Shown here: one piece after another, positions 1-64,000 of the stretch
Position numbering within the stretch: the stretch's first letter is position 1
Layout: every line of letters begins with the position of its first letter
NCBI GenBank assembly: GCA_026014725.1
Contig: JAOZHV010000059.1
Span: 62,001-126,000, forward strand
DNA from: Candidatus Bathyarchaeota archaeon
Lineage (GTDB): Archaea; Thermoproteota; Bathyarchaeia; Bathyarchaeales; Bathycorpusculaceae
Direction: 5' to 3'
Length of the DNA: 64,000 nt
Translations under genes and position numbers: made by a program
The notes under the pieces: generated by a model
Seen by the model: the letters and a program-made list of their open reading frames with translations, nothing else
Databases searched by the model: none
Told to the model about the DNA's origin: nothing

Positions 1-314
1 GCTCGAGAGCCAGAAGTCACAAAAAGAATCTCATGCATCAACGCTAATCCTGCAGAAGCACTTGCGGTGAAGGCTCTTGCTCCAGTTACGGAAGCCGCTA
101 AACAAGCCGTTATAGCGCTATGTTCAGATTCTGTGCAGACGAACTCTGTGTTAACTTCACCGTTTGCTACGTACTCACTGAATTTTTCAACCATGATTGT
201 TTGTGGTGTAATTGGGTAAGCAGCGACCACGTCAACGTCGCACTGTTTAACTGCGTAAGCAACAGCTTCGTCACCGTTTAAAGCCAATGTTTGTTGTTTA
301 ACTTGTTGTGTCAT
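1..314 (-). CDS. porA: pyruvate:ferredoxin oxidoreductase alpha subunit, N-terminal part (cut by window edge)
   Basis: Reading leftward from an ATG at 314, the frame is open to the window edge and gives about 104 residues. The sequence has the pyrimidine-domain start of the family: GDEAVAYAVKQ, then AAYPITPQT, then CTESEHSAITA with the conserved Glu. The enzyme oxidises pyruvate with CoA to acetyl-CoA and CO2 and reduces ferredoxin in the cytoplasm. It lies 3 bases behind the porD stop in the archaeal order gamma-delta-alpha, so the beta subunit is expected just outside the window. A 2-oxoacid oxidoreductase with another substrate cannot be excluded from this fragment. Confidence 0.9.
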   Translation of the reverse strand, partial: MTQQVKQQTLALNGDEAVAYAVKQCDVDVVAAYPITPQTIMVEKFSEYVANGEVNTEFVCTESEHSAITACLAASVTGARAFTASASAGLALMHEILFVTSGSR

Positions 315-317
315 TTC

Positions 318-605
318 TTATGCCTCTTTTTCAGGTATTTTCATCGTAATTGCTTTAGTTGGACATTCGTTGGCGCATATTCCACAGCCCTTGCAGAAGC
401 CGAAATCAAATTCCACCTTACCCTTTTCTGGCTGCCAACTAATCGCGCCCTCAGGACACATCATTACGCAAGTTAGGCATTTGGTACATTTTGCCGATTC
501 ATATACAGGCATGAAAGTTTTCCAGTCACCCGTCATGAAACCAGCACTTGACTTTGAACAAATGCCAGCAATCGAAATTTCCTTCCAACCCTTTTCTTTA
601 CTCAC
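318..605 (-). CDS. porD: pyruvate:ferredoxin oxidoreductase delta subunit (2x[4Fe-4S] ferredoxin)
   Basis: This 95-residue protein carries two ferredoxin Cys clusters, CTKCLTCVMMCP near residue 40 and CKGCGICANECP near residue 71. Each is arranged CxxCxxCxxxCP and should bind a [4Fe-4S] centre that passes electrons from the catalytic subunits to external ferredoxin. Its start overlaps the porC stop by 8 bases and its stop is 3 bases from the porA start, so the three genes are translationally coupled. Length and position match the delta subunit of four-subunit archaeal enzymes. Confidence 0.93.
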   Translation of the reverse strand: MSKEKGWKEISIAGICSKSSAGFMTGDWKTFMPVYESAKCTKCLTCVMMCPEGAISWQPEKGKVEFDFGFCKGCGICANECPTKAITMKIPEKEA

Positions 606-1164
606 TAGCTTTTGCCTCCCTATACGCTTCCTTTATAACAGCAAAGTTCTTTTCGGCAAGGTCTGCTCGGAAACGACCCTGCAAGGTCTTATGTATGCCT
701 TCTAATGTTATGATGCCTGTGGCTTTAGCAACGGCCCCAAGCAATGCTGTGTTTGTTATTGGAGCTCCCAAGATTTTTAGGGCTATCTCTGTTGCTGGAA
801 CCGTCCAGACTTTGCCTTTTGTTACTTTAAGTCGCTCTTTTAGGGCAGCTGGCTCCTCTGTGGAATTAATAATTAATATGTTATCATCTTGATTTATCCC
901 AGCGGTTACTGGCACCGTTTTCAATAATGTATTATCCAACACCACAACAACATCTGGGTCATAGATTGCGCAATGTAACCTTATCGGTTCGGTGCTTATG
1001 CGTGTAAAGGCGGTTACTGGAGCCCCCATGCGCTCAGGTCCAAATTCGGGGAATGATTGAATGTATTTTCCCTCGTCAAGGGCTGTCCTTGCCAACAATT
1101 CACTGGCTGTCCAAGCCCCTTGACCGCCTCTACCGTGCCACCTAAATTCAACAAGCTTTTCCAA
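598..1164 (-). CDS. porC: pyruvate:ferredoxin oxidoreductase gamma subunit
   Basis: This 188-residue protein has the gamma-domain hallmark WHGRGGQGAW near the N-terminus and FPEFGPERMGAPV near residue 40. The gamma subunit is a structural part of the heterotetramer that converts pyruvate to acetyl-CoA. The start is a TTG preceded by a purine-rich GGAGAAGGG stretch. A TATATA element at 1213-1218 on the same strand is about 50 bases upstream, so this is the first gene of the por operon. The family also covers 2-ketoisovalerate enzymes; the pyruvate assignment is by overall similarity. Confidence 0.9.
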   Translation of the reverse strand: MEKLVEFRWHGRGGQGAWTASELLARTALDEGKYIQSFPEFGPERMGAPVTAFTRISTEPIRLHCAIYDPDVVVVLDNTLLKTVPVTAGINQDDNILIINSTEEPAALKERLKVTKGKVWTVPATEIALKILGAPITNTALLGAVAKATGIITLEGIHKTLQGRFRADLAEKNFAVIKEAYREAKASE

Positions 1165-1212
1165 AGCAGAGTCCCTTCTCCAAAGGTATTTCTGAATAAA
1201 TTGTTAAATACC

Positions 1213-1218
1213 TATATA
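1213..1218 (-). promoter_or_regulatory. TATA element of the por operon
   Basis: TATATA lies about 50 bases upstream of the porC TTG in an A/T-rich stretch. This spacing allows an archaeal transcription start about 25 bases downstream with a short leader carrying the purine-rich ribosome site. It is a visual match only. Confidence 0.45.
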
Positions 1219-1436
1219 CATTTTTCTAGTAAAGTCAAAAACTACATAAACTTAACGTAAAATCACTAATTTGCTAATAAAGCGGGATATCAGAATTTAA
1301 CCAATCCAAATATTTTCAAGCGTTTCAACGCTCGCTGCTTAAGCATGCAAGCAATACAGTTATATCTTTGTAGAAGTGAATAGATTTTTGCTTCCGAAGT
1401 CATTTTAATGGAAGCGTGGGCTCAGGAGGAAGTTGA

Positions 1437-2900
1437 ATGTCTGAGGTGATTTTAACCGCTGATAGAACGTTAATGAGCAACTATCACAACAACGAGTTCT
1501 TAGGGTTCGGTACATGTGCACCACCGAACTTTTTCCCCGAATGGCTCTATAGTTACCTCTTCTTTCCGCCTCTAAAAACAGCCAAAGGTCATCCATTGGC
1601 AGCGCCATATGGGTTAAGAAAAACTGAGGCTCAACTACTAAAAGAAGGCTTCAAAGTTGACACCGTAAGCCCCCATCACTTAGCAAGTCACCTAAAAGAC
1701 GCAAAAGTCCTTGGCATTCACGCGATGGACCCGTTTGGGTTAGGTCCAGCTTCAACAACTCTTGCCTCAATTTTCAAAAAGGAGCCCTACCTAGCAAAAC
1801 ACTTTCACTACCTGTTGAAATCCCCAGCAGTTGAAAAGGCAAAACAAAACGGATTAAAAGTTATTGTCGGAGGACCTGGCGCGTGGCAGTTTCGTTACCG
1901 AGAAGGCGCGGTTAAGGAGCTAGGTATTGACTGCATTATTGAGGGAGAAGCTGAGAATGTCTTAGGAAAGATTTTTAGAGATGCCCTTGAGGGAAAGGAA
2001 ATTCCTCAGTATTATGAAGTGGGTGCTGGTGAAATGCCATCTTTGGAGGAGATTCCTGATATTGTTGCGCCTTCTATTAACGGGTTAATCGAGATTGGCA
2101 GGGGTTGTTGTCGCGGATGTCAGTTTTGTAATGTTACTCTTCGACCGTTGCGGTGGTATCCTTTAGATAAAGTTGAGCGTGAGTTAAATGTTAACGTTAA
2201 TTCTGGCAAGACAAAGAATGTGTGCTTGCACGCTGAAGACGTAATGTTGTATGGTTCAAAGACTACTATGCCTGATGAAGAGAAACTGTTGCGGTTACAT
2301 GATATGGTTTTAAAAAAGACTGAAAGCATTAGCTGGAGCCATTGTTCTTTAGCTGCGGTGGCAGCTAGTCCGAAGGTTTTTGCGAAGTTGTCTGAACGTA
2401 TTTTGCAAATTCAGAAATGGTGGGGAGCAGAAATTGGAGTAGAAACAGGATCTCCCGATATAGCGAAAAAAATTATGCCAGCTAAGGCGCATCCGTTTAA
2501 GGCTGAAAACTGGCACGATGTCGTTGTTGAGGGCATGGGATTGATGCATGATTACAAGTTGGTTCCAGCAGCTACACTGATTGTAGGATTGCCTGATGAG
2601 CGTGAGGAGGATATTTTGGCGACGATGGATTTGGTTGATGATTTGAGGGATTGTCGAAGTTTAATCGTGCCTTTGTTTTTTGTGCCGTTGGGTCAGTTGA
2701 AAAGTAAGGACTGGTTTACGAACACAAAGTTAAATGAGCGGCATAAGGAGTTGCTGTTTAGGTGCGTTGAGCATGATTTCCATTGGGCTGACAGCTTGGT
2801 GAATTGGGCGTTTTCTGACAGGTGGTATCAGCGTTTGTTGCGCCCGTTCTATAAGGGGTTTACTGAAGTGGTGAAGTATAAGGTTAGGCAAATACAATAA
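1437..2900 (+). CDS. B12-binding-domain radical SAM protein, paralog 1
   Basis: This 487-residue protein has an N-terminal Rossmann-like B12-binding-type region (about 60-170) and a radical SAM barrel with C224, C228 and C231 in a CxxxCxxC arrangement. At the place where cobalamin-binding proteins carry DxHxxG it has DPFGLG (D98), so the lower axial His is absent. The ATG is 7 bases behind a strong AGGAGG site (1424-1429). Substrate is unknown; the family includes methylases and other radical enzymes, so no reaction is assigned. A paralog with the same layout lies at 11474-13075. It appears to be a single gene, with tRNA-Asn downstream. Confidence 0.85.
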   Translation: MSEVILTADRTLMSNYHNNEFLGFGTCAPPNFFPEWLYSYLFFPPLKTAKGHPLAAPYGLRKTEAQLLKEGFKVDTVSPHHLASHLKDAKVLGIHAMDPFGLGPASTTLASIFKKEPYLAKHFHYLLKSPAVEKAKQNGLKVIVGGPGAWQFRYREGAVKELGIDCIIEGEAENVLGKIFRDALEGKEIPQYYEVGAGEMPSLEEIPDIVAPSINGLIEIGRGCCRGCQFCNVTLRPLRWYPLDKVERELNVNVNSGKTKNVCLHAEDVMLYGSKTTMPDEEKLLRLHDMVLKKTESISWSHCSLAAVAASPKVFAKLSERILQIQKWWGAEIGVETGSPDIAKKIMPAKAHPFKAENWHDVVVEGMGLMHDYKLVPAATLIVGLPDEREEDILATMDLVDDLRDCRSLIVPLFFVPLGQLKSKDWFTNTKLNERHKELLFRCVEHDFHWADSLVNWAFSDRWYQRLLRPFYKGFTEVVKYKVRQIQ

Positions 2901-2920
2901 AGTGTTTCGAAATGGCTAAC

Positions 2921-2928
2921 CTTAAATA
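2921..2928 (+). promoter_or_regulatory. TATA element of tRNA-Asn
   Basis: CTTAAATA is 42 bases before the mature tRNA 5' end. That suits initiation near 2950 and a leader removed by RNase P. It sits directly after the upstream gene's stop. Confidence 0.5.
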
Positions 2929-2969
2929 CTATATTGAAACTCAAAAGTGGCAGAAACGTGAAATGCTTT

Positions 2970-3046
2970 GCCGCCGTGGCTCAGCCCGGTAGAGCGGCTG
3001 GCTGTTAACCAGTCGGTCAAAGGTTCGAATCCTTTCGGCGGCGCCA
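2970..3046 (+). tRNA. tRNA-Asn (GTT), CCA encoded
   Basis: A full cloverleaf can be folded. The acceptor stem GCCGCCG pairs with CGGCGGC (3036-3042), with discriminator G at 3043 and an encoded CCA at 3044-3046. The anticodon stem GCTGG/CCAGT encloses the loop CTGTTAA with anticodon GTT at 3004-3006. The T arm contains GGTTCGAATCC. There is no intron. Confidence 0.96.
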
Positions 3047-3288
3047 ACTTCTGTTATTTCAATCTGACACTCTCATCCTTTGATTGACCACTCATTGCTT
3101 TTGCGCGTTTTCTTTGCCATGTTGAAACATCATTAAAAAAAGCCCTGTAACCGTTAGGCAATACAAGCTTTTGCCTATGCGGCTATCTTGTTTACACAAG
3201 TTGGCGATAAGTTTGATATGATATCGTGATTCTATGGGTAATGTTTTAATTGTTAGTGGCTTCTTAGCAATAAAACAGGTAATCACAA

Positions 3289-5064
3289 TTGAGCAGTAGC
3301 GAAGCTAAATGCAGTAAGCCTGAATGTGACAAATTCGTTGCCGTCAACGAGTTAGCCAAACGCAGAGGCTTTTTCTGGCCGTCCTTTGAAATTTACGGTG
3401 GAAGCGGCGGCTTTGTAACTTATGGTCCACTGGGCACACGCCTAAAACAGAACATCGAAGCAAAACTAAGAGAACTCTTTGTCAAAAAAATCGGCGTTTA
3501 CGAGATGGAAGCATCCGTCATTGCGCCTGGCAAGGTGTTTGAGGCTTCCGGTCACGTTGACCATTTTAAGGAACCGATGGTGGAGTGCCAAAATTGCCAC
3601 GGCAGATTCCGAGCAGACCACCTACTCGAAGAAAAGGGCATCAGTTCGGCTGAAGCAGAAAAAATGACGTTAGAAGAAATCAAGGAAGAGTTGGAGCGGC
3701 ATGGCGTTTTGTGCCCTGATTGCGGAGGCAAATTCGGCGAACCCCAACGCTACTTAACCATGTTCCAAACCACTATTGGCCCTTACTCGGGCTCGGTTGG
3801 TTACGGCAGACCAGAAGCTGCACAGAACATATTTGTGGAATTCAATCGTCTCTACACAACCGCGCGTGAGAGGCTACCGTTCGGAGTTATCCAGATTGGG
3901 CACGCGCTACGCAATGAGATTTCGCCGAGGCAGGGCTTGATTCGTCTTCGCGAGTTCACGATTGCTGACTTGGAGTTTTTCTTTGACCCAGAAGAACCCG
4001 CCTGCGAATTTATAGGTGAAGTTGAAAACGAAGTTTTGCCTATCCTGCTCTGTGGTACGAGACTTAAAGAGTGCGAAGACACAACCGACTTAACTGTGCG
4101 AGAAGCCCTTGACCGCAAAGTCATCACGTCCGAGTGGCAAGCATTCTTTATGGCGATGGCAAAACGCCTCCTCATCGAACTCGGTGTACCTGCAGAAAAA
4201 CAACGTTTCATCGAAAAACTCACATGGGAAAAAGCCCACTACAGCACGCAGAGCTTTGATCAAGAAGTTTTGGTTGACCGTTGGGGCTGGGTAGAAGTTT
4301 CTGGGCACGCTTACCGCACTGACTACGATTTGTCTTGCCACATGAAAGCCAGCGGCGTAGACATGACTGTCTACAAAGAATACACTAATCCTGTGGAGAA
4401 GGAGGAACTTGTTGTTAAACCGAACATGGCAAAACTAGGTCCAATCTACAAGGGTGAAGCCGCCAAAGTCGCTGCGTTGCTCGCCAAAGTTCCTGCTCAA
4501 GAGGTTGCGGACGCCATGCAAAAACAGGGCAGCATCATGGTTGACAAGTACGAGGTTAAAGCAGATCAAGTTGACATTAGCAAACAGAAAACAATCGTTC
4601 GCGGAACACGCTTCATACCACACGTTGTGGAACCAAGTTTCGGCTCAGACCGCCTCTTCTACGTTGCTTTAGAGTACGCTTACGGCATCAAAGACGACCG
4701 CGTAGTCATGAGCTTTCCAAGAAGCATTGCGCCTATCCAAGTGGGGGTTTATCCGTTGATGAGCAAAGACGACTTAGACACTAAAGCGTTCGAAGTGCAA
4801 AAACTGCTTGCGTGTGAAGGGTTCATGGTTGAGTATGACGAGACAGGTTCCATCGGCAGACGCTACGCAAGGGCAGACGAAGCAGGTGTACAATTAGGCA
4901 TAACAATCGACTACGACACCTTAAAAGATGAAACCGTTACTATCCGCGACCGTGACTCTTGGCAGCAGGTACGCACCAAAATCGCTGATTTACCAGAGTT
5001 ACTGCACAGCTACTTCCAAGGAAAAATAAACTTTGAAGAGTTAGGGAAAATAATCAAAAGTTAA
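3289..5064 (+). CDS. glyS: glycyl-tRNA synthetase (alpha2 class II type)
   Basis: This 591-residue enzyme charges tRNA-Gly with glycine. Class II features are visible: motif 2 with RNEISPR near residue 208, motif 3 with a GSDR segment near 448, and a C-terminal anticodon-binding domain from about 475. An insertion holds CQNC near residue 99 and CPDC near 142, a likely Cys4 zinc site. The start is a TTG; AGGT lies about 10 bases upstream. Length fits archaeal/eukaryotic-type GlyRS. A T6 tract at 5074-5079 follows the gene. Confidence 0.95.
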   Translation: MSSSEAKCSKPECDKFVAVNELAKRRGFFWPSFEIYGGSGGFVTYGPLGTRLKQNIEAKLRELFVKKIGVYEMEASVIAPGKVFEASGHVDHFKEPMVECQNCHGRFRADHLLEEKGISSAEAEKMTLEEIKEELERHGVLCPDCGGKFGEPQRYLTMFQTTIGPYSGSVGYGRPEAAQNIFVEFNRLYTTARERLPFGVIQIGHALRNEISPRQGLIRLREFTIADLEFFFDPEEPACEFIGEVENEVLPILLCGTRLKECEDTTDLTVREALDRKVITSEWQAFFMAMAKRLLIELGVPAEKQRFIEKLTWEKAHYSTQSFDQEVLVDRWGWVEVSGHAYRTDYDLSCHMKASGVDMTVYKEYTNPVEKEELVVKPNMAKLGPIYKGEAAKVAALLAKVPAQEVADAMQKQGSIMVDKYEVKADQVDISKQKTIVRGTRFIPHVVEPSFGSDRLFYVALEYAYGIKDDRVVMSFPRSIAPIQVGVYPLMSKDDLDTKAFEVQKLLACEGFMVEYDETGSIGRRYARADEAGVQLGITIDYDTLKDETVTIRDRDSWQQVRTKIADLPELLHSYFQGKINFEELGKIIKS

Positions 5065-5073
5065 GCAGACAGC

Positions 5074-5079
5074 TTTTTT
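5074..5079 (+). terminator. T-run terminator after glyS
   Basis: Six consecutive T residues lie 9 bases after the glyS stop and before the next start, typical of archaeal T-tract termination. No strong hairpin accompanies it. Confidence 0.4.
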
Positions 5080-5137
5080 AATAAACACGTGTTAACTAAA
5101 TGAATAGAATAAGGGCAGATTATAGCGGGGGAACAGT

Positions 5138-5797
5138 TTGGTACTTCCATCAGAAACAGAAGAGCGCGTCAAGAGAAGAGCGCTAAATGCTTGCCAAGAT
5201 AACTTACGTAAGGTTGTTGATGTTTCAAGGAAAATCCCGCAGCTCGTAGAGTACTTTGCAAGCGGCGACAAAGAAAACGCCAGAAAACTCTTCAGCGAAA
5301 TCCGAGCAGGCGAAGAAGAAGTCATCAAAGCAAGACGCATGGTGTCTCAAGAACTAGCTGAAATTGGTGCCATTCTGATTGCCCGAGAAGACTTTTTACG
5401 TTTCACAAACTTATCAAGCGAAATCGCTGACTTCTCAGAGGGCATCGCTTATTATCTTGTTGAGATTATGGAGCACAACTGGGTTATTCCCCCAGACCTG
5501 AAAAAAGACCTCATAAAACTCTCCTCAGCTGTTCTTGACTCAGTTCTAAAACTCAGGGAAACCATGATGGTTCTCAATTACGGTTCACAAAAAACCTTAG
5601 AACGCGCAAAGGACGTTGAAATTGCTGAGCGCGTAGTTGACGACCAATACCGCACATTAACCATTAAAGTGTTAAGCGGCAAACTAGATGTTCCTGTGCT
5701 CTTGCTCTTGAGGGATGTCTTGCAACTCTTAGAGAACTCCGCTGACAAGGCTGAAGATGCCGCTGATGTCGCGCGGATGCTTTCGTTCATCATGTAG
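5138..5797 (+). CDS. DUF47/PhoU-like helical protein
   Basis: This 219-residue, almost wholly helical, charged protein resembles the DUF47 (TIGR00153) family, relatives of PhoU often encoded with phosphate transporters. Conserved-looking features are the C-terminal stretch with ENSADKAEDAADVARML and the early KVVDVSRKI region. No Pit or Pst transporter is adjacent here; the neighbours are glyS and endA. The start is a TTG with a GGGGG tract (5127-5131) upstream. The gene ends 13 bases before endA and is probably cotranscribed with it. Its role in phosphate control is family knowledge, not visible here. Confidence 0.8.
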   Translation: MVLPSETEERVKRRALNACQDNLRKVVDVSRKIPQLVEYFASGDKENARKLFSEIRAGEEEVIKARRMVSQELAEIGAILIAREDFLRFTNLSSEIADFSEGIAYYLVEIMEHNWVIPPDLKKDLIKLSSAVLDSVLKLRETMMVLNYGSQKTLERAKDVEIAERVVDDQYRTLTIKVLSGKLDVPVLLLLRDVLQLLENSADKAEDAADVARMLSFIM

Positions 5798-5810
5798 AGA
5801 GCCGACTGCA

Positions 5811-6365
5811 ATGTCAAAAATAGAGGTTGAATTGATAGAAAACTTTCTAGTCGTTTGGAATCCCACAGATGGCTCTGAACTCTACAAAAACAGCTACTAC
5901 GGCAAGCCGCTTGGCATTCCCAAGCCGAAGGTGTTCGAGTTTGATGTGCCTTTGATTTTGGATTTGATGGAGGGGTTGTATCTTGCTGAGAAGGGCAAGA
6001 TTGCGGTTTATGAGTGGGCAAAGCAGACAAAGGTAGGCTTAAGAAAGCTGCGCCAAAAAGCCAAGTTGCTGTATGGTGAGTTTGAAGAAAAATATGCTGT
6101 TTACCGTGATTTGCGTGATAGCGGTTTGATTGTTACGCCTGGGATAAAGTTTGGTTGTGATTTTGCTGTTTACAAGTTTGGTCCAGGCGTTGAGCATGCG
6201 CCTTTTATGGTTACGGTTAAGCCGTCTGGCGGTGAGGTGTCGGCGACTGAGGTTGTTCGGATTGGGCGGTTGGCGACGACTGTGCGTAAGCGGTTTATTG
6301 TCGCGGTTCCTGATTTGGCGAACGGACAGGTTCGGTATTTGATGTTTAAGTGGTTTAAAGCTTAA
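5811..6365 (+). CDS. endA: tRNA splicing endonuclease
   Basis: This 184-residue protein cuts introns from pre-tRNA at bulge-helix-bulge sites. The catalytic triad is visible as Y121 (YKFGPG), H129 (EHAPF) and K160 (TVRKRF). Size and triad spacing match the short homotetrameric archaeal type. The ATG at 5811 was chosen because translation from the upstream frame would overlap the preceding gene and add unrelated residues. The gene sits 13 bases after the PhoU-like gene. Confidence 0.93.
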   Translation: MSKIEVELIENFLVVWNPTDGSELYKNSYYGKPLGIPKPKVFEFDVPLILDLMEGLYLAEKGKIAVYEWAKQTKVGLRKLRQKAKLLYGEFEEKYAVYRDLRDSGLIVTPGIKFGCDFAVYKFGPGVEHAPFMVTVKPSGGEVSATEVVRIGRLATTVRKRFIVAVPDLANGQVRYLMFKWFKA

Positions 6366-6388
6366 TTTGTTTTGTAAGTATTGGTTTA

Positions 6389-6400
6389 CATGTTAACATG
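6389..6400. promoter_or_regulatory. 12-bp palindrome upstream of the PQQ-like surface protein
   Basis: CATGTTAACATG is a perfect palindrome 24 bases after the endA stop and about 150 bases before the next start. It could be a dimeric regulator site, but it is far from a TATA-like CTATAAGA near 6492. Function is inference. Confidence 0.3.
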
Positions 6401-6551
6401 CTTGGAGTTATGTTCCATGGTTTTAATCTGCATGAGAGCCATGCATGTTCGTTTGTTGCCTATTTGAGACCTTAGCAAGTCTTAAATAGCCTATAAGATG
6501 CTATAACAGTTTAGCGAGAAAATCTCGCGTAAAAAATTTGGGAGAATAGAG

Positions 6552-9086
6552 ATGTCTAACAAAAAGATATCTGTGCTCGCTTTGACTCTATTGCTCTCAG
6601 CGCTTTTACCTATTACCGTGCTTCCTTCTGCTGACGCCCAAGTTGTCGGTAAAATAAAGGCTTACGCTTTTATCGGTGCGACACCTAACCCTGTCGGTGT
6701 TGGTCAAGAGACATTGCTACATATGGGTATCACGCAACCCTTGAGAGTAACACTAGACGGCTGGACAGGAATAACCGTTATCATAACCAAACCTGACGGA
6801 AAAAAAGAAACATTGGGACCATTTAGAACAGACTCAACAGGAGGTACAGGGACAACATTTGTACCGGATGTGGCAGGTATATACCAGTTGCAAACACACT
6901 TTCCTGAGCAATGGTACAACTACAGCATAGGAAATACGCAATATCGCTTATTATATGAGGACACTTACAGTCAAGTGCTAAACCTAACCGTAATCGAAAC
7001 ACTGGTTCCTCTCTATCCAGGTGTACCACTACCAACAGAATACTGGAGCCGCCCAATTGATGCTCAAGCTAGAGAGTGGGCAACAATTGGCGGAAACTGG
7101 CTTGGAATAGGACAGTTTGGAGACAACCTAGCAGGGTCAGTAATTCCAAACAACGATTATGCCCCGGAGAGTGCACACGTTTTGTGGACTAAGCCCTTAG
7201 AATACGGTGGACTCGTCGGAGACTATGACTACTCAGTATTCGGCGGAGATGCTTATGAAGGCAAATTATCAGGCGGAGTAATCATTAACGGAATCTTTTA
7301 CTACAATAAATTTAACACTATCGGAACAAGTGGAACTGGGATTACCCCTGTTGAAAACTACGTTGTTGCAGTTGACTTACATACTGGCGAAGAGTTATGG
7401 TCAAGAACGCTAAGGGCACCAGACGGAACCAACGTAACGCTATCATTCGGGCAAGTGATGAAATTTACATCCTTTAATGTTCAAGGTGCATTCACTTACT
7501 TATGGGGTAGTTCTGGAACCACTTGGTATGCATTTGACCCTGCAAATGGTCGCTGGCTATTCACCATGACTAACGTTCCAAGTGCAAGCACTCTGGTCGG
7601 TCCAAACGGAGAATTTCTAAAATATGTACTTGATCAAACACGCGGCTACATGCTCATATGGAATTCCTCAGCAGTTATCGACTGCTACTGGGGAACAAAC
7701 CCAAACAGTCCTAACTGGGGATCATGGAGACCACAGGGAAAAACCATTAACGCGACAGGACCAACAGCAACCACGTATCAAACACCATTCGGATTAAATG
7801 GCTATCAGAAAAACGTAACGATACCTCAAGGCTTACCAGGTTCACCCAGCTATTACGTCGCTGAAGACATAGTCATCGGTTACTATAGAGCCAGTCCAGA
7901 AAACATAAACAATCCACCATTTACTATTTGGGCTATAAACTTGAAACCTGGACATGAAGGCGAACTTTTATACAACAAAACCTACGCAGCGCCACCAGGC
8001 AACGTGACCTTTGGTTATTCACGTGTGGGAGTAAAGGATAGACTTTTCGTCATATACATGAAAGACCTTGGCACCATGCGCGCCTATAACCTTGACACTG
8101 GAGAATACATGTGGGCAACCACAGAGCCTGAGTACTACTTGAGTTACCTTGAAACATGGACTATCATCGCTGATGGAAAAGTCTACACTCATGGCACAAA
8201 AGGAATGATCGATTGCTATAATGCAACCAACGGCCAAAAATTATGGAGCTACGCGATGACTGATCCACTTAGCGAAATCTTGTGGAGCAACAATTGGATT
8301 GCTCGCATAGACTTCATTGTTGATGGGAAAATCTACGTCCGAACCAGCGCACACTCTGACAACCAACCATTACCCCGAGGCGCACCATATGTTTGTCTTA
8401 ATGCAACAACAGGTGAAGTTATCTGGAGAGTTAATGGTCTTATGCGTGGCACTGACTGGGGCGGTCGAGGATACATCGGAGATAGCACTCTTGTAAAATT
8501 AGACACATATAATTTGCAAATCATCGCCGTAGGCAAAGGCCCAAGCGCTACCTCAGTTGAAGCCTCGCCTGAAGTTTCAACGTTTGGCAGCGGTAGCATA
8601 CTCGTGAAAGGGCGTGTGACTGACATATCACCAGGCACAAAGAAATACGCTATAACAGCGCGTTTCCCAGATGGTGTTCCAGCAGTTTCTGACGACAGCA
8701 TGAGTGATTTCATGACATATGTCTACAAACAACTTCCAAAACCAACCAATACAACGGGCGTTGAAGTCGTCATTGAAGTTCTTGACCCCAACAACAACTA
8801 CTATGAAGTTGGACGCACAACAAGCGATGCAACCGGTTTCTACAAACTATCGTTCACTCCACAAGTGCCGGGCGAATACACGATTGTTGCAAGATTTGAA
8901 GGAACAAAATCTTACTATGGCTCTTACTCAGAAACAGCCATCGTAGTGGAAGAAGCACAAGCAACGCCCACACCAATCCAGCAGATTAGTCTACCGCCAA
9001 CTGAACTTTACGTTGTAGGAACAGGAATAGCGGTAATAATTGCAATAGCACTCGTAGGTCTACTAATACTTAAGAAAAAACCATGA
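6552..9086 (+). CDS. secreted PQQ-like beta-propeller surface protein with C-terminal anchor
   Basis: This 844-residue protein has a signal peptide (about 1-29), a large outer region with repeated blade-like segments (for example DLHTGEELWS, NLDTGEYMWA, NATNGQKLWS, NATTGEVIW), an Ig-like domain from about 700, a Thr/Pro-rich linker and a final membrane helix followed by KKKP. The blade pattern is that of PQQ-type propellers; most such archaeal proteins are structural or binding proteins and need not hold a quinone. It is anchored outside the cell by its C-terminus. A T8 run follows. The next gene encodes another anchored surface protein. Confidence 0.8.
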   Translation: MSNKKISVLALTLLLSALLPITVLPSADAQVVGKIKAYAFIGATPNPVGVGQETLLHMGITQPLRVTLDGWTGITVIITKPDGKKETLGPFRTDSTGGTGTTFVPDVAGIYQLQTHFPEQWYNYSIGNTQYRLLYEDTYSQVLNLTVIETLVPLYPGVPLPTEYWSRPIDAQAREWATIGGNWLGIGQFGDNLAGSVIPNNDYAPESAHVLWTKPLEYGGLVGDYDYSVFGGDAYEGKLSGGVIINGIFYYNKFNTIGTSGTGITPVENYVVAVDLHTGEELWSRTLRAPDGTNVTLSFGQVMKFTSFNVQGAFTYLWGSSGTTWYAFDPANGRWLFTMTNVPSASTLVGPNGEFLKYVLDQTRGYMLIWNSSAVIDCYWGTNPNSPNWGSWRPQGKTINATGPTATTYQTPFGLNGYQKNVTIPQGLPGSPSYYVAEDIVIGYYRASPENINNPPFTIWAINLKPGHEGELLYNKTYAAPPGNVTFGYSRVGVKDRLFVIYMKDLGTMRAYNLDTGEYMWATTEPEYYLSYLETWTIIADGKVYTHGTKGMIDCYNATNGQKLWSYAMTDPLSEILWSNNWIARIDFIVDGKIYVRTSAHSDNQPLPRGAPYVCLNATTGEVIWRVNGLMRGTDWGGRGYIGDSTLVKLDTYNLQIIAVGKGPSATSVEASPEVSTFGSGSILVKGRVTDISPGTKKYAITARFPDGVPAVSDDSMSDFMTYVYKQLPKPTNTTGVEVVIEVLDPNNNYYEVGRTTSDATGFYKLSFTPQVPGEYTIVARFEGTKSYYGSYSETAIVVEEAQATPTPIQQISLPPTELYVVGTGIAVIIAIALVGLLILKKKP

Positions 9087-9099
9087 TACATTACCCCTC

Positions 9100-9107
9100 T
9101 TTTTTTT
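9100..9107 (+). terminator. T8 terminator after the surface protein gene
   Basis: Eight T residues begin 14 bases after the stop codon, preceded by CCCCTC. This is a typical archaeal U-tract terminator. Confidence 0.55.
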
Positions 9108-9358
9108 GCACGACTTGTTTTTCAGGGTGATTTGGGTACTGCTTTTACATGACACCGTATGTTTGCTTTAGAGGATTTTGCCGTCGCTTGCTTTAATCAC
9201 AACCTGATAGCCGATAATACGGTACTCGCAAAAAATCTGTTTGAAACTGCTTTTTAGTTTTGTTCATAAATGTAGACTAAAAAAGACTCACTTAGTCCAG
9301 AATCTTTGACAAAAATGCTTTTTACAATCCAAAAACCGTGTCTTTTAGCGGGATAATC

Positions 9359-11383
9359 ATGCGTAAAACAATTGCTCTATTGGTCGTTGCTCTCCTAGTT
9401 ATTTCGTCAACAATAAGTCTTCTGCCTGTTAAAGCTCAAGCCAGAACTATTGTGGTGCCTGATGATTACTCAACCATCAGCATGGCAATAGCAAGGGCGT
9501 CTGATGGAGATTCAATTTTTGTGAAGTCAGGAACCTACACGGAAAGACTGGTTATTGACAAGGCTTTGTCCCTGAGAGGAGAGGACAAGGGGGCAACTGT
9601 TATAAACGGTGATAACGGGGGCACAGTTATAATAGTAAGCCATGACAATGTTGAGTTTACTGGTTTCTCTGTAATTTACGATGAGACGCCGAACACACCT
9701 AAGTCTCTTTGGATGTGGAGCACAAGACTCATCGGAATCCACCTTCTCAACGCTAAAAACTGCAATATATACGGAAACATAATTACCGATTGCGGCGCTG
9801 GAATATGGCTCTATAACGCGCATGACAACCGCATTACCGACAACAGCATATCTGGCTGTGATTATGGGATAAGAGTCGAAGTGTCACCAGGCAACCACAT
9901 ATCAGGCAACTCACTCACGGGCAACTGGGGTGGTCTTTGGTTGCTGTCCTCAACTAACAACAAACTTGCAACCAACACTTTAACAAACAATGTCCGCAAC
10001 TTTGGTGTTTCAGGAAGCGAAATTTCTTCCTACATAAACGATGTTGATACTACAAACACGGTGAATGGTAAACCAATCTATTACTGGATAGGTAAAACAG
10101 ACCGAACCGTGCCACTGGACGCTGGATGTGTCATTCTGACAAACTGCAAGAACATAATCGTGCAGGACCTAAGCCTCAGTAACGTTAAAGACGCAATATT
10201 GCTGGCGCACTGTTATAAAACAACCGTCAAAAGCAACCAGATAAAAGACTGCGACACTGGCATAACACTATACAACTCAACCCTTGATGACATTCTAAGA
10301 AACAACATTAACTGCCCAACGGGAATAAGCGCCTCTGGAAACGGTACAAAAATCCTTGGCAACGTGATAAATGCTACTGGCACTGGCATAAACATGGAGG
10401 GAAACTATCAAACCGCCAACGGCAACAGAGTCAAAGCAGGAACCTTCGGTGCAGGAAACAAAATTCTCGAGTGCAAAGGCTCCTACAATAATATATCACA
10501 AAACACTCTAAACGGAGAAAGCTACGTGGGCGTACTCATGGAGGGCTCTAATAACTTCTTTGTTGAGAACACCGTTTCAATGGGTGGAGCTCGGATAGGA
10601 GGTGAATCCAACATAGTCGCTAAGAACACAATAACGCATGAAAGCATAAGCATCTCGGGTGGACCAAACAACATCATCTGCGGAAACAGAATTGTAAACG
10701 GTTATGACTTAGGCGTGGGCGGTCAAGGTGATACTTACTATGGTAACAATGTGGAAACGAATGGGCTTGGCGCTCGAATCGGAGGCACTGAAGCTCGCGT
10801 ACACGGCAATGTTCTCTATCACAACAACTTTATCATCAGCACCCGAAACGGGCCAGTCTGGGGCGACAATAAAGCTAACTTTTGGGACAATGGGCGAGAA
10901 GGCAACTACTGGAGTGATTACAACGGGTCTGACTGGAACTTTGATGGAAAAGGCGACACGCCATACGCAATAATGAGCGAAACACTAGGAAATGGCGGCG
11001 TAGTGGGCATTGTTATCGGTTATGATAATTTCCCGTTGATGGTACCTTTCGATATTTCCAGCGTTGAAGTGCCAGCATGGGAAATGCCTCCATGGAAACC
11101 AGAGGAATTTACAACCTCGGCTGATGGGAATGAAACAGAAGAAACATCCGCTCCAACAGACCCCTCAACAACGCCATCACTTGGACAGAACCACGGAACC
11201 AAATCCGACCAAACCGAATCTTTGCCAGAAGCTACCGATGTTGCTGTTTCCGTGACCATAATTGTGGGTACATGCTTGGGCTTACTAGTCTTCTACAAGA
11301 GGAGCAAACAAAAAGCGCCTATCACTGTAATAACAAGATGTTCGGCAACATTGGATGATAAACGTAAAAGTGCCATTGCGTAA
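9359..11383 (+). CDS. NosD-type parallel beta-helix surface protein
   Basis: This 674-residue protein begins with a signal peptide (about 1-27), then PDDYSTISMAI, the usual opening of NosD/CASH right-handed beta-helices. It has many short repeats of the type N.I..N.I..C..GI and the family end motif GNYWSDYNGSDW with a following DGKGDTPYAI. A Thr/Ser/Pro-rich stalk, a membrane helix near residue 630 and a basic tail follow. Such folds bind or cleave sugars or act as adhesins; no catalytic residues are recognisable. The ATG at 9359 follows GCGGGA; an in-frame GTG at 9338 would spoil the signal peptide. Confidence 0.82.
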   Translation: MRKTIALLVVALLVISSTISLLPVKAQARTIVVPDDYSTISMAIARASDGDSIFVKSGTYTERLVIDKALSLRGEDKGATVINGDNGGTVIIVSHDNVEFTGFSVIYDETPNTPKSLWMWSTRLIGIHLLNAKNCNIYGNIITDCGAGIWLYNAHDNRITDNSISGCDYGIRVEVSPGNHISGNSLTGNWGGLWLLSSTNNKLATNTLTNNVRNFGVSGSEISSYINDVDTTNTVNGKPIYYWIGKTDRTVPLDAGCVILTNCKNIIVQDLSLSNVKDAILLAHCYKTTVKSNQIKDCDTGITLYNSTLDDILRNNINCPTGISASGNGTKILGNVINATGTGINMEGNYQTANGNRVKAGTFGAGNKILECKGSYNNISQNTLNGESYVGVLMEGSNNFFVENTVSMGGARIGGESNIVAKNTITHESISISGGPNNIICGNRIVNGYDLGVGGQGDTYYGNNVETNGLGARIGGTEARVHGNVLYHNNFIISTRNGPVWGDNKANFWDNGREGNYWSDYNGSDWNFDGKGDTPYAIMSETLGNGGVVGIVIGYDNFPLMVPFDISSVEVPAWEMPPWKPEEFTTSADGNETEETSAPTDPSTTPSLGQNHGTKSDQTESLPEATDVAVSVTIIVGTCLGLLVFYKRSKQKAPITVITRCSATLDDKRKSAIA

Positions 11384-11473
11384 GTATCCCTTGGTGTGTA
11401 TGGGAGCAAGCGATAGTAATTCTTAAAAAGGCTGGAAAAGTAATCATTTACTCTCCGCGAGGAATCGAAAGGT

Positions 11474-13075
11474 TTGTCACCAACATCTGGCAGAAAAATT
11501 GTTCTCACAGCGTCAGCCACTGAAATGAGCGACTTTTTGAATAACCCCTTCATAGCTTTCGTAGGAGGCTTCGGCAAAGGACCAATCCCGCTTTCCTACG
11601 TTCGAAAAACCCTCTACCCGCATTGTGGACGCAAAGCTGATGGGCAAGCACTCTTTGCACCGTATGGACTCCGCAAGGTAGAATCCATGCTTTTGGAAGG
11701 CGGATTTTCACCAAACGACATCGCAGTTGCTCACCCAGAGGATTTGCACTTATTCGTTGGACCCCAAACAAAGGTCGTAGGTATCTCATCCATGGACCCC
11801 ACCGGCATGGGCTACGTGAGCAAAACTTACTCATCAATTATCGGCGGCGGTGAACCCATGAACGCCGTCGAATTCAAAAAGCTAGTCATGCACCCAACTC
11901 TGAAGCGCTACAAGCCTAAAATTATTGTGGGCGGCTTTGGCTCTTGGCAGTTGGAGCGTAAACACATCTCTGATAGTTACGGTGTGGACTGTGTGCTGTT
12001 GGGTGGGAGACCAGCGCCGATTGTTGAGGTTTTCAAAAAAGCCGTGAATGATGAGCCGATTCCGCGTGTCGTTAAGGCTGATGAATTCCTAAACACTTGG
12101 GATTATAATGCTGAAATGCCTTTGACTAAGAATGTTGCCATTCACGGGGCTGTCGAGATTTCCAAAGGTTGTGGACGTAACTGTCAATTCTGCACGCCTA
12201 CAATGCAGAATAAGATTGACATTCCATTGGATAAAATCATGGCAGAAGTCGCTTTAACGGTTGCTCAAGGTAGCGACCACGTGACACTCATCACCGAAGA
12301 CCTGTTCCTCTACGGTGCGAACAATAAACAGTTTATTCCAAACAAGGAAGCAGTAGTGAAACTATTCAAAAGCGTTGCCGATTACCCAGGTGTCAAAAGC
12401 ATTCAGGCTTCTCACATGTCTTTGGCTCCAGTTTGGCATGACCCGCAGATGATTAAGGAACTCGCTGAAATCCTAATTGAGAAGAGTTGGTACTCGTTTG
12501 GCAAAAAAGCCATAATCACCGCTGAAACAGGCATCGAAACAGGTAGCCCGCGATTAATGAAGAAGTACATGGCGGGTAAAATGTTGCCTTTCAAGCCAGA
12601 GCAGTGGCAAGATGTCGTCACAAACGCATTCGGCATCTTAAACGATAATGACTGGTACCCACTGGCAACTCTAATCATCGGGCTTCCAGACGAAAAAGAA
12701 GAAGACATGCTTCAAACGCTTGAGTTAATGGATAAATTAAAGGATTACAAGGCGTTTTATGTGCCTTTGTTCTTTGTGCCACTTGAAAACTGCGTGCTCA
12801 TGAACAAGAAAGGCGCGGAGATGGATTCGCTTTCAAAAGCGCGCTGGGACTTCTTTATCAAGTGCTGGGAATACAACATTAAGATTTGGAAGCCAACTTT
12901 CCTAGAAAACCGCTTACCTAACCCATTGCTCTACAAGGCATTTGACAACATCATTATTCCGTACTTTGGCAGAATCCTAGGCTTCTACTACGGCTTAACA
13001 CGTGGTGAACAGTTAAAGCAGGCTTTCTGGACGCTCAGCACACCGATTCCGACGCCTAAGGGGAATAGAAACTAA
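11474..13075 (+). CDS. B12-binding-domain radical SAM protein, paralog 2
   Basis: This 533-residue protein is a paralog of the 1437-2900 product and aligns over nearly its whole length. The radical SAM cysteines are C233, C237 and C240. The B12-like domain has DPTGMG (D108) where DxHxxG would place the cobalt-ligating His. Shared blocks include APYGLRK near residue 60, ETGIETGSPR after the barrel core and a late VPLFFVPL. The TTG start is supported by GAGGA about 10 bases upstream and by alignment with paralog 1 from the IVLTA segment. The 3' end overlaps the convergent trmI gene by 20 bases. The reaction is unknown. Confidence 0.84.
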   Translation: MSPTSGRKIVLTASATEMSDFLNNPFIAFVGGFGKGPIPLSYVRKTLYPHCGRKADGQALFAPYGLRKVESMLLEGGFSPNDIAVAHPEDLHLFVGPQTKVVGISSMDPTGMGYVSKTYSSIIGGGEPMNAVEFKKLVMHPTLKRYKPKIIVGGFGSWQLERKHISDSYGVDCVLLGGRPAPIVEVFKKAVNDEPIPRVVKADEFLNTWDYNAEMPLTKNVAIHGAVEISKGCGRNCQFCTPTMQNKIDIPLDKIMAEVALTVAQGSDHVTLITEDLFLYGANNKQFIPNKEAVVKLFKSVADYPGVKSIQASHMSLAPVWHDPQMIKELAEILIEKSWYSFGKKAIITAETGIETGSPRLMKKYMAGKMLPFKPEQWQDVVTNAFGILNDNDWYPLATLIIGLPDEKEEDMLQTLELMDKLKDYKAFYVPLFFVPLENCVLMNKKGAEMDSLSKARWDFFIKCWEYNIKIWKPTFLENRLPNPLLYKAFDNIIIPYFGRILGFYYGLTRGEQLKQAFWTLSTPIPTPKGNRN

Positions 13076-13949
13076 GATTAGGCAGATATTCTGCCGTTTC
13101 TTTTTCACTTTCTTTCCTTTGTAGTGGTTCCTCTTTTTGTGGTGCTTCTTCTTTTGCTGTTTCGGTAGGCTGGGCTTTGAGGATTTTTCTTGCATGTGTA
13201 ATGTAGCCAGTGTGTCCTGTTATTAGTGTTTGAGGTCTGGTTTTGCCGCGTTCAACCTGCATAGCCCGCATCATACATTCGATTGTCTCTATGAACACAA
13301 AGCCGTTTTCTCGTAGTGCTTCGGTGGTTTTTACCACTTGGTCTATGGTTGGACTAAACGAGACTATGATACCTGACGGCTTGAGAGCTTCGTAAGCGTG
13401 TGGAACTACAAGCCAAGGAACTGCCAAATCCAAAACTACCGCGTCTAAATTGCGCTCTTCTATGCCTTGTGTAACGTCACCGCTTTTTAGTTCCACACGG
13501 TCTATTAGTTTTGAGCGTTGCAGGTTTTTAGCCGCGTTTTTTTGGAACTCGCTACGCAACTCATAGGTGTACACTTTGCCTGTTGGACCAACGTAATGTG
13601 CAAGTGCAGTGGTTAGTGCGCCTGTTCCTGTGCCTGACTCGACCACTCGGCTTCCTGGTCCGATGCCGCTGAACATGACGATTAATGCGGCGTCTTTGGG
13701 GTAGGTGATTTGGGTGTTGCGGCTGGATTTCATGATGTAGTCGGTTAGTGCTGGTTTTAGCGTGGTGAAGTTTATGCCTAGGCTGCTTTTGATGGGTTCG
13801 CCGTATGGTTTGCCGATGATTTCGTCTAGTTTTAAGTAGCCTTTGTGTGTGTGGAAGGTTTTGCCCGCTTCCATTTTAATCATGTAGGTTCTTCGTGCAT
13901 CCAAGTAGATGAGCACGTGGTCTCCTTCGTTGATGATTTCGTTAGCCAA
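13056..13949 (-). CDS. trmI: tRNA (adenine-N1)-methyltransferase (position 58, or 57/58)
   Basis: This 297-residue protein uses S-adenosylmethionine to methylate N1 of adenine in the tRNA T loop. Motif I is VVESGTGTGALT, and an acidic VLDLAVPW follows, where typical enzymes have LDLPxP. The N-terminal small beta domain with GDHVL matches family openings. TTG at 13949 was preferred because AGAGAGG lies 6 bases upstream and the protein then starts like known archaeal TrmI; an in-frame ATG at 13982 is the alternative. The C-terminus has an extra charged tail of about 40 residues rich in Glu and Lys. Confidence 0.87.
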   Translation of the reverse strand: MANEIINEGDHVLIYLDARRTYMIKMEAGKTFHTHKGYLKLDEIIGKPYGEPIKSSLGINFTTLKPALTDYIMKSSRNTQITYPKDAALIVMFSGIGPGSRVVESGTGTGALTTALAHYVGPTGKVYTYELRSEFQKNAAKNLQRSKLIDRVELKSGDVTQGIEERNLDAVVLDLAVPWLVVPHAYEALKPSGIIVSFSPTIDQVVKTTEALRENGFVFIETIECMMRAMQVERGKTRPQTLITGHTGYITHARKILKAQPTETAKEEAPQKEEPLQRKESEKETAEYLPNLSFYSP

Positions 13950-14046
13950 TATGGTCCTCTCTTTGCGAGATTGAAAATGCATTTTGCCCCATTTAAGGCT
14001 TTGAACTCAATCACGTTATTTTAGGCGATGTTGCGAAAAAGTTTGT

Positions 14047-14082
14047 TGCTCTGCCGAGACCCCTATCCCCCTATTTAAAGCA
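14047..14082 (-). repeat. conserved G-rich intergenic module, copy 1
   Basis: On the minus strand CTTTAAATA runs into TAGGGGGATAGGGG (14073-14060), five bases, then GCAGAGCA (14054-14047). The same order occurs on the plus strand at 39054-39088. Here it lies between the THEP1 stop and trmI. The TATA-like start suggests a promoter, but the conservation of the downstream part exceeds what a promoter needs. Confidence 0.5.
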
Positions 14083-14092
14083 ATTAAACTTC

Positions 14093-14641
14093 TTAATTCC
14101 CGATTATTGCTTTGGTTAGTTTTTGAGGCAGGGTTTCGCGGTTTGCGATGGTTACATTGAAAACCTCAGAGTCAGTTCTCTGTTTAGTTTGTAAGATTAG
14201 CGGGTCTTGAGCTTTCGCGTGGATAACTGCCAGTAGCGGCTTTTTGCTTTCGACTGCTTGTTTTACAGCGGTCTTAAATTGTGGCGAGTAGAGTTCCATG
14301 GGGCCAATCTCGTCTATGGCGATGACTTCGCTTTTTTCGATGGCTTGCGTGATAGCTTTTGCGCCAATGTTGTTTAGGTCGTCTATGTTGACATGGTACT
14401 TGCCAACCTGCGGTCCGCTCTTTTGGTTAATGTGTGCCAGCCAGCCTTGTCTGCCGCTGGTTAAGTCGATGATTTCAAAACCAACCCGCACAGTGCCTTC
14501 TCTTGCTTCACGGCTTGCAATGCCGCCGACGCTTATTCCCTTGGCTTTTAGAGCGTCAACTGTTTTTATGAGAACGGTTGTTTTTCCAATTCCCGGAGCA
14601 CCAGTCAAAAGCAGAATGCGCTTTACCAAAGTCTTTTGCAC
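14093..14641 (-). CDS. THEP1-type nucleoside-triphosphatase
   Basis: This 182-residue P-loop protein has Walker A GAPGIGKTT at about residues 14-22, VGGIASREARE after strand 2, and the family's VIAIDEIGPMEL Walker B region. Members hydrolyse NTPs in vitro; the cellular role is unknown, and relatives include human NTPCR. The GTG at 14641 gives the usual family length; the frame stays open into the divergent trm1 gene, so a longer start would overlap it. TTG six codons on is another option. It is divergent from trm1. Confidence 0.82.
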   Translation of the reverse strand: MQKTLVKRILLLTGAPGIGKTTVLIKTVDALKAKGISVGGIASREAREGTVRVGFEIIDLTSGRQGWLAHINQKSGPQVGKYHVNIDDLNNIGAKAITQAIEKSEVIAIDEIGPMELYSPQFKTAVKQAVESKKPLLAVIHAKAQDPLILQTKQRTDSEVFNVTIANRETLPQKLTKAIIGN

Positions 14642-14708
14642 CACTACGACCAATAGTCTAATATGTCGATAAAAATTCTTTTGATAACCACATGTCCTTG
14701 GAGCACCC

Positions 14709-15941
14709 ATGATGGCTGAGAAAGAGTATGTTGCAGATTTTCCGTCTGAAATAATCAGGGAAGGCAAAGTGCAAGTGCTGGTGCCCAAGCTTGAAGCGTA
14801 CGGTGTTGTGCCATCCGATTATGCGCCTTCCAAAGCGCCTGTCTTCTACAATCCTGTGATGGAGTTTAACCGTGACCTGACAGTTTTAGCTTTCAAAACC
14901 TACCAGCGTATGGTTAACCATGAAATTAGTATCTGTGAACCTCTAACGAGTCAAGGAATACGGGGGCTTCGTTTTGCAACTGAGATTGAAGGCGTAAAGA
15001 AGGTATTGCTCAGTGACATAAATGAGCGAGCTTACAATCTGGCAAAACATAACATCAAACTCAATAAACTTGAGGATAAAATTACGCTTAAGCATAAGGA
15101 CGCCAACTGCGTCTTAAGTTGCAACGCCTCACCTAAAAAACGCTTCGACATAATAGACATCGACCCTTTTGGCACGCCTGTTCCTTACTTGGATTCGGCG
15201 TTTCGTGCCTTAAAAAATAAAGGATTGCTCGCGGCTACAGCTACTGACTTGGCGCCACTTTGCGGCGTACATGCGAAAGCGTGCATCCGCAAGTATGGTG
15301 GAAAACCGTTGCGGACTGAGTACTGTCACGAGCTGGCGGTGAGGCTGTTGGCGGGTTGCATGGCGATGCTGGCGGCGAAGCATGACATCGGAATTCGTTT
15401 TCTCTTTAGTCACAGTAGTGACCACTACATTCGCGTGTATACTCAAATCGGTTACGGTTGTAACAAAGCAGACGATAGCCTCAAAAACATGGGCTACATC
15501 ATGCACTGTTTCAAATGTCTGCACCGAGAAGCCACTCGCCAGCCCTTTGGCAACTTGCAATGTCCCGAATGCGGAGCCAAAATGGATTACGCTGGCCCCT
15601 TATGGATAGGCACCATTGCTGACGAAGCTTTTCTTGAGCATGTAATTGAGGAAAACCAGAAGACTGCTTTTAGGAACAGCGCCAAAATTACCAAACTCCT
15701 CTCAACTGCTAAAAAAGAAGCAGGGATGCCTGCAACTTACTACGTAATTGACAAGTTAAGCGGAAAACTGAACCTGCCCTCTTCGAGTGTGCAATCATTT
15801 TTGTCTACGTTGCAAAACAATGGTTTTCGGGCAGTGGCAACCCATTTTAACTCTCGCGGCATAAAAACAGACGCGCCAGCCCTAACCACGCAAAAACTAC
15901 TCAGAGAAAGCGTGACTGCTAAACAATCAACGGGTGGTTAG
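14709..15941 (+). CDS. trm1: tRNA (guanine26-N2)-dimethyltransferase
   Basis: This 410-residue enzyme makes m2,2G26 in tRNA using S-adenosylmethionine. Visible are the opening REGKVQVLVP, VFYNPVMEFNRD, the SAM-binding stretch around LLSDINERA, the catalytic IDPFGTPVPYLDSA near residue 155 and a C-terminal zinc ribbon with CFKC and CPEC near 265-290. The ATG follows TTGGAG by five bases. An ATG one codon later is equally possible. Confidence 0.93.
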   Translation: MMAEKEYVADFPSEIIREGKVQVLVPKLEAYGVVPSDYAPSKAPVFYNPVMEFNRDLTVLAFKTYQRMVNHEISICEPLTSQGIRGLRFATEIEGVKKVLLSDINERAYNLAKHNIKLNKLEDKITLKHKDANCVLSCNASPKKRFDIIDIDPFGTPVPYLDSAFRALKNKGLLAATATDLAPLCGVHAKACIRKYGGKPLRTEYCHELAVRLLAGCMAMLAAKHDIGIRFLFSHSSDHYIRVYTQIGYGCNKADDSLKNMGYIMHCFKCLHREATRQPFGNLQCPECGAKMDYAGPLWIGTIADEAFLEHVIEENQKTAFRNSAKITKLLSTAKKEAGMPATYYVIDKLSGKLNLPSSSVQSFLSTLQNNGFRAVATHFNSRGIKTDAPALTTQKLLRESVTAKQSTGG

Positions 15942-15996
15942 GCAACAAAAGTTTAAAGAGCTAATCAACTGTTTCTAAAGAGTAAAGTGAACACTC

Positions 15997-16803
15997 ATGA
16001 ACGATAAAATCGCAGTTATAGGCGCGGGCATGATGGGTAGCGCCATAATCAAAAGCCTGTTAAAGGGTGGTTACAAGGGCAAAATAATAGCGGTTGATAT
16101 TGTACACGAAAAACTCAAAGAATTAGAAAACCTCGGCGTTAAAGCGTCAACCGATAACAAAAAAGCCGCTGGCGACGCTGACATCGTTTTTGTCATTGTT
16201 AAGCCTGGCGATGTGGAGAAAGTTCTAAAAGAAATCAGCAAAGAAATCAAGAACAAACTGCTTATCTCGGTAGCTGCCACGGTGCCCTTAAAGTTTCTGC
16301 GTAAGAACGCTCCTGAAGCGCGGATTGTGCGTATAATGCCTAATCTTGGCGCTTTGGTGCAGGCTTCCTACACCGCCTATTGCTGTGAAGAGAATGTAAC
16401 GGCAGAAGACAAAGAGAAAGTTAAAATTCTATTGAATATGATGGGCGTCTGCGACGAAGTAGACGAGAAATACATGGATGCAATCACGGCGGTTAGCGGC
16501 AGTGGACCAGGCTACATGGCTATAATAATCGAGGCTTTAACGTATGCTGGCTTAAAAGTGGGATTGCCCAGAAACATCGCACTTGCCAGTGCAGCGCAAA
16601 CAGTTATGGGTACAGGCAAACTTGTTATAGACCTTAAAGAAGACCCAGCTAAAATCAAAGACATGACCACGACGCCTGGCGGAACAACCATTGAAGCCAT
16701 TTATCAGATTGAGCAAAGCCAAATTCGACCGGCCATAATACGTGCCATCGAAGAAGCCACCAAGAAAAGCCAAGCTATCAGAGAGAAACTAAACCTGAAC
16801 TAG
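15997..16803 (+). CDS. proC: pyrroline-5-carboxylate reductase
   Basis: This 268-residue enzyme makes proline by NAD(P)H reduction of pyrroline-5-carboxylate. The N-terminal Rossmann motif is IGAGMMGSAI, followed by VKPGDVEKVL. The C-terminal dimerisation domain carries the ProC signature region with AVSGSGPGY and TPGGTTIEAI. It is full length for the family. A TTTAAAG box lies about 45 bases before the start. The HAD phosphatase gene begins 12 bases downstream, so the two may share a transcript without an obvious functional link. Confidence 0.94.
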   Translation: MNDKIAVIGAGMMGSAIIKSLLKGGYKGKIIAVDIVHEKLKELENLGVKASTDNKKAAGDADIVFVIVKPGDVEKVLKEISKEIKNKLLISVAATVPLKFLRKNAPEARIVRIMPNLGALVQASYTAYCCEENVTAEDKEKVKILLNMMGVCDEVDEKYMDAITAVSGSGPGYMAIIIEALTYAGLKVGLPRNIALASAAQTVMGTGKLVIDLKEDPAKIKDMTTTPGGTTIEAIYQIEQSQIRPAIIRAIEEATKKSQAIREKLNLN

Positions 16804-16815
16804 CTAGACTCAGCC

Positions 16816-17472
16816 ATGTTTGAAACCGTAATTTTCGATTGGGATGGCACACTCGGCGACACAAGACGAGTGATTGTTATTTCTTTCCAGAAAGCTTTAG
16901 GTGAAATCAACGTTGAGGTCAGCAAGGACTTTATTGAGCGCAGAATAGGGATTGGCGCAGCAGAAACGATTCGTGAAGTTCTGCGGTCAGCTAAGGTGCA
17001 GTTTGATGAGCAGTTAGTTGAGCGTTTGGTTGAGCGGAAGAGCACAATTGAAATCGAGCTGACAAATGGCGACGAGTTGTTTGAGGGTGCAAGAGAACTT
17101 CTTGGAGCTTTGCAAGGAAAGGTTAAGATGGGGTTGGCTTCTATGAATAACCGTTCTGTCATTATGCATATGCTAAAAACGAATGGCATCAGCGATTGTT
17201 TTAATGTGGTTCTCACAGCTGAGTCAATAAGCCATTCCAAGCCTGACCCTGAAATCTTCCTAAAAACTGCTTCACAACTCAAGAGCAAACCAGAGCGGTG
17301 CGTCATTTTGGAAGATTCCATTTTCGGTGTTAAAGCCGCCAAATCTGCAAACATGGCTTGTGTCGCGGTCACGACGGGTGTTTACTCGAAAGAGGAACTT
17401 GCAAAGGAAAAACCTGATTTAATCGTTGAAACGCTAAAAGACCCTGAGATTCTGCGTTTTATTTTGTGTTAA
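16816..17472 (+). CDS. HAD-family phosphatase
   Basis: This 218-residue protein has all HAD motifs: D8 and D10 in FDWDGTLGD, the motif II area with GLASMNN, a Lys before PDPEIF and the late LEDSIFGVKAA with acidic residues. A helical cap between motifs I and II indicates subfamily I, like phosphoglycolate phosphatase or beta-phosphoglucomutase. Exact substrate cannot be read from sequence. It follows proC by 12 bases. Confidence 0.85.
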   Translation: MFETVIFDWDGTLGDTRRVIVISFQKALGEINVEVSKDFIERRIGIGAAETIREVLRSAKVQFDEQLVERLVERKSTIEIELTNGDELFEGARELLGALQGKVKMGLASMNNRSVIMHMLKTNGISDCFNVVLTAESISHSKPDPEIFLKTASQLKSKPERCVILEDSIFGVKAAKSANMACVAVTTGVYSKEELAKEKPDLIVETLKDPEILRFILC

Positions 17473-17556
17473 TATAACCTTGTGGTAGTTGTTTAGCAGT
17501 CACATAGCTTTAAGAATTTTTCGAAGAAAATATAGATTGCTCTGAAGGGGAGAAAG

Positions 17557-17823
17557 ATGACACTGCTGGAAAGTAAAAAAAGTAAGCCGTCGGTTTTTCA
17601 AGTGCTGCTCCTTGATAACGGTGACAGCCAAGATGTTGAGGTTCAAGAGTCTAAACAGGTTAATTTTTATCATGTAAAGGAGCATCTTAAAAACGGTGGG
17701 TCCGTTTTCATTACGAGTAAAGGTTCACAGAAGCTCAAGTATCATAGGACTAAAGCGCAGTTAAATTACAGCAAATCTAGAAGGACTTGTGGTTTTCTTT
17801 TTCGTCAATGTGTGAGGAATTAA
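17557..17823 (+). CDS. small basic protein of unknown function
   Basis: This 88-residue frame has a strong GGGGAGA ribosome site about 5 bases before the ATG, which argues that it is real. The product is soluble, basic in its second half and ends with two Cys residues. The middle segment VKEHLKNGGSVFITSKGSQKL could be a small alpha/beta fold. I recognise no family. It is flanked downstream by a hairpin (17836-17892) and the GT-rich repeat region. Confidence 0.6.
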   Translation: MTLLESKKSKPSVFQVLLLDNGDSQDVEVQESKQVNFYHVKEHLKNGGSVFITSKGSQKLKYHRTKAQLNYSKSRRTCGFLFRQCVRN

Positions 17824-17835
17824 ATGAACGTGTGA

Positions 17836-17892
17836 CGTGCATCCATAAGATTCCCCTTACCCCCTCTCTCTTCCTTATTTTTTGGATGCACG
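17836..17892 (+). terminator. long hairpin after the 88-residue gene
   Basis: CGTGCATCCA (17836-17845) pairs perfectly with TGGATGCACG (17883-17892). Imperfect pairing continues inward (AAGAT with ATTTT). The loop is pyrimidine-rich with CCCCTTACCCCC. It starts 13 bases after a stop codon, so it could end or stabilise that transcript; no T run follows the outer stem. Confidence 0.4.
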
Positions 17893-17904
17893 CCACTCTT
17901 GGTT

Positions 17905-18030
17905 ATATTTCTTTGTTAGTTGTTGAAAAAAGTGTTTTTCTCGTCTACAACATCAACCTATTGGTTGCTTAAAAAGTTGTTTTTTGTGTTTTGTTTTGGG
18001 TTGCTTGTTGGTTGTGGACGTTGCACAAGT
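17905..18030 (-). repeat. dispersed intergenic element, copy B
   Basis: On the minus strand this copy has CGTCCACAACCA (18020-18009), GGTTGATGTTGTA (17958-17946) and CAACAACTAA (17925-17916). All three blocks occur identically in the copy at 39141-39270, with block spacings of 62 and 33 here against 69 and 31 there. Sequence between blocks is partly alike. It has no coding potential. Confidence 0.65.
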
Positions 18031-18161
18031 GGGGCAGGAGTGTGAGGTTTTGTGTTTTCTTTGGTTTGTTAGAGTTGGTTTGGTTACGTGAGTGCAGTTT
18101 GAATGTAACAATGCTTAAATAAACCCCGTGTGACTTTCACTCTGAAAAGGAGCATCGGGAA

Positions 18162-19442
18162 TTGATTATCGACGACATCCTTAAGGTCATTTATGCGCCT
18201 AAAAAAGCATTTAAAAATATCATAGCTAATCCAAAATACCTTGGCGCAATTATTGTTTTGGTTTTATTTTTAGCTCTACAAGTGGGGTATGAGTACTCTC
18301 AGTTCTCAAAAACTAACATTGAACAGACAGCACCGACAGCTGACCAATTTCCAACTTTCATAAACGCTTCTGCATGGACTGCAAGTCCAGGTGTGACCTT
18401 AACCAACCATGATGCTGACTATTTCAACTACAGCGTTTACATAGCTAGCTTTGGTACGACACCTACCGACCCGCTGGGCTATTATAGTCTCTTTGGAAAT
18501 AGTAGCCTGCAGATTGAAGCCACAAACACAAGTAATCTCACCGTAGCTTTAGGTGGCGTCTTTAACGTTGATTGCAGCGAGATTGGTTTCCAGAATCTTT
18601 CCATGACGATAAAGCAGGTAGAGCCCCAGACTGCGCCTCAAACAGCAACTTTAACGTTGTATTCGCTTAGCGATACTGATTTTTACCGATATGACCTCAC
18701 ATCAGAGTTGTCAGCTGCATCCATCATTAACCAGTGGGGCAACTTGACCATCCCGATTGGCAAAACCGCTCAAGGCTGGACCAGCAACGGCACGCCATCT
18801 TGGAGTAACATAACTGCTTTAACACTTGACCTCACATATCCAGAAAACTCAAACATAACCCTGCGAGTTGGCGCGTTGTTCTTCCGTGGTCAATACCTGT
18901 CGCCAATTGAGTTTAACAGTGCAGCAGTTCTCCTGCAATTCCTCCAAGTTTTCACACTACAATTCATTGCTGGTTGGCTAATTCTTTCAGCAATACTCTA
19001 CCTCTTCTTTAAAGCCTTCAAGGGCGCTGTTGTTTGGAAGCCACTTTTTGTCGCCGTAGGCTTCGCGTTATTTGTTATGGTAATCCGTGGGCTTGTAAAT
19101 TTAGTTGGAACATTCACTCTGCCTACGCTTTATATGCCTTTTGACATGACACTTGGTCTTCGATTTAACGCGTTCGGAGTCTTTTATTACCCTGCTGAAG
19201 CGGTAAGCACTTTATCTGTTCAGACTCAAACCGCTATCGGCATCTTCGAATCAGCAACGTCGACATTGATGACAATGACGTCGGCGATATTCTTAATTTC
19301 GTACGTGTGGCTTGCTGGATTATGCACCATAATTGTCGGCGAGTTAAAACCAGAATTTTCGCTCATAAAACGGATTGCGATGTCAAGCGTAAGCGTTGCC
19401 GCAACAATCTTGCTCTTGCTTTTTATAATAGGCATTGCCTAG
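18162..19442 (+). CDS. Yip1-like multi-pass membrane protein
   Basis: This 426-residue protein opens with IYAPKKAFKNI, a common start of archaeal Yip1-domain proteins. A first membrane helix (about 30-46) is followed by an outer domain of about 200 residues rich in Asn, Ser and Thr, then five hydrophobic helices from about residue 265 to the end. The TTG start is 10 bases behind AAAAGGAG. Function is unknown in archaea; Yip1 proteins in eukaryotes act in vesicle traffic. A GGGT-AAA-ACCC hairpin with six T follows the stop. Confidence 0.72.
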   Translation: MIIDDILKVIYAPKKAFKNIIANPKYLGAIIVLVLFLALQVGYEYSQFSKTNIEQTAPTADQFPTFINASAWTASPGVTLTNHDADYFNYSVYIASFGTTPTDPLGYYSLFGNSSLQIEATNTSNLTVALGGVFNVDCSEIGFQNLSMTIKQVEPQTAPQTATLTLYSLSDTDFYRYDLTSELSAASIINQWGNLTIPIGKTAQGWTSNGTPSWSNITALTLDLTYPENSNITLRVGALFFRGQYLSPIEFNSAAVLLQFLQVFTLQFIAGWLILSAILYLFFKAFKGAVVWKPLFVAVGFALFVMVIRGLVNLVGTFTLPTLYMPFDMTLGLRFNAFGVFYYPAEAVSTLSVQTQTAIGIFESATSTLMTMTSAIFLISYVWLAGLCTIIVGELKPEFSLIKRIAMSSVSVAATILLLLFIIGIA

Positions 19443-19456
19443 AGCACAAAAAGTAG

Positions 19457-19473
19457 GGGTAAAACCCTTTTTT
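19457..19473 (+). terminator. short hairpin and T6 terminator
   Basis: GGGT (19457-19460), loop AAA, ACCC (19464-19467) and then six T residues lie 15 bases after the stop of the Yip1-like gene. Confidence 0.55.
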
Positions 19474-19564
19474 CCATCATTTTCTTTGTTTTATCGCCAA
19501 GTTAGCAAGATTTATATGATTGAAAGTGGAAAACGGTTAGCGAACAGTTTAGAAGTGAAGCAAA

Positions 19565-19858
19565 TTGGTAGACATTAAGGATTTACATGATGGCGCCAAA
19601 CGGGTTGACGTTCAAGCGCAAGTTGTCGAGAAAGGCGACCCGCGGGAAGTACGCTCAAGATTTAAAGATGAAACGTACCGAATAGTTGACGCTGTCATCG
19701 CAGATGAGACAGGAAGCATCAAGCTAACACTTTGGAACGAGCAAATCGACATGGTGAACGTTGGCGATAAAATAAAGATTGAAAACGGTTACGTGACCTC
19801 ATTTAAAGGTGAAATTCAACTTAACGTTGGCAAATTCGGCAAACTAACCGTCGAATAA
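19565..19858 (+). CDS. OB-fold single-stranded nucleic acid-binding protein
   Basis: This 97-residue protein is a single OB fold of the RPA/archaeal SSB type, with VDVQAQVVEKG, then VADETGSIKLTLWNEQ-like strands (here IADETGSIKLTLW) and GDKIKIENGYV. It lacks the long acidic tail of crenarchaeal SSB. It should bind single-stranded DNA or RNA. The start is TTG; an ATG is absent near the N-terminus. It lies alone between two membrane-protein genes. Confidence 0.85.
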   Translation: MVDIKDLHDGAKRVDVQAQVVEKGDPREVRSRFKDETYRIVDAVIADETGSIKLTLWNEQIDMVNVGDKIKIENGYVTSFKGEIQLNVGKFGKLTVE

Positions 19859-19921
19859 CCATTTTCCTATTTGAAGGAAACGCTAACAAGGTTTTTATTT
19901 CTGATTCCATAGTTCTTATGT

Positions 19922-20563
19922 ATGGTTTTAAAAAAAGAAGCAGCATTTTTTACTTTAATAGTTCTTTTCGCAGTTGCTATCTCGCTTCTTGCCGTTAACA
20001 CCGTCTACAGAAACCCGTTTAACCTATCCGTGCGCTTATTTGGCATCAACGGTTTCATCGCATTAAGCATAGCCACTATAATAACAGCGTTTCTCAAAGA
20101 AATCACTATTTACTTGAAAAAACCGTTCCTAAAAGTGCACCACTACCTTGCCGCTGCTGGGCTGGTGCTAATTACACTGCATCCAATTATGCTCGCGATT
20201 CAATTTCTCAATCCAGCAGTATTCTTGCCAAATCTGCAGACACTCTACCTTTTCCTGTTTTACGGGGGCAGGCAAGCATTAATCATTATTTACATCGCTA
20301 TCGCTGCAGTGCTTTTACGCCGAAAAATAGCCGCTTACTGGCGCTGGTTCCACGCATTAATGTACGTTGCGCTATTCTTCGGTATAATTCATGCAAACTT
20401 GTCAGGTACAGATTTTATCCTCAACCCCATCGTTATGGTTGCGTTAAACGTTTTGTTTGGAGCTACAATCTTTGCGTTTGCGATTAAACGCTGGCAATTT
20501 TACCGAGTAAAAAAACGTAAAAAACAAACTCTCGAAAACACAGGTCAAAACCAAAACGTCTAA
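19922..20563 (+). CDS. ferric-reductase-like heme membrane protein
   Basis: This 213-residue protein has about six membrane helices and His residues spaced as in the ferric reductase-like transmembrane domain: HH near 71, H near 85, H in WRWFHALMY near 143 and H in IIHANL near 153. These suggest two b-type hemes across the membrane. No flavin or NAD domain is fused or adjacent, so the electron partner is unknown. The C-terminus is a basic tail. The ATG at 19922 gives a natural first helix. Confidence 0.68.
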   Translation: MVLKKEAAFFTLIVLFAVAISLLAVNTVYRNPFNLSVRLFGINGFIALSIATIITAFLKEITIYLKKPFLKVHHYLAAAGLVLITLHPIMLAIQFLNPAVFLPNLQTLYLFLFYGGRQALIIIYIAIAAVLLRRKIAAYWRWFHALMYVALFFGIIHANLSGTDFILNPIVMVALNVLFGATIFAFAIKRWQFYRVKKRKKQTLENTGQNQNV

Positions 20564-20683
20564 AAGTTCAGCAGTTTAACTTCTTGCTCCAAATTAGATT
20601 GCATTGTTTGCCGTGATTGCATTAACAAAATTTATTAGACAAACCCTTCATTCAAACAACCCTGTTACTTGTGGGGAAGCAAC

Positions 20684-22621
20684 GTGCAATTCGAGCTTGT
20701 CGCACCATACACCATTTCACCGGGGCAGAAAGCAGCCGTAGAGCAGTTAGTGAAGAACTTCTCCACGAAAGAAAAACAAACAATTCTCGGCATCACTGGA
20801 AGCGGCAAAACCTTCGTGATGGCAAACGTCATCAACAAACTGCAGAAGCCGACACTGATTTTAGCGCACAACAAGACGCTGGCAGCACAGCTCTACGGTG
20901 AATTGAAAGAGCTTTTCCCGCATAACCGCGTGGAATACTTCATCAGCTTCTACGATTACTACCAGCCAGAATCGTACCTGCCAGCGCAAGACATGTACAT
21001 AGAAAAAGACTCCGAGGTCAACGAGCAAATCGAAAAGATGCGTATGCATGCCGTCTCCAGCATAGTGAGCCGAAACGACACCATAATTGTTGCCAGCATA
21101 AGTTGCATCTACAGCTTAGGCAACCCAGACGACTTCAAAACCATGGCTGTGGAACTTGAGATTGGAAAGGAAATGTCACGGCAACAGCTTATTCGCTCGC
21201 TTGTGGAGATGCAGTACGAGCGCAATGACATGGTGCTTGAGCCAGGCAGGTTCCGTGTCCGCGGCGACACTGTTGATGTTGTGCCCTCGTATGAAAATGA
21301 TATTTTGCGGGTTGAACTTGAAGGCAACACTATCAAGAAGATAAAGGAAGTTAACTTGCTTAATGGCGACGTTAAGGTTTCAGTGGATAAACTCACGCTA
21401 TACCCAGCGCGTCAATACGTGGTTCCTGAAGAGAAACACGCGCTAGCGCTTGAACACATCAAACAGGAACTGGAAGCACGGTTACCTGAACTGCCGCCTC
21501 TGGAAGCCCACAGGCTAAAACAGCGCACAAATTACGACCTTGAAATGATAAAAGAAGTCGGCTTCTGCGCTGGCATGGAAAACTACAGCCGCCACTTTGA
21601 CGGACGCAAACCAGGCGAGCCGCCGTTCACATTGCTGGATTACTTCCCCAAAGATTACTTGCTCATAATCGACGAGAGCCACCAGACTATCCCTCAAGCC
21701 AGAGCCATGTACAACGGGGACTACTCAAGAAAAAAGAACCTCGTGGACTTTGGCTTTCGACTTCCAAGCGCACTGGACAATAGGCCGCTGAAGTTTGAGG
21801 AGTTTGAGCAGAAAATGGGCAAAGTCCTCTTCGTCTCCGCAACCCCAGCCGAATACGAACTGGAAAAAAGCGGGCCGCCAGTCGAGTTAATCACAAGACC
21901 AACAGGGCTCTTAGATCCAGAGGTTGAGCTCCACCCCATCGAAGGGCAAATGCAGCACTTGATGGCAGAAGCAAAGAAAACAATCGAGCGGGGCGACCGC
22001 ATTCTAATCACCACGCTGACAAAGCGGATGGCTGAAGACTTAGCCGATTATCTTGCAAAAGAAGGCTTCCGTGTGCGTTACATGCACTCGGAAATTGACA
22101 GTTTAGACCGCATCGAACTCGTGCGGCAGTTGCGTGTGGGCGAATTTGACATACTCGTCGGGATCAATTTGCTTCGTGAAGGCTTAGACATACCTGAGGT
22201 GGCAACCATTTTCATCTTGGATGCTGATAAGGAAGGCTTTCTGCGGGACGAGCGTAGCCTGATTCAAACTATTGGGCGTGCGTCGAGGAATGTTAACGGC
22301 AAAGTAATCCTCTACGCGGACATAGAAACTCAGTCGATTAAGCGAGCGATGGAGATAACGCGGTACAGGCGTAACTTCCAGAAACGCTACAACAAGTTAC
22401 ATAACATCACGCCCACGACTATAGTGAAAGGTGTCACGCAGAAAGAAACGGTAATCAAAGGCACTAAGCACTTGCCAAAATCTGACATAAAGCGGCAAAT
22501 AATTGAGCTAGACGCGGAGATGAGGGCAGCCGCGGAGAAGCTTGATTTTGAACGAGCGATTGAACTCCGTGATGCGATTGCAGAGTTAACTCGTTCACTC
22601 TCTAAGAAGGCAGAAAAATGA
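20684..22621 (+). CDS. uvrB: excinuclease ABC subunit B
   Basis: This 645-residue DNA repair helicase has Walker A GITGSGKT at about 36-43, the beta-hairpin region YYDYYQPESY-like (FYDYYQPESYLP), helicase motifs RIELVRQLR and INLLREGLDIPEV, and a C-terminal UVR domain that binds UvrC. GTG at 20684 was chosen because GTGGGG sits 7 bases upstream and the product then begins like other UvrB proteins; TTG at 20669 is possible. This is a bacterial-type repair protein in an archaeon. uvrA follows at 107 bases. Confidence 0.95.
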   Translation: MQFELVAPYTISPGQKAAVEQLVKNFSTKEKQTILGITGSGKTFVMANVINKLQKPTLILAHNKTLAAQLYGELKELFPHNRVEYFISFYDYYQPESYLPAQDMYIEKDSEVNEQIEKMRMHAVSSIVSRNDTIIVASISCIYSLGNPDDFKTMAVELEIGKEMSRQQLIRSLVEMQYERNDMVLEPGRFRVRGDTVDVVPSYENDILRVELEGNTIKKIKEVNLLNGDVKVSVDKLTLYPARQYVVPEEKHALALEHIKQELEARLPELPPLEAHRLKQRTNYDLEMIKEVGFCAGMENYSRHFDGRKPGEPPFTLLDYFPKDYLLIIDESHQTIPQARAMYNGDYSRKKNLVDFGFRLPSALDNRPLKFEEFEQKMGKVLFVSATPAEYELEKSGPPVELITRPTGLLDPEVELHPIEGQMQHLMAEAKKTIERGDRILITTLTKRMAEDLADYLAKEGFRVRYMHSEIDSLDRIELVRQLRVGEFDILVGINLLREGLDIPEVATIFILDADKEGFLRDERSLIQTIGRASRNVNGKVILYADIETQSIKRAMEITRYRRNFQKRYNKLHNITPTTIVKGVTQKETVIKGTKHLPKSDIKRQIIELDAEMRAAAEKLDFERAIELRDAIAELTRSLSKKAEK

Positions 22622-22728
22622 AGCGGTTAACCCAGAAATTTAGCGGTTTGATGCAAAAAGGTTCTAATCTCTCAAGCTAAAACAGGTAAGAATTCGAGAA
22701 GCGGAGAAGGAAAAGACAGGTAACAGTA

Positions 22729-25623
22729 ATGCGCGATAATATTTCGATTAAGGGTGCAAGGGAGCACAACCTTAAAAACATCGATTTAGAGTTGCCCCGC
22801 AACAAGTTGATAGTTATAACTGGGCTCTCAGGCTCAGGAAAATCCACTCTTGCGTTTGACACTATCTACGCTGAAGGACAGCGCCGCTACGTCGAGAGTC
22901 TCTCCGCTTATGCACGCCAATTCCTCGGCTTAATGGATAAGCCTGATGTGGATTCGATTGAGGGCTTGTCTCCTGCAATCTCGATTGAACAGAAAAGCAC
23001 CAGCAAGAACCCGCGCTCAACCGTGGGCACAGTCACCGAAATCTACGACTACCTAAGGCTACTTTACGCGCGCATTGGAACGCACCACTGCCCAATATGT
23101 GACAGTTCTATTCACCCGCAAAGCCCAGAGAATATCACCAGCCTAATTATGGCTGAAAAAGGAAAAATCCTCATCTTCCTTGCGCCAATCATACGCGGCA
23201 TCAAAGGCACACACGAGCAAGTGTTCGATGACTTAAAAAAGCAAGGCTACACCAAAATCCGAGCAGACCAACGAATTTACGACGCAGACACCATCAAAGA
23301 AGAAGTTAAACTTGAGCGATACGAGAAGCACTGGATTGAAGCCGTCATCGACACAATAAAAATCACTGACGAAGAGCGTTCCCGCATTTCTGAGGCTGTG
23401 GAGCAAGCGCTTCAGCTTGGAAAGGGAACAATGATAGTTATTGACGCTGAAAAGGCTAATGGCGAAAAGAAAAAAGAGCTGGAGCGATTCGAGGATGAGA
23501 CGATGTATAGCACTTTCGGTGCTTGCCCCAACCATCCTGAAATCGTTTTCGAAAGCCTTGAGCCCCGCATGTTCTCTTTCAACTCGCCGTTTGGCGCTTG
23601 CAAGACCTGCCACGGTTTGGGAGAAATCACCGAAATCTCCGAAGACAAAGTTATTCCAAACAGGAACCTCTCCATCATGGACGGGGCACTTGCGGTTTAT
23701 GGCAGAATGGACCTTAGCTGGCGGGCACAGCAATTAGCGATGGTGGGCAAAAAACACGGGTTCGACGTATTCACACCCATTAAGGATTTCTCTGAACACC
23801 AACTCCACGTGCTTCTCTACGGTGACCACGAACCAATCAACGGCAACTGGTCAAACGGCGCTAACATGTGGATGCGTGACGGTTGGGAAGGCGTAATTCC
23901 GCAGACTGCGCGGCTGTATCGTCAAACCGAGAGCGAGTGGCGTAAAGAAGACATCGAAAAATTCATGACCTCGCGTCCCTGCAACGCATGCAAAGGCAAA
24001 AAACTCCAGCCTGTGGTTCTCGCGGTAAAAATTCAGGGCAAAAGCATCATCGATGTAACTGACCTCTCGATTGAGGAGGCAGTGGAATTCTTCCGTAATC
24101 TGCCAGAACACTTAACCGATAAGGAAATGGCAATTGCAAAGCAGGTGCTAAAGGAAATCAACGAGCGATTGGGATTTCTAAAGAATGTGGGCTTGGGTTA
24201 CCTTTCGCTTTCCAGAGCCGCCCGCACGCTCTCAGGCGGGGAAGCTCAAAGAATCCGCTTGGCAACGCAGATTGGCAGCAACCTCATGGGCGTTCTCTAC
24301 ATTCTTGATGAGCCGAGCATTGGCTTGCACCAGAGAGATAACGTGAAACTCATTAGCACCCTCCATCGGCTCCGCGACTTGGGCAACACGCTAATTGTTG
24401 TTGAGCATGACGAGGAGACTATACGCAACGCTGATTACATAGTAGACATGGGTCCAGGCGCAGGTGTTCACGGCGGTCACATCGTAGCTGAAGGCTCACC
24501 CGCAGAAATCATGCAGAACAAGCGAAGCCTCACAGGCAAGTACCTCTCAGGCGAACTGAAAATTGAAGTGCCTACAAAGAGGCGAAAACCAGTCGGATAC
24601 ATAACTGTTAAAGGCGCGCAAGAAAACAACCTTAAGCATTTGGATTTGCAGTTGCCGCTGGGCGTTTTGTGCGGGGTTACGGGTGTTTCAGGCTCAGGCA
24701 AAAGCACACTAATGAACCTCACCGTTATCCCAGCGTTGCGCCAAATGTTTGGCGAACACGTAGACAAAGTCGGCAAGCACGAAGCTATTCATGTGCCCGA
24801 AACCGTGCACAACGTCATAGTTATCGACCAAGACCCCATCGGCAGAACACCCAGAAGCAACCCTGCCACGTACACTAAGCTGTTTGATGAGATTAGGCGT
24901 ATTTTTGCTTCTACTAAAGAAGCCAGAGCACGCGGCTACAAAGAAGGTAGGTTCAGTTTCAATGTGAAGGGTGGCAGGTGCGAAACATGCCAAGGCGACG
25001 GCGTCTTACGCATCGAAATGAACTTCCTCCCAGACGTCTACGTCCAGTGTAGCGACTGCAAGGGCAAACGCTACAACAAAGAAACCCTCAGCGTCTACTA
25101 TAAGGGCAAAAACATTGCTGAAGTGCTGGATATGACTGTTGAGGAAGCAGCGAAATTCTTTGAGAACACGCCGCGAGTCTCACGAAAGCTTCAGACTTTG
25201 CTGGATGTAGGGTTAGGATACATTAAACTTGGGCAAAGCTCCACCACGCTCTCGGGCGGCGAGAGCCAACGCATCAAAATCACGCGTGAACTCAGCAAGC
25301 ACAAGTCTGGACACGTAGTTTACATGCTTGACGAGCCAACCACGGGATTGCATTTTGACGACACCAAACGTCTCATCCGAGTGCTCAACAGGTTGGTGGA
25401 CAATGGCAACACGGTTTACATAATCGAACACAACATAGACGTCATAAAAAGCTGCGACTACCTCATCGATTTAGGTCCTGAAGGCGGCGCGGCAGGCGGC
25501 GAACTCCTTGCAGAGGGCACACCCGAAGAAGTCGCACAAAACAGTCGTAGCTACACAGGCATGTTTCTGGACAAGATATTCAATCATAAACTGGAAAAGG
25601 CAATCGCTGTCGCCAATGAGTAA
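22729..25623 (+). CDS. uvrA: excinuclease ABC subunit A
   Basis: This 964-residue damage-recognition ATPase has two ABC modules: Walker [10 protein letters not shown] (32-40) and GVSGSGKST, with signature motifs LSGGEAQRI and LSGGESQRI. The first zinc module uses CPNH and CKTC (CxxH variant known in some bacteria); the second uses CETC and CSDC. It loads UvrB at lesions. It is full length and shares orientation with uvrB and uvrC. Confidence 0.96.
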
Positions 25624-25808
25624 TTAATGTCACCTAACTGCGAGCTATCTTTTTCTTTTTAATTCCGTCTTATCTTTCTCCTCAAACGCCTATTGGTTTA
25701 GCGGTTTCGTTAGCGTTTAGCCTCTAGTCAAGAAACTTTAACTTAACTAAGTAAAGAGGTTTTATGAAAAATTCTTATAATCAAGTGATCTAAAGACTAT
25801 TGGACGTT

Positions 25809-26330
25809 ATGAGAAGGATAATTGCCGTAATAATAATCCTGCTAATAGTTATTACTGCATTAATGTTAACTTACGTGTATATTATCCAACCTGGTCAAAT
25901 TGATAAATCTGTGTATAACTTGGATCCGTTTTATAAATTGGCTTGGGCCCAAAACAATCAAAACAATTCTGTTATACAGGGGGCAGATAGCCTAAACATA
26001 ACTTTGACTTGGAAAACGGTCTGCATTTATGACTGCTATTACAGCATTGATGTACCAATTATTGAGGACAAATTTGAAGAGAAACCTGATGAAAAGATAC
26101 CGCTAAACTTAATGCCGCTAAACTTGGCAATAACTTCAGAAAAACCCCTACCCAACAATCTTTTAGAAAAGACATATCAATGCAACATAGAGTTGCAGAA
26201 CTTGACTGATGGTCAACACTCTATAACTCTATACTATTCTTATTACGACCCAATTATAACAACTTGGAAACATTACAAGCCAGGTTCAACAATTAACTTC
26301 TCTATTGACACCTCAACATCACCCCCTTAA
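25809..26330 (+). CDS. membrane-anchored extracytoplasmic protein of unknown function, between uvrA and uvrC
   Basis: This 173-residue product has one N-terminal helix (about 3-25) and an outer domain with a beta-sandwich pattern, ending with SINFSIDTS-type strands and two Cys close together (CIYDC). I recognise no family. The ATG at 25809 starts directly before the helix; TTG three codons earlier is possible. A/T content is higher than in the flanking uvr genes. Nothing links it to DNA repair except position. Confidence 0.6.
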   Translation: MRRIIAVIIILLIVITALMLTYVYIIQPGQIDKSVYNLDPFYKLAWAQNNQNNSVIQGADSLNITLTWKTVCIYDCYYSIDVPIIEDKFEEKPDEKIPLNLMPLNLAITSEKPLPNNLLEKTYQCNIELQNLTDGQHSITLYYSYYDPIITTWKHYKPGSTINFSIDTSTSPP

Positions 26331-26494
26331 GTAATCTGCCTCAACCAACCAACAATCCATAGCAAACGCTAAAACAAAAAAGAAACCGTTCTCAAAGTCT
26401 CCAAGAAGAAGATGAATAAGGGCGGTCGTTTCTTCTTCTAATACTAGAAAAAACAAGTACACCCCAAATTTTGTGCGGCTATGGGAAACGCTTA

Positions 26495-28138
26495 ATGCAT
26501 CCAACGTTTAGTGAGATAGTAGCGGCAAACCTCATGATTAACATATCCAGTCCAGAAGGTTTCACAAGCATCGATATCCCAACTGACCCAGGCGTCTACA
26601 TCTACCGAGACGAACAGGGCGAAATCCTCTACATAGGTAAAGCAAAAAACTTGCGGTCACGAGTGAAAAGCTATTTTTCAGGTCATGACCATCCAGCCAA
26701 AACACGCCAGCTGGTGCTTAGGATTCGCCAAATCGACTGGTTTGTCGTCAACAACGAAGTCGAAGCTCTGCTTCTTGAAAATAAGCTCATCAAACAGCAC
26801 ACGCCCAAATACAACGTCAACCTTAAAGACGCGAAAACCTACGCTTACATTTCACTGTCGAGAGAAAACTTTCCAAGACTGCTAATGAGCCGCAAGGTTT
26901 CGCGCAAACTTGAATCTTTTGGACCATACACTGACGGTTTCACGCGTCAAGACCTGCAACGCTTGGTAGTGCGAGTTTTTAAATTACGTACATGCAAAAC
27001 CATGCCTAAGCGGGCTTGCCTAAACTTTCACATTCATCTTTGCACTGCACCATGCGTCCGTAACGTCACCGTTGAGGAATACGGCGAGCAGGTTAGGCAG
27101 GCACGCTCTTTTCTGAGCGGAAACTATCAGCAAACACTCGAGATGCTTAACGCCAAAATGCTGGAAGCCTCTAATGCACAGCAGTATGAGGAGGCGCTGG
27201 AGCTTAGAAACCAAATCGCATCCATCAGGCTCTTAACTGAACGCCAGATTGTGGATAACGAACGCCGCTTTGACCAAGACGTTATGGTGTTTAGGCAAGT
27301 AGGCGAGAAGATGCTGGTGGTGCAGATGGGCGTTCGAAAAGGCGTGTTGCTTGGCAAAAAAGAATTCAAAGTGGATTTGCAGCCACAGATTGAAGAGGAG
27401 TTCTTGAAAGCTTACTACACCACTAACCAGATACCGCGCGAAATACTGCTAAACAAGCCGTGCTGGCAGGGAAACGACGAGAAAAAAGCCCTCGAAGAAT
27501 TCCTCTCAGCAAAACGCCTCGCGCCTGTGTCGTTAACAATTCCAAGACGCGCCGATAAGCTGGCCCTTGTACGGCTGGCAGAGAAAAACTTGGATGCATC
27601 ACTTGACGTTGATAGTGCACTGGTTGATTTACAGAACAAACTCAACTTGCCTCTACTTCCACGCATAATCGAATGCTTCGACATCTCCAACTTGGGAACC
27701 GAGCACGTGGTTTCAGGCATGGTCACCTTCAGAGATGCTAAGCCTGACAAGAAAAACTACCGCAAATTCAAAATCAAAACCTTCAAAGGACAAGACGACT
27801 TCGCAGCAGTCCACGAAGTTGTAACCCGCCGCTACAAGCGCCAATTAGAAGAGAAGAACCAGCTTCCAGACTTGGTAATGATTGATGGTGGACCAGGGCA
27901 AGTGAGCGCTGCCAAATCTGCACTGCAAAAGTTGGGGCTGCAGCTTCCGTTGATTGGGTTGGCTAAGGAGCGCGAAGAAATCTACTTGCCAGATGATGCT
28001 GTGCCCAAAGTATTTGAGAAGAATAGCCGCATGATGCTGCTGCTTAGAAGAATTCGGGATACCGCCCATGACTTCTCAGTTGGCTACAACCGTAAACGCA
28101 GAGAAATGAAAATCCGAGACGAGTTTGCCAAACACTAA
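26495..28138 (+). CDS. uvrC: excinuclease ABC subunit C, lacking the C-terminal HhH domain
   Basis: This 547-residue nuclease makes both incisions around UvrAB-bound lesions. The GIY-YIG domain shows GVYIY and ILYIGKAKNLRSRV, a UVR helix pair lies near 200-235, and the RNase H-like 5' nuclease domain has ECFDISNLGTEHVVSG, MIDGGPGQV and RDTAHDFS. It stops at about the point where other UvrC proteins begin the helix-hairpin-helix pair, so that domain is missing. ATG at 26495 was taken; ATG at 26534 would also leave the nuclease domain whole. It overlaps convergent mntP by 4 bases. Confidence 0.92.
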   Translation: MHPTFSEIVAANLMINISSPEGFTSIDIPTDPGVYIYRDEQGEILYIGKAKNLRSRVKSYFSGHDHPAKTRQLVLRIRQIDWFVVNNEVEALLLENKLIKQHTPKYNVNLKDAKTYAYISLSRENFPRLLMSRKVSRKLESFGPYTDGFTRQDLQRLVVRVFKLRTCKTMPKRACLNFHIHLCTAPCVRNVTVEEYGEQVRQARSFLSGNYQQTLEMLNAKMLEASNAQQYEEALELRNQIASIRLLTERQIVDNERRFDQDVMVFRQVGEKMLVVQMGVRKGVLLGKKEFKVDLQPQIEEEFLKAYYTTNQIPREILLNKPCWQGNDEKKALEEFLSAKRLAPVSLTIPRRADKLALVRLAEKNLDASLDVDSALVDLQNKLNLPLLPRIIECFDISNLGTEHVVSGMVTFRDAKPDKKNYRKFKIKTFKGQDDFAAVHEVVTRRYKRQLEEKNQLPDLVMIDGGPGQVSAAKSALQKLGLQLPLIGLAKEREEIYLPDDAVPKVFEKNSRMMLLLRRIRDTAHDFSVGYNRKRREMKIRDEFAKH

Positions 28139-28689
28139 ACCAAGTGTTCAAGCAATATTCTCAACCCAATAAGTATCAGAACAAGACCACCAACAATCTT
28201 AATTCTATGCCCAAAAGCACGACCTAAACCACAGCCGAAAAAGAATCCAGCAAATGAAAGCCCAAAAGTAACTACCCCAATCATAACAATAGGTAGAACA
28301 ATTGCCGTCTGAAGTAGCGCAAAACTGAAACCAACCATCAAAGCATCAATGCTGGTAGCAACCGACAAAATCAACAACGAATGAAGCCTAAGGGTTGAAG
28401 CAGGTTTTTCCTCTTCTTTCTTTACTCCGTCATAAATCATTTTAGCACCAATGAACACTAAAAGCCCAAAAGCCACCCAGTGATCCACTTCTTTAATGAT
28501 GCTTTCTAGGCTAAGACCAGCAAACCAGCCGATTAGCGGCATCAGCATCTGGAAGCCTGCGAAAAAACCCGCCGTTAACAAAGCAGACCTTCGCCTACTA
28601 GCTGTTATAGCCATTCCGTTCGCAATTGAAACAGCAAAAGCATCCATAGCTAAGCCGACAGCAATCACGATGATGGTCAGAGCATCCAT
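28135..28689 (-). CDS. mntP: manganese efflux pump
   Basis: This 184-residue, six-helix protein has the two acidic repeats of the MntP family, GLAMDAFAVSIANG near the N-terminus and ATSIDALMVGFSF in the second half, whose Asp residues are needed for Mn2+ export. It is full length. I see no manganese riboswitch upstream, as is usual in bacteria. Its end overlaps the end of uvrC by 4 bases. Confidence 0.9.
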   Translation of the reverse strand: MDALTIIVIAVGLAMDAFAVSIANGMAITASRRRSALLTAGFFAGFQMLMPLIGWFAGLSLESIIKEVDHWVAFGLLVFIGAKMIYDGVKKEEEKPASTLRLHSLLILSVATSIDALMVGFSFALLQTAIVLPIVMIGVVTFGLSFAGFFFGCGLGRAFGHRIKIVGGLVLILIGLRILLEHLV

Positions 28690-28780
28690 CGATTCACCAG
28701 TTGGTTAGCTCTTCATGGCTTTTCAACAATATAGGCGTTTTCTAAATAAAAAGCGCTCACCTATTTGGAATGAGCGAACT

Positions 28781-29191
28781 TCAGAGAAGCTTTTTTAGTG
28801 CTTCCTCAAGCTGGCTAAAACTCTTAATTATCACATCAGAATGAACGATAACCCACGGGCTAAGGCACTCCATGTCCGAAACAATCACAACCTTCTTGCC
28901 TTTACGCTTCGCGTAAAACATTTCCATGCAAGCTCCTGCTGAAACAATCGGCAAGTACACGACCATTATGTCGCACCTGTCAGCATCGTCTAAGTCTCTT
29001 TGAACAAAATCAAACGTGGTGTAAGTGTTCCACCAGCACTCCTCGTTGCCCTTGTAGAGCGCTTTTTCCCTGTTCCAGGGGTCAATCACGTCCAAGCCCA
29101 GCTTTGCACAGACATGAATGATGGCTTTTCGGTATTCTTGATTGTTTTCTCTGCCTAAGATGGGACCTGAAATGAACACTGTTTTCTTCAA
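28781..29191 (-). CDS. nucleoside 2-deoxyribosyltransferase-like protein
   Basis: This 136-residue protein opens with VFISGPI, has DADRCDIMVVYLP, and SAGACMEMFYA with the family Glu. These are the fold marks of nucleoside 2-deoxyribosyltransferase and related nucleotide N-glycosidases. Whether it exchanges bases or hydrolyses modified nucleotides is not decidable. It stands between mntP and a UbiA gene on the same strand, with gaps of 91 and 58 bases. Confidence 0.78.
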   Translation of the reverse strand: MKKTVFISGPILGRENNQEYRKAIIHVCAKLGLDVIDPWNREKALYKGNEECWWNTYTTFDFVQRDLDDADRCDIMVVYLPIVSAGACMEMFYAKRKGKKVVIVSDMECLSPWVIVHSDVIIKSFSQLEEALKKLL

Positions 29192-29249
29192 TACGGTGAC
29201 CTTACAGCAAAGGATTCTTTGAAATTAATATCCTTTGCCAAAGGTTAAC

Positions 29250-30173
29250 CTAAAAGGCTAATGCGACAGCAACCAAGTACACAATCATGAGCAAGTTAAA
29301 GATGAAAAGAGCAAAAATATTGGCTGTGCACACGGGCTCAGTCCTCCTCTTCCAGATTGCAACCGCGAAACCCCAAACGCCAGTTGCCAGCGGAACAATT
29401 GAAAAAGCAACAACCCACTTCAAGTCAATTGTAGGTATGGCCGTTTGCCAAGCATAAAAAACAAACATCAAAAAAGCAACTAAAGCCACAACCAACACCA
29501 CGGCAAGAACTATGCGCTCGCCCCTGCGAACAGCCATGTTATTTTTGCCTCCTCTGCGGTCAACCTCAACATCAGGCGTTTCCAAGCTCAAACTCAAAAT
29601 AAACCCGTACAATATGAACGGCAAAGCAAGAAACAAAAACGCCGAGTCAAACTGCCCTCTAACGGATAAGTAGCCTACTGCCGGAATAGCAAAACCAGTC
29701 GCAACCGCAATAGCCAACTCGCCTAGACCTCTTGAAATAAGCCGCAAGGGCGGAGCTGAATATGCCCAGCCCAAAAAGTTTGCGCCTAAAGCCACTGCTA
29801 AAAGTTCAATTGGCGCAGCCCAAAAAGTAACGGCTAACAGCGCCAAAACGTTCGAGAGCGCAAAGAATACGATAGCAATTTGTCTAGCTAAAGGCAAAAG
29901 CGCTGGGTTATTTACAAGGATTCTGCTTCCAGAAAAAAACTTTCTCTTAGTTATGTTCTTGTCAATGTTTACATCGAAATAGTCGTTGCTGTAATGTGTT
30001 GAAAGGTCTCCGAAGAGTACGATTGCATAAAACAAGAGAATTTGCCAAAGGTTGAATACTCCGCCGTTCACAAGCGCCAAGAGTGCGCCAAGCGAGAAAG
30101 CCAAGATTCCGCCAATGACTATGTGAAGGCGTACTACTCTGAGAAGGGGCAGAATGGTTCGGCTTAAATCCAT
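29250..30173 (-). CDS. UbiA-family prenyltransferase, MenA-like
   Basis: This 307-residue protein has eight to nine membrane helices and the first Asp-rich motif NDYFDVNIDK, followed by FFSGSRIL, which resembles the GGSRV of 1,4-dihydroxy-2-naphthoate prenyltransferases. The second Asp motif reads ETPDVEVDRRGGK. It probably attaches an isoprenoid to an aromatic acceptor in the membrane. No menaquinone genes are nearby, so the acceptor is uncertain. It is divergent from another UbiA gene with 77 bases between starts. Confidence 0.8.
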   Translation of the reverse strand: MDLSRTILPLLRVVRLHIVIGGILAFSLGALLALVNGGVFNLWQILLFYAIVLFGDLSTHYSNDYFDVNIDKNITKRKFFSGSRILVNNPALLPLARQIAIVFFALSNVLALLAVTFWAAPIELLAVALGANFLGWAYSAPPLRLISRGLGELAIAVATGFAIPAVGYLSVRGQFDSAFLFLALPFILYGFILSLSLETPDVEVDRRGGKNNMAVRRGERIVLAVVLVVALVAFLMFVFYAWQTAIPTIDLKWVVAFSIVPLATGVWGFAVAIWKRRTEPVCTANIFALFIFNLLMIVYLVAVALAF

Positions 30174-30250
30174 GCTTTACTCTCTCAATCATTATTGATG
30201 CGAATGCTTATTTATGTAGACAGGTTGAATATGAAGCCTAAGGGGTTTAT

Positions 30251-31168
30251 GTGACCGGGCAGAAGATTAAAGCATACATTGACTTGACACGATTGCACTT
30301 CTTTTTTGTTTGGCCAACACTCTTCTGCGCGGGACTTTTTCTTGCCTTCCAATCGCACGACGGCTTTTCCTTACTGTTGGTTTTGAAGGCGGTTTTGATT
30401 GGTTTCTTCGGCTTCGATGCAGGACTAATCTTGAACGATATTATAGACGCTAACATAGACAAGAGAGATTTACCCTCAGATAACAGGTTGACCAAATATT
30501 GGAGACCATTCGGAGGACGCCCAATTCCTCAAGGCTTAATCTCCAGACGTCAAGCAACCGCACTTTTTGCAGTCTTCGCAGGCATAACAACCGTGCTAAT
30601 CTTCACGTTGTCACTCCCTCAATCGCTTTATGTCTTTAGCATAATGATAATTTGTTATTGCTTGGAAGTTTTCTATCAGATTAAGAAACGAAAACAAAAA
30701 GTTCCCCTTGCCCAAGTTATCGGACGTGTTGATTTTGCTCTTTTCCTTGTAGCTGGTTACCTCTGCATCGGTAACCCAGACTGGACAGCTTTGATGCTTT
30801 TCCTGTTCTTCTATCCCTTAGCGCTGGCGCATTTGGGTGTCAACGACCTCATTGATGTTGAGAATGACAAGGCGCGAGGCATGAACACGATTCCTACACT
30901 CTACGGCATGAAAGCAACAACGTACTGGATACTGGGTTTTAGCGTATTTCATTTTGTAATGGCAGGGGTTTTCCTGTTTGTGCTTGGAAGCTTTTGGGCG
31001 CTGGGAGGTTTTATGGTCAGTCTTATCCTGTTAACTCTTGGAAACGTGATGATACTCAAGAAAAAGAGCACTGAAGTGGGACTCAAGGCACTGCCGCTTT
31101 TCCATGTTTCGATGCTGATTTATGCAATCACCATAATAGTGAATTATGCGGTTACAATGTTATTTTAG
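30251..31168 (+). CDS. UbiA-family prenyltransferase
   Basis: This 305-residue membrane protein has Asp motifs LNDIIDANIDKRD and NDLIDVENDKARG and the segment RPIPQG after the first motif. RPIP(S/Q)G is common in archaeal digeranylgeranylglyceryl phosphate synthases and other UbiA members, but the substrate is not proven. The GTG start has AGGGG about 7 bases upstream. It is oriented away from the MenA-like gene at 29250-30173. Confidence 0.78.
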   Translation: MTGQKIKAYIDLTRLHFFFVWPTLFCAGLFLAFQSHDGFSLLLVLKAVLIGFFGFDAGLILNDIIDANIDKRDLPSDNRLTKYWRPFGGRPIPQGLISRRQATALFAVFAGITTVLIFTLSLPQSLYVFSIMIICYCLEVFYQIKKRKQKVPLAQVIGRVDFALFLVAGYLCIGNPDWTALMLFLFFYPLALAHLGVNDLIDVENDKARGMNTIPTLYGMKATTYWILGFSVFHFVMAGVFLFVLGSFWALGGFMVSLILLTLGNVMILKKKSTEVGLKALPLFHVSMLIYAITIIVNYAVTMLF

Positions 31169-31182
31169 CGCACAATGCCTCA

Positions 31183-31518
31183 TTAAAAGAAGCCTAGTAA
31201 TTTCACTATGGCAACTCCTGCTGAAATTGCAGCAACTAAGAAAATCAGCTTTCCCTTCGACAAGGGAAAACTTTTTGCTTCAGCTTCGCCTTGCTGGAAC
31301 TCGTATTCTTTGATTTCCTTAGTTTTAGAATTAATCTGAACCTTCGCCGTCAACTTTTCAAACATCATCTCAACAACATATAGTTCCCCATCTAACGCGA
31401 CTTTCATGGGCAACCAGTTCCCTTTGTACCCTAATCTCTTTAAGAAATCAGCCGTAAGGGCAGTTGCATTTTCAGCATCGAACCTCGAGATTTCGGGGGC
31501 CGCGGGGGTTGTTGACAT
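31183..31518 (-). CDS. small protein with C-terminal membrane helix
   Basis: This 111-residue protein has a soluble N-terminal domain of about 85 residues and a single hydrophobic helix at the C-terminus (about 90-110), a tail-anchor layout. The soluble part has KVALDGELYVVEMMFEKL and KTKEIKEYEF strands, similar to PepSY-like small domains, but this is a weak impression. No family is assigned. It converges on the UbiA gene 14 bases away. Confidence 0.65.
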   Translation of the reverse strand: MSTTPAAPEISRFDAENATALTADFLKRLGYKGNWLPMKVALDGELYVVEMMFEKLTAKVQINSKTKEIKEYEFQQGEAEAKSFPLSKGKLIFLVAAISAGVAIVKLLGFF

Positions 31519-31633
31519 GAATCTTCCCTGAGTAATTTGTAACCAACCGTATTAGGATTTATGAATTCACAAACAATATTCCCGATACACCCTAAAGATT
31601 TAACATTTGGCAATAACTAAAAGAAGAGGTTGG

Positions 31634-31855
31634 TCAGGGAAGCGGCGGCGAATCAGGCAATTGCGGCTCTGTTTGATTATATAGACCGTAGGTTTCGTTT
31701 AAAAGCCTATTTTGAAGCTCTTTTAGCCGCGCAAGCTCGGGAACATTCTGATTGTTCATAGTTTGCTCAACTATGACTACAGCGTAAGTTACAACCACGC
31801 AAGCTATTATTACTGCTGAAGTAACTAAAAGCAAAGTTGCTACGGTCGCCTCCAC
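31634..31855 (-). CDS. small membrane protein, pilin-like N-terminal helix
   Basis: This 73-residue product starts with GTG behind a near-perfect AAGGAGG (31864-31870). The N-terminal 30 residues form one long hydrophobic helix of pilin type (ATVATLLLVTSAVIIACVVV), and the rest is polar and rich in Asn, Gln and Pro. There is no class III signal peptide before the helix, so it may not be processed as a pilin. No family recognised. Confidence 0.6.
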   Translation of the reverse strand: MEATVATLLLVTSAVIIACVVVTYAVVIVEQTMNNQNVPELARLKELQNRLLNETYGLYNQTEPQLPDSPPLP

Positions 31856-31935
31856 GATATTTTCCTCCTTTCTCCCAAGATGCTTTTAGCCGCATGTTTC
31901 TTTTAAATAAATAGCATGTATCTGGAATATTCTCC

Positions 31936-31971
31936 GATTGGATATATGTCCAAGAAAAGAAATATCCAATC
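31936..31971. promoter_or_regulatory. inverted repeat between divergent genes
   Basis: GATTGGATAT (31936-31945) and ATATCCAATC (31962-31971) are perfect arms separated by 16 bases. They lie between the small membrane protein gene and the GNAT gene, a good place for an operator. Function is inference. Confidence 0.4.
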
Positions 31972-32058
31972 ACAACGCCCTACTTGAATGATGCCGTGAA
32001 CAACCATAAATACACAGTTACCTGTTAAGAATTCTTACGTATATTTGAGGTACACGCT

Positions 32059-32607
32059 ATGTCACACCAGATTGAGTGGGAAACAAAATTCAGGGCAAAA
32101 AACGGCAAGCCCTTACGGTTTCGCCCAGAAAAAGCCAGCGACACCGAAATGCTATGGGCAATGTTCTCAACGTTATCTGAAGCATCCGTTTCAAATTTGA
32201 TTCCGCCCTTTACACGTGAAAGAATAAAAGGCTGGACGAGTAACATAGACTTCAGTAAAGTTCTCGCCATCGTCGCAGTAACAGAAGACAAAAATAAACC
32301 ACGAATTATCGCTTCAGCATCACTAAAGTTCCACCCAGAGGAAGTTTTCAACCACAAAGCTGAACTGGGCATCACGGTGCATGACGACTACCAGAACTTG
32401 GGCATTGGGACAGCCCTGTTAAGCCACCTCTTAGGCATCGCTAGACAAAAAGGGCTCAAAAAAGTGTACCTAATCGTAAACACTGAAAACGCGAAAGCCA
32501 TCGCTCTGTACAAGAAAGCAGGATTTGAGGTTGAAGGAACCCTTCGAAGAGAAATGCATCTGAATGGCAAATACATAGATGAATATCGAATGGCGCTTTT
32601 TCTATAA
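32059..32607 (+). CDS. GNAT-family N-acetyltransferase
   Basis: This 182-residue protein has the acetyl-CoA-binding loop DYQNLGIGTALL near residue 113, VNTENAKAIALYKKAGF and a closing EGTLRREM. An N-terminal extension of about 20 residues precedes the fold. The acceptor, which may be a protein N-terminus, lysine or small amine, cannot be told. It stands alone in front of elp3. Confidence 0.82.
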   Translation: MSHQIEWETKFRAKNGKPLRFRPEKASDTEMLWAMFSTLSEASVSNLIPPFTRERIKGWTSNIDFSKVLAIVAVTEDKNKPRIIASASLKFHPEEVFNHKAELGITVHDDYQNLGIGTALLSHLLGIARQKGLKKVYLIVNTENAKAIALYKKAGFEVEGTLRREMHLNGKYIDEYRMALFL

Positions 32608-32708
32608 ACAAACATGGAATCAAAAAAGCCTTTGCGGAGTGGATTTTCAGTTTTTTCTTAGTGTAGTTTATTTATTGGTAACATAAATTCTATTTCGGTA
32701 CTCAAATC

Positions 32709-34307
32709 TTGACAAAAGAAGTTGCCCTACAAGAAATCATCACTACGCTCCTTTCTATGCAATCAGCCACACGTGACGATGTCAACCGCCTAAAAATCAA
32801 AACCGCCGCCAAATATCACCTTCAAGAAGTGCCATCCAACGCGGACATAATTAGCGCTCTCACACCAGCCCAAGCCAAACAGCTTCTGCCACTTCTTAAA
32901 CGAAAAGCAACCCGAACCATAAGCGGCGTAACAGTCATTGCAGCTATGACCAAGCCCTACCCGTGCCCGCAGCCTGAACCCTGTGCTTACTGCCCAGGAG
33001 GACCAACACAGGGTAGCCCGCAAAGCTACACTGGACATGAACCAGCAGCCATGCGCGGAGCACAGAACAACTTTGACCCGTACCTGCAAGTGCAAAGCCG
33101 CATCGACCAGCTCACAGTCATCGGGCACAAAGTGGACAAAATCGAACTAATCATTATGGGCGGAACCTTCCCAGCTACGCCGCAGGAGTACCAAACGTGG
33201 TTTATCCAGCGTTGCCTAGATGCCATAACGGGCAAAACTAGCGCAGACCTAGAAGAAGCAAAAACCAATGCTGAAACAAGCAAACGCCGAAACGTGGGCA
33301 TCACCGTCGAAACTCGACCAGACTGGGCAAAACAACCCCACATCGACGCCATGCTGAACATGGGTGTGACACGCATCGAACTGGGCGTACAAAATCCAGA
33401 CGACCAAATCTACAAGCTCGTCGGCAGAACACACACAGTCGCAGATGTCACTGAAGCAACGCAAATCGCTAAAGACGCGGGACTAAAAATTGTTTACCAC
33501 ATGATGCCTGGGATTCCGGGCTCCACCCCGCAAAAAGACATTCAAGCGTTCAAGCGCATATTCACTGATTCAGCGTTTAAGCCTGACATGGTAAAAATTT
33601 ACCCGTGCCTCACAATCGCAAACACGAAAGCCTACGAATGGTACCAGCAAGGCACATACCAACCCTACACTACAGAAGAAGCCGCCAGCATAATCGCAGA
33701 AATCAAAAAAACCATCCCGCCATGGGTAAGAGTCATGCGGGTGCAAAGAGATATCCCAGCGCGGCTGATTTTGGCAGGTGTAAAAAAAAGCGATTTACGC
33801 GAGCTTGCACAGAAAAAGCTCAAAGAACAAGGCGCTCAATGCCAATGCATACGTTGCAGGGAAGTGGGGCACCGATTGGTAGTTGACCACATTAACCCTG
33901 ACTTAGAAAAAGTCAAAATTTTAACTCACCAACACGAAGCGTCCGAAGGCACTGAAGTTTTCTTGTCCGCTGAAGACCCACAAAACAATGTTCTCTTAGG
34001 ATATTTGCGGTTGCGTGTTCCCTCACAAAAAGCGCACCGACCAGAAATCACCGCTGTGCCATCTGCGATAGTTAGGGAACTTCACGTTTACGGGCCACTT
34101 GTTCCCGTCGGGAAACACACCGCGGGTGCTTGGCAGCACAGAGGCTACGGCAAAGTGCTCCTAAGTGAAGCTGAGTGCATAGCAAGGGAGCAGTTTGGTT
34201 TGAAAAAGCTTTTAGTCATAAGTGCAATAGGAACAAGGAGATATTACATGCGTTTGGGTTACGAGCGCGATGGAGTTTACGTTTCAAAAAGGTTGAACCA
34301 AACATGA
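32709..34307 (+). CDS. elp3: Elp3-type tRNA uridine(34) acetyltransferase (radical SAM + GNAT)
   Basis: This 532-residue enzyme modifies wobble U34 of tRNA to the cm5U series. It has a radical SAM domain with PCPQPEPCAYCPGGPT near residue 80-95 and a C-terminal GNAT domain with HRGYGKVLL. A Cys-rich CQCIRC segment near 378-383 links them. TTG is the only sensible start. Its stop overlaps the gatD ATG (ATGA), so the two are translationally coupled. Confidence 0.94.
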   Translation: MTKEVALQEIITTLLSMQSATRDDVNRLKIKTAAKYHLQEVPSNADIISALTPAQAKQLLPLLKRKATRTISGVTVIAAMTKPYPCPQPEPCAYCPGGPTQGSPQSYTGHEPAAMRGAQNNFDPYLQVQSRIDQLTVIGHKVDKIELIIMGGTFPATPQEYQTWFIQRCLDAITGKTSADLEEAKTNAETSKRRNVGITVETRPDWAKQPHIDAMLNMGVTRIELGVQNPDDQIYKLVGRTHTVADVTEATQIAKDAGLKIVYHMMPGIPGSTPQKDIQAFKRIFTDSAFKPDMVKIYPCLTIANTKAYEWYQQGTYQPYTTEEAASIIAEIKKTIPPWVRVMRVQRDIPARLILAGVKKSDLRELAQKKLKEQGAQCQCIRCREVGHRLVVDHINPDLEKVKILTHQHEASEGTEVFLSAEDPQNNVLLGYLRLRVPSQKAHRPEITAVPSAIVRELHVYGPLVPVGKHTAGAWQHRGYGKVLLSEAECIAREQFGLKKLLVISAIGTRRYYMRLGYERDGVYVSKRLNQT

Positions 34308-35656
34308 GCCAAATTGAAAAATCAGGTTACAAAGGCAAGGCATTGAGCCTTCTAAAACAAGCCGACTGCGACGTTGGCGATATTCTCAAAATCACCAGTA
34401 AAGGCAAAGTCTACGAAGGCATCCTCATTCCGCGCTCAGAACTCGGTGAAGGCACAAGCATCGTTATTAAAATGAAAAGCGGCTACAACATCGGTATCCA
34501 AGCCGACACAGACGTAAAGGTGGAAAAAATCGGCAAAGGCACAAAACCAACCTTTGCAGCGCCACCCTTGCCCAAACAGAACCCTGCTTTGCCACATGTG
34601 ATTATCATGAGTACTGGGGGCACAATCGCCAGTCGCGTGGACTACCGCACAGGAGCAGTCCGCTCAGCCATGTCTGCCAGTGACCTATACGGTGTTGTGC
34701 CAGAACTCGCCGATGTTGCGAGAGTGGACACTGAAATCGTGTTTAGTATTTACAGTGAAAACTTGACCCAAAAGCACTGGACTGAACTAGCACAAACCGT
34801 AGCCAAACGCATCAAGCAAGGTGTGGACGGCGTGGTTATCGCTCACGGTACAGACACGATGGCTTACACCTCAGCTGCATTAAGTTTTGCCCTCCAAAAT
34901 TTGCCTGTTCCAGTTATCCTTGTCGGCGCTCAGCGCTCTTCCGACCGCCCCAGCAGTGACGCAGCAACCAACCTCATCGGCGCAGTGAAAGCAGCAGGCG
35001 AAGCCCCCTTTGCAGAAGTCGGTTTAGCCATGCATGAAAGCGTCTCAGACAAAGCTATTGTGGTTCACAGGGGCACGAAAGCGCGAAAGTGCCACACCAG
35101 CCGCAGAGACACCTTCAAATCCATCAACGGCTTCCCAATCGCCAAACTAGTAGACCAAACAGTAACAATGCAAACTGACGAGTATAAGCGCCGAGACCCC
35201 GCCAGAAAGCTGATTCTCAAACCAAGCTTTAGCGAAAAAGTCGCTTTAATCAAATTCTACCCGGGACTAGACCCAAAAGTAATCGACTACTACGTTGACA
35301 GCGGCATAAAGGGCATCTTGCTTGAGGGCTCAGGTTTGGGGCACGTTAGCAAATACTGCTTTGAAAGCATCAAAAAAGCCATAGCTAAAGGCGTGGTTGT
35401 TGCGTTAGCTTCACAGTGCATCTGGGGACGCGTGAACATGAACGTTTACGATACGGGGCGAGATTTGTTGTCTTTTGGTGTTGTTCCGCTTGATGACATG
35501 TTCCCTGAAACAGGGCTCGTGAAGCTTATGTGGGTGCTAGGGCAAACCGATGACCCCAAAGAAGCCGTCAAGTTGCTGAAAACTAACATTGCAGGCGAAT
35601 TCTCGCTCAGAACGCTTCCGCAAGAAGAAAAACTCCAATTTGAAGGAGGACAATAA
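34304..35656 (+). CDS. gatD: Glu-tRNA(Gln) amidotransferase subunit D
   Basis: This 450-residue subunit releases ammonia from an amide donor for conversion of Glu-tRNA-Gln to Gln-tRNA-Gln. The asparaginase-like domain has MSTGGTIAS near residue 102 and HGTDTMAY near 180, holding the two catalytic Thr residues and the Asp. An N-terminal beta-barrel domain precedes it. ATG at 34304 overlaps the elp3 stop and gives the family length. gatE follows after 2 bases. Confidence 0.95.
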   Translation: MSQIEKSGYKGKALSLLKQADCDVGDILKITSKGKVYEGILIPRSELGEGTSIVIKMKSGYNIGIQADTDVKVEKIGKGTKPTFAAPPLPKQNPALPHVIIMSTGGTIASRVDYRTGAVRSAMSASDLYGVVPELADVARVDTEIVFSIYSENLTQKHWTELAQTVAKRIKQGVDGVVIAHGTDTMAYTSAALSFALQNLPVPVILVGAQRSSDRPSSDAATNLIGAVKAAGEAPFAEVGLAMHESVSDKAIVVHRGTKARKCHTSRRDTFKSINGFPIAKLVDQTVTMQTDEYKRRDPARKLILKPSFSEKVALIKFYPGLDPKVIDYYVDSGIKGILLEGSGLGHVSKYCFESIKKAIAKGVVVALASQCIWGRVNMNVYDTGRDLLSFGVVPLDDMFPETGLVKLMWVLGQTDDPKEAVKLLKTNIAGEFSLRTLPQEEKLQFEGGQ

Positions 35657-35658
35657 AG

Positions 35659-37560
35659 TTGACAATTGATTACGCAAAAGTGGGCTTGAAAGTTGGCTTA
35701 GAAATCCACCAGCAACTCAACGTGAACTCTAAACTGTTCTGCAGTTGCCCACCCGAACTATTCAAAGAAGAACCAGAAATCACATTTCTGCGCAGACTAC
35801 GACCAACACAGAGCGAACTGGGACAAGTTGACCCAGCAGCCTACTTTGAGTTCCAGAAAGGCGTAAAAATCCTCTACGAAGCAAACCGCAACAGTTCCTG
35901 CCTTGTGGAGATGGATGAGGAGCCACCACACCCCATCAACATGGATGCAGTTGAGGTGGTTTTGACTGCCTCGTTGATGATGAATATGCAACCTGTTGAT
36001 GAAATTCATGTGATGCGCAAAACAGTCATTGACGGCTCAAACACTACTGGCTTCCAGAGAACCAGCGTAATTGCCCTGGACGGTTGGATAAAGGTTGGAG
36101 AAAAAACTATTCCGATGCAAGCGGCTAGCCTCGAAGAAGATGCCGCGCGTAAAACGGGAACGATGGATGAGGGGAAAACTATTTGCTACCGCATTGACCG
36201 CTTAGGAATCCCGCTTATCGAAGTTGCAACGGCGCCTGTGATTTATTCGCCAATGGAAGCGCAGGAGGTCGCTTTCGCCATCGGCAGGATTCTGCGTGAC
36301 ACAGGCAAAGTCATGCGCGGTTTAGGCACAATAAGGCAGGACCTTAACGTGTCGATTCCGAACGGCGCTTTAATCGAAATTAAAGGCGTCCAAGAGCTTG
36401 AGTTAATTTCCACAGTCGTGGAGTATGAGGTTCAACGCCAACTCGGTTTAATCAGCGTCAAAGAAGAACTGGCAAAACGAGGCATAACCCAGCAAGCATT
36501 AACAGAGGATTTTGTTGATGTCTCAAGCATATTTAAAGATACAAAATGTAAGGTCATCAAAAAAGCACTGGAGAAAAACCAGAAAGCCATGGCTGTCAAA
36601 CTGAAAGGCTTCGCAGGGCTGCTTGGAAAAGAGTTGATGCCTAACTTCCGTGTCGGCACCGAGCTTTCTGACCGCGCAAAGTTCTGGGGCAGAGTCGGCG
36701 GAATATTCCATACTGATGAAATGCCCAACTACGGCATAACACCCCAAGAGGTTGAAGCATTACGCAAGGCAGTTGGCGCTAAAGAGGATGATGCTGTGGT
36801 TTTTGTGGCTGACACCGCAGAGAACGTTGTAGATGCGTTAAAAGCGGTGGTTGAACGCGCCAAAGAAGCCTTGGCGGGTGTTCCCGCAGAAACACGTACC
36901 GCAAAAGAGGATGGCACAACAAGATACATGCGTCCAAGACCTGGAGCAGCCAGAATGTATCCTGAAACTGACATTCCACCTCAGCAAATAACACGCGAAC
37001 TCATGGAAAAAGTGCGTTCAAACCTGCCCGAGGGCGCAGAAAAGAAGCTTGCACGATTAATGAAACAGTACAGTTTAAATGAAAAATTGGCAAAGCAGCT
37101 TGCAGATTCAGAATACGGCATCTTGTTTGAGGAGATTGCCAAAGAAAGCGGAGTTCCAGCATCAACAATTGCAGCCTTCTTAACCGAAACGGTCAAGTCG
37201 CTTAAGCGTGAAGCCGTTGCCGTAGAAAACGTCAATGAGACCCAAATCAAAGCGCTGTTCGCTACTGTCGGCAGAGGCGAACTGACCAAAGAAGCCATCG
37301 CAGACGTGTTTCGCTGGCTCTCACAAAACCAAGAAAAAACAGTAAAAGATGCTACTGCGGCTTTGGGCTTGAAAATGTTTTCGCAAGCAGACCTTGAAGC
37401 CATAGTTGACAAAGTAATAACAACAAACAAAGCAGTTATAGAAAAGCAGGGCAAGGGCGCTTTCGGCATGCTGATGGGTGCAGTTATGAAAGAAGTCCGC
37501 GGCAAAGCAAACCCCGAAATGGTCACCAAAATAGTAAAACAAAAAATCGATCAACGTTGA
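35659..37560 (+). CDS. gatE: Glu-tRNA(Gln) amidotransferase subunit E
   Basis: This 633-residue partner of GatD activates the Glu on tRNA-Gln and binds the tRNA. Visible marks are VGLEIHQQLN at the N-terminus, FCSCPPEL, the AspRS-like insertion in the middle and the C-terminal YqeY-like tail ending near KQKID. The TTG start has GGAGG 9 bases upstream inside the gatD end. Found only in archaea, it supports the domain assignment. Confidence 0.95.
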   Translation: MTIDYAKVGLKVGLEIHQQLNVNSKLFCSCPPELFKEEPEITFLRRLRPTQSELGQVDPAAYFEFQKGVKILYEANRNSSCLVEMDEEPPHPINMDAVEVVLTASLMMNMQPVDEIHVMRKTVIDGSNTTGFQRTSVIALDGWIKVGEKTIPMQAASLEEDAARKTGTMDEGKTICYRIDRLGIPLIEVATAPVIYSPMEAQEVAFAIGRILRDTGKVMRGLGTIRQDLNVSIPNGALIEIKGVQELELISTVVEYEVQRQLGLISVKEELAKRGITQQALTEDFVDVSSIFKDTKCKVIKKALEKNQKAMAVKLKGFAGLLGKELMPNFRVGTELSDRAKFWGRVGGIFHTDEMPNYGITPQEVEALRKAVGAKEDDAVVFVADTAENVVDALKAVVERAKEALAGVPAETRTAKEDGTTRYMRPRPGAARMYPETDIPPQQITRELMEKVRSNLPEGAEKKLARLMKQYSLNEKLAKQLADSEYGILFEEIAKESGVPASTIAAFLTETVKSLKREAVAVENVNETQIKALFATVGRGELTKEAIADVFRWLSQNQEKTVKDATAALGLKMFSQADLEAIVDKVITTNKAVIEKQGKGAFGMLMGAVMKEVRGKANPEMVTKIVKQKIDQR

Positions 37561-37572
37561 GTTATTACTGCG

Positions 37573-38532
37573 CTATCTATCACTATGGCAGTTTTTCAGG
37601 AGATTGTGCTCGAAGAGTAACGGCAAGCCCACCATCGGAATCGACAATAGCCACAAGTTAAAGTTATTCCCCAAGAACCACACATACCAGTTGCTCCAGA
37701 TTTCATCCCTTCCAAAGAAAATCCACGTGAGGTAATTCCAGAGGTAAATCAAGCCCAACGCAGTAACTATGATGCCGATTTTTTGAATATCAAGTTTATC
37801 GAAGCTTTCGGTTCCCATAGAATTTTTCGCGAAATAAGCCGTAAAAACTGTAAGTGCAAGCAACCCAACCGAGGTTAAGGTAAAACTAAAGAGGTTCTCT
37901 GGATAAGAAATCAAATACTGGAGACCCTGCCGCATCACAGTTGCTACCCACAACGCAGTGTTAGTAAGCCAAAAAACTAAAATGTACAATGCACCTGCAA
38001 TCAACCCCCACTTTATCGCTCCCTTCACTGGTTTGTTCGGGTTCAACTCGTAGGATAATTTGAACAAAACAGCAGGGATAGCGATGGATTCTACCAGCAA
38101 GGGCACTTCGTATATCAAAATGGAAGTAAAAACTGGCAGTGTCGAAATGTGCCCGTTAACACGCCATATAGTGAAACCAAGCGTGGAAGATAAGGACAAA
38201 ACACTGGTAGTCAAAAGCCCCAGCCAGTATATGGCTTCCCCAACCAAAACCAACCTAAACAACTTCATCATGGTCTCTGTTGGAAAACCCTTCCTAACAA
38301 AGTAGAGAATAGCTCCCCCAAAAGCGATGACGCTGGCTGCAAGTCTGCAAGCAACCCCTATAGCCGCTGAAATGTCTTCAACAAAAACAATCGACTTGAG
38401 GGGTTCATTGAAAGCTTCCCACTCGCCAATCCAAGAAAGAGTAAACATCGCATGGAATGTAAATATGAAATATGCTATGGCAACTATGAGGAAACCGATT
38501 TTTATCGGTGAATAGAAACTTGGCTTTGACAT
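37573..38532 (-). CDS. multi-pass membrane protein of unknown function
   Basis: This 319-residue product has eight or nine hydrophobic helices. It shows no motif I know. The ATG at 38532 was preferred because it begins just before the first helix; the frame is open 35 codons further upstream in an unlikely Cys-rich stretch. It ends 12 bases from the end of gatE. A separate promoter on the minus strand is expected in the 159-base divergent gap. Confidence 0.65.
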   Translation of the reverse strand: MSKPSFYSPIKIGFLIVAIAYFIFTFHAMFTLSWIGEWEAFNEPLKSIVFVEDISAAIGVACRLAASVIAFGGAILYFVRKGFPTETMMKLFRLVLVGEAIYWLGLLTTSVLSLSSTLGFTIWRVNGHISTLPVFTSILIYEVPLLVESIAIPAVLFKLSYELNPNKPVKGAIKWGLIAGALYILVFWLTNTALWVATVMRQGLQYLISYPENLFSFTLTSVGLLALTVFTAYFAKNSMGTESFDKLDIQKIGIIVTALGLIYLWNYLTWIFFGRDEIWSNWYVWFLGNNFNLWLLSIPMVGLPLLFEHNLLKNCHSDR

Positions 38533-38691
38533 TGCACTTAACAAACAAATTAGAAGGCAATTGCTTTTATTTTTTTGGCAAATAAAACGCAGAGGAAAAA
38601 GTGAACGTATAAAACTGCTATAGAAGGCAATGCACAACCAGGAGCAAAATATTATAATGATAAAGCACCACTATTCTTTTAGGGTTTTTTT

Positions 38692-38985
38692 ATGACTGAA
38701 CGAGCATATGTTTTAATACAACTTCAACCAGGCAAAGAGGAAGATTTCGCAAAAGAAATCATTTCCAAAGGCGTCATTATTGACCCACAAGTTGAAAGAA
38801 TAGACTTTGTTCACGGCTCTTTCGATCTCATAATTGTCCTTTCAGGAACCAAACATGAAATAGATAACAGGATACTGGAAATGCGAAAGCTACCTTTCGT
38901 TACAAGAACAGAAACACTCATCCCGTTCGACCTCCTAAACTGGGAAGACATAGCCGCAAAGATAAGCGAGCAGCAAAACGCTTAA
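38692..38985 (+). CDS. stand-alone Lrp/AsnC ligand-binding (RAM) domain protein
   Basis: This 97-residue protein matches only the C-terminal effector domain of Lrp/AsnC regulators: AYVLIQLQPGKEEDFAKEI, then VHGSFDLIIVLSG and TRTETLIPF. There is no HTH. Such domains form oligomers that bind amino acids and may modulate full-length Lrp proteins; one such gene is at 41648-42157. The partner is unproven. Confidence 0.82.
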   Translation: MTERAYVLIQLQPGKEEDFAKEIISKGVIIDPQVERIDFVHGSFDLIIVLSGTKHEIDNRILEMRKLPFVTRTETLIPFDLLNWEDIAAKISEQQNA

Positions 38986-39053
38986 AATCAAAGATGCACA
39001 ACCATCCACAACATCCTTTCAGATTAGCTTAGTTTCGATTCCAAATTCAAGTG

Positions 39054-39088
39054 CTTAATATAGGGGGATAGGGGGTAGCTGCAGAGCA
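39054..39088 (+). repeat. conserved G-rich intergenic module, copy 2
   Basis: CTTAATA runs into TAGGGGGATAGGGG (39061-39074), then six bases and GCAGAGCA (39081-39088). It repeats the layout on the minus strand at 14082-14047. It lies 53 bases upstream of copy A of the dispersed element, so it could be the promoter of a noncoding transcript. Confidence 0.5.
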
Positions 39089-39140
39089 GCACGCTTTTCT
39101 CCAACAAAAGAATATCAAACAACCCCTTCAGCGCTGCACT

Positions 39141-39270
39141 GCTTGTGGCATCGTCCACAACCAGCCAGCTACCCAAAACCCAAATCAGAAAGCAAAACGC
39201 AACGTTTTCCACAATCCACTGGTTGATGTTGTACTAAGGACTCCCTTTCAACAACAACTAAAGAAAAAAC
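39141..39270 (+). repeat. dispersed intergenic element, copy A (candidate structured RNA)
   Basis: Blocks CGTCCACAACCA (39152-39163), GGTTGATGTTGTA (39221-39233) and CAACAACTAA (39252-39261) match the copy at 17905-18030. CAACCAG (39159-39165) can pair with CTGGTTG (39219-39225), and the other copy keeps five of these pairs. No frame of useful length crosses it. Confidence 0.6.
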
Positions 39271-39476
39271 AAAACACCCAGAGCCATAACAGACCAAAAA
39301 AGCCATAACAAAGGCTCCAAAAACATAAACAGCCGTTTGTTAACCAACTTTGCAACATTGCAAAACAAATTTTGCAAGCCAACATTAAAACTTTGCAAAA
39401 CAGACTAAGCCAATTTTTCAAAAAATCATATTTATCGTTTACACACGCTTGGTTGGTAAGCAATGGAGAGAGAGAA

Positions 39477-41141
39477 ATGAAAAAAACAATAAAAACACTC
39501 GTCGCCTTAACCATAATACTGCCTATTATTTTAGGCATATTTGCGACAAACACGCAGGCAGCAGTCAACCAATCCACCAACAGAGTTTTTCTCGGACTCA
39601 GCGGCTACCCAACAAGCACCACACAACTTGACAACATAATCAGCACCATGAAAGCTAACGGCTTAAACACATACCGCATGAGCGCAAACCCAGCATGGTC
39701 AGGCGGCCCACACCCATACCACGAAAACTTTGTCCAATACTTACTAGACCACAGCGACTTCACCATCATCGTAGACCGTAACCACCTCTATCCACCCACC
39801 GAAGAATCAGCGACATCAGCCCGCAATAACTGGGCAACTGTAAGAAACAGCATCTTTGAAGTCTTGGAAGCATATCCAAACAACCCACGTGTAATGGTGG
39901 AACTCATCAACGAGTACGTATCATCAGACTTCTACAGCCGCATGCAAAGCTTAGTTACTGAAATTCGAGCCGCAGGATACACAAACCCCATAGTTGTGAA
40001 CAAATGGAACCAAGCTTGGACAACCATAAACGACCCACTGGATAACACACTCCAAGGCTACCACTTCTACTTCAACAGTTGGAGCCCATCAGGCGCCCTA
40101 TCGCAGATGCAAACCGCCCAATCTAAAGGTATCAAACTCATCAACACAGAAGTTGGAGCAGACTACAACGAATACAACAGTTACACTTCAGCCACAGTTT
40201 CAGAATTGAACCAATTTCTTTCAGAGACAGCAAGCATGGGCATAGGCAACACTGTATGGATGAATGAAAACCTCAACAACATGCCAAGATACCAACAATT
40301 GAACCTAGATTTCCCAACAGTGACAGCACCTCAGCAATCAACTAACCCGACGCCTACTCCAACCGCCACCCCCACTCCAACACCAACGGCAACACCCACT
40401 CCAAAACCAACTGCTCAACCAACACCATCACCGACACCTAATCCAACCCCAACACCTACACCAAAGCCTTCACCAACGCCCACTCCAACACCAACACCGA
40501 CGCCAGCAACAACAATTACAAACCAAGATGGCTTCGAAACCGCAGCTTTGACTGGCTGGAGCGGAATAAGCAAAACCTCCGGTGAAACAGTATCAGTCAC
40601 AAAAAACAGACCACATCACGGCTCTTACAGTGCACTCTTCTACACAAACGGTCTAAGTAACGGACGTGAAAATGCTTTCTTGCGAAAGACCATAAACATG
40701 CAAAACGCTTATGCAAGAGGCTACTTTAATATCGCTGGTAGCATAACAGGCTCTTCAATTCTAAAGGACAACGACGACAGATTCTACCTGCTGAGATTTG
40801 CGGCAAATCAGGGAGACGTAGCTTGGGCTGGAATAAGACGCGAAAACGGCATTAACAAGTGGACACTTTATGCAGGCGACACCTACAAGACATCATCAAC
40901 AATACCAATATCAACAGATAGATGGTATAATGTAGAACTACACTGGAACGCAGCCCAACGCTTAGCTGAAATGTTCGTGGACGGCACAAAAATACTGGAA
41001 ATACGAGCAAACAGTGGAACCAACGCAAATATCACGTCCGTTGACATGGGAATAATATACACCAACAACGTTCAAAACACCTTGTTAGTCTTTGGTGATT
41101 GCTTCAGGCTGTCAAATAACTTCAACGGCGCAAGCCATTAG
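39477..41141 (+). CDS. secreted GH5-like glycoside hydrolase with Pro/Thr linker and C-terminal beta-sandwich
   Basis: This 554-residue protein has a signal peptide (about 1-28), a catalytic (beta/alpha)8 region with ELINEY (Glu near 146, acid/base) and INTEVGAD (Glu near 224, nucleophile), as in cellulase-type GH5 enzymes. A Pro/Thr repeat linker runs from about 289 to 344, and a jelly-roll domain of about 200 residues ends the protein, probably carbohydrate-binding. ATG at 39477 follows GGAGAGAGAG. It likely hydrolyses extracellular beta-glucan; exact substrate unknown. Catalytic and binding domains split by a P/T linker is the design of secreted plant-polymer enzymes. Confidence 0.75.
40345..40510 (+). 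repeat. Pro/Thr-coding low-complexity linker
   Basis: Degenerate repeats of a CCAACACC-like unit encode alternating Pro and Thr between the two domains of the glycosidase. It is part of the gene, not a separate element. Confidence 0.8.
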
Positions 41142-41172
41142 CAAACAAACAAAACACAACAACCTAACCCTC

Positions 41173-41178
41173 TTTTTT
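41173..41178 (+). terminator. T6 terminator after the glycosidase gene
   Basis: CCCTC followed by six T, then TTAG and five more T, begins about 30 bases after the stop codon. Confidence 0.45.
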
Positions 41179-41465
41179 ATTAGTTTTTAGAACTCTTTAC
41201 AAAGTAATTATGTATAAAAAGACTGAATGCTGAATTATTCGAGCCACCACCAATGTAGTGGTTAAACCTCAAGTACTCAAAAATTGTCCTGAAACTACAA
41301 ATAACGACCTACCCCCTATAGGTTTCAATATAGAACCTCTAATATGCCCCAAATATGTTTAGGCTGTGGCAAATAATCATGGAAAAAGCTTGTTGCATAT
41401 GTTTCGAAAAAGCTTCCGAGTAACATCTTGCGTTGATTTTATATTGTTTCTAGCGGTATAATTCC

Positions 41466-41558
41466 ATGCTAGTGATTGATTTGACTGCGGATGCAAACAG
41501 AGTAAAGAAGCCTAAGCTACCTAAGAAACGATTGCTAAGGAAAATTAAGCGTAGATAA
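41466..41558 (+). CDS. possible 30-residue basic peptide
   Basis: ATG at 41466 opens a frame of 30 codons ending in TAA. The second half is very rich in Lys and Arg (KKPKLPKKRLLRK). No clear ribosome site precedes it, but a TTTTATATT box is about 25 bases upstream, which fits a leaderless start. Chance cannot be excluded at this length. Confidence 0.25.
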   Translation: MLVIDLTADANRVKKPKLPKKRLLRKIKRR

Positions 41559-41647
41559 AAGTGGTTTACGGATAATCGTTTAAGGCAAGGTAAAGAAACG
41601 GTAGCCTAACAAAATAATAAAAAAAGGCAATTTGGAGTTTTAGTAAG

Positions 41648-42157
41648 CTACTGTTTGAGAGATGTTAGGTATTTGAGGTGAAACGGTTTAATGATTATGC
41701 CGCCTTTTAGGTCAGCATGGAAGGTTTGACTTTCAACAACCCATTCTGACAATTCTGAGTCGTGAGCTCGGATAAACTCTGCAAAATCAGCAAACTTTTC
41801 GTGAAGCGAAATGCATACAGCATCCCAACCCATTCCTCTGCCATCCATAACCAAAACTACGTTTGTTTGCTTCATGTACCATTCTTTCATCTTACGCAGA
41901 GCTTGGGTTTTTGCTTCGCCTGTTTGATACTTTAGTTTGCTCTTCAAAAATGTTATTGCTGCAATTTCTAATCCTATTTGTCCGAACTTGGGAATAACAG
42001 TGTATCCCTCAATGAAGTTTTCTTCCAGCATTGCACGTCTCCGAGTCACTGTAGGTTGAGAAACACCTAAAGCCTTTGCCAGCTGCCTATCACTTCTGTG
42101 CGAGTCTTTCATCAGCTCAAAAAGTATCTTATAGTCAATCGGTTTTAACTCTTTCAT
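41648..42157 (-). CDS. Lrp/AsnC-family transcriptional regulator
   Basis: This 169-residue protein has an N-terminal winged HTH with DSHRSDRQLAKALGVSQPTVTRRR and a C-terminal region that resembles but does not fully match the RAM domain. The ATG at 42157 was chosen over a TTG three codons upstream. A TATATATAA element lies about 50 bases upstream. Targets are unknown; the divergent M20 peptidase gene and an inverted repeat between them suggest local control. Confidence 0.82.
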   Translation of the reverse strand: MKELKPIDYKILFELMKDSHRSDRQLAKALGVSQPTVTRRRAMLEENFIEGYTVIPKFGQIGLEIAAITFLKSKLKYQTGEAKTQALRKMKEWYMKQTNVVLVMDGRGMGWDAVCISLHEKFADFAEFIRAHDSELSEWVVESQTFHADLKGGIIIKPFHLKYLTSLKQ

Positions 42158-42203
42158 TGCAATCAAGTTCTCCCATTTACAAATTAATAGAATTTTTTGC
42201 CAT

Positions 42204-42213
42204 TATATATAAA
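42204..42213 (-). promoter_or_regulatory. TATA box of the Lrp-like gene
   Basis: TTTATATATA on the minus strand is about 50 bases before the ATG. The sequence is nearly symmetric, so it might also serve the other strand. Confidence 0.45.
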
Positions 42214-42214
42214 C

Positions 42215-42269
42215 ATCGTTGTTGAAAAACCAAAAAAACATCCGCGTTCAACAGGGGCACAACAACGAT
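42215..42269. promoter_or_regulatory. inverted repeat between Lrp-like and M20 genes
   Basis: ATCGTTGTTG (42215-42224) and CAACAACGAT (42260-42269) are perfect 10-base arms with a 35-base spacer. The position between divergent starts suggests an operator of the Lrp-like protein. Function is inference. Confidence 0.4.
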
Positions 42270-42316
42270 ACTCTTAAGAGAAAAAACCGTTTAAAACATA
42301 CAGGAGCCCACAAAAA

Positions 42317-43675
42317 ATGACCGTACCCCTTCTGACCGAAATAAAACAAGAAATTACACAGTTACTTAGTGATTTGATTCGTATAAACACCACTAACCCA
42401 CCTGGAAATGAAAGCCAAGCAGCAAACTTTCTAGCACAATACCTCGCAAAGGACGGATTCAATACAGAAATCATAGAATCTGAAACTGGCAGAGGAAGCA
42501 TAATTACACGCCTCAAAGGCACAGGCGAAAAACCCAACCTTCTGTTACTATCCCATCTAGATGTTGTTGCGGCTAATCCAGCAGAATGGACTGTTGACCC
42601 ATTTAGTGGAACAGTTAAAGACGGCTACGTTTACGGTAGAGGCGCCATCGACATGAAGGGCATGACCGCCATTGAAGTATTAACCCTCAAACTCTTAAAG
42701 AGAAACAAAATTCCGCTAAAAGGGGATGTTGTCTTAGCTGCCACAGCTGACGAAGAAAAAGGCGGAGAAGCAGGAGCAGGCTACCTGATGCGGAATTATA
42801 AAGAGAAAATCTGGTGCCCCTATGTGCTAAACGAGGGCGGCGGATTAGCAATCCCACAGAAGAAAGGGTACGTTTTCCCTGTACAAACTGCAGAAAAAGG
42901 AATCTTGTGGCTAAAAATAAAAGCTAAAGGAACCCCTGGGCACGGCTCCACTCCGAACATGGCTGATAATGCCATAGAGCGCATAAATAAAATTCTCAGT
43001 ATACTCAGCAGTTACCAACCTGAAATCGTGTTCGTGCCAACACTCAAAGAGTTCCTCACCGAAGTGGCAAAACTCAACCCTGAATTCAACGAACCGTTCG
43101 CTCGTCTGCTGGCAAACCCGCAACAAAGCGATAAGATACTTGATGAAATAGCAAAAAAAGACAAGCCGTTAGCTGAAGAAATCAGGCCAAGAACAAAGAT
43201 GACCATAACTCCAACCATGATTCACGGCGGAGTAAAAGAGAACATAATACCCTCAGAATGCGAAGCGGTGTTTGACTGCAGAATCCTGCCTGGCCAAAGC
43301 ATTGATGAAACATTTGCTTTAATCAAAAGCATGCTCAAGGACGTTGGCATGGAAAAATTAACGTTTGAGACCTTGCAAATGCACAATGGTTCAGAGTCTA
43401 CTACACAAACGCCACTCTACAACGCCATTACAAGTGTTCTAAAGGAGTTTGACCCAACTTGCGGCGTAACCCCAACCTTAACAACTGGCGGAACTGACTC
43501 ACGCTTCTTTAGGGAAACAGGTAGCGTATGCTATGGTTTTCATCCCATGCGCCCTGATGAACCTAATGACCAGTTGGAAAAGCGTATGCATGGAATAGAT
43601 GAGCGTATAACGGTGGAGAACCTTGTTTTTGGAACAAGCGTTTTCTACGAAGTGGTCAAAAGATTCATTACTTAA
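42317..43675 (+). CDS. M20-family metallopeptidase (ArgE/DapE/ACY1-like)
   Basis: This 452-residue protein has the metal-site motifs of M20: LLLLSHLDVV with His and Asp, YGRGAIDMKG, ATADEEKGG with the catalytic Glu and metal Glu, and a late CYGFHPM His. The lid domain starts with GTPGHGSTP. Substrates of the family are N-acyl amino acids or dipeptides; none can be chosen here. The ATG follows AGGAG at 8 bases. It is divergent from an Lrp-like regulator. Confidence 0.85.
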   Translation: MTVPLLTEIKQEITQLLSDLIRINTTNPPGNESQAANFLAQYLAKDGFNTEIIESETGRGSIITRLKGTGEKPNLLLLSHLDVVAANPAEWTVDPFSGTVKDGYVYGRGAIDMKGMTAIEVLTLKLLKRNKIPLKGDVVLAATADEEKGGEAGAGYLMRNYKEKIWCPYVLNEGGGLAIPQKKGYVFPVQTAEKGILWLKIKAKGTPGHGSTPNMADNAIERINKILSILSSYQPEIVFVPTLKEFLTEVAKLNPEFNEPFARLLANPQQSDKILDEIAKKDKPLAEEIRPRTKMTITPTMIHGGVKENIIPSECEAVFDCRILPGQSIDETFALIKSMLKDVGMEKLTFETLQMHNGSESTTQTPLYNAITSVLKEFDPTCGVTPTLTTGGTDSRFFRETGSVCYGFHPMRPDEPNDQLEKRMHGIDERITVENLVFGTSVFYEVVKRFIT

Positions 43676-43759
43676 TCCCAGTTCCACGGGTTAATTATTA
43701 ATATGAAAAACTCGTTACTGTATGCAAACCCTTAATCTGGCTGAGGAGCAATTGCGACA

Positions 43760-44302
43760 ATGATTGGTGGACAAACGTTAGTTGGTAAAGAGCAGGCAAA
43801 CTTCAAAGCCAGCAAAACCATCGGTTTAATTTCTGATACTCATGTACCTAAGCGAGCACGTTGTATACCTCCTAAAGTTTTTGAAATCTTTCAAAACGTT
43901 GATTACATCATTCATGCAGGCGATTTGGTGGAGTTTGCTGTAATTGATGAGTTAGAGCAGTTTGCACCCGTTTTAGCGGTTCACGGCAACATGGATGGCT
44001 TAGATATTATGGGTGCTCTACCGAGACTTAACTCGCTTAAGGTTTTTGATTGGAAAATCGGTGTTATGCATGATCCAAACGTTCTATACGGTTTGAGCAG
44101 AATGCGGGAACTTGCTAGGCATCACGGCTTTAACGTTTTTGTTTATGGGCATACACATATTGCCAGCATTAAGTGGGAAGACAAAATCCTCTACATTAAT
44201 CCAGGTAGTCCTACGGATCCAGAGTCTTTCAGTAATAAACCTTCAGTTGGATTGTTAAAAGTTACTAAGCAAACGATAACTCCGCAGATAATTGAGATAT
44301 AA
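43760..44302 (+). CDS. YfcE/MJ0936-type metallophosphoesterase
   Basis: This 180-residue protein has ISDTHVP, IIHAGDLVE, VHGNMDG and VYGHTHIAS, the complete set of metal-binding motifs of small metallophosphoesterases. It is predicted to use Mn2+ or Ni2+ to cleave phosphodiesters. About 18 residues precede the first strand; ATG at 43760 is the first start. The natural substrate is unknown. Confidence 0.88.
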   Translation: MIGGQTLVGKEQANFKASKTIGLISDTHVPKRARCIPPKVFEIFQNVDYIIHAGDLVEFAVIDELEQFAPVLAVHGNMDGLDIMGALPRLNSLKVFDWKIGVMHDPNVLYGLSRMRELARHHGFNVFVYGHTHIASIKWEDKILYINPGSPTDPESFSNKPSVGLLKVTKQTITPQIIEI

Positions 44303-44319
44303 TTCTTTTCGGTAGTGAA

Positions 44320-44448
44320 TCAATTTTGTTGCCGAAATTTGTTTTGTTTTTTCAGTGAATAGGCAAACAAAAGCAGACCTAAAATAACAATTTGAATCGC
44401 TAAACTCGCTGTAGCGGCAAGCGCATGAGGGGCATCCAAAACAGACAT
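44320..44448 (-). CDS. 42-residue single-helix membrane protein
   Basis: An ATG at 44448 is preceded by GTGGAG at 7 bases and a TTTATAATC box. The product opens with MSVLDAPHALAATAS, forms one membrane helix (about 15-35) and ends in a basic tail KKQNKFRQQN. The segment recalls the first helix of larger archaeal multi-helix proteins, so it may be a stand-alone small protein or a remnant. Good start signals favour a real gene. Confidence 0.5.
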   Translation of the reverse strand: MSVLDAPHALAATASLAIQIVILGLLLFAYSLKKQNKFRQQN

Positions 44449-44587
44449 AACAAAACTCCACTTGATTATAAAAGTGATTGTGAGTATAAAGATTTACTTT
44501 CACCGATCTCTCCCCTGCCGTCAACAGTAGCTTGAACAAGCGCCTTAAAAGCAAAAACAGCCAAACCGTTGCCCCGAGGAAAGAAAA

Positions 44588-44725
44588 ATGGAACACTGTA
44601 AAAACCCTTGGAAAGGAAACTGCAAAAGCGAAAACATCAAACTCTACATCCAGATAAAAGGCGAAAATCTGCCTATATGCCAGCAATGCTGGAACAAAAT
44701 CGCAGACCAAGAAGAGGAATGGTGA
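44588..44725 (+). CDS. 45-residue Cys-containing small protein
   Basis: ATG at 44588 has GAGGA 7 bases upstream. The product has Cys4 and Cys11 and a later CQQC, a pattern able to bind one zinc ion. It ends 7 bases before the next small gene in the same direction. No family recognised. Confidence 0.5.
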   Translation: MEHCKNPWKGNCKSENIKLYIQIKGENLPICQQCWNKIADQEEEW

Positions 44726-44732
44726 ACCAACA

Positions 44733-44972
44733 ATGGAAAGCTTCAGCTCAAACAGCGCCAAATCCTACATCGGAAAAAACGTCAACCTGCACCTAAAAGA
44801 CGGCGCCGTAATAATAAACGTACACCTAACAAAACTGCACAAAGCAGCAGGAAAAAACAACAACCAAATCGAATATGTGCCCCAAGGAAAAGGCAAAGCA
44901 ACCCGCATACCACTCAAAATCATTGCGTGGGCAGAAATGCTAAACATTAATCTAATGCAAAAAGCTGCTTAA
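44733..44972 (+). CDS. 79-residue small protein of unknown function
   Basis: This basic product has a beta-rich core with YIGKNVNLHLKDGAVIIN and a C-terminal helix. The opening resembles small beta-barrel folds, but I assign no family. It lies between the 45-residue gene (7 bases away) and the RibD-like gene (15 bases), so these three are probably one operon. Confidence 0.6.
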   Translation: MESFSSNSAKSYIGKNVNLHLKDGAVIINVHLTKLHKAAGKNNNQIEYVPQGKGKATRIPLKIIAWAEMLNINLMQKAA

Positions 44973-44987
44973 CATATAGGTAATGGC

Positions 44988-45647
44988 ATGTTGCCAAAAA
45001 TAATAATACACAACTCTATAAGCTTAGATGGCTCTCTCACAAATTTTGAGCCAAACATGGGCTTACACTACCAAATAGCAGGAACATACAAGCCTGATGC
45101 GCACTTGATTGGTTCAAATACGGCAAAAATAGGCGTTACACTATACAGTAAAGAAATTCCGAAAGAAGAAAAAGTAGACTTCAAAAAACCCAAACGAGAC
45201 AGCACCTTACCTTATTGGGTAATGATTGACACAAAGGGGGCGCTAAAGGGTATACTTCACATTGCTAGGCGATTCGAGTTCTCCAGAGACATAATCGTGT
45301 TAATATCTGAAGATACACCAAAAGAATACATAACATACCTCAAAGAACGAAACTACGACTACCGCAAAGTCGGCAAAGAACATGTGGACATGAAAACTGC
45401 ACTTGAAACCCTCGCCAAAGATTACGCTATCAAGACAATACTGACTGACACAGGACGTATACTAAATAATCTGCTTTTGAATCAAGGGTTAGTCTCAGAA
45501 ATCAGCTTACTAATACACCCGCTCATTGTCGGAAAAAACGCTTATCCAATGTTTAGCGAAGTCGATAAAACGCTTAACCTAACACTGCATAAGAAAGAAA
45601 TCTTCGACAATGGATATGCCTGGTTAGTTTACAAAGTTAACAAGTAA
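44988..45647 (+). CDS. RibD C-terminal-domain reductase
   Basis: This 219-residue protein has the dihydrofolate-reductase-like fold seen in RibD: an opening NSISLDGSLTN, later LTDTGRILNNLLLNQGLV and SLLIHPLIVG. It would reduce a pyrimidine or related compound with NADPH. The N-terminal part differs from the characterised archaeal riboflavin enzyme, so the pathway is open. The ATG follows AGGTAATGG. Confidence 0.75.
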   Translation: MLPKIIIHNSISLDGSLTNFEPNMGLHYQIAGTYKPDAHLIGSNTAKIGVTLYSKEIPKEEKVDFKKPKRDSTLPYWVMIDTKGALKGILHIARRFEFSRDIIVLISEDTPKEYITYLKERNYDYRKVGKEHVDMKTALETLAKDYAIKTILTDTGRILNNLLLNQGLVSEISLLIHPLIVGKNAYPMFSEVDKTLNLTLHKKEIFDNGYAWLVYKVNK

Positions 45648-45733
45648 GCGCTACCGCACTTTTTAATTAATTATTATGCAACAAGCTTCAAAATTCCAAA
45701 AACCGAATATACCACAAAATAAAAACTACGTTT

Positions 45734-46129
45734 ATGCGTTGCTCACATTGTGGAGTTTGTTGCACACAAACCGAAATGCTACTCTCCAAAAAAGACATTA
45801 AACGCTTAGAAAACAAAGGCTACAGCCCTAAAAGCTTCGTTCGATACGATAAACAAGGCTACGCGCAACTAAAAAACCGCGATGGGTACTGTGTCTTCTA
45901 TGACTGTAAAAAACACCGTTGCATCGTTTACGATGATAGACCCACAGGTTGCAGAGTTTACCCAGTGATCGTCGACGAGGAGAACGGAATTGTTTTAGAC
46001 ACTATTTGCCAATCCAGAAACACCATAACTGAAGAGGAAAAAACCCTCAAAGGCAAAAGAGTTATCCGACTTTTAGAGCGAATTGATGCAGAAGCAATGG
46101 AGCGGCGTTCAGGTGTTAAAAAAACTTAG
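45734..46129 (+). CDS. YkgJ-type cysteine-cluster protein
   Basis: This 131-residue protein has CSHCGVCC near the start, YCVFYDCKKHRC in the middle and GCRVYP, the arrangement of the YkgJ/UPF0153 family thought to bind zinc or Fe-S. Function is unknown. TATA-like and A-rich sequence precedes it with little leader, so it may be leaderless. Confidence 0.8.
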   Translation: MRCSHCGVCCTQTEMLLSKKDIKRLENKGYSPKSFVRYDKQGYAQLKNRDGYCVFYDCKKHRCIVYDDRPTGCRVYPVIVDEENGIVLDTICQSRNTITEEEKTLKGKRVIRLLERIDAEAMERRSGVKKT

Positions 46130-46226
46130 TTTTTGCTTGACCCTGCGCCTGCAACACCAGTTGCCTGAGCAAAAGTCCTACAACTTTAAATAATTCGTAA
46201 GCGGACTAACCAGAGGTGAACAAAAC

Positions 46227-47231
46227 ATGCCCTGCTCAGTAATAGTTGGTGCCTTCTGGGGAGACGAAGGCAAAGGAAAAATAATTTCATACTTAGCCCT
46301 CAAAGACGATATTGATTTCTGTGTTAGAACAGGCTCCGTGAATGCAGCACACACCGTCTGGTTTGAAGGCAAAAAATACGCTCTACATATGGTTCCCGCG
46401 GCGTTTCTTAATCCCAAAACACGCCTTCTGCTCGCTGCAGGCGCAAATGTTCATGTTCCCACGTTATTGCAGGAGCAAGAACTCACCCAAGTGCCCACAA
46501 GCAGACTAGGCGTAGACCAAAACGCGTCCATCATCGAGCAGAAACACAGCGACCAAGACAAAGCAAGCGCTGTAAACAAAGGCATCGGCACCACAGGCCG
46601 CGGCGTTGGACCAGCCGTAGAAGAACGCGCCAGACGCACAGCAAAACTTGCCAAAGACATACCTGAACTCAAACCATACCTTTGCGACCAAATCACTGAG
46701 GTAAACGACGGCTTAGATGAAGGCAAAAAAGTCATCCTTGAAGGAACACAGGGCTTCATGTTGTCCCTTTTCCTCAGCGGTGGCTACCCATACGTAACCA
46801 GCCGAGACACAGGTGCATCAGCCATCGCCTCAGAAGCAGGCGTTGGACCAACAAGGGTAGATGATGTTTTGATAGTGTACAAGTCGTTTATGACACGTGT
46901 AGGCGCTGGACCCCTACCTGGAGAAATAACCAAAGAACAAGCACTAAAGCGAGGTTGGTTCGAAGTAGCGGCGGGAACAGGCAGAGACCGACGCTCGGCA
47001 CCCTTTGACTTCGACTTGGCAAAAAAGACTGCTAGGATAAACGGTGCCACACAGGCTGCAATGACAAAGCTTGATTGCATCTATCCAAGTTGCAGAAGTG
47101 CAAGAAAATATGACGACCTGCCAAAAGAAGCCAAAGACTTCATAAAAGAAGTAGAAAACAGAACAGGCGTACCCATCGTTCTAATCGGCACAGGCCCTGA
47201 AGCCTTAGATATCATTGACCGCAGGGTATAG
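46227..47231 (+). CDS. purA: adenylosuccinate synthetase, archaeal short form
   Basis: This 334-residue enzyme joins IMP and aspartate with GTP to make adenylosuccinate. The P-loop-like GAFWGDEGKGK at the N-terminus, the GTTGRGVGPA loop and EGTQGFMLS are visible. Length fits archaeal PurA, about 90 residues shorter than bacterial forms. CTTTAAATAA lies upstream and GAGGTGA precedes the ATG. Confidence 0.94.
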   Translation: MPCSVIVGAFWGDEGKGKIISYLALKDDIDFCVRTGSVNAAHTVWFEGKKYALHMVPAAFLNPKTRLLLAAGANVHVPTLLQEQELTQVPTSRLGVDQNASIIEQKHSDQDKASAVNKGIGTTGRGVGPAVEERARRTAKLAKDIPELKPYLCDQITEVNDGLDEGKKVILEGTQGFMLSLFLSGGYPYVTSRDTGASAIASEAGVGPTRVDDVLIVYKSFMTRVGAGPLPGEITKEQALKRGWFEVAAGTGRDRRSAPFDFDLAKKTARINGATQAAMTKLDCIYPSCRSARKYDDLPKEAKDFIKEVENRTGVPIVLIGTGPEALDIIDRRV

Positions 47232-47277
47232 TAACTTTTATTTTCATAAAAGCAAATCCTCTTTTGAGGCACGCGAC

Positions 47278-48417
47278 ATGTTAACGACTAAGAGCTACAG
47301 TAAAGCTTCAGCAAGCTTTTTCATCCTTATTTTCATCGCAGGATTACTGGTTGGAGGTTTACTCCTCTACTATGCGAATTATCGTCAAATAAGCGGTCTC
47401 ACCGAGCAACTATCAGAATTACAGAGTAAGGTTTCAGCTCTCCAAGGCAACCAAAACGCAACCTACCAAGACATCACCATAATCCAAAACGGGACATCGC
47501 TCGCCGATATCTATTCTAACGTTCGGCAATCGGTTGTTCTAATACAAGGCAAAACCAGTGACGGAGGCGTGCAAGGGTCAGGTTTCGTTTACTATGCTGA
47601 AGGCAGAAACGTTATTTTAACAAATTACCACGTAGTTGAAGGCACAACCAGTTTAAGCGTTACCTTTTACGATGGAATGGGCTATTCAGCAACCATTCTC
47701 GGCACTGACCCATACTCAGATTTAGCAGTTCTCTCAGTAAATGACGCGCCGCAATCAAAGCTTAAGCCATTAACAATCGTTAGTTCGTCCACATTACGTG
47801 AAGGTGAACAAGTCATCGCTATAGGAAACCCCTATGGACTCGTAGGCTCCTTGACCACAGGAGTTGTGAGCGCTCTAGGAAGAACTATAACTGAGGATAC
47901 AGCTGGAGGCTTTAGTATTGCTAACATTATTCAAACCAGCACTCCGATAAATCCAGGAAACTCTGGTGGTCCACTGCTCAATGCAGTTGGCAGTGTAGTT
48001 GGCATTACAACAGCTATAGTTTCTAACTCACAAGGTTTAGGATTTGCAATCCCCTCAAACACAATATTGCGAGAAATCTCTGCGCTTATAAATACAGGTA
48101 CATATCGTGGTCATTCATATTTAGGCGTCACTGGCAGAGATATGAGCTACAGTTTAGCTCAAGAAGTCGGCGCAAACGTAACTTACGGCTGGCAAATCGC
48201 CTCTGTAACGCGGGGAGCACCATCCGATGGTAAACTACGCGTTGGAGACATAGTCATCGCATTAAACGGGCAACGTATAACAAACAACGATGACTTAGCA
48301 AGCTACTTAGAAGAACACACAACGCCAGGCGACACCCTCCTCATCACCGTTATGAGGGGAAGCGAACAGGTCGATGTGCCCGTGGTTTTGGGAACACGCC
48401 CAGCGCCTACTACATAA
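47278..48417 (+). CDS. membrane-anchored HtrA/DegP-like serine protease with PDZ domain
   Basis: This 379-residue protein has an N-terminal helix (about 12-32), a coiled segment, a trypsin-like domain with His near 118 (NYHVV), Asp near 148 (SDLAV) and Ser in NPGNSGGP near 229, and one C-terminal PDZ domain from about 280. It should degrade or check proteins outside the membrane. ATG at 47278 was preferred over an upstream TTG inside purA, as it begins right at the anchor. Confidence 0.9.
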   Translation: MLTTKSYSKASASFFILIFIAGLLVGGLLLYYANYRQISGLTEQLSELQSKVSALQGNQNATYQDITIIQNGTSLADIYSNVRQSVVLIQGKTSDGGVQGSGFVYYAEGRNVILTNYHVVEGTTSLSVTFYDGMGYSATILGTDPYSDLAVLSVNDAPQSKLKPLTIVSSSTLREGEQVIAIGNPYGLVGSLTTGVVSALGRTITEDTAGGFSIANIIQTSTPINPGNSGGPLLNAVGSVVGITTAIVSNSQGLGFAIPSNTILREISALINTGTYRGHSYLGVTGRDMSYSLAQEVGANVTYGWQIASVTRGAPSDGKLRVGDIVIALNGQRITNNDDLASYLEEHTTPGDTLLITVMRGSEQVDVPVVLGTRPAPTT

Positions 48418-48486
48418 CATTTTCCCTGTTTTCTTTCAGCATTCTGCTGTTACTATGGAAAGATAGATATTTCAGGCGAGCGCATG

Positions 48487-48498
48487 AATGATATCATT
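48487..48498. promoter_or_regulatory. 12-bp palindrome upstream of the phosphorylase gene
   Basis: AATGATATCATT is a perfect palindrome 61 bases before the start codon, partly framed by CGCAT and ATGCG. It could be an operator for control of glucan breakdown. It is a pattern only. Confidence 0.3.
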
Positions 48499-48559
48499 AA
48501 CGCTAATGCGGTGGCTCTTTGAGTCGCATCGTTGGAGAGGTTAATTGGAGGGGGTATTA

Positions 48560-50236
48560 ATGGATGACTTGCAGGGTGTCTTGAGAGGGCAGAAGATAGC
48601 ATATTTCTCCATGGAAGTGGGCTTAACAAACGAAATCCCAACGTATGCCGGCGGTTTAGGCACTCTTGCAGGCGACGCTATTCGTTCAAGTGCAGATTTA
48701 AAACTTCCTCTTGTGGCTGTTACGTTAATTAGTAAGAAAAATTATTTTCAGCAAAAGCTTGATTCTGAGGGACGACAAAGCGAGCAACCCAGCGAATGGA
48801 ACCCTCAACAGTTTATGACCCTTTTGCCCAATGAAGTTACTGTTGAAATTCAGGGCAGACCTGTTAAGGTCAAGGCTTGGCTCTACAAATACAAGGGCGT
48901 AACTGGCGGAGTTGTTCCAGTGTTTTTCCTTGACACCGATTTTGACGGCAACCTACCTGAAGATAGAGAAATCAGTTTTTACCTCTATGGCGGCGACGAA
49001 CGCTACAGACTAAAACAGGAAACTGTTCTGGGTTTTGGCGGCGTTCGAATGCTGGATGCTTTGGGCTTTAAGGTTCGAAAGTACCACATGAATGAAGGAC
49101 ACTCTAGTTTTTTGGCACTGGAACTTCTACATAAGAACGGCATGGACTCATCAAAGGTTTGTGAATTATGCGTGTTCACTACGCATACGCCTGTGGAGTC
49201 TGGTCACGACCGATTCAATTATGATTTAGTGCGCGAAGTATTAGGCAACTCTACAGATTTAACGCTACTTCGGCAATACGGAGGCACTGAACGGTTGAAC
49301 ATGACACTTTTGGCTTTGAACCTAAGCAACTACGTTAACGGTGTGGCTAAGCGTCACCAGCAGGTTTCGCAAAAAATGTTCTCCGGCTACACAATTAACG
49401 CCATAACAAACGGCGTGCACTCCTACACTTGGACAGGCGAGAGCTATCGACGACTCTATGACAAGTACCTGCCCGGTTGGACGATAGAACCTGCACTTTT
49501 GGCGAAGGTTGACCGCATTCCAGACGAAGAAATTTGGCAAGCGCACAAAGAACAAAAGGATGCATTGATTAATTTTGCCAATCAAGCCGTTAATGGCAAG
49601 CTACGTAATGATGTGTTTACGATTGGGTTTGCGCGTAGAGCAACAGAATACAAGCGAGCAACTATGCTTTTCTCAGACATTGAACGATTAAGAAAAATTA
49701 GTAGGAAGAACAAGGTTCAAGCTATCTACGCTGGGAAGGCACATCCGCGGGATGGCGGAGGTAAACGACTCATAGAACAAATTTATACTTATGCTAAAAC
49801 GCTAAAGGGTGATGTGGAAATAGTTTATTTGGAAAACTACGACATGAACATCGCAGCTAAGATGGTTGGAGGCGTGGATTTGTGGTTGAATACGCCGCTT
49901 CGACCTATGGAGGCTTCAGGTACAAGTGGAATGAAAGCTGCTCACAACGGCGCGGTAAATTTTAGCGTTCTTGATGGTTGGTGGATTGAGGGTTGGATAG
50001 AGAACCTTACTGGTTGGTCTATAGGTCCGCATCCTGATGAAGGTTTAGAAGACCAAAGTTGCTTCCTCAAGGAAACCGATGACCTCTACAGCAAGCTTGA
50101 GTACATAATCACACCGATGTTTTACAATAACCGTGATGAATGGATAAAGATGATGAAAAACTCGATTGGTAAGATAGCCTACTATTTTAACAGCCACAGA
50201 ATGATGCACCGCTACGTAACTGAAGCTTACTTATAA
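48560..50236 (+). CDS. glgP: alpha-glucan phosphorylase (GT35)
   Basis: This 558-residue enzyme splits alpha-1,4-glucans with phosphate to glucose 1-phosphate. The opening IAYFSMEVGLTNEIPTYAGG and the PLP-lysine motif SGTSGMKAAHNG are clear, as is RRATEYKRA. It is the short archaeal/thermophile form. The ATG at 48560 is 6 bases behind GGAGGGG; an in-frame TTG at 48545 overlaps this site. Together with the secreted glycosidase it suggests a glucan diet or glycogen store. Confidence 0.9.
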   Translation: MDDLQGVLRGQKIAYFSMEVGLTNEIPTYAGGLGTLAGDAIRSSADLKLPLVAVTLISKKNYFQQKLDSEGRQSEQPSEWNPQQFMTLLPNEVTVEIQGRPVKVKAWLYKYKGVTGGVVPVFFLDTDFDGNLPEDREISFYLYGGDERYRLKQETVLGFGGVRMLDALGFKVRKYHMNEGHSSFLALELLHKNGMDSSKVCELCVFTTHTPVESGHDRFNYDLVREVLGNSTDLTLLRQYGGTERLNMTLLALNLSNYVNGVAKRHQQVSQKMFSGYTINAITNGVHSYTWTGESYRRLYDKYLPGWTIEPALLAKVDRIPDEEIWQAHKEQKDALINFANQAVNGKLRNDVFTIGFARRATEYKRATMLFSDIERLRKISRKNKVQAIYAGKAHPRDGGGKRLIEQIYTYAKTLKGDVEIVYLENYDMNIAAKMVGGVDLWLNTPLRPMEASGTSGMKAAHNGAVNFSVLDGWWIEGWIENLTGWSIGPHPDEGLEDQSCFLKETDDLYSKLEYIITPMFYNNRDEWIKMMKNSIGKIAYYFNSHRMMHRYVTEAYL

Positions 50237-50262
50237 GCAAATAGAAAAACGTTTAACCGCAG

Positions 50263-50269
50263 TTTTTTT
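50263..50269 (+). terminator. T7 terminator after the phosphorylase gene
   Basis: Seven T residues occur 27 bases after the stop codon and before the DUF211 gene. Confidence 0.5.
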
Positions 50270-50335
50270 CGGCATCAAATTGGAAAAAGAGTTTTAAGGT
50301 AACACCGTTAAATCTATTGCGGAGATAAAAAGATA

Positions 50336-50614
50336 ATGACTATTCAAATTAGACGTGTTTTAATTGAAGCCCTAAAAGCTCGAGAGACATCCCTTGTGGA
50401 TTTGTCTCAGGTGCTTTGTTCTGTGAACGGTGTTGAAGAATGCGACATTGTCGTCACCGACGTGGACGTAAAAACTGAAACCATAAAGCTCACGGTACGT
50501 GGCACCAACATTGAATATAGCGGCATCCTGACAATTCTTCAGGATAACGGTGTTTCAGTCAAAGGCGTTGACGAAGTGAACGTGGCAAAAGTAAAGCAAC
50601 GCCCTGCTTGCTAG
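50336..50614 (+). CDS. DUF211 protein
   Basis: This 92-residue ferredoxin-fold protein opens with IRRVLIEALKARETSLVDLS and has the DVKTETIKLTV strand of the DUF211 family found in archaea. Structures of the family suggest metal binding or oligomeric sensors, but no function is established. It converges with the VIT1/CCC1-like gene with a 4-base overlap of the stops. Confidence 0.85.
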   Translation: MTIQIRRVLIEALKARETSLVDLSQVLCSVNGVEECDIVVTDVDVKTETIKLTVRGTNIEYSGILTILQDNGVSVKGVDEVNVAKVKQRPAC

Positions 50615-51189
50615 ATAAGCTGGTCAAGCAAGAAACCAATGATAAAAGCAAGCGCTCCGAAAGCAACCATTCTTAATCCTTTTTTGTAGGGATTTGTTTT
50701 TCCAACCCGCCCCATGAAAACTCCTGCGCCAAATAACGTGCCTAACGCCAACGCAACAGACACCCACCCAGCTATTTCTCTTTGAAGTATTCCTATGAAG
50801 GCGAGAACGAACGGCGTAACAGTTATGGCACATGAGAATAGTGGTGTTGCAAAGTTGATGGCGGTTGCAAGAAGTATAGTTGATTTTGCAGTTTTCTGGA
50901 TGCTCGTATCCGTTAGATCGGTAAATAACGCTTTTTCTAGATCAGCGATTTTTCTTTCTTGCTCTAAACTTTCTGCCTCATAAACGCTTACACCTGTTGA
51001 AATGCCCAATGCGATACTGGTTGTGAGCATAGTAACAATTATTACGTTTAAACCTGCATGGCCAGCTAAGGCTGAGCCGACGATTATTCCAAGCAGCATA
51101 AAAGTTGAATCAAAAAGTGTGTTAATGAAGAATCGGCGAATTATCGGACCAACGTTTTCTTGTTTGAGTATTTTTCGTAAGCTTTTCAG
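50611..51189 (-). CDS. VIT1/CCC1-like membrane protein, probable CTG start
   Basis: From ATG at 51099 the protein is 162 residues and would lack the expected N-terminus. In the same frame upstream, codons back to a CTG at 51189 encode MKSLRKILKQENVGPIIRRF and then FINTLFDSTF joining the first helix, which matches how Fe/Mn vacuolar-type transporters start. AAAGGTG lies 7 bases before this CTG and no ATG, GTG or TTG intervenes after a TAG. The full product would be 192 residues with about five helices and an internal charged domain with EAESLEQERKIADLE. It may move Fe2+ or Mn2+. Confidence 0.7.
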   Translation of the reverse strand: MKSLRKILKQENVGPIIRRFFINTLFDSTFMLLGIIVGSALAGHAGLNVIIVTMLTTSIALGISTGVSVYEAESLEQERKIADLEKALFTDLTDTSIQKTAKSTILLATAINFATPLFSCAITVTPFVLAFIGILQREIAGWVSVALALGTLFGAGVFMGRVGKTNPYKKGLRMVAFGALAFIIGFLLDQLI

Positions 51190-51303
51190 GCTGCGGCACC
51201 TTTGCGACTAATCAACGTAAAACGTAATTATAAGTGCTATCCTTCAAAATTTTTTCTTAAAAATGTTAACGCCTAACTAAAAGAGTTTAAAAAGAAAAAT
51301 GGG

Positions 51304-53388
51304 TTAGGCACCTATGCCTAGCAAGCCTAGAAGGTTGTACTGCACAATTAATGCTGCAAACAGTGAAGCTACAAGCGACATAACCGTAATCATCGTATTC
51401 AACGAAGGACCAGCAGTATCCTTGAATGGGTCACCAACCGTATCACCGACAACCGCTGCTTTGTGCGCTTCTGAACCTTTACCGCCATGAACTCCTGTTT
51501 CGATGAGTTTCTTTGCGTTATCCCATAATCCTCCTGCGTTAGACATAAGCAGAGCCAAAAGCAAACTTGACAGTATAGCGCCAGCCAAGAAGCCGCCTAG
51601 TGCGTTGATTCCGCCAATGAAGCCGACTAGTAGCGTAGCTACAATGATTACAACGCTGGCAGGCATTAACTCGCGAATTGCACCTACGGTTGCGATGTCG
51701 ACACATTTGGCATAGTCAGGTTTTACGCCTGGTTTGCCTTCTCTTAGGCCTGGAATTTCGTTGAATTGTCTTCTGATTTCAGCTATCATTCGTTCTGCAT
51801 TTTTGCCTACACCTAACATAAGCATCGCTGAGAATACAGCAGGGATAGCTACTCCGATAAGCGCTCCAAGCAAAACCATCGGGTTCATGATGTCAAAGAC
51901 TGCAACGTGACCAGCGCTTGCCGCGATTTCTTGGAAAGCAGCCAGAAGTGAAATCACCGTTAAACCTGCAGCGCCGATAGCGAAGCCTTTCGTTATGGCT
52001 TTAGCGGTGTTTCCTGCAGCGTCAAGTTGGTCAGTAATAGCAATAACTTCCTCGCTTAGTCCTGATTGCTCAGCAACTCCTTTAGCATTGTCAACGATTG
52101 GACCATACGCATCGTTTGAAACTGTTAAGCCGACGATTGAAAGCATGCCGACTGCCGCCATTGAAATCCCGAAAACTCCGAAGGTGACTCCGCCTAAAGG
52201 TTCAAGAAGCAAGTACGAAACTGCCGCTGCGACGCCTATGCCAATCAATGGTAAAATTATGCTTCGTAGACCATACGAGAAGCCTGTGATGATATTTATG
52301 GCAGGACCGCTTTTTGAAGCCTCAGCAGTCTTTAGCACTGGCGCTTTATCTTCTGAAGTAAAGTAGTCTGTTGTTACTCCGATTATAACGCCTGCGACCA
52401 TGCCGATGGTGGCTGCGCCCCAGATTCTCCAGTCGTATGCCAAAACATATGTTGTTATAGCTGTTAAGACTGCAAAGATGGTGCATGTTATGTATGTGCC
52501 CATATTTAGGGCGAATCCGGGGTTGCCTTTTTTGCCGATTCTAATGCTCAGTGACCCGATTATGGAAGCGAATATGCCTACAGCTGCAAATACCAGCGGT
52601 ATCTGAATGTACAAAGTACCACCAGTTAAGGAGAGCGCTGCGCCCAGAATCATGACTGCAACGATGCTTGCGACGTAAGAGTCAAACAGGTCTGCGCCCA
52701 TTCCAGCAACATCGCCCACGTTGTCGCCAACGTTGTCAGCAATCACGGCAGGGTTTCTTGGGTCGTCTTCTGGCAGGTCAAGTTCTACTTTGCCAACAAG
52801 GTCAGCGCTAATGTCTGCAGTTTTAGTGTAGATGCCACCGCCTGCCTTGGCGAATAGCGCGAGAGCACTGGCTCCGAAGCTAAAGCCTAAGACGATTTGT
52901 GGGTCGCCTGTTAGGAAATAGACGACGCTTATACCTAGTAATCCTATGCCGACAACTGAGAAACCCATGACTGCGCCACCTCGGAAGCCAATTGGAAACG
53001 CCCTGTTTAAGCCTTGTTGGGCGCCGTTGGCGACTTTGGCGTTGGCTTTGGTTGCGATGCTTAAGCCTAGAAAGCCTGCTAGTGCGGAGAATGCTGAGCC
53101 GAAGATGTAGGCTAACATGAGTGAAACATTTTCTAGTATGTTGCCTGTCCAGATTGGTTTAGGAAGGAAGAGGAGTAACAGAACAGAAATGACGCCGACG
53201 AACATGAATAATACCGTGTATTCTCGCTTTATGAAAGCACGGGCTCCAAGCCTGATTGCATCGGAGATTTCCCGCATTTTTTCGTTTCCGCTGTCTTGTT
53301 TGTCTACGTATCTATAGAAGTAAAGTCCGACTACAATTGAAATTAATGCAGCTATTGGTGCTATTAACCATGGTTCCAAATTTTTCAC
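51304..53388 (-). CDS. hppA: ion-pumping membrane pyrophosphatase, K+-independent type
   Basis: This 694-residue protein of about 16 helices couples PPi hydrolysis to ion export. PPi-site segments [20 protein letters not shown] and [15 protein letters not shown] are intact. At the K+ site it has [10 protein letters not shown] with Lys at the position that makes these enzymes K+-independent, typically H+ pumps. It starts with GTG. It lies divergent to a P-type ATPase gene with 132 bases between starts. It would recover energy from PPi, for instance that made by acetyl-CoA synthetase. Confidence 0.93.
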
Positions 53389-53457
53389 CTTATTTTATCG
53401 CTAGCTGTTCGTTTTTATTGTAAGTTGTTTATTAGCTTTTTTTAAACCTATCAAAAA

Positions 53458-53466
53458 TATTATAAG
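53458..53466 (+). promoter_or_regulatory. TATA box of the first P-type ATPase gene
   Basis: TATTATAAG lies about 55 bases before the GTG start in the short gap shared with the divergent pyrophosphatase gene. Confidence 0.5.
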
Positions 53467-53520
53467 TAGATAGCAAAGCAAAGCATTAGATAATAACTTG
53501 TTAGAGAGAGGAGAGCGCAA

Positions 53521-56349
53521 GTGGCGAAACAATGGCATGGTAAAACGCTTGAAGAAGTAACAGGCGAACTAAACGTTACAAATAAGGGATTAACTAGTCA
53601 AGAAGCACAAGAACGACTCAAGAAATATGGTTACAACGAACTCGTGGCAAAGAAACGCCGAACCGCTCTCCACATGTTCCTCGACGAGTTCAAAGATGTT
53701 TTCATTCTCCTTTTAATCGCTGCCACTATAATTTCGGCAGTTATCGGATATTACGACATACTTACTGGCACGGCAGAAGGCGTTTTAGAAGCCTTCGCTG
53801 ACGCCTTAATTATCGGAATAATTGTGCTTTTAGTCGCCATTACAGGGTTTGTGCAGGAATTCCGCACTGAAAAAGCCTTGGACGCTATGAAAAAGCTAAC
53901 GGCGCCCAAAGCGCGGGTAATTCGAGACGGGCAAGAAGTTATCATTCCAGCCAAGGAACTTGTTCCCGGCGACATTTTGGTCTTGGAATCAGGCGACCAT
54001 GTGCCTGCAGACGCACGAGTTATGGAAGCCATTGAGCTTAAAACAAGTGAAGCCATCTTAACAGGTGAATCGACACCGGTAAATAAGGGCACAGCAGTTG
54101 TAAACGATGAAACTCCTATTTCTGAAAGGCGCAACATGCTGTTTACAGCTACGCATGTTGTTTATGGAAGAGGAAAAGCTGTTATAGTCAACACTGGCAT
54201 GAACACGGAGTTCGGCAAAATCGCTGAAATGGTTCAAACAACCGAAGACGAGGAAACCCCCCTGCAGAAGAAACTCAACAAATTCGCAGGGAAACTAGCA
54301 AAGATTGTAGTTGGAGTTTGCGTCCTAATATTTGTCCTCGAAATCTTCGATGTCATCAGAACGGGCCAACTCATAATTAACGATTTCATCTTAGCCTTCA
54401 TGTCAGCCATATCGCTGGCGATTTCCGCTGTCCCAGAAGGCTTACCCGCCATAGTTACGGTGGCTTTGGCTCTTGGAGCACGCGAATTTGCAAGACGTAA
54501 CGCCATCGTTCGCAGACTATCCTCTGCTGAGAGCCTTGGTGCGGTGACAGTTATCTGCTCTGACAAGACGGGTACGATAACAAAAGGTGAAATGACTGTT
54601 CGAGAAGTATACGCTGATAACGAATTCTTAGAGCTTACGGGTGTTGGTTATGAGCCGAAAGGAGAATGTACACAGAACGGAGCCGCTGTTAAACCTAAAC
54701 CTGAAGCAGAACTGCTCTTCAGAATGGGTGTCTTAAACAATAACGCTCAACTTCGAAAGAAGAGCGATAATAGTGGTTATGAAATCTTTGGCGACCCAAC
54801 CGAAGGCGCCTTAATTACTGCTGCTGAAAAAGCATGTGTCCTAAAGCAAGAGGTTGAGAATGCTTATCCACGCATCAGGGAAATTCCTTTCACCTCTGAG
54901 CGCAAACGCATGACCACCTTGCATAAAACCCCTGAGGGCAAAGTTGTGGCTTACACGAAGGGTGCTCCAGAGACCATACTGGAGAGATGCAAGTTTATTC
55001 TTGAGAACGGTAAAGAAACGAAACTTACAAAGGCAAAAGCAGACAAGATTTTAGAAGCAAACGCAAAACTGGCCGGGGATGCACTACGTGTTCTAGCTTT
55101 CGCATACAAATCTTTGCCAGAGCAGAGTGAGGAAATCAGCGATGATGCGATTGAGCAAGACCTTGTTTTTGTAGGCTTACAAGGCATGATTGACCCACCC
55201 CGACAAGAGGCCATTGACGCAAACAAAACTTGCCGCAAAGCTGGAATAAAAACAGTTATGATAACGGGCGACCACAAACTTACTGCTGTTGCAGTTGCTC
55301 GTGAAGTAGGCATATTCCAAGAAGGCGACTTGGTCTTAACTGGAACAGAACTAGACCAACTCAATGATGAAGAATTTGCTGAGAAAGTTGAGAAGGTCTC
55401 AGTTTACGCACGTGTGTCGCCAGAGCACAAATTGCGTATTGTGAACGCATTAAAGAAAAGAGGTCACATTGTAGCCATGACAGGCGACGGCGTCAACGAT
55501 GCACCCGCAGTCAAAGCCGCTGATGTTGGCGTTTCAATGGGCATAACAGGCACCGACGTAACCAAAGAAGCCTCCGACTTAATTCTGACAGATGACAACT
55601 TTGCCACTATCGTTAAAGCCGTGGAGGAAGGCAGAGTCATTTACGACAACATACGCAAGTACGCGCGTTTCCTAATCTCATGCAATTTCGATGAATTATT
55701 AGTCATCGGATCATTCGCACTCTTAGGCGGAATCTTCGGCAACTGGCTATTCCCATTGCCGTTGCTCCCTGCGATGATACTCTGGATAAACCTCGTAACA
55801 GATGGCGCCCCAGCAGTGGCTCTCGCAACCGACCCGCCTGATGTCGATGTCATGAGTAGACCACCTAGGAAACCTAATGAGGGCATATTGCATGGCATGG
55901 GCAGATTCATCGTGCTATCGTTTATTTTGCAGTCAATCGGAACAATTTTAGTGTTCAGTTTGGAATACTACATATTCCCGTCACACCCATGGATGATAAA
56001 CGGTGTAATCGACGAAGCAGCAAGACAACTAACCTATGAAGAAGCGACAACAACAGCGTTCGTTCAAGCAGCCATGTTTGAGTTACTGGTTGTCTGGAAC
56101 TGCCGCTCAGAAAAACGTAGTGTCTGGCGCATGGGAAGAGACGCGTTCAAGAACAAGTTCTTCGTCATTGCAGAAATAATCTCTATCGCTGCAACATTAG
56201 GCATATGCTACTTACCAATTACACAGCAACTCTTCCACCTTGTACCCTTGAGCATCACGGACTTAGCGTACGTAATCGGCATTTCAGCGTTGGCACTATT
56301 GGTGTTACCTGAATTTACAATGAACAAGAAGCTTTGGAAGTGGAGCTAG
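53521..56349 (+). CDS. P-type ATPase, Ca2+ type (P2A), copy 1
   Basis: This 942-residue pump has the N-terminal domain (WHGKTLEEV), actuator TGES, phosphorylated D348 in DKTGTIT, hinge TGDGVNDAPA, M4 AVPEGLPA and M6 INLVTDG with the Asn, Thr and Asp used for Ca2+ in SERCA; M5 has a nearby CNFDE. It should export Ca2+ (or Mn2+) from the cell. The GTG start has GGAG 7 bases upstream. It is followed 221 bases later by a second pump of the same type. Confidence 0.9.
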   Translation: MAKQWHGKTLEEVTGELNVTNKGLTSQEAQERLKKYGYNELVAKKRRTALHMFLDEFKDVFILLLIAATIISAVIGYYDILTGTAEGVLEAFADALIIGIIVLLVAITGFVQEFRTEKALDAMKKLTAPKARVIRDGQEVIIPAKELVPGDILVLESGDHVPADARVMEAIELKTSEAILTGESTPVNKGTAVVNDETPISERRNMLFTATHVVYGRGKAVIVNTGMNTEFGKIAEMVQTTEDEETPLQKKLNKFAGKLAKIVVGVCVLIFVLEIFDVIRTGQLIINDFILAFMSAISLAISAVPEGLPAIVTVALALGAREFARRNAIVRRLSSAESLGAVTVICSDKTGTITKGEMTVREVYADNEFLELTGVGYEPKGECTQNGAAVKPKPEAELLFRMGVLNNNAQLRKKSDNSGYEIFGDPTEGALITAAEKACVLKQEVENAYPRIREIPFTSERKRMTTLHKTPEGKVVAYTKGAPETILERCKFILENGKETKLTKAKADKILEANAKLAGDALRVLAFAYKSLPEQSEEISDDAIEQDLVFVGLQGMIDPPRQEAIDANKTCRKAGIKTVMITGDHKLTAVAVAREVGIFQEGDLVLTGTELDQLNDEEFAEKVEKVSVYARVSPEHKLRIVNALKKRGHIVAMTGDGVNDAPAVKAADVGVSMGITGTDVTKEASDLILTDDNFATIVKAVEEGRVIYDNIRKYARFLISCNFDELLVIGSFALLGGIFGNWLFPLPLLPAMILWINLVTDGAPAVALATDPPDVDVMSRPPRKPNEGILHGMGRFIVLSFILQSIGTILVFSLEYYIFPSHPWMINGVIDEAARQLTYEEATTTAFVQAAMFELLVVWNCRSEKRSVWRMGRDAFKNKFFVIAEIISIAATLGICYLPITQQLFHLVPLSITDLAYVIGISALALLVLPEFTMNKKLWKWS

Positions 56350-56398
56350 CGAAATAATAATCGCAAAGCAAATCGTTAAAAGTTCAATGCATTACTCC

Positions 56399-56403
56399 TT
56401 TTT
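56399..56403 (+). terminator. T-rich terminator between the two ATPase genes
   Basis: CTCC followed by T-rich DNA (TTTTTCTTTTCTTG) lies 50 bases after the stop, compatible with a U-tract terminator. Confidence 0.35.
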
Positions 56404-56570
56404 CTTTTCTTGTATTTTACCATGGAAAAATCCAAGGAAACAAATATTAAAAGAGATGCCCTTTTTCAAAGGAGCGGTAATAATTAAGGGTTGGAAGTGC
56501 AATATCGAACGTTTGGCATTCATTTGAAAAAGAAGAGGCTTTAAGGGCGCTTAGCTCTGATGAGGCTGGT

Positions 56571-59267
56571 TTGGGTTTTGAAGAAGCAAAAAAGCGTTTA
56601 GCTCAATATGGACCTAATGAATTAAGGAAAGAAAAAGGCAAATCGCCGCTCAAACTTTTTGTGTCACAGTTCACCGACATTCTCATGGTCATTCTTATCC
56701 TTGCCATGCTCTTGTCTTTAAGTTTAGGCATCTACGAAAACTCAATGGAGGAAATATACGGTGCAATCATTATCTTCGCCATTATCCTTGCCAGCGCAGC
56801 ATTAGGCTTCACGCAAGAATTCCGAAGTGAAAAAGCCGTCGAAGCACTAAAACGCATGACCGCTCCAACAGCCAGTGTTCTTCGTAACGGAAAAGAAACA
56901 AAGGTTCCTGCCAGCGAGCTTGTTCCAGGCGACATCATTGTACTTTACACTGGTGACAAGATTCCTGCAGATGCCAGGCTAATCGAGGCAGTTAACCTCA
57001 AAGTTGATGAAGCTGCATTAACAGGTGAATCAGCTCCAGTTGGTAAATCTACTGAAGCATTGCCTGAAGATACTGATCTAAATGACAGACAAAACATGGT
57101 TTTCACTGGAACAATCGTTGCTTACGGAAGAGCAAAAGCAGTGGTTACAACCACAGGAATGGCTACTGAATTTGGCAAAATCGCAACAATGGTCCAGTCA
57201 ACAAGCCAAGAACAAACCCCCCTTGAAAGAAGAATGGGCAGTGTTGGCAAATGGATAGGCATACTAGCCATAATTGTTTGCATCAGCGTTGCCGCCCTTG
57301 GAATTATTCAACAAAGAGACATACTCACCATGATTCTGTGGGCAGTAAGCCTAGCCGTCGCGGCTGTCCCTGAAGCGTTACCTGCAATTGTAACTGGCGC
57401 TCTTGCAGTAGGTATGTATCGAATGGCTAGAGTCAACACCATCGTTAAACGTCTTCCAGCTGTTGAAACTTTGGGGTCAACGAGTGTAATTTGCTCAGAC
57501 AAGACAGGAACAATGACTAAAGGCGAAATGACCGTTCAACGCATTTACATCAATGGCAGTTTCATCAAAGTTACAGGCATAGGCTACGCTCCTGTAGGCG
57601 AATTTCAATGCGAAGGAAAAACCATCTGTGCAGGTGACGAGTTAAAGATGCTTTTGCGAGCGGGAAACTTATGCAACGATGCCAAACTCCAAAAAGAAAA
57701 GGAAAAATGGACAATTAACGGTGACCCCACAGAAGGCGCTTTAATAGTTGCCGCCGCAAAAGCAGGTGTCTCTAAAGAAGAGCTTGAGGCGCAAGAGCCC
57801 CGAATAGCGGAGATTCCGTTTTCTTCCGAGCGCAAACGCATGACGACAATCCATGAAACCAAAGACAAGAAAAGAATTGCTTACATGAAGGGTGCTCCTG
57901 AGGTTGTGCTGGAAAAATGCTCAAGCATCCTCAAAGACGGCAAGGTTGTAGAGTTATCAAAGGAAACTCGTGTTGAACTGTTAAAAGTTACTGAAGCCAT
58001 GGCGCTCCAAGCGCTGAGAAATTTGGGCTTTGCCTATAAGGAACTGGGTTCTGGCTCAAGCTTTGAAGAGAAGGATGAGCATGATTTTGTTTTCGTTGGC
58101 ATTGTAGGTATGATTGATCCTCCACGTGACGAAGTTAAACAAGCCATTCATCTTTGCCGTGATGCCGGCATTAGAGTTGTTATGATTACTGGCGACCATA
58201 AATTAACTGCTACAGCGGTTGCTAGAGAACTCAACCTCGTCGGCGAGGACGATCAAGATAAAATCCTAACAGGTGCGGAGCTTGATAAAATTAGTGATGA
58301 GCAGTTAGTTGAGATGGTGGATAGGATTTCGATTTATGCGCGGGTTGCTCCTGAGCACAAGACCAAGATTGTTAAGGCTTGGAAGGCAAAGAATCAAGTT
58401 GTAGCAATGACTGGTGACGGCGTTAACGACGCTCCTGCGCTGAAGATGGCTGATATTGGCATTGCGATGGGGATAAGCGGCACCGAAGTCACCAAAGAAG
58501 CCTCAGACATGGTTCTTGCTGACGACAACTTTGCATCCATAGTTAAGGCTGTGCGCGAAGGCAGAGAGATTTATGATAACATCAAAAAATACCTAACTTA
58601 CCTGTTGCGCTGCAACATTATGGAAATTATTGTTATGTTTGTGGCGGTGATTTCTGTACCTTACATTGCTGCTTTGGTTTCGCCAGGCGCAGATGTCGTT
58701 GCTATTGGTGAGGCTACTATTGCTTTAACTGCTGTTCAGATTCTGTGGGTTAACTTGACGACTGATGGTTTGCCAGCTATTGCTTTAGGTCTCGACCCTG
58801 GCGACCCAGATTTGATGCAACGTAAGCCTCGCGACCCAAAGGAGAGCCTATTCACACGTGATGTCAAGATTTACCTCACTGCTGCCCCGATACTGATGAG
58901 CGCATTGCTTTTGTTAGGTTACTTCATTTACAGACCGTGGGAGGGGGCTCAGCAATTGATTGAGGCGCGTACGCAATTGTTCACGGCAATTATCTTGATG
59001 GAGTTGGCTAATGCTTTGGCTGCGCGGTCATTGAAGTACCCGACGGTTAAGGTTGGCTTGTTCAAGAACAAGTTCTTGTGGTATGCGATAGCCTCGTCTA
59101 TGGTGCTTCAGCTAATAGTACTCTATGTTCCTGGTGTTCAGGGTATCTTTGGTGTAGCGCGTCCAGAGTTGATGGATTGGGCATTGGCGATTCTGTTTGC
59201 AGGTATTGCGTTTGCCGCGCTGGAAATCGGCAAATACATTGGTTGCAGAAAAGCAAAGGCATGTTAG
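56571..59267 (+). CDS. P-type ATPase, Ca2+ type (P2A), copy 2, start unclear
   Basis: The 898 residues from TTG at 56571 hold all core motifs: TGES, D310 in DKTGTMT, TGDGVNDAPA, M4 AVPEALPA, M5 RCNIMEII and M6 VNLTTDG. The product is a second Ca2+-type pump. The conserved N-terminal domain begins upstream: codons from 56514 read WHSFEKEEALRALSS and align without gaps with copy 1, yet the open stretch back to TAA at 56481 has no ATG, GTG or TTG. An unusual start (for example ATA at 56502) or a one-base frameshift is likely. Confidence 0.88.
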   Translation: MGFEEAKKRLAQYGPNELRKEKGKSPLKLFVSQFTDILMVILILAMLLSLSLGIYENSMEEIYGAIIIFAIILASAALGFTQEFRSEKAVEALKRMTAPTASVLRNGKETKVPASELVPGDIIVLYTGDKIPADARLIEAVNLKVDEAALTGESAPVGKSTEALPEDTDLNDRQNMVFTGTIVAYGRAKAVVTTTGMATEFGKIATMVQSTSQEQTPLERRMGSVGKWIGILAIIVCISVAALGIIQQRDILTMILWAVSLAVAAVPEALPAIVTGALAVGMYRMARVNTIVKRLPAVETLGSTSVICSDKTGTMTKGEMTVQRIYINGSFIKVTGIGYAPVGEFQCEGKTICAGDELKMLLRAGNLCNDAKLQKEKEKWTINGDPTEGALIVAAAKAGVSKEELEAQEPRIAEIPFSSERKRMTTIHETKDKKRIAYMKGAPEVVLEKCSSILKDGKVVELSKETRVELLKVTEAMALQALRNLGFAYKELGSGSSFEEKDEHDFVFVGIVGMIDPPRDEVKQAIHLCRDAGIRVVMITGDHKLTATAVARELNLVGEDDQDKILTGAELDKISDEQLVEMVDRISIYARVAPEHKTKIVKAWKAKNQVVAMTGDGVNDAPALKMADIGIAMGISGTEVTKEASDMVLADDNFASIVKAVREGREIYDNIKKYLTYLLRCNIMEIIVMFVAVISVPYIAALVSPGADVVAIGEATIALTAVQILWVNLTTDGLPAIALGLDPGDPDLMQRKPRDPKESLFTRDVKIYLTAAPILMSALLLLGYFIYRPWEGAQQLIEARTQLFTAIILMELANALAARSLKYPTVKVGLFKNKFLWYAIASSMVLQLIVLYVPGVQGIFGVARPELMDWALAILFAGIAFAALEIGKYIGCRKAKAC

Positions 59268-59325
59268 CGTTAGAAAGTGTTATATTGAAAAACCGTTACA
59301 CACTTGGACTTAAAAGTGATTGACT

Positions 59326-59922
59326 ATGACGTTAGTTGAAAAGTTAGCGAATCCTGCTCCTTTGGGGCTGTTGGGCTTTGGCTTAACGACGGTACTGTTA
59401 AATTTGCATAATGCTGGCTTGTTTGGGCTTGACTCGATGATTGTAGCTATGGGCATTGCTTACGGCGGTTTAGCGCAGGTTATCGTGGGCATCATGGAGT
59501 TTAAGAAGGGAAACACGTTTGGTACTGTTGCGTTTACGTCCTATGGGCTTTTCTGGTGGTCTCTGGTGACGCTTTGGGCTGTTCCGCGTTTGTCATTCTT
59601 TAATGCTGGTGGTTTAGCGCCAATCGGTGCTCCGTCGAACACGGCGATGGCGGCGTACTTCTTTATGTGGGGTTTGTTTACCTTTGCTATGTTCTTTGGA
59701 ACGCTTAAGGCTAATCGTGCTTTGCAGTTTGTGTTCATGAGTTTGGCGGTACTGTTCTTTTTGCTGACGGCGCGTGAGTTGCTTGGCAACCCACAATGGT
59801 TTAACACAATCGTAGGAATTGAAGGCGTAATATGCGGTTCCAGCGCAGTTTACCTTGCATTTGCTGAAATCTTAAATGAAACGCACCAGAGAACGATTTT
59901 GCCGATATGCCCAGTTGACTAA
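59326..59922 (+). CDS. satP: acetate uptake transporter (SatP/GPR1/FUN34 family)
   Basis: This 198-residue, six-helix protein opens with [21 protein letters not shown], of which NPAPLGL is the family signature. It moves acetate (or succinate) across the membrane. The ATG at 59326 follows a TTG two codons upstream; the difference does not alter the membrane part. It is 97 bases ahead of acetyl-CoA synthetase in the same direction, a typical pair for acetate use. Confidence 0.9.
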
Positions 59923-59969
59923 AAAACAAACCAGTTTACTTTTTTATTTTATCTATTTCCTTGAAAAAA

Positions 59970-59977
59970 CTTATATG
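59970..59977 (+). promoter_or_regulatory. TATA box of acs
   Basis: CTTATATG lies 43 bases before the acs ATG. The T-rich stretch before it could terminate the transporter transcript, so acs may have its own promoter. Confidence 0.45.
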
Positions 59978-60019
59978 CTCTGAGGCTTATTTTCCCAGCA
60001 AATTTAAGGTTGAATTATA

Positions 60020-61978
60020 ATGTCCGAGGCAAGTTTACCTTTCGACGAGAAATATAGCCCAAGCATTGTCCATGTTTCGTTTGGAGACAAAAGGAAACAA
60101 GAATGGGAAAAATCAATCAATAATCCTCAAGAATATTGGAGTGAAAAAGCTAAAGCAATCGACTGGTTTAAGCCCTTCACCAAGGTTGTTGACGATTCTA
60201 ATCCGCCATTTTTTAAGTGGTTCCCTGATGGCGAATTAAACATCTCATATAACACGCTTGATAGGCATGTCAAGACTGCCCGCAAGAACAAGCTTGCCTA
60301 CATTTGGGAAGGCGAAATGGGTGAAGTGAAAACTTACACTTACTACCAATTGTACCGTGAAGTAAACAGGCTTGCTAAAGTACTCAAGGATTATGGTGTA
60401 AAGAAAGGTGACCGTGTTGCTGTTTTCTTGCCTGTTATCCCCGAGTTGCCGATAACTTTGCTTGCGACCGCAAGAATTGGCGGTGTCCATGCGGTTGTGT
60501 TTTCTGGTTTTAGCGCTGAAGCCCTCGCAGACAGGGTGAATGATTGTGGCGCTAAGATTTTGGTGACTTCTGACGGTTCGTTCCGTCGTGGAAAACCAGT
60601 TGCAATCAAAGACACAGCAGACCGCGCATTGCCAAACATGCCGGGCATCGAGAAAGTCATCGTTGTCAAACGCACTGGTCAGCCGATTCAGATGCAAGAG
60701 GGAAGAGATGTTTGGTACCATGAGGCTTTGGCGAACGTTGGCGCCAATGTGTATGTTGAACCAGAAAGCATGAAGTCAACTGACCCCTTGTTTATCTTGT
60801 ACACTTCTGGAACCACAGGCAAACCGAAAGGTGTCCAGCATGGCACGGGCGGTTATCTGGTTTGGGCTTATTGGACACTTAAGTGGGCATTCAACCCCAC
60901 TGACGAAGATATTTACTGGTGCGTTGCTGACATCGGTTGGATTACAGGACACACATACAACGTGTATGCCCCTCTCAGCCACGGTATAACCGCATTCCTC
61001 TTTGAGGGCACACCTGACTACCCAGCCCAAGACCGCTGGTGGGATATGATTGAACGCCACGGCATCACCATCCTGTATGGAACCCCGACTGCTGTGCGCA
61101 TGTTCATGAAGTTCGGTGAAGAATGGGTCAACAAGCACGATTTGAGCACTCTGCGCGAGTTAGGCTCTGTTGGCGAACCCATTAACCCAGAAGCATGGAA
61201 ATGGTACTACCGCGTCATAGGCAAAGAAAAACTCCCAATCATCGACACCTGGTGGCAAACAGAAACAGGTGGATTCATGATCTCCCCTGCAGCAGGCATA
61301 GAAATAACACCGCTAAAACCAGGTTCAGCCACGTTGCCCTTGCCAGCAGTTGACGCTGACATCTTCGATGAAAAAGGCCAATCAGTTCCACAAGGAACCA
61401 AAGGCTACCTAGTAATCAAGTCACCTTGGCCAGGAATGCTTCAAACCATCTGGAAAGACCCTGACCGATTCAAACAAACATACTTTGGCAGGTGGCCAGG
61501 AATCTATTATGTCGGCGACTACGCAATCCGTGACCCTGACGGCTACTTCTGGCTACTAGGCAGAGCTGACGAGGTTCTCAAAGTTGCTGGGCACCGCATC
61601 GGAACCGTTGAATTAGAAAGTGCGTTGGTTTCGCATCCAGCAGTGTCCGAAGCCGCAGTCATGGGCAAAGAAGATGCAGTGAAAGGCGAAGTCCCAGTAG
61701 CCTTCGTAGTGTTGCGCGGCGGATTCACGCCCTCAGACGAGCTTCGAGCTGAACTCATAAAACACGTGCGAACAACCATTGGACCAATCGCAACCCCAGA
61801 CGCAATCGTCATGGTTAACAAGCTACCGAAAACACGCAGCGGCAAAATCATGCGCAGGCTCCTCAAAGCAGTATTGTCAGGCGCGCCATTAGGCGACACC
61901 TCAACCATCGAGGACGAAGGCTCAATCGAAGACATCAAAGCCACATACAACGAACTACGAAAGCAACTCACCAAATAA
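60020..61978 (+). CDS. acs: acetyl-CoA synthetase, AMP-forming
   Basis: This 652-residue enzyme activates acetate with ATP and CoA to acetyl-CoA, AMP and PPi. The P-loop TSGTTGKPKG near residue 263, YTLKWAF-like core region (YWTLKWAF), DTWWQTETGG and the C-terminal PKTRSGKIMRR with the catalytic/acetylatable Lys are visible. Length is typical. The pyrophosphate made can feed the membrane pyrophosphatase at 51304-53388. Confidence 0.95.
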   Translation: MSEASLPFDEKYSPSIVHVSFGDKRKQEWEKSINNPQEYWSEKAKAIDWFKPFTKVVDDSNPPFFKWFPDGELNISYNTLDRHVKTARKNKLAYIWEGEMGEVKTYTYYQLYREVNRLAKVLKDYGVKKGDRVAVFLPVIPELPITLLATARIGGVHAVVFSGFSAEALADRVNDCGAKILVTSDGSFRRGKPVAIKDTADRALPNMPGIEKVIVVKRTGQPIQMQEGRDVWYHEALANVGANVYVEPESMKSTDPLFILYTSGTTGKPKGVQHGTGGYLVWAYWTLKWAFNPTDEDIYWCVADIGWITGHTYNVYAPLSHGITAFLFEGTPDYPAQDRWWDMIERHGITILYGTPTAVRMFMKFGEEWVNKHDLSTLRELGSVGEPINPEAWKWYYRVIGKEKLPIIDTWWQTETGGFMISPAAGIEITPLKPGSATLPLPAVDADIFDEKGQSVPQGTKGYLVIKSPWPGMLQTIWKDPDRFKQTYFGRWPGIYYVGDYAIRDPDGYFWLLGRADEVLKVAGHRIGTVELESALVSHPAVSEAAVMGKEDAVKGEVPVAFVVLRGGFTPSDELRAELIKHVRTTIGPIATPDAIVMVNKLPKTRSGKIMRRLLKAVLSGAPLGDTSTIEDEGSIEDIKATYNELRKQLTK

Positions 61979-61996
61979 ACAATTTTTTCTTCTTTT
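61979..61996. terminator. bidirectional T/A-rich spacer between convergent genes
   Basis: The 18 bases between acs and the FkbM gene are almost only A and T with T runs for the plus strand and further T6 just beyond. Both transcripts probably end here. Confidence 0.4.
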
Positions 61997-62941
61997 TTAA
62001 TCTACTTTTTCGAATAGAATATTTGGGCTAGCGAGATGAGCATTTTCGTAAACGATTTTCTTTAAGTCTTGTATAGAAATATTGGATGCAACAAACGGCA
62101 AATTCTCTCCAGCTTTTCTGAAAAGAAGCCGTGAGACCAAGTTCTCTTCAACTTTACGCTCATATACAACAAACTTTGCCCTGAATCTATTTTCCTCAAG
62201 AATCTGAAACATTTTCTCAAGCTTTTCTGGTCTTAAATAGGATGGTAGCGGGTGGAGTTCTAAGAGGATATTTATTTTGTCTTTTAGAGTGTTTGGCATT
62301 CCCTTAATGATTTCATATTCATAACCTTCAACGTCCATCCGTATGAAGTTCGGGGGCGATTTATCCTTAACAAACTCATCCACCGTCATCACGGTTACAT
62401 TTTGCAAGCCCAAGATTTCTCCGCCGACTGCCTCTTTATTCATGGCGCATAAGTTAGATTTGTCAGAAACAAAGATCTCTGCTTTGGTATTATTTTCGCC
62501 AAAAGCCAGCTGAAAAGTGGCAACATTACTGAGATTATTCAATTTCACGTTTTTTTCTAGCAATTCAAAATTGCTACAAACGGGTTCAACACCGTAGACT
62601 TTTCCCCCGTTTCCCACAAGGCGAGATTCAAGCAATGCATAGTAACCTATGTTAGCACCAATGTCTAATACAACGTCATTTTTCTTGATTACGCCTGAAT
62701 TTATCAGGTAGTCAGTACAGAGCGGTTCCCGTTTTTTATATAAAAATAAGTCGGCATGAATAGCACCTTTTCTGGGAAAAACCATCATTTTAGACCGATT
62801 AATCTCTAAAATTATTTTTTCGGGACGATATTTTAGATGCTCTGTAATTGTTTTCAAAGCCGTTGCCAAAATCAAAGCAACGGTTTTGACTAAACCTTTC
62901 GTTTTTGTTTGTTTTAAAGTTCTAGAGAAAGGTATTCTCAT
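61997..62941 (-). CDS. FkbM-family methyltransferase
   Basis: This 314-residue SAM-dependent methyltransferase has DVVLDIGANIGYYALL as motif I near residue 92, then VYGVEPV, and FIRMDVEGYEYEIIKGM, the FkbM signature. An N-terminal segment of about 60 residues is basic and hydrophobic. FkbM proteins O-methylate sugars or polyketides, so it may modify surface glycans. The base composition is more A/T-rich than in the acs region, which hints at a different history. Confidence 0.83.
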   Translation of the reverse strand: MRIPFSRTLKQTKTKGLVKTVALILATALKTITEHLKYRPEKIILEINRSKMMVFPRKGAIHADLFLYKKREPLCTDYLINSGVIKKNDVVLDIGANIGYYALLESRLVGNGGKVYGVEPVCSNFELLEKNVKLNNLSNVATFQLAFGENNTKAEIFVSDKSNLCAMNKEAVGGEILGLQNVTVMTVDEFVKDKSPPNFIRMDVEGYEYEIIKGMPNTLKDKINILLELHPLPSYLRPEKLEKMFQILEENRFRAKFVVYERKVEENLVSRLLFRKAGENLPFVASNISIQDLKKIVYENAHLASPNILFEKVD

Positions 62942-63032
62942 CCATCATCCCTATTTAGGCTTTAACGAGGCATCCTCAAATTATACCTCAATTGAAGCTT
63001 TGTCAAAGCAGGAGAAAAAGTGCAGAATGTAA

Positions 63033-63040
63033 AATTTAAA
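63033..63040 (+). promoter_or_regulatory. TATA box of the TrmB-type gene
   Basis: AATTTAAA lies about 55 bases before the likely TTG start and about 10 bases before the ACGTACA repeats. Confidence 0.45.
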
Positions 63041-63048
63041 AGGGTATA

Positions 63049-63068
63049 ACGTACAGACTGCACGTACA
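63049..63068. promoter_or_regulatory. ACGTACA direct repeats at the TrmB-type promoter
   Basis: ACGTACA occurs at 63049-63055 and 63062-63068, 13 bases apart start to start, just downstream of the TATA element. This is a natural place for autorepression by the encoded regulator. The core GTAC is itself a palindrome. Confidence 0.4.
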
Positions 63069-63091
63069 TTAGCCGCAGTTTTGGTTAAAAT

Positions 63092-63973
63092 TTGGGAAAA
63101 CGTTTAAACGCATTTCAAAAGGTAAACCCACCCGTGGCCTATGTGATCTACTCGAACCAAGAAAAAGTATTAACAAGTTTGGGGCTGACCATTTCACAGG
63201 CCAGAGTTTATCTGGCTCTTGCCTCCAACGGCCCTTCAAAAGTAGCGGCTATTTCGCAGATTTCGAGAATTCATAGGACTCACCTGTATGAAGTTCTGAA
63301 ATTTCTTGAAAAACAAGGGTTGATTGAAAAACAGCTTGAGTCTGGAACATATGTGGCTATTCCTATTAAAGAAGCTGCTCAATTTTTAGTTGAACTCAGA
63401 AAAAAGGAAATTTTAAGGCTTGAAAGCCAAATTGAAGAAATTGCTGACACACTTCCTAAAAAGAACAGCGCGGTTCAGGTTAAACGTGAAATTCTGCTAA
63501 CATCCAGCAAAGTCTACACTTTAAACAGAGGTAGGAAATATTTGGAAAAGGCAAAATTGCATGTTGATCTATTGCAGACGTGGAAACGGTTTACGCAGCT
63601 TTGGCAAAATTATGAAACAACATTTGAAGAGCTTATGAATAGAGGCGTGAAGGTAAGACAGATTGTTGAATTCCCACCTGACGGCATTCAAGGCCAAAAA
63701 TTTTTAAATAAACAGTTATTCAAAAGCAACCAATTTGAGTTAAAGTTTATTCCTAAGACTGGAGGAAACTTGCTGATAATAGATGATGAAATGCTTCTGA
63801 TAAGTACTACGCTGGAGAAAAACCTTGGAGAAAACCCCATACTATTTTCAAACTATGACGGCTTATTGGGATTGATGCAAAACTATTTTGCCTACTCGTG
63901 GAATCACGCTTACAACTGGAAAAAAGAGCCCTTATATGAACAACAAGAAAACGCAATAAGCACCCAACCATAA
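63092..63973 (+). CDS. TrmB-family transcriptional regulator
   Basis: This 293-residue protein has an N-terminal TrmB winged helix, with VLTSLGLTISQARVYLAL, then ISRIHRTHLYEVLKFLEKQGLIEK, followed by a helical linker and a C-terminal effector-type domain with EFPPDGIQG and LLIIDDEMLLI. TrmB regulators often sense sugars, but this effector domain differs from sugar-binding TrmB. The TTG start gives about 30 residues before the HTH; GTG at 63134 is an alternative. The stop is 27 bases from the window end. Confidence 0.85.
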   Translation: MGKRLNAFQKVNPPVAYVIYSNQEKVLTSLGLTISQARVYLALASNGPSKVAAISQISRIHRTHLYEVLKFLEKQGLIEKQLESGTYVAIPIKEAAQFLVELRKKEILRLESQIEEIADTLPKKNSAVQVKREILLTSSKVYTLNRGRKYLEKAKLHVDLLQTWKRFTQLWQNYETTFEELMNRGVKVRQIVEFPPDGIQGQKFLNKQLFKSNQFELKFIPKTGGNLLIIDDEMLLISTTLEKNLGENPILFSNYDGLLGLMQNYFAYSWNHAYNWKKEPLYEQQENAISTQP

Positions 63974-64000
63974 AACCCAACGTCTTTTATTAGTAGATCA

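Follow-up and report, generated by a model that had tools for sequence, protein, structure and literature searches.

The closest described systems to the repeat reported here are the CREE (Correia elements) of Neisseria, the Sulfolobus MITEs and the ISH3 family of insertion sequences. The CREE are small non-coding elements bounded by terminal inverted repeats (TIRs), they lie between genes in more than 100 copies and their conserved core can affect neighbouring genes (PMC2649163). These effects (promoter, IHF and RNase III) have been shown by experiment (PMC2649163). The Bathyarchaeia family is likewise small, non-coding, TIR-bounded and intergenic with a conserved core; it differs from the CREE in its ends, in its archaeal host and in the persistence of the core without ends, and any effect of its core on neighbouring genes is a prediction. 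The MITEs SM1-SM4 are present in 25 to 44 copies per family in S. solfataricus P2 (summarised in PMC10969869). They resemble the Bathyarchaeia family in being archaeal, non-autonomous and present in tens of copies; compared by description only, the Bathyarchaeia family belongs to another host lineage, has more copies and keeps a conserved, co-varying hairpin in copies that lack ends (PMC10969869). The ISH3 family is described by NCBIfam model NF033541. An insertion sequence (IS) with the same ends as the repeat encodes an ISH3-like transposase in a sister genome, whereas the core element itself has no transposase. No earlier report of the family was found in the open-access literature, a scope outside which most subscription papers fall.

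The window analysed is a stretch of 64,000 nucleotides from a 2.56-Mb Bathyarchaeia genome (G000). An earlier note on this DNA had described three exact blocks shared by two intergenic sites; all three are present at both, and their places, order and spacings proved exact. Block CGTCCACAACCA lies at 39152 on the plus strand in copy 1 and at 18020 on the minus strand in copy 2, block GGTTGATGTTGTA at 39221 (+) and 17958 (-), and block CAACAACTAA at 39252 (+) and 17925 (-). The start-to-start spacings are 69 and 31 bases in copy 1 and 62 and 33 bases in copy 2. We built a sequence-only profile (R1) from 11 copies, its E-values rest on a shortened calibration. R1 places the core of copy 1 at 39138..39270 on the plus strand (103.5 bits, E=3e-31) and the core of copy 2 at 17907..18031 on the minus strand (82 bits, E=1.5e-24), both being training-set scores. 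Copy 1 is found between a small plus-strand ORF ending at about 38985 and a plus-strand ORF with its ATG at 39477. No TIR above threshold was found in either flank of copy 1, nor for copy 2.

From 5' to 3' the core comprises a hairpin H1 (CTGCTTGTGG ... CCACAACCAG), an A/C-rich middle, a hairpin H2 (GNTTGTTGTTGT ... ACAACAACAACTA) and then CTAGAAAAA or similar. In copy 1 the predicted H1 spans 39139..39164 (+), with CTGCTTGTGG at 39139-39148, the loop CATCGT and CCACAACCAG at 39155-39164, and contains one C x C mismatch. The predicted H2 spans 39220..39260 (+), with arms at 39220-39231 and 39249-39260 around a variable loop. A third copy in the window, diverged and weaker, lies at 26334..26454 (+) in a 140-bp gap between two plus-strand ORFs (36 bits, E=3.4e-10, model positions 13-133). 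The 5' part before the CAACCA block is absent from this copy, and its 3' stem is of the GA-type subfamily (AAGAAGA...TCTTCTT).

The repeat occurs far above chance and the family is real. With up to one mismatch allowed, block GGTTGATGTTGTA has 30 matches in the genome and its reversed control 6, and 12 of the 30 sites are true copies across the whole ~130 bp (one of the 12 is partial). The search for further copies that the earlier note had proposed, over this genome and its relatives, returned many, and these are intergenic. R1 identifies about 62 at E<0.001 in G000; at E<=0.1, sister genomes of the same genus contain 99 (G018), 81 (G009), 51 (G015), 17 (G013) and 15 (G011), making presence patchy within the genus. 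These genomes are draft MAGs and the gene calls are simple ORF picks. Twelve genomes from other families of the order, searched as a control for the specificity of R1, gave no convincing match (best E=0.005), and all hits of a pattern scan over named genomes were in Candidatus Bathyarchaeota MAGs. For 88.5% of copies the nearest relative is in the same genome, against 25.5% after shuffling. The copies therefore cluster by genome, which argues for spread or homogenisation within each species lineage. Integron attC sites were rejected as an identity for the repeat; the copies are dispersed over many contigs in both orientations, with no clustered same-orientation array.

Inverted repeats (TTATCAGTAGATCAAAA) flank the core at a distance of 25-45 bp in four copies of G000 and in two sister genomes. 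The complete units measure 173-194 bp and have 4-bp target duplications. In G018 convergent TIR pairs 173-184 bp apart enclose the core, and the four G000 copies with both ends form units of 184-194 bp. The TIR motif CAGTAGATCAAAA occurs 76 times in G018 against 1 control occurrence, and TIR-motif hits in G009 number 55 against 4. Exact 4-bp direct repeats are present at 14 of 30 TIR pairs where 5.6 are expected (p<0.0005), the pairs tested including two ISH3 elements and further cargoes that share the ends. The duplicated targets are TTAA, TTAT and ATAA.

The same ends bound a 1113-bp IS in G018, which has TTAT on both sides. This IS encodes a 347-aa DDE transposase matching NF033541 (174 bits, E=4e-51) and also PF01609. 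The match is below the curated cut-off of NF033541 (174 against 225 bits), so the protein is ISH3-like only and the family label is approximate. G013 contains a 682-bp ISH3 remnant between the same ends. An ISH3-type transposase was not found in G000, G015, G009 or G011.

The core units, the ISH3-like IS of G018 and unrelated short cargoes all carry the same ends, which places the repeat in a MITE-type family. It is multicopy, short and non-coding, it has TIRs and target-site duplications, and an autonomous partner with the same ends is present in sister genomes. We conclude that the repeat is very probably the core of a MITE-type family of non-autonomous mini-transposons, found in one Bathyarchaeia genus and moved by an ISH3-type transposase. 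The earlier note had offered a dispersed ncRNA, a MITE-like remnant and a protein-binding element as possibilities. The second is the best supported, given the TIR-bounded copies, the 4-bp duplications and the ISH3-like IS with the same ends, and the duplications it had named as the mark of a mobile element are present at TIR pairs of the family.

The mobile unit would consist of the ~130-bp core between inverted ends TTATCAGTAGATCAAAA, 173-194 bp in total. It would insert at TTAA, TTAT or ATAA targets with a 4-bp duplication, often at TATA-box-like intergenic sites. The shared ends suggest that an ISH3 (IS4-superfamily) DDE transposase supplied mobility in trans. Since no ISH3-like gene was found in G000, most of the copies there probably go back to old insertions and have since lost their ends through decay. 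Hairpins dispersed between genes would also fit REP/RAYT-type palindromic repeats moved by a Y1 transposase, but this is extremely improbable: TIRs and target duplications of the DDE type are present instead, and the Y1 transposase (PF01797) is absent from G000, G018, G013 and G011, all of them genomes with many copies.

Other sequences share these ends. G018 has a second repeat family with the same TIRs, a length of 254-278 bp and a different interior (GTTCTTGTGGAAGAAA ... TTTCACATTCACATGG ...), its members are L186, L188, L190-L195, L198 and L202. At L216-L221 of G009 the same ends surround cargoes of 177-182, 290 and 419 bp, which by eye are unrelated to the core. The TIR motif is also found 30-340 bases from the contig ends C8, C9, C33, C34, C45, C70 and C123 of G009, a pattern as if a longer repeated IS with these ends had broken the assembly; no obvious transposase was seen in those contig ends of G009 that were read. 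Tandem or closely spaced cores are present at L108, L061/L096, L101 and L098 of G018 and at L135 of G015, and L108 has two cores within one terminal-repeat pair.

A TATA-like sequence followed by a G-run motif (TAATATAGGGGGATAGGGGGTAGCTGCAGAGCAGCA) is located at 39056..39091 (+), 5' of copy 1. A relative of this motif, the similarity being judged by eye, flanks many TIR-bearing copies in the sister genomes. In its recurrent form a TATA-like box is followed by GGGAGGGG and then by GAGAGGTCGCGTGG or CAGAGCAACA, and it accompanies many insertions, as a rule on just one side. The recurrent TATA-box/GGGAGGGG motif may be a preferred target (a class of promoter) or a separate dispersed element.

Most core copies, including both of those first described in the window, have no recognisable TIR, a share that may be biased by the 122 copies analysed in detail being mostly better-scoring ones. 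Identity to the consensus in G015 is 0.84 for the core and 0.51 for the TIR/linker region (control 0.37); for G000 and G013 the core reaches 0.73-0.80, with the ends at background level. The contrast between core and ends in G015 is not predicted by plain MITE decay. Such conservation suggests either that the core is selected or that it spreads or is converted without ends.

Spread without ends would extend the mini-transposon explanation, in that the core would be copied or homogenised without TIRs by gene conversion or template switching. Paralogues cease to be alike at the borders of the core, not at the TIRs, and breaks in identity also occur internally, near CCACAACC and where H2 begins. 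The pairs L031/L036 and L159/L162 have common cores in different flanks, and the clustering of copies by genome agrees with such a process. However, no enzyme is known for it, and G015 copies retain weak TIR traces at the right distance, which point to an origin by transposition. We regard this extension as possible, if on the unlikely side.

Two hairpins are predicted in the core, a stable one on the 3' side and a weaker one on the 5' side. Over 109 copies H2 folds well below shuffled sequence (mean z -1.71, 69% under -1), H1 is weakly supported (mean z -0.55 to -0.75) and folding of the whole element is ordinary (mean z -0.56). A middle hairpin was rejected (mean z about -0.3), as was a local CAAYC/GGTTG hairpin in which the partner strand does not co-vary. 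A long-range stem between CAACCAG and CTGGTTG, proposed from the two copies alone, is contradicted by the larger set, in which CAACCA is constant and its supposed partner is GGTTG, GCTTG, GATTG or GGAAG.

H2 arms fall mainly into a TTG/CAA and a GA/TCTTC type. For TTGTTG arms the pairing energy is -12.4 kcal/mol with the 3' arms of their own copies and -2.2 to -3.8 kcal/mol with GA-type 3' arms, and shuffled 3' arms reach the observed mean pairing in 0 of 200 trials. Within each type the preference for the own arm is small. The two arms have changed together between subfamilies, and compensatory changes are present in the stem. As the copies are related, this covariation amounts to one clear switch of the whole stem plus smaller changes, and so to few independent events. 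Both strands fold alike, so the pairing fits RNA or cruciform DNA equally. A search against Rfam matched only a tRNA at the gathering threshold in the window, with nothing at E<1 around copy 1. The structured RNA put forward in the earlier note is thus supported in part, by a 3' hairpin with co-varying arms; no family, conserved promoter or fixed strand was found for it, and an RNA product would be hypothetical.

The core does not behave as coding sequence, in agreement with the observation from the two copies that no frame is conserved. A short conserved peptide in the frame TTSxQPKPxAExKKQ... would account for the lower variability at second codon positions that two of five genomes show (p about 0.02), but frameshifts occur, a start codon is absent and in-frame stops show no real depletion, with 22 seen where column shuffling predicts 27. 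Such a peptide is very hard to credit. In-frame insertion into genes was also rejected. Seven overlapping ORFs of at least 150 aa, judged by eye from their translations, look like open-frame extensions or antisense frames, the frames being open across the A/C-rich element beside a gene.

Over 117 copies the arrangements of the flanking genes are even: +|+ 35, -|- 26, -|+ 27 and +|- 29. There is no co-directional bias (p=0.31) and convergent gene pairs are included, so orientation is random. Most of the first 12 copies had been found upstream of genes on the same strand, a trend that is gone with 117 copies; the even arrangements make a general promoter or 5' UTR role unlikely, and that candidate was dropped. 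The same data bear on a dispersed ncRNA gene family or a cis-regulatory leader or promoter element. The H2 hairpin, the early upstream trend and a TATA-bearing 5' flank common to L032-L034 would suit either, but with random orientation, no conserved promoter found upstream of the core, no Rfam match and the ordinary folding of the whole element we judge both improbable.

Copies L032, L033 and L034 have about 70 bp of extra 5' similarity with repeated GTATATAC (TATA-like) units, and are possibly a copy type with its own promoter. Some copies (L035, L055 and L157), as read, lie a few dozen bases from apparent tRNA genes.

Several genes have a copy next to them in more than one species, for example rpl44e (L042/L141) and, on its 3' side, purQ (L163/L100). 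Such shared positions are commoner than a rough expectation, but the core identity of these pairs is that of random cross-genome pairs, and the members of a pair may therefore have inserted separately or been converted. A shared gene border may reflect the repeated use of favoured sites, and positional orthology was rejected as proof of function, the core identity being ordinary. Shared positions, the conservation of the core where TIRs are lost and the joint switch of the H2 arms between the TTG/CAA and GA/TCTTC types would all be expected of an exapted structured element, an RNA hairpin or a protein site, selected after its ends decayed. This too would extend the mini-transposon explanation. 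It is rendered doubtful by the ordinary likeness of the shared-position pairs, by random orientation and convergent sites, and by patchy presence within the genus. With similar reserve we consider a transposon-derived structured hairpin cassette, either kept for use or multiplying without ends, dispersed in each genome over the gaps between some 60 to 100 pairs of genes, with its stem replaced whole in each subfamily and pairing preserved; this reading is rather unlikely.

Given its intergenic position in either orientation, the core would most likely have a local effect. The hairpin, as DNA or in read-through transcripts, could alter termination, processing or stability. Our best guess, by analogy with the Correia elements (PMC2649163, PMC10969869), is that the core would act on transcript ends or stability.

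The repeat is in all probability a new MITE-type family with ISH3-like ends and a conserved hairpin core in Bathyarchaeia, and as such is mostly explained. Its main peculiarity is that copies which have lost the transposon ends still keep the hairpin-bearing core. In Bathyarchaeia, a large group for which no cultured genetics exists, the family adds a short mobile element tied to an ISH3-like transposase by shared ends. Should selection act on the core, archaea would have a counterpart of the Correia elements of Neisseria that could be tested: small transposon relics with an influence on neighbouring transcripts.

Follow-up and report, generated by a model that had tools for sequence, protein, structure and literature searches.

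At which codon does translation of a cation pump begin when its reading frame holds no conventional start codon ahead of a conserved N-terminus? The question is raised by the second of two tandem ATPase genes (copy 2) in a window of 64,000 nucleotides, the whole stretch of DNA analysed here, which belongs to the 2.56 Mb genome of an uncultured archaeon, probably a bathyarchaeon (G000; G, C, and L numbers are our handles for genomes, contigs, and loci). Following a TAA at 56481, the frame of copy 2 is open from 56484 to 59267 (927 codons), and its first in-frame ATG, GTG, or TTG is TTG 56571. A sequence-only reading had reported that this interval holds no standard start and that a conserved N-terminus precedes any such codon. 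Inspection of the sequence confirms the first claim, and the second is upheld by the frame itself, by WHSFEKEEALRALSS encoded from 56514, by its gap-free alignment with copy 1 (WHGKTLEEVTGELNV...), and by the PF00690 (Cation_ATPase_N) match, which runs from model position 1 at frame residue 11 (WHS, at 56514). Consequently, a start at TTG 56571 would remove the first part of this domain.

The other three Pfam domains of such pumps, PF00122 (E1-E2_ATPase), PF13246 (Cation_ATPase), and PF00689 (Cation_ATPase_C), are also matched. The best NCBIfam models are those of PMR1-type and SERCA-type Ca2+ ATPases, and both scores are below the equivalog cut-offs (TIGR01522, PMR1-type, 724.5 versus 798.3; TIGR01116, SERCA-type, 664.4 versus 703.4). 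Judged by its domains, copy 2 is a complete P2A-type ATPase, putatively a Ca2+ pump; with both scores under the cut-offs, no subtype or ion is assigned to it. The closest solved chains are those of LMCA1 (PDB 6zhf; lmo0841), which, like SPCA1 and SERCA, belongs to the same family over nearly its full length, the N-terminus included in the case of SERCA; these are ordinary proteins, whereas copy 2 is unusual in its start codon only. The neighborhood (51304-61978) places side by side a membrane pyrophosphatase, the two tandem P2A ATPases, an acetate transporter, and what we take, from its sequence, to be an acetyl-CoA synthetase-like gene. The features of the locus are collected in the table.

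Table. Features of the tandem ATPase locus (window coordinates).
Feature	Position	Strand	Remark
Copy 1, P2A-type ATPase	53521..56349	+	Starts with GTG, four codons ahead of WH; 48% identical to copy 2
CAAGGAAACAAATATTAAAA	56433..56452	+	Same sequence in G006; probable BRE/TATA promoter element of archaeal type
AAGGAG, previously proposed ribosome site	56469..56474	+	Not conserved; G006 has CAAAGCAG
Conserved leader TTAAGGGTTGGAAGTGCA	56484..56501	+	16/18 bases shared with G006; two weak Shine-Dalgarno options
Out-of-frame GTG	56497..56499	+	GGG in G006
ATA, proposed start codon	56502..56504	+	Column shared with ATG/GTG/TTG/ACG starts of orthologues and GTG of copy 1
Copy 2, P2A-type (Ca2+-type) ATPase	56502..59267	+	921 codons from ATA, then stop; frame intact in G000 and G006
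Conserved N-terminal stretch WHS...G	56514..56570	+	5' of first canonical start; 43/57 bases shared with G006
TTG, first canonical in-frame start	56571..56573	+	Leucine codon: TTG in 6/45 orthologues, TTA in 30, CTA in 7

The nearest orthologue, at 85% identity, lies in an independent assembly, SRBZ_4 (G006; contig JAOZHX010000008.1, L029). An ungapped comparison of 56424-56870 with this genome gives zero indels, the same frame relation, and ATA in both; G006 likewise lacks a canonical in-frame start ahead of the N-terminus, and the TTG corresponding to 56571 is the first canonical codon there too. These observations bear directly on the proposal that the frame is in fact entered from GTG 56497 or TTG 56491, either because a base is wrong or missing in the sequence or by programmed frameshifting. 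Both codons do lie just upstream, in a different frame from copy 2, but the GTG is not kept in G006 and the frame of TTG 56491 stops there after 11 codons (by eye); canonical starts are also absent from the orthologues of G089, G033, and G035. An independent genome thus carries the ATA with no indel, and G089, too, lacks canonical starts, which makes a sequencing error or frameshift very unlikely; the one-base join to GTG 56497 that the sequence-only reading had offered fails with it. The same reading had pointed to AAGGAG as a good ribosome site with no in-frame start behind it. The motif is present and no canonical in-frame start follows it, but its lack of conservation in G006 indicates that it is probably not a working site. 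TTA 56484, a further option, was discarded: it is common to G000 and G006 only, nothing similar is found in the other relatives, and the AAGGAG upstream is not conserved. Two small upstream ORFs seen by eye, at ATG 56422 and ATG 56456, were also set aside, neither codon being ATG in G006.

Comparison with relatives favors the remaining option, ATA 56502. Orthologues were drawn from 61 genomes, 53 named loci, 90 genomes of the family, and 162 of the order (41 with an orthologue at E <= 1e-125), and 45 distinct ones remained after duplicates, sequences of <60% identity, and hits of <300 aa or missing the N-terminus were dropped. The ATA column, four codons before WH, holds ATG, GTG, or TTG in 26 of the 45 (in G093 one codon upstream), ACG in eight (in G033 one codon upstream), and ATA in three, namely the window, G006, and G029, the last of which also offers an ATG in frame, six codons further upstream. 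Other codons occupy the column in the remaining eight, seven with a canonical start nearby and one (Scotarchaeum, L060) with an ATG 14 codons upstream of WH. Copy 1, whose GTG start is preceded by GGAG, agrees with this placement, as does SERCA1a, residue 6 of which is aligned with residue 6 of copy 2 when counting begins at the ATA. Before WH, five orthologues (G000, G006, G089, G033, and G035) are devoid of in-frame canonical starts; each of them shows ATA or ACG, which differ from ATG by one base, at the column (one codon up in G033). G089, the next nearest after G006, is one of these, with ACG. In the window, then, no canonical codon lies at or upstream of the N-terminus of this intact gene, a one-base variant of ATG stands where most orthologues start, and it is kept in the independent genome G006.

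When the 45 proteins were placed in a maximum-likelihood tree (quick method, start columns excluded), G000 and G006 came out as sisters, joined by G089 with an SH-aLRT support of 92. ACG recurs in the other main group (G033, G082, G035, G097, G100, G062, and G111), and at least 10 changes among the three start-codon classes are required on the tree. In G033 and its sister G093, the start codons differ (ACG versus ATG) and the nearby leader and N-terminus are nearly identical. In-frame TAG codons were also seen at two loci, one shortly 5' of the conserved YGPNEL in the orthologue of G102 (L116, contig G102:C36), which was among the rows dropped before the 45, and one in a further P2-type ATPase paralogue of G033 (G033:C1:49006-50040, minus strand).

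If translation began only at TTG 56571, the pump would lack its first 23 residues. In both the window and G006, no canonical in-frame codon comes earlier than this TTG. In the window it is preceded by a Shine-Dalgarno-like GAGG (-7.8 kcal/mol, aligned spacing -1), but G006 has no GAGG and G089 has TTA at the position. Furthermore, the stretch that would be left untranslated, WHS...G, is kept across the orthologues and corresponds to PF00690 from its first position. The ATPase is under strong purifying selection between G000 and G006 (pN 0.06, pS 0.75, pN/pS 0.08 for codons +19 to +120 after WH). For the 22 codons after the ATA, pN is 0.22 and pS 0.33 (4.5 silent and 11.5 replacing changes), and this pair of genomes alone gives no significant excess of silent change there. 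However, 56505-56570 differs at only 16 of 66 bases, far fewer than expected from the pS of 0.75 in the next 101 codons, which argues that the stretch is constrained. A profile of the N-terminus, built from 25 canonical orthologues (their own leave-one-out range, 28.6 to 57.0), gave scores of 25.0 for the window, 34.1 for G006, and 42.3 for G089, whereas neutral drift simulated at 0.3 changes per site gave 95th percentiles of 16.9 to 22.5. The window score falls below the lowest canonical one and, together with the missing silent excess, suggests that some relaxation is possible. On balance, use of TTG 56571 alone is improbable.

The main evidence against a start at ATA 56502 comes from its Shine-Dalgarno context, which is weaker and less well placed than in the ACG orthologues. 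Sites were scored with the 16S tail shared by G000 and G006, CCGGATCACCTCCTAAGAAA. Among 258 G000 start sites common to G006 (ATG 173, TTG 61, GTG 24), the commonest aligned spacings are 2 to 4 and the median is -5.9 kcal/mol. The ATA can be paired with AAGGG at an aligned spacing of 3 (-3.6 kcal/mol) or with GGAAGTG at a spacing of -2 (-6.4 kcal/mol), and a spacing of -2 or less is seen in just 3 of the 127 G000 start sites of -6 or better. All eight ACG orthologues, in contrast, have a good match at an aligned spacing of 1-3, as against 36% of the 258 sites, and their median is -9.8 kcal/mol versus -7.9 for the 26 canonical orthologues (Mann-Whitney p = 0.03, the rows being related). Five of the eight have a GTG at codon -7, in most of them within or beside the Shine-Dalgarno sequence; as the true start it fits worse and was rejected, though it may serve in G100 (-8.1, spacing 5) and G111 (-8.6, spacing -2).

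It is also conceivable that both codons are used, with a weak start at the ATA yielding the full pump and TTG 56571 a shorter form. Both codons are present in G000 and G006, and the GAGG of the window would suit such an arrangement, but the TTG is absent from G089 and the GAGG from G006. In addition, the actuator domain would lose its beginning, and, from what is generally known of SERCA, such a form is unlikely to pump. Dual use thus seems improbable as well.

We therefore favor, with a probability of roughly 0.84, the reading that the gene is intact and is translated from ATA 56502, where the initiator tRNA would read AUA, a very rare codon for initiation, as a weak near-cognate start. An mRNA arising from the likely promoter near 56440 would carry the short leader TTAAGGGTTGGAAGTGCA, whose weak pairing with 16S rRNA would put the AUA in the P site. 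With its CAU anticodon, the initiator tRNA is able to hold AUA, AUC, or AUU through two correct pairs. At the ATA, initiator Met-tRNA would pair with the A and the U, the mismatch at the third position being tolerated, and the resulting protein would begin Met-Ser-Asn-Val-Trp-His, as in the relatives. From this arrangement we infer initiation at the AUA with a low, possibly condition-dependent pump output, the codon acting as a likely throttle on a membrane pump. AUA being a poor start codon of the kind that aIF1 disfavors, output should be low; in Sulfolobus, aIF1 promotes discrimination against non-canonical starts (PMC6237735).

AUA starts are already known in bacteria. In Staphylococcus aureus, infC, ccpN, and citZ have AUA start codons, and in poor medium a reporter was expressed at ~10% of the level obtained with AUG (PMC13009471). 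As there, the AUA at our locus opens an intact gene, is kept in relatives (as for ccpN), and would be a weak start; unlike the archaeal ATPase, the S. aureus cases concern a bacterium with IF3, an extended Shine-Dalgarno sequence, and reporter data, whereas the ATA here has a weaker Shine-Dalgarno context and is known from sequence. The GTC start of Streptomyces sigR is likewise a conserved non-canonical start that annotation had overlooked; it differs in opening a regulator gene, in its codon, in being experimentally shown, and in being under control of the bacterial fidelity factor IF3 (PMC5472188). For archaea, a review names AUG, GUG, and UUG as start codons (PMC7531240), and in the titles and abstract openings of the open-licence PMC literature we found no report of near-cognate (AUA, ACG, AUU) starts in Bathyarchaeia.

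Is the pump a solitary case? Comparison of 791 kb of G000 and about 1.03 Mb of G006 yielded 402 pairs of reciprocal best hits, 314 of which remained once overlapping frames were removed. In 73 of the 314, at least one genome has four or more aligned residues encoded upstream of its first canonical start. The ATPase is the longest case common to both genomes, with 29 aligned residues before the first canonical start (the next has 13), and its N-terminal extension is beyond chance among these pairs. The 275 pairs with 45% identity or more were searched for near-cognate codons accompanied by a Shine-Dalgarno sequence, and in the 12 rows obtained two further G000 genes are clear by eye. Counting the ATPase, about 3 of the 275 G000 genes checked are thus without a canonical start.

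The first of these (L262, G000:C44:233337-234233, plus strand; homologues L263-L281) encodes a Snf7-like protein that we take to be CdvB-like (PF03357, 25.6 bits, just below the cut-off). Among 20 loci compared, from 85 genomes with a match, the start column is canonical (ATG, GTG, or TTG) in 13 and non-canonical in 7, with ATC in G000, G029, G013, G022, and G032, ATT in G024, and ATA in G016. The near-cognate loci have a strong Shine-Dalgarno sequence, at a spacing of 2 in the six scored directly and likewise for the ATC of G000; in G013, G022, and G024 the frame is closed by a stop two codons upstream, and in G032 there is a GTG five codons upstream of the ATC. The second is an Ssb-like OB-fold gene (PF21473; L282, G000:C44:163221-163841, plus strand; also L293, L301, and L302), for which 25 loci were compared, one of them cut by a contig end and stopping short of the N-terminus. 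ATG is found in 15 of 17 close orthologues, ATC in G000 (-11.2 kcal/mol, spacing 3), and ATA in G004; seven more distant homologues have CTG (two) or TTG (five). Near-cognate cases confined to a single genome could be assembly errors, an explanation that does not easily apply to shared ones.

An Lrp/AsnC-like gene (L250, G000:C44:109267, minus strand; also L251 and L257) is a weaker candidate. It has no canonical start before its helix-turn-helix, and near the start G000 has ATA ACG and both G089 and G084 have ACG. A second scan of the 275 pairs looked for genes in which one genome has a start with a Shine-Dalgarno sequence and the other has none of the canonical codons within a distance of 12 codons. 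Of its six rows, five were dismissed on visual inspection as mistaken start picks or as uninformative. The one kept, a gene presumably FMN-reductase-like (L191, G006:C12 near 223,857, plus strand), has GTT where G000 has TTG, with 47 codons free of a canonical codon; this GTT could be a sequence error. A secreted-type protein (L183, G000:C44 near 335,800, plus strand) has a signal-like N-terminus and ATA ACG instead of a start. In G035, where 256,580 bases out of about 1.6 Mb were covered, 80 frames with a hit of at least 40% were checked, and none of the 19 resulting rows is a clear near-cognate case.

Loss of aIF1 was considered as a cause and rejected, as PF01253 is found in 16 of 17 genomes, including G000, G006, and G089, and is absent only from G093, which is 86% complete. 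A tRNA scan (40 loci in G000) gave one CAT tRNA and did not identify the initiator.

Tentatively, and at somewhat less than even odds, start choice may be loosened throughout the family, with perhaps 1% of genes (the pump, the ESCRT-III/CdvB-like and Ssb-like genes, and possibly the Lrp-like gene) using AUA, AUC, AUU, ACG, or CUG as recurring weak starts placed by Shine-Dalgarno sequences, a tuning layer overlooked by gene callers. Annotation with three start codons would truncate or miss the N-termini of such genes, this pump included. The proposed natural near-cognate sites, AUA in the pump, ACG in its relatives, and AUC and AUU in the ESCRT-III-like gene, lend themselves to tests of the way in which aIF1 and the Shine-Dalgarno sequence control the fidelity of archaeal start selection.
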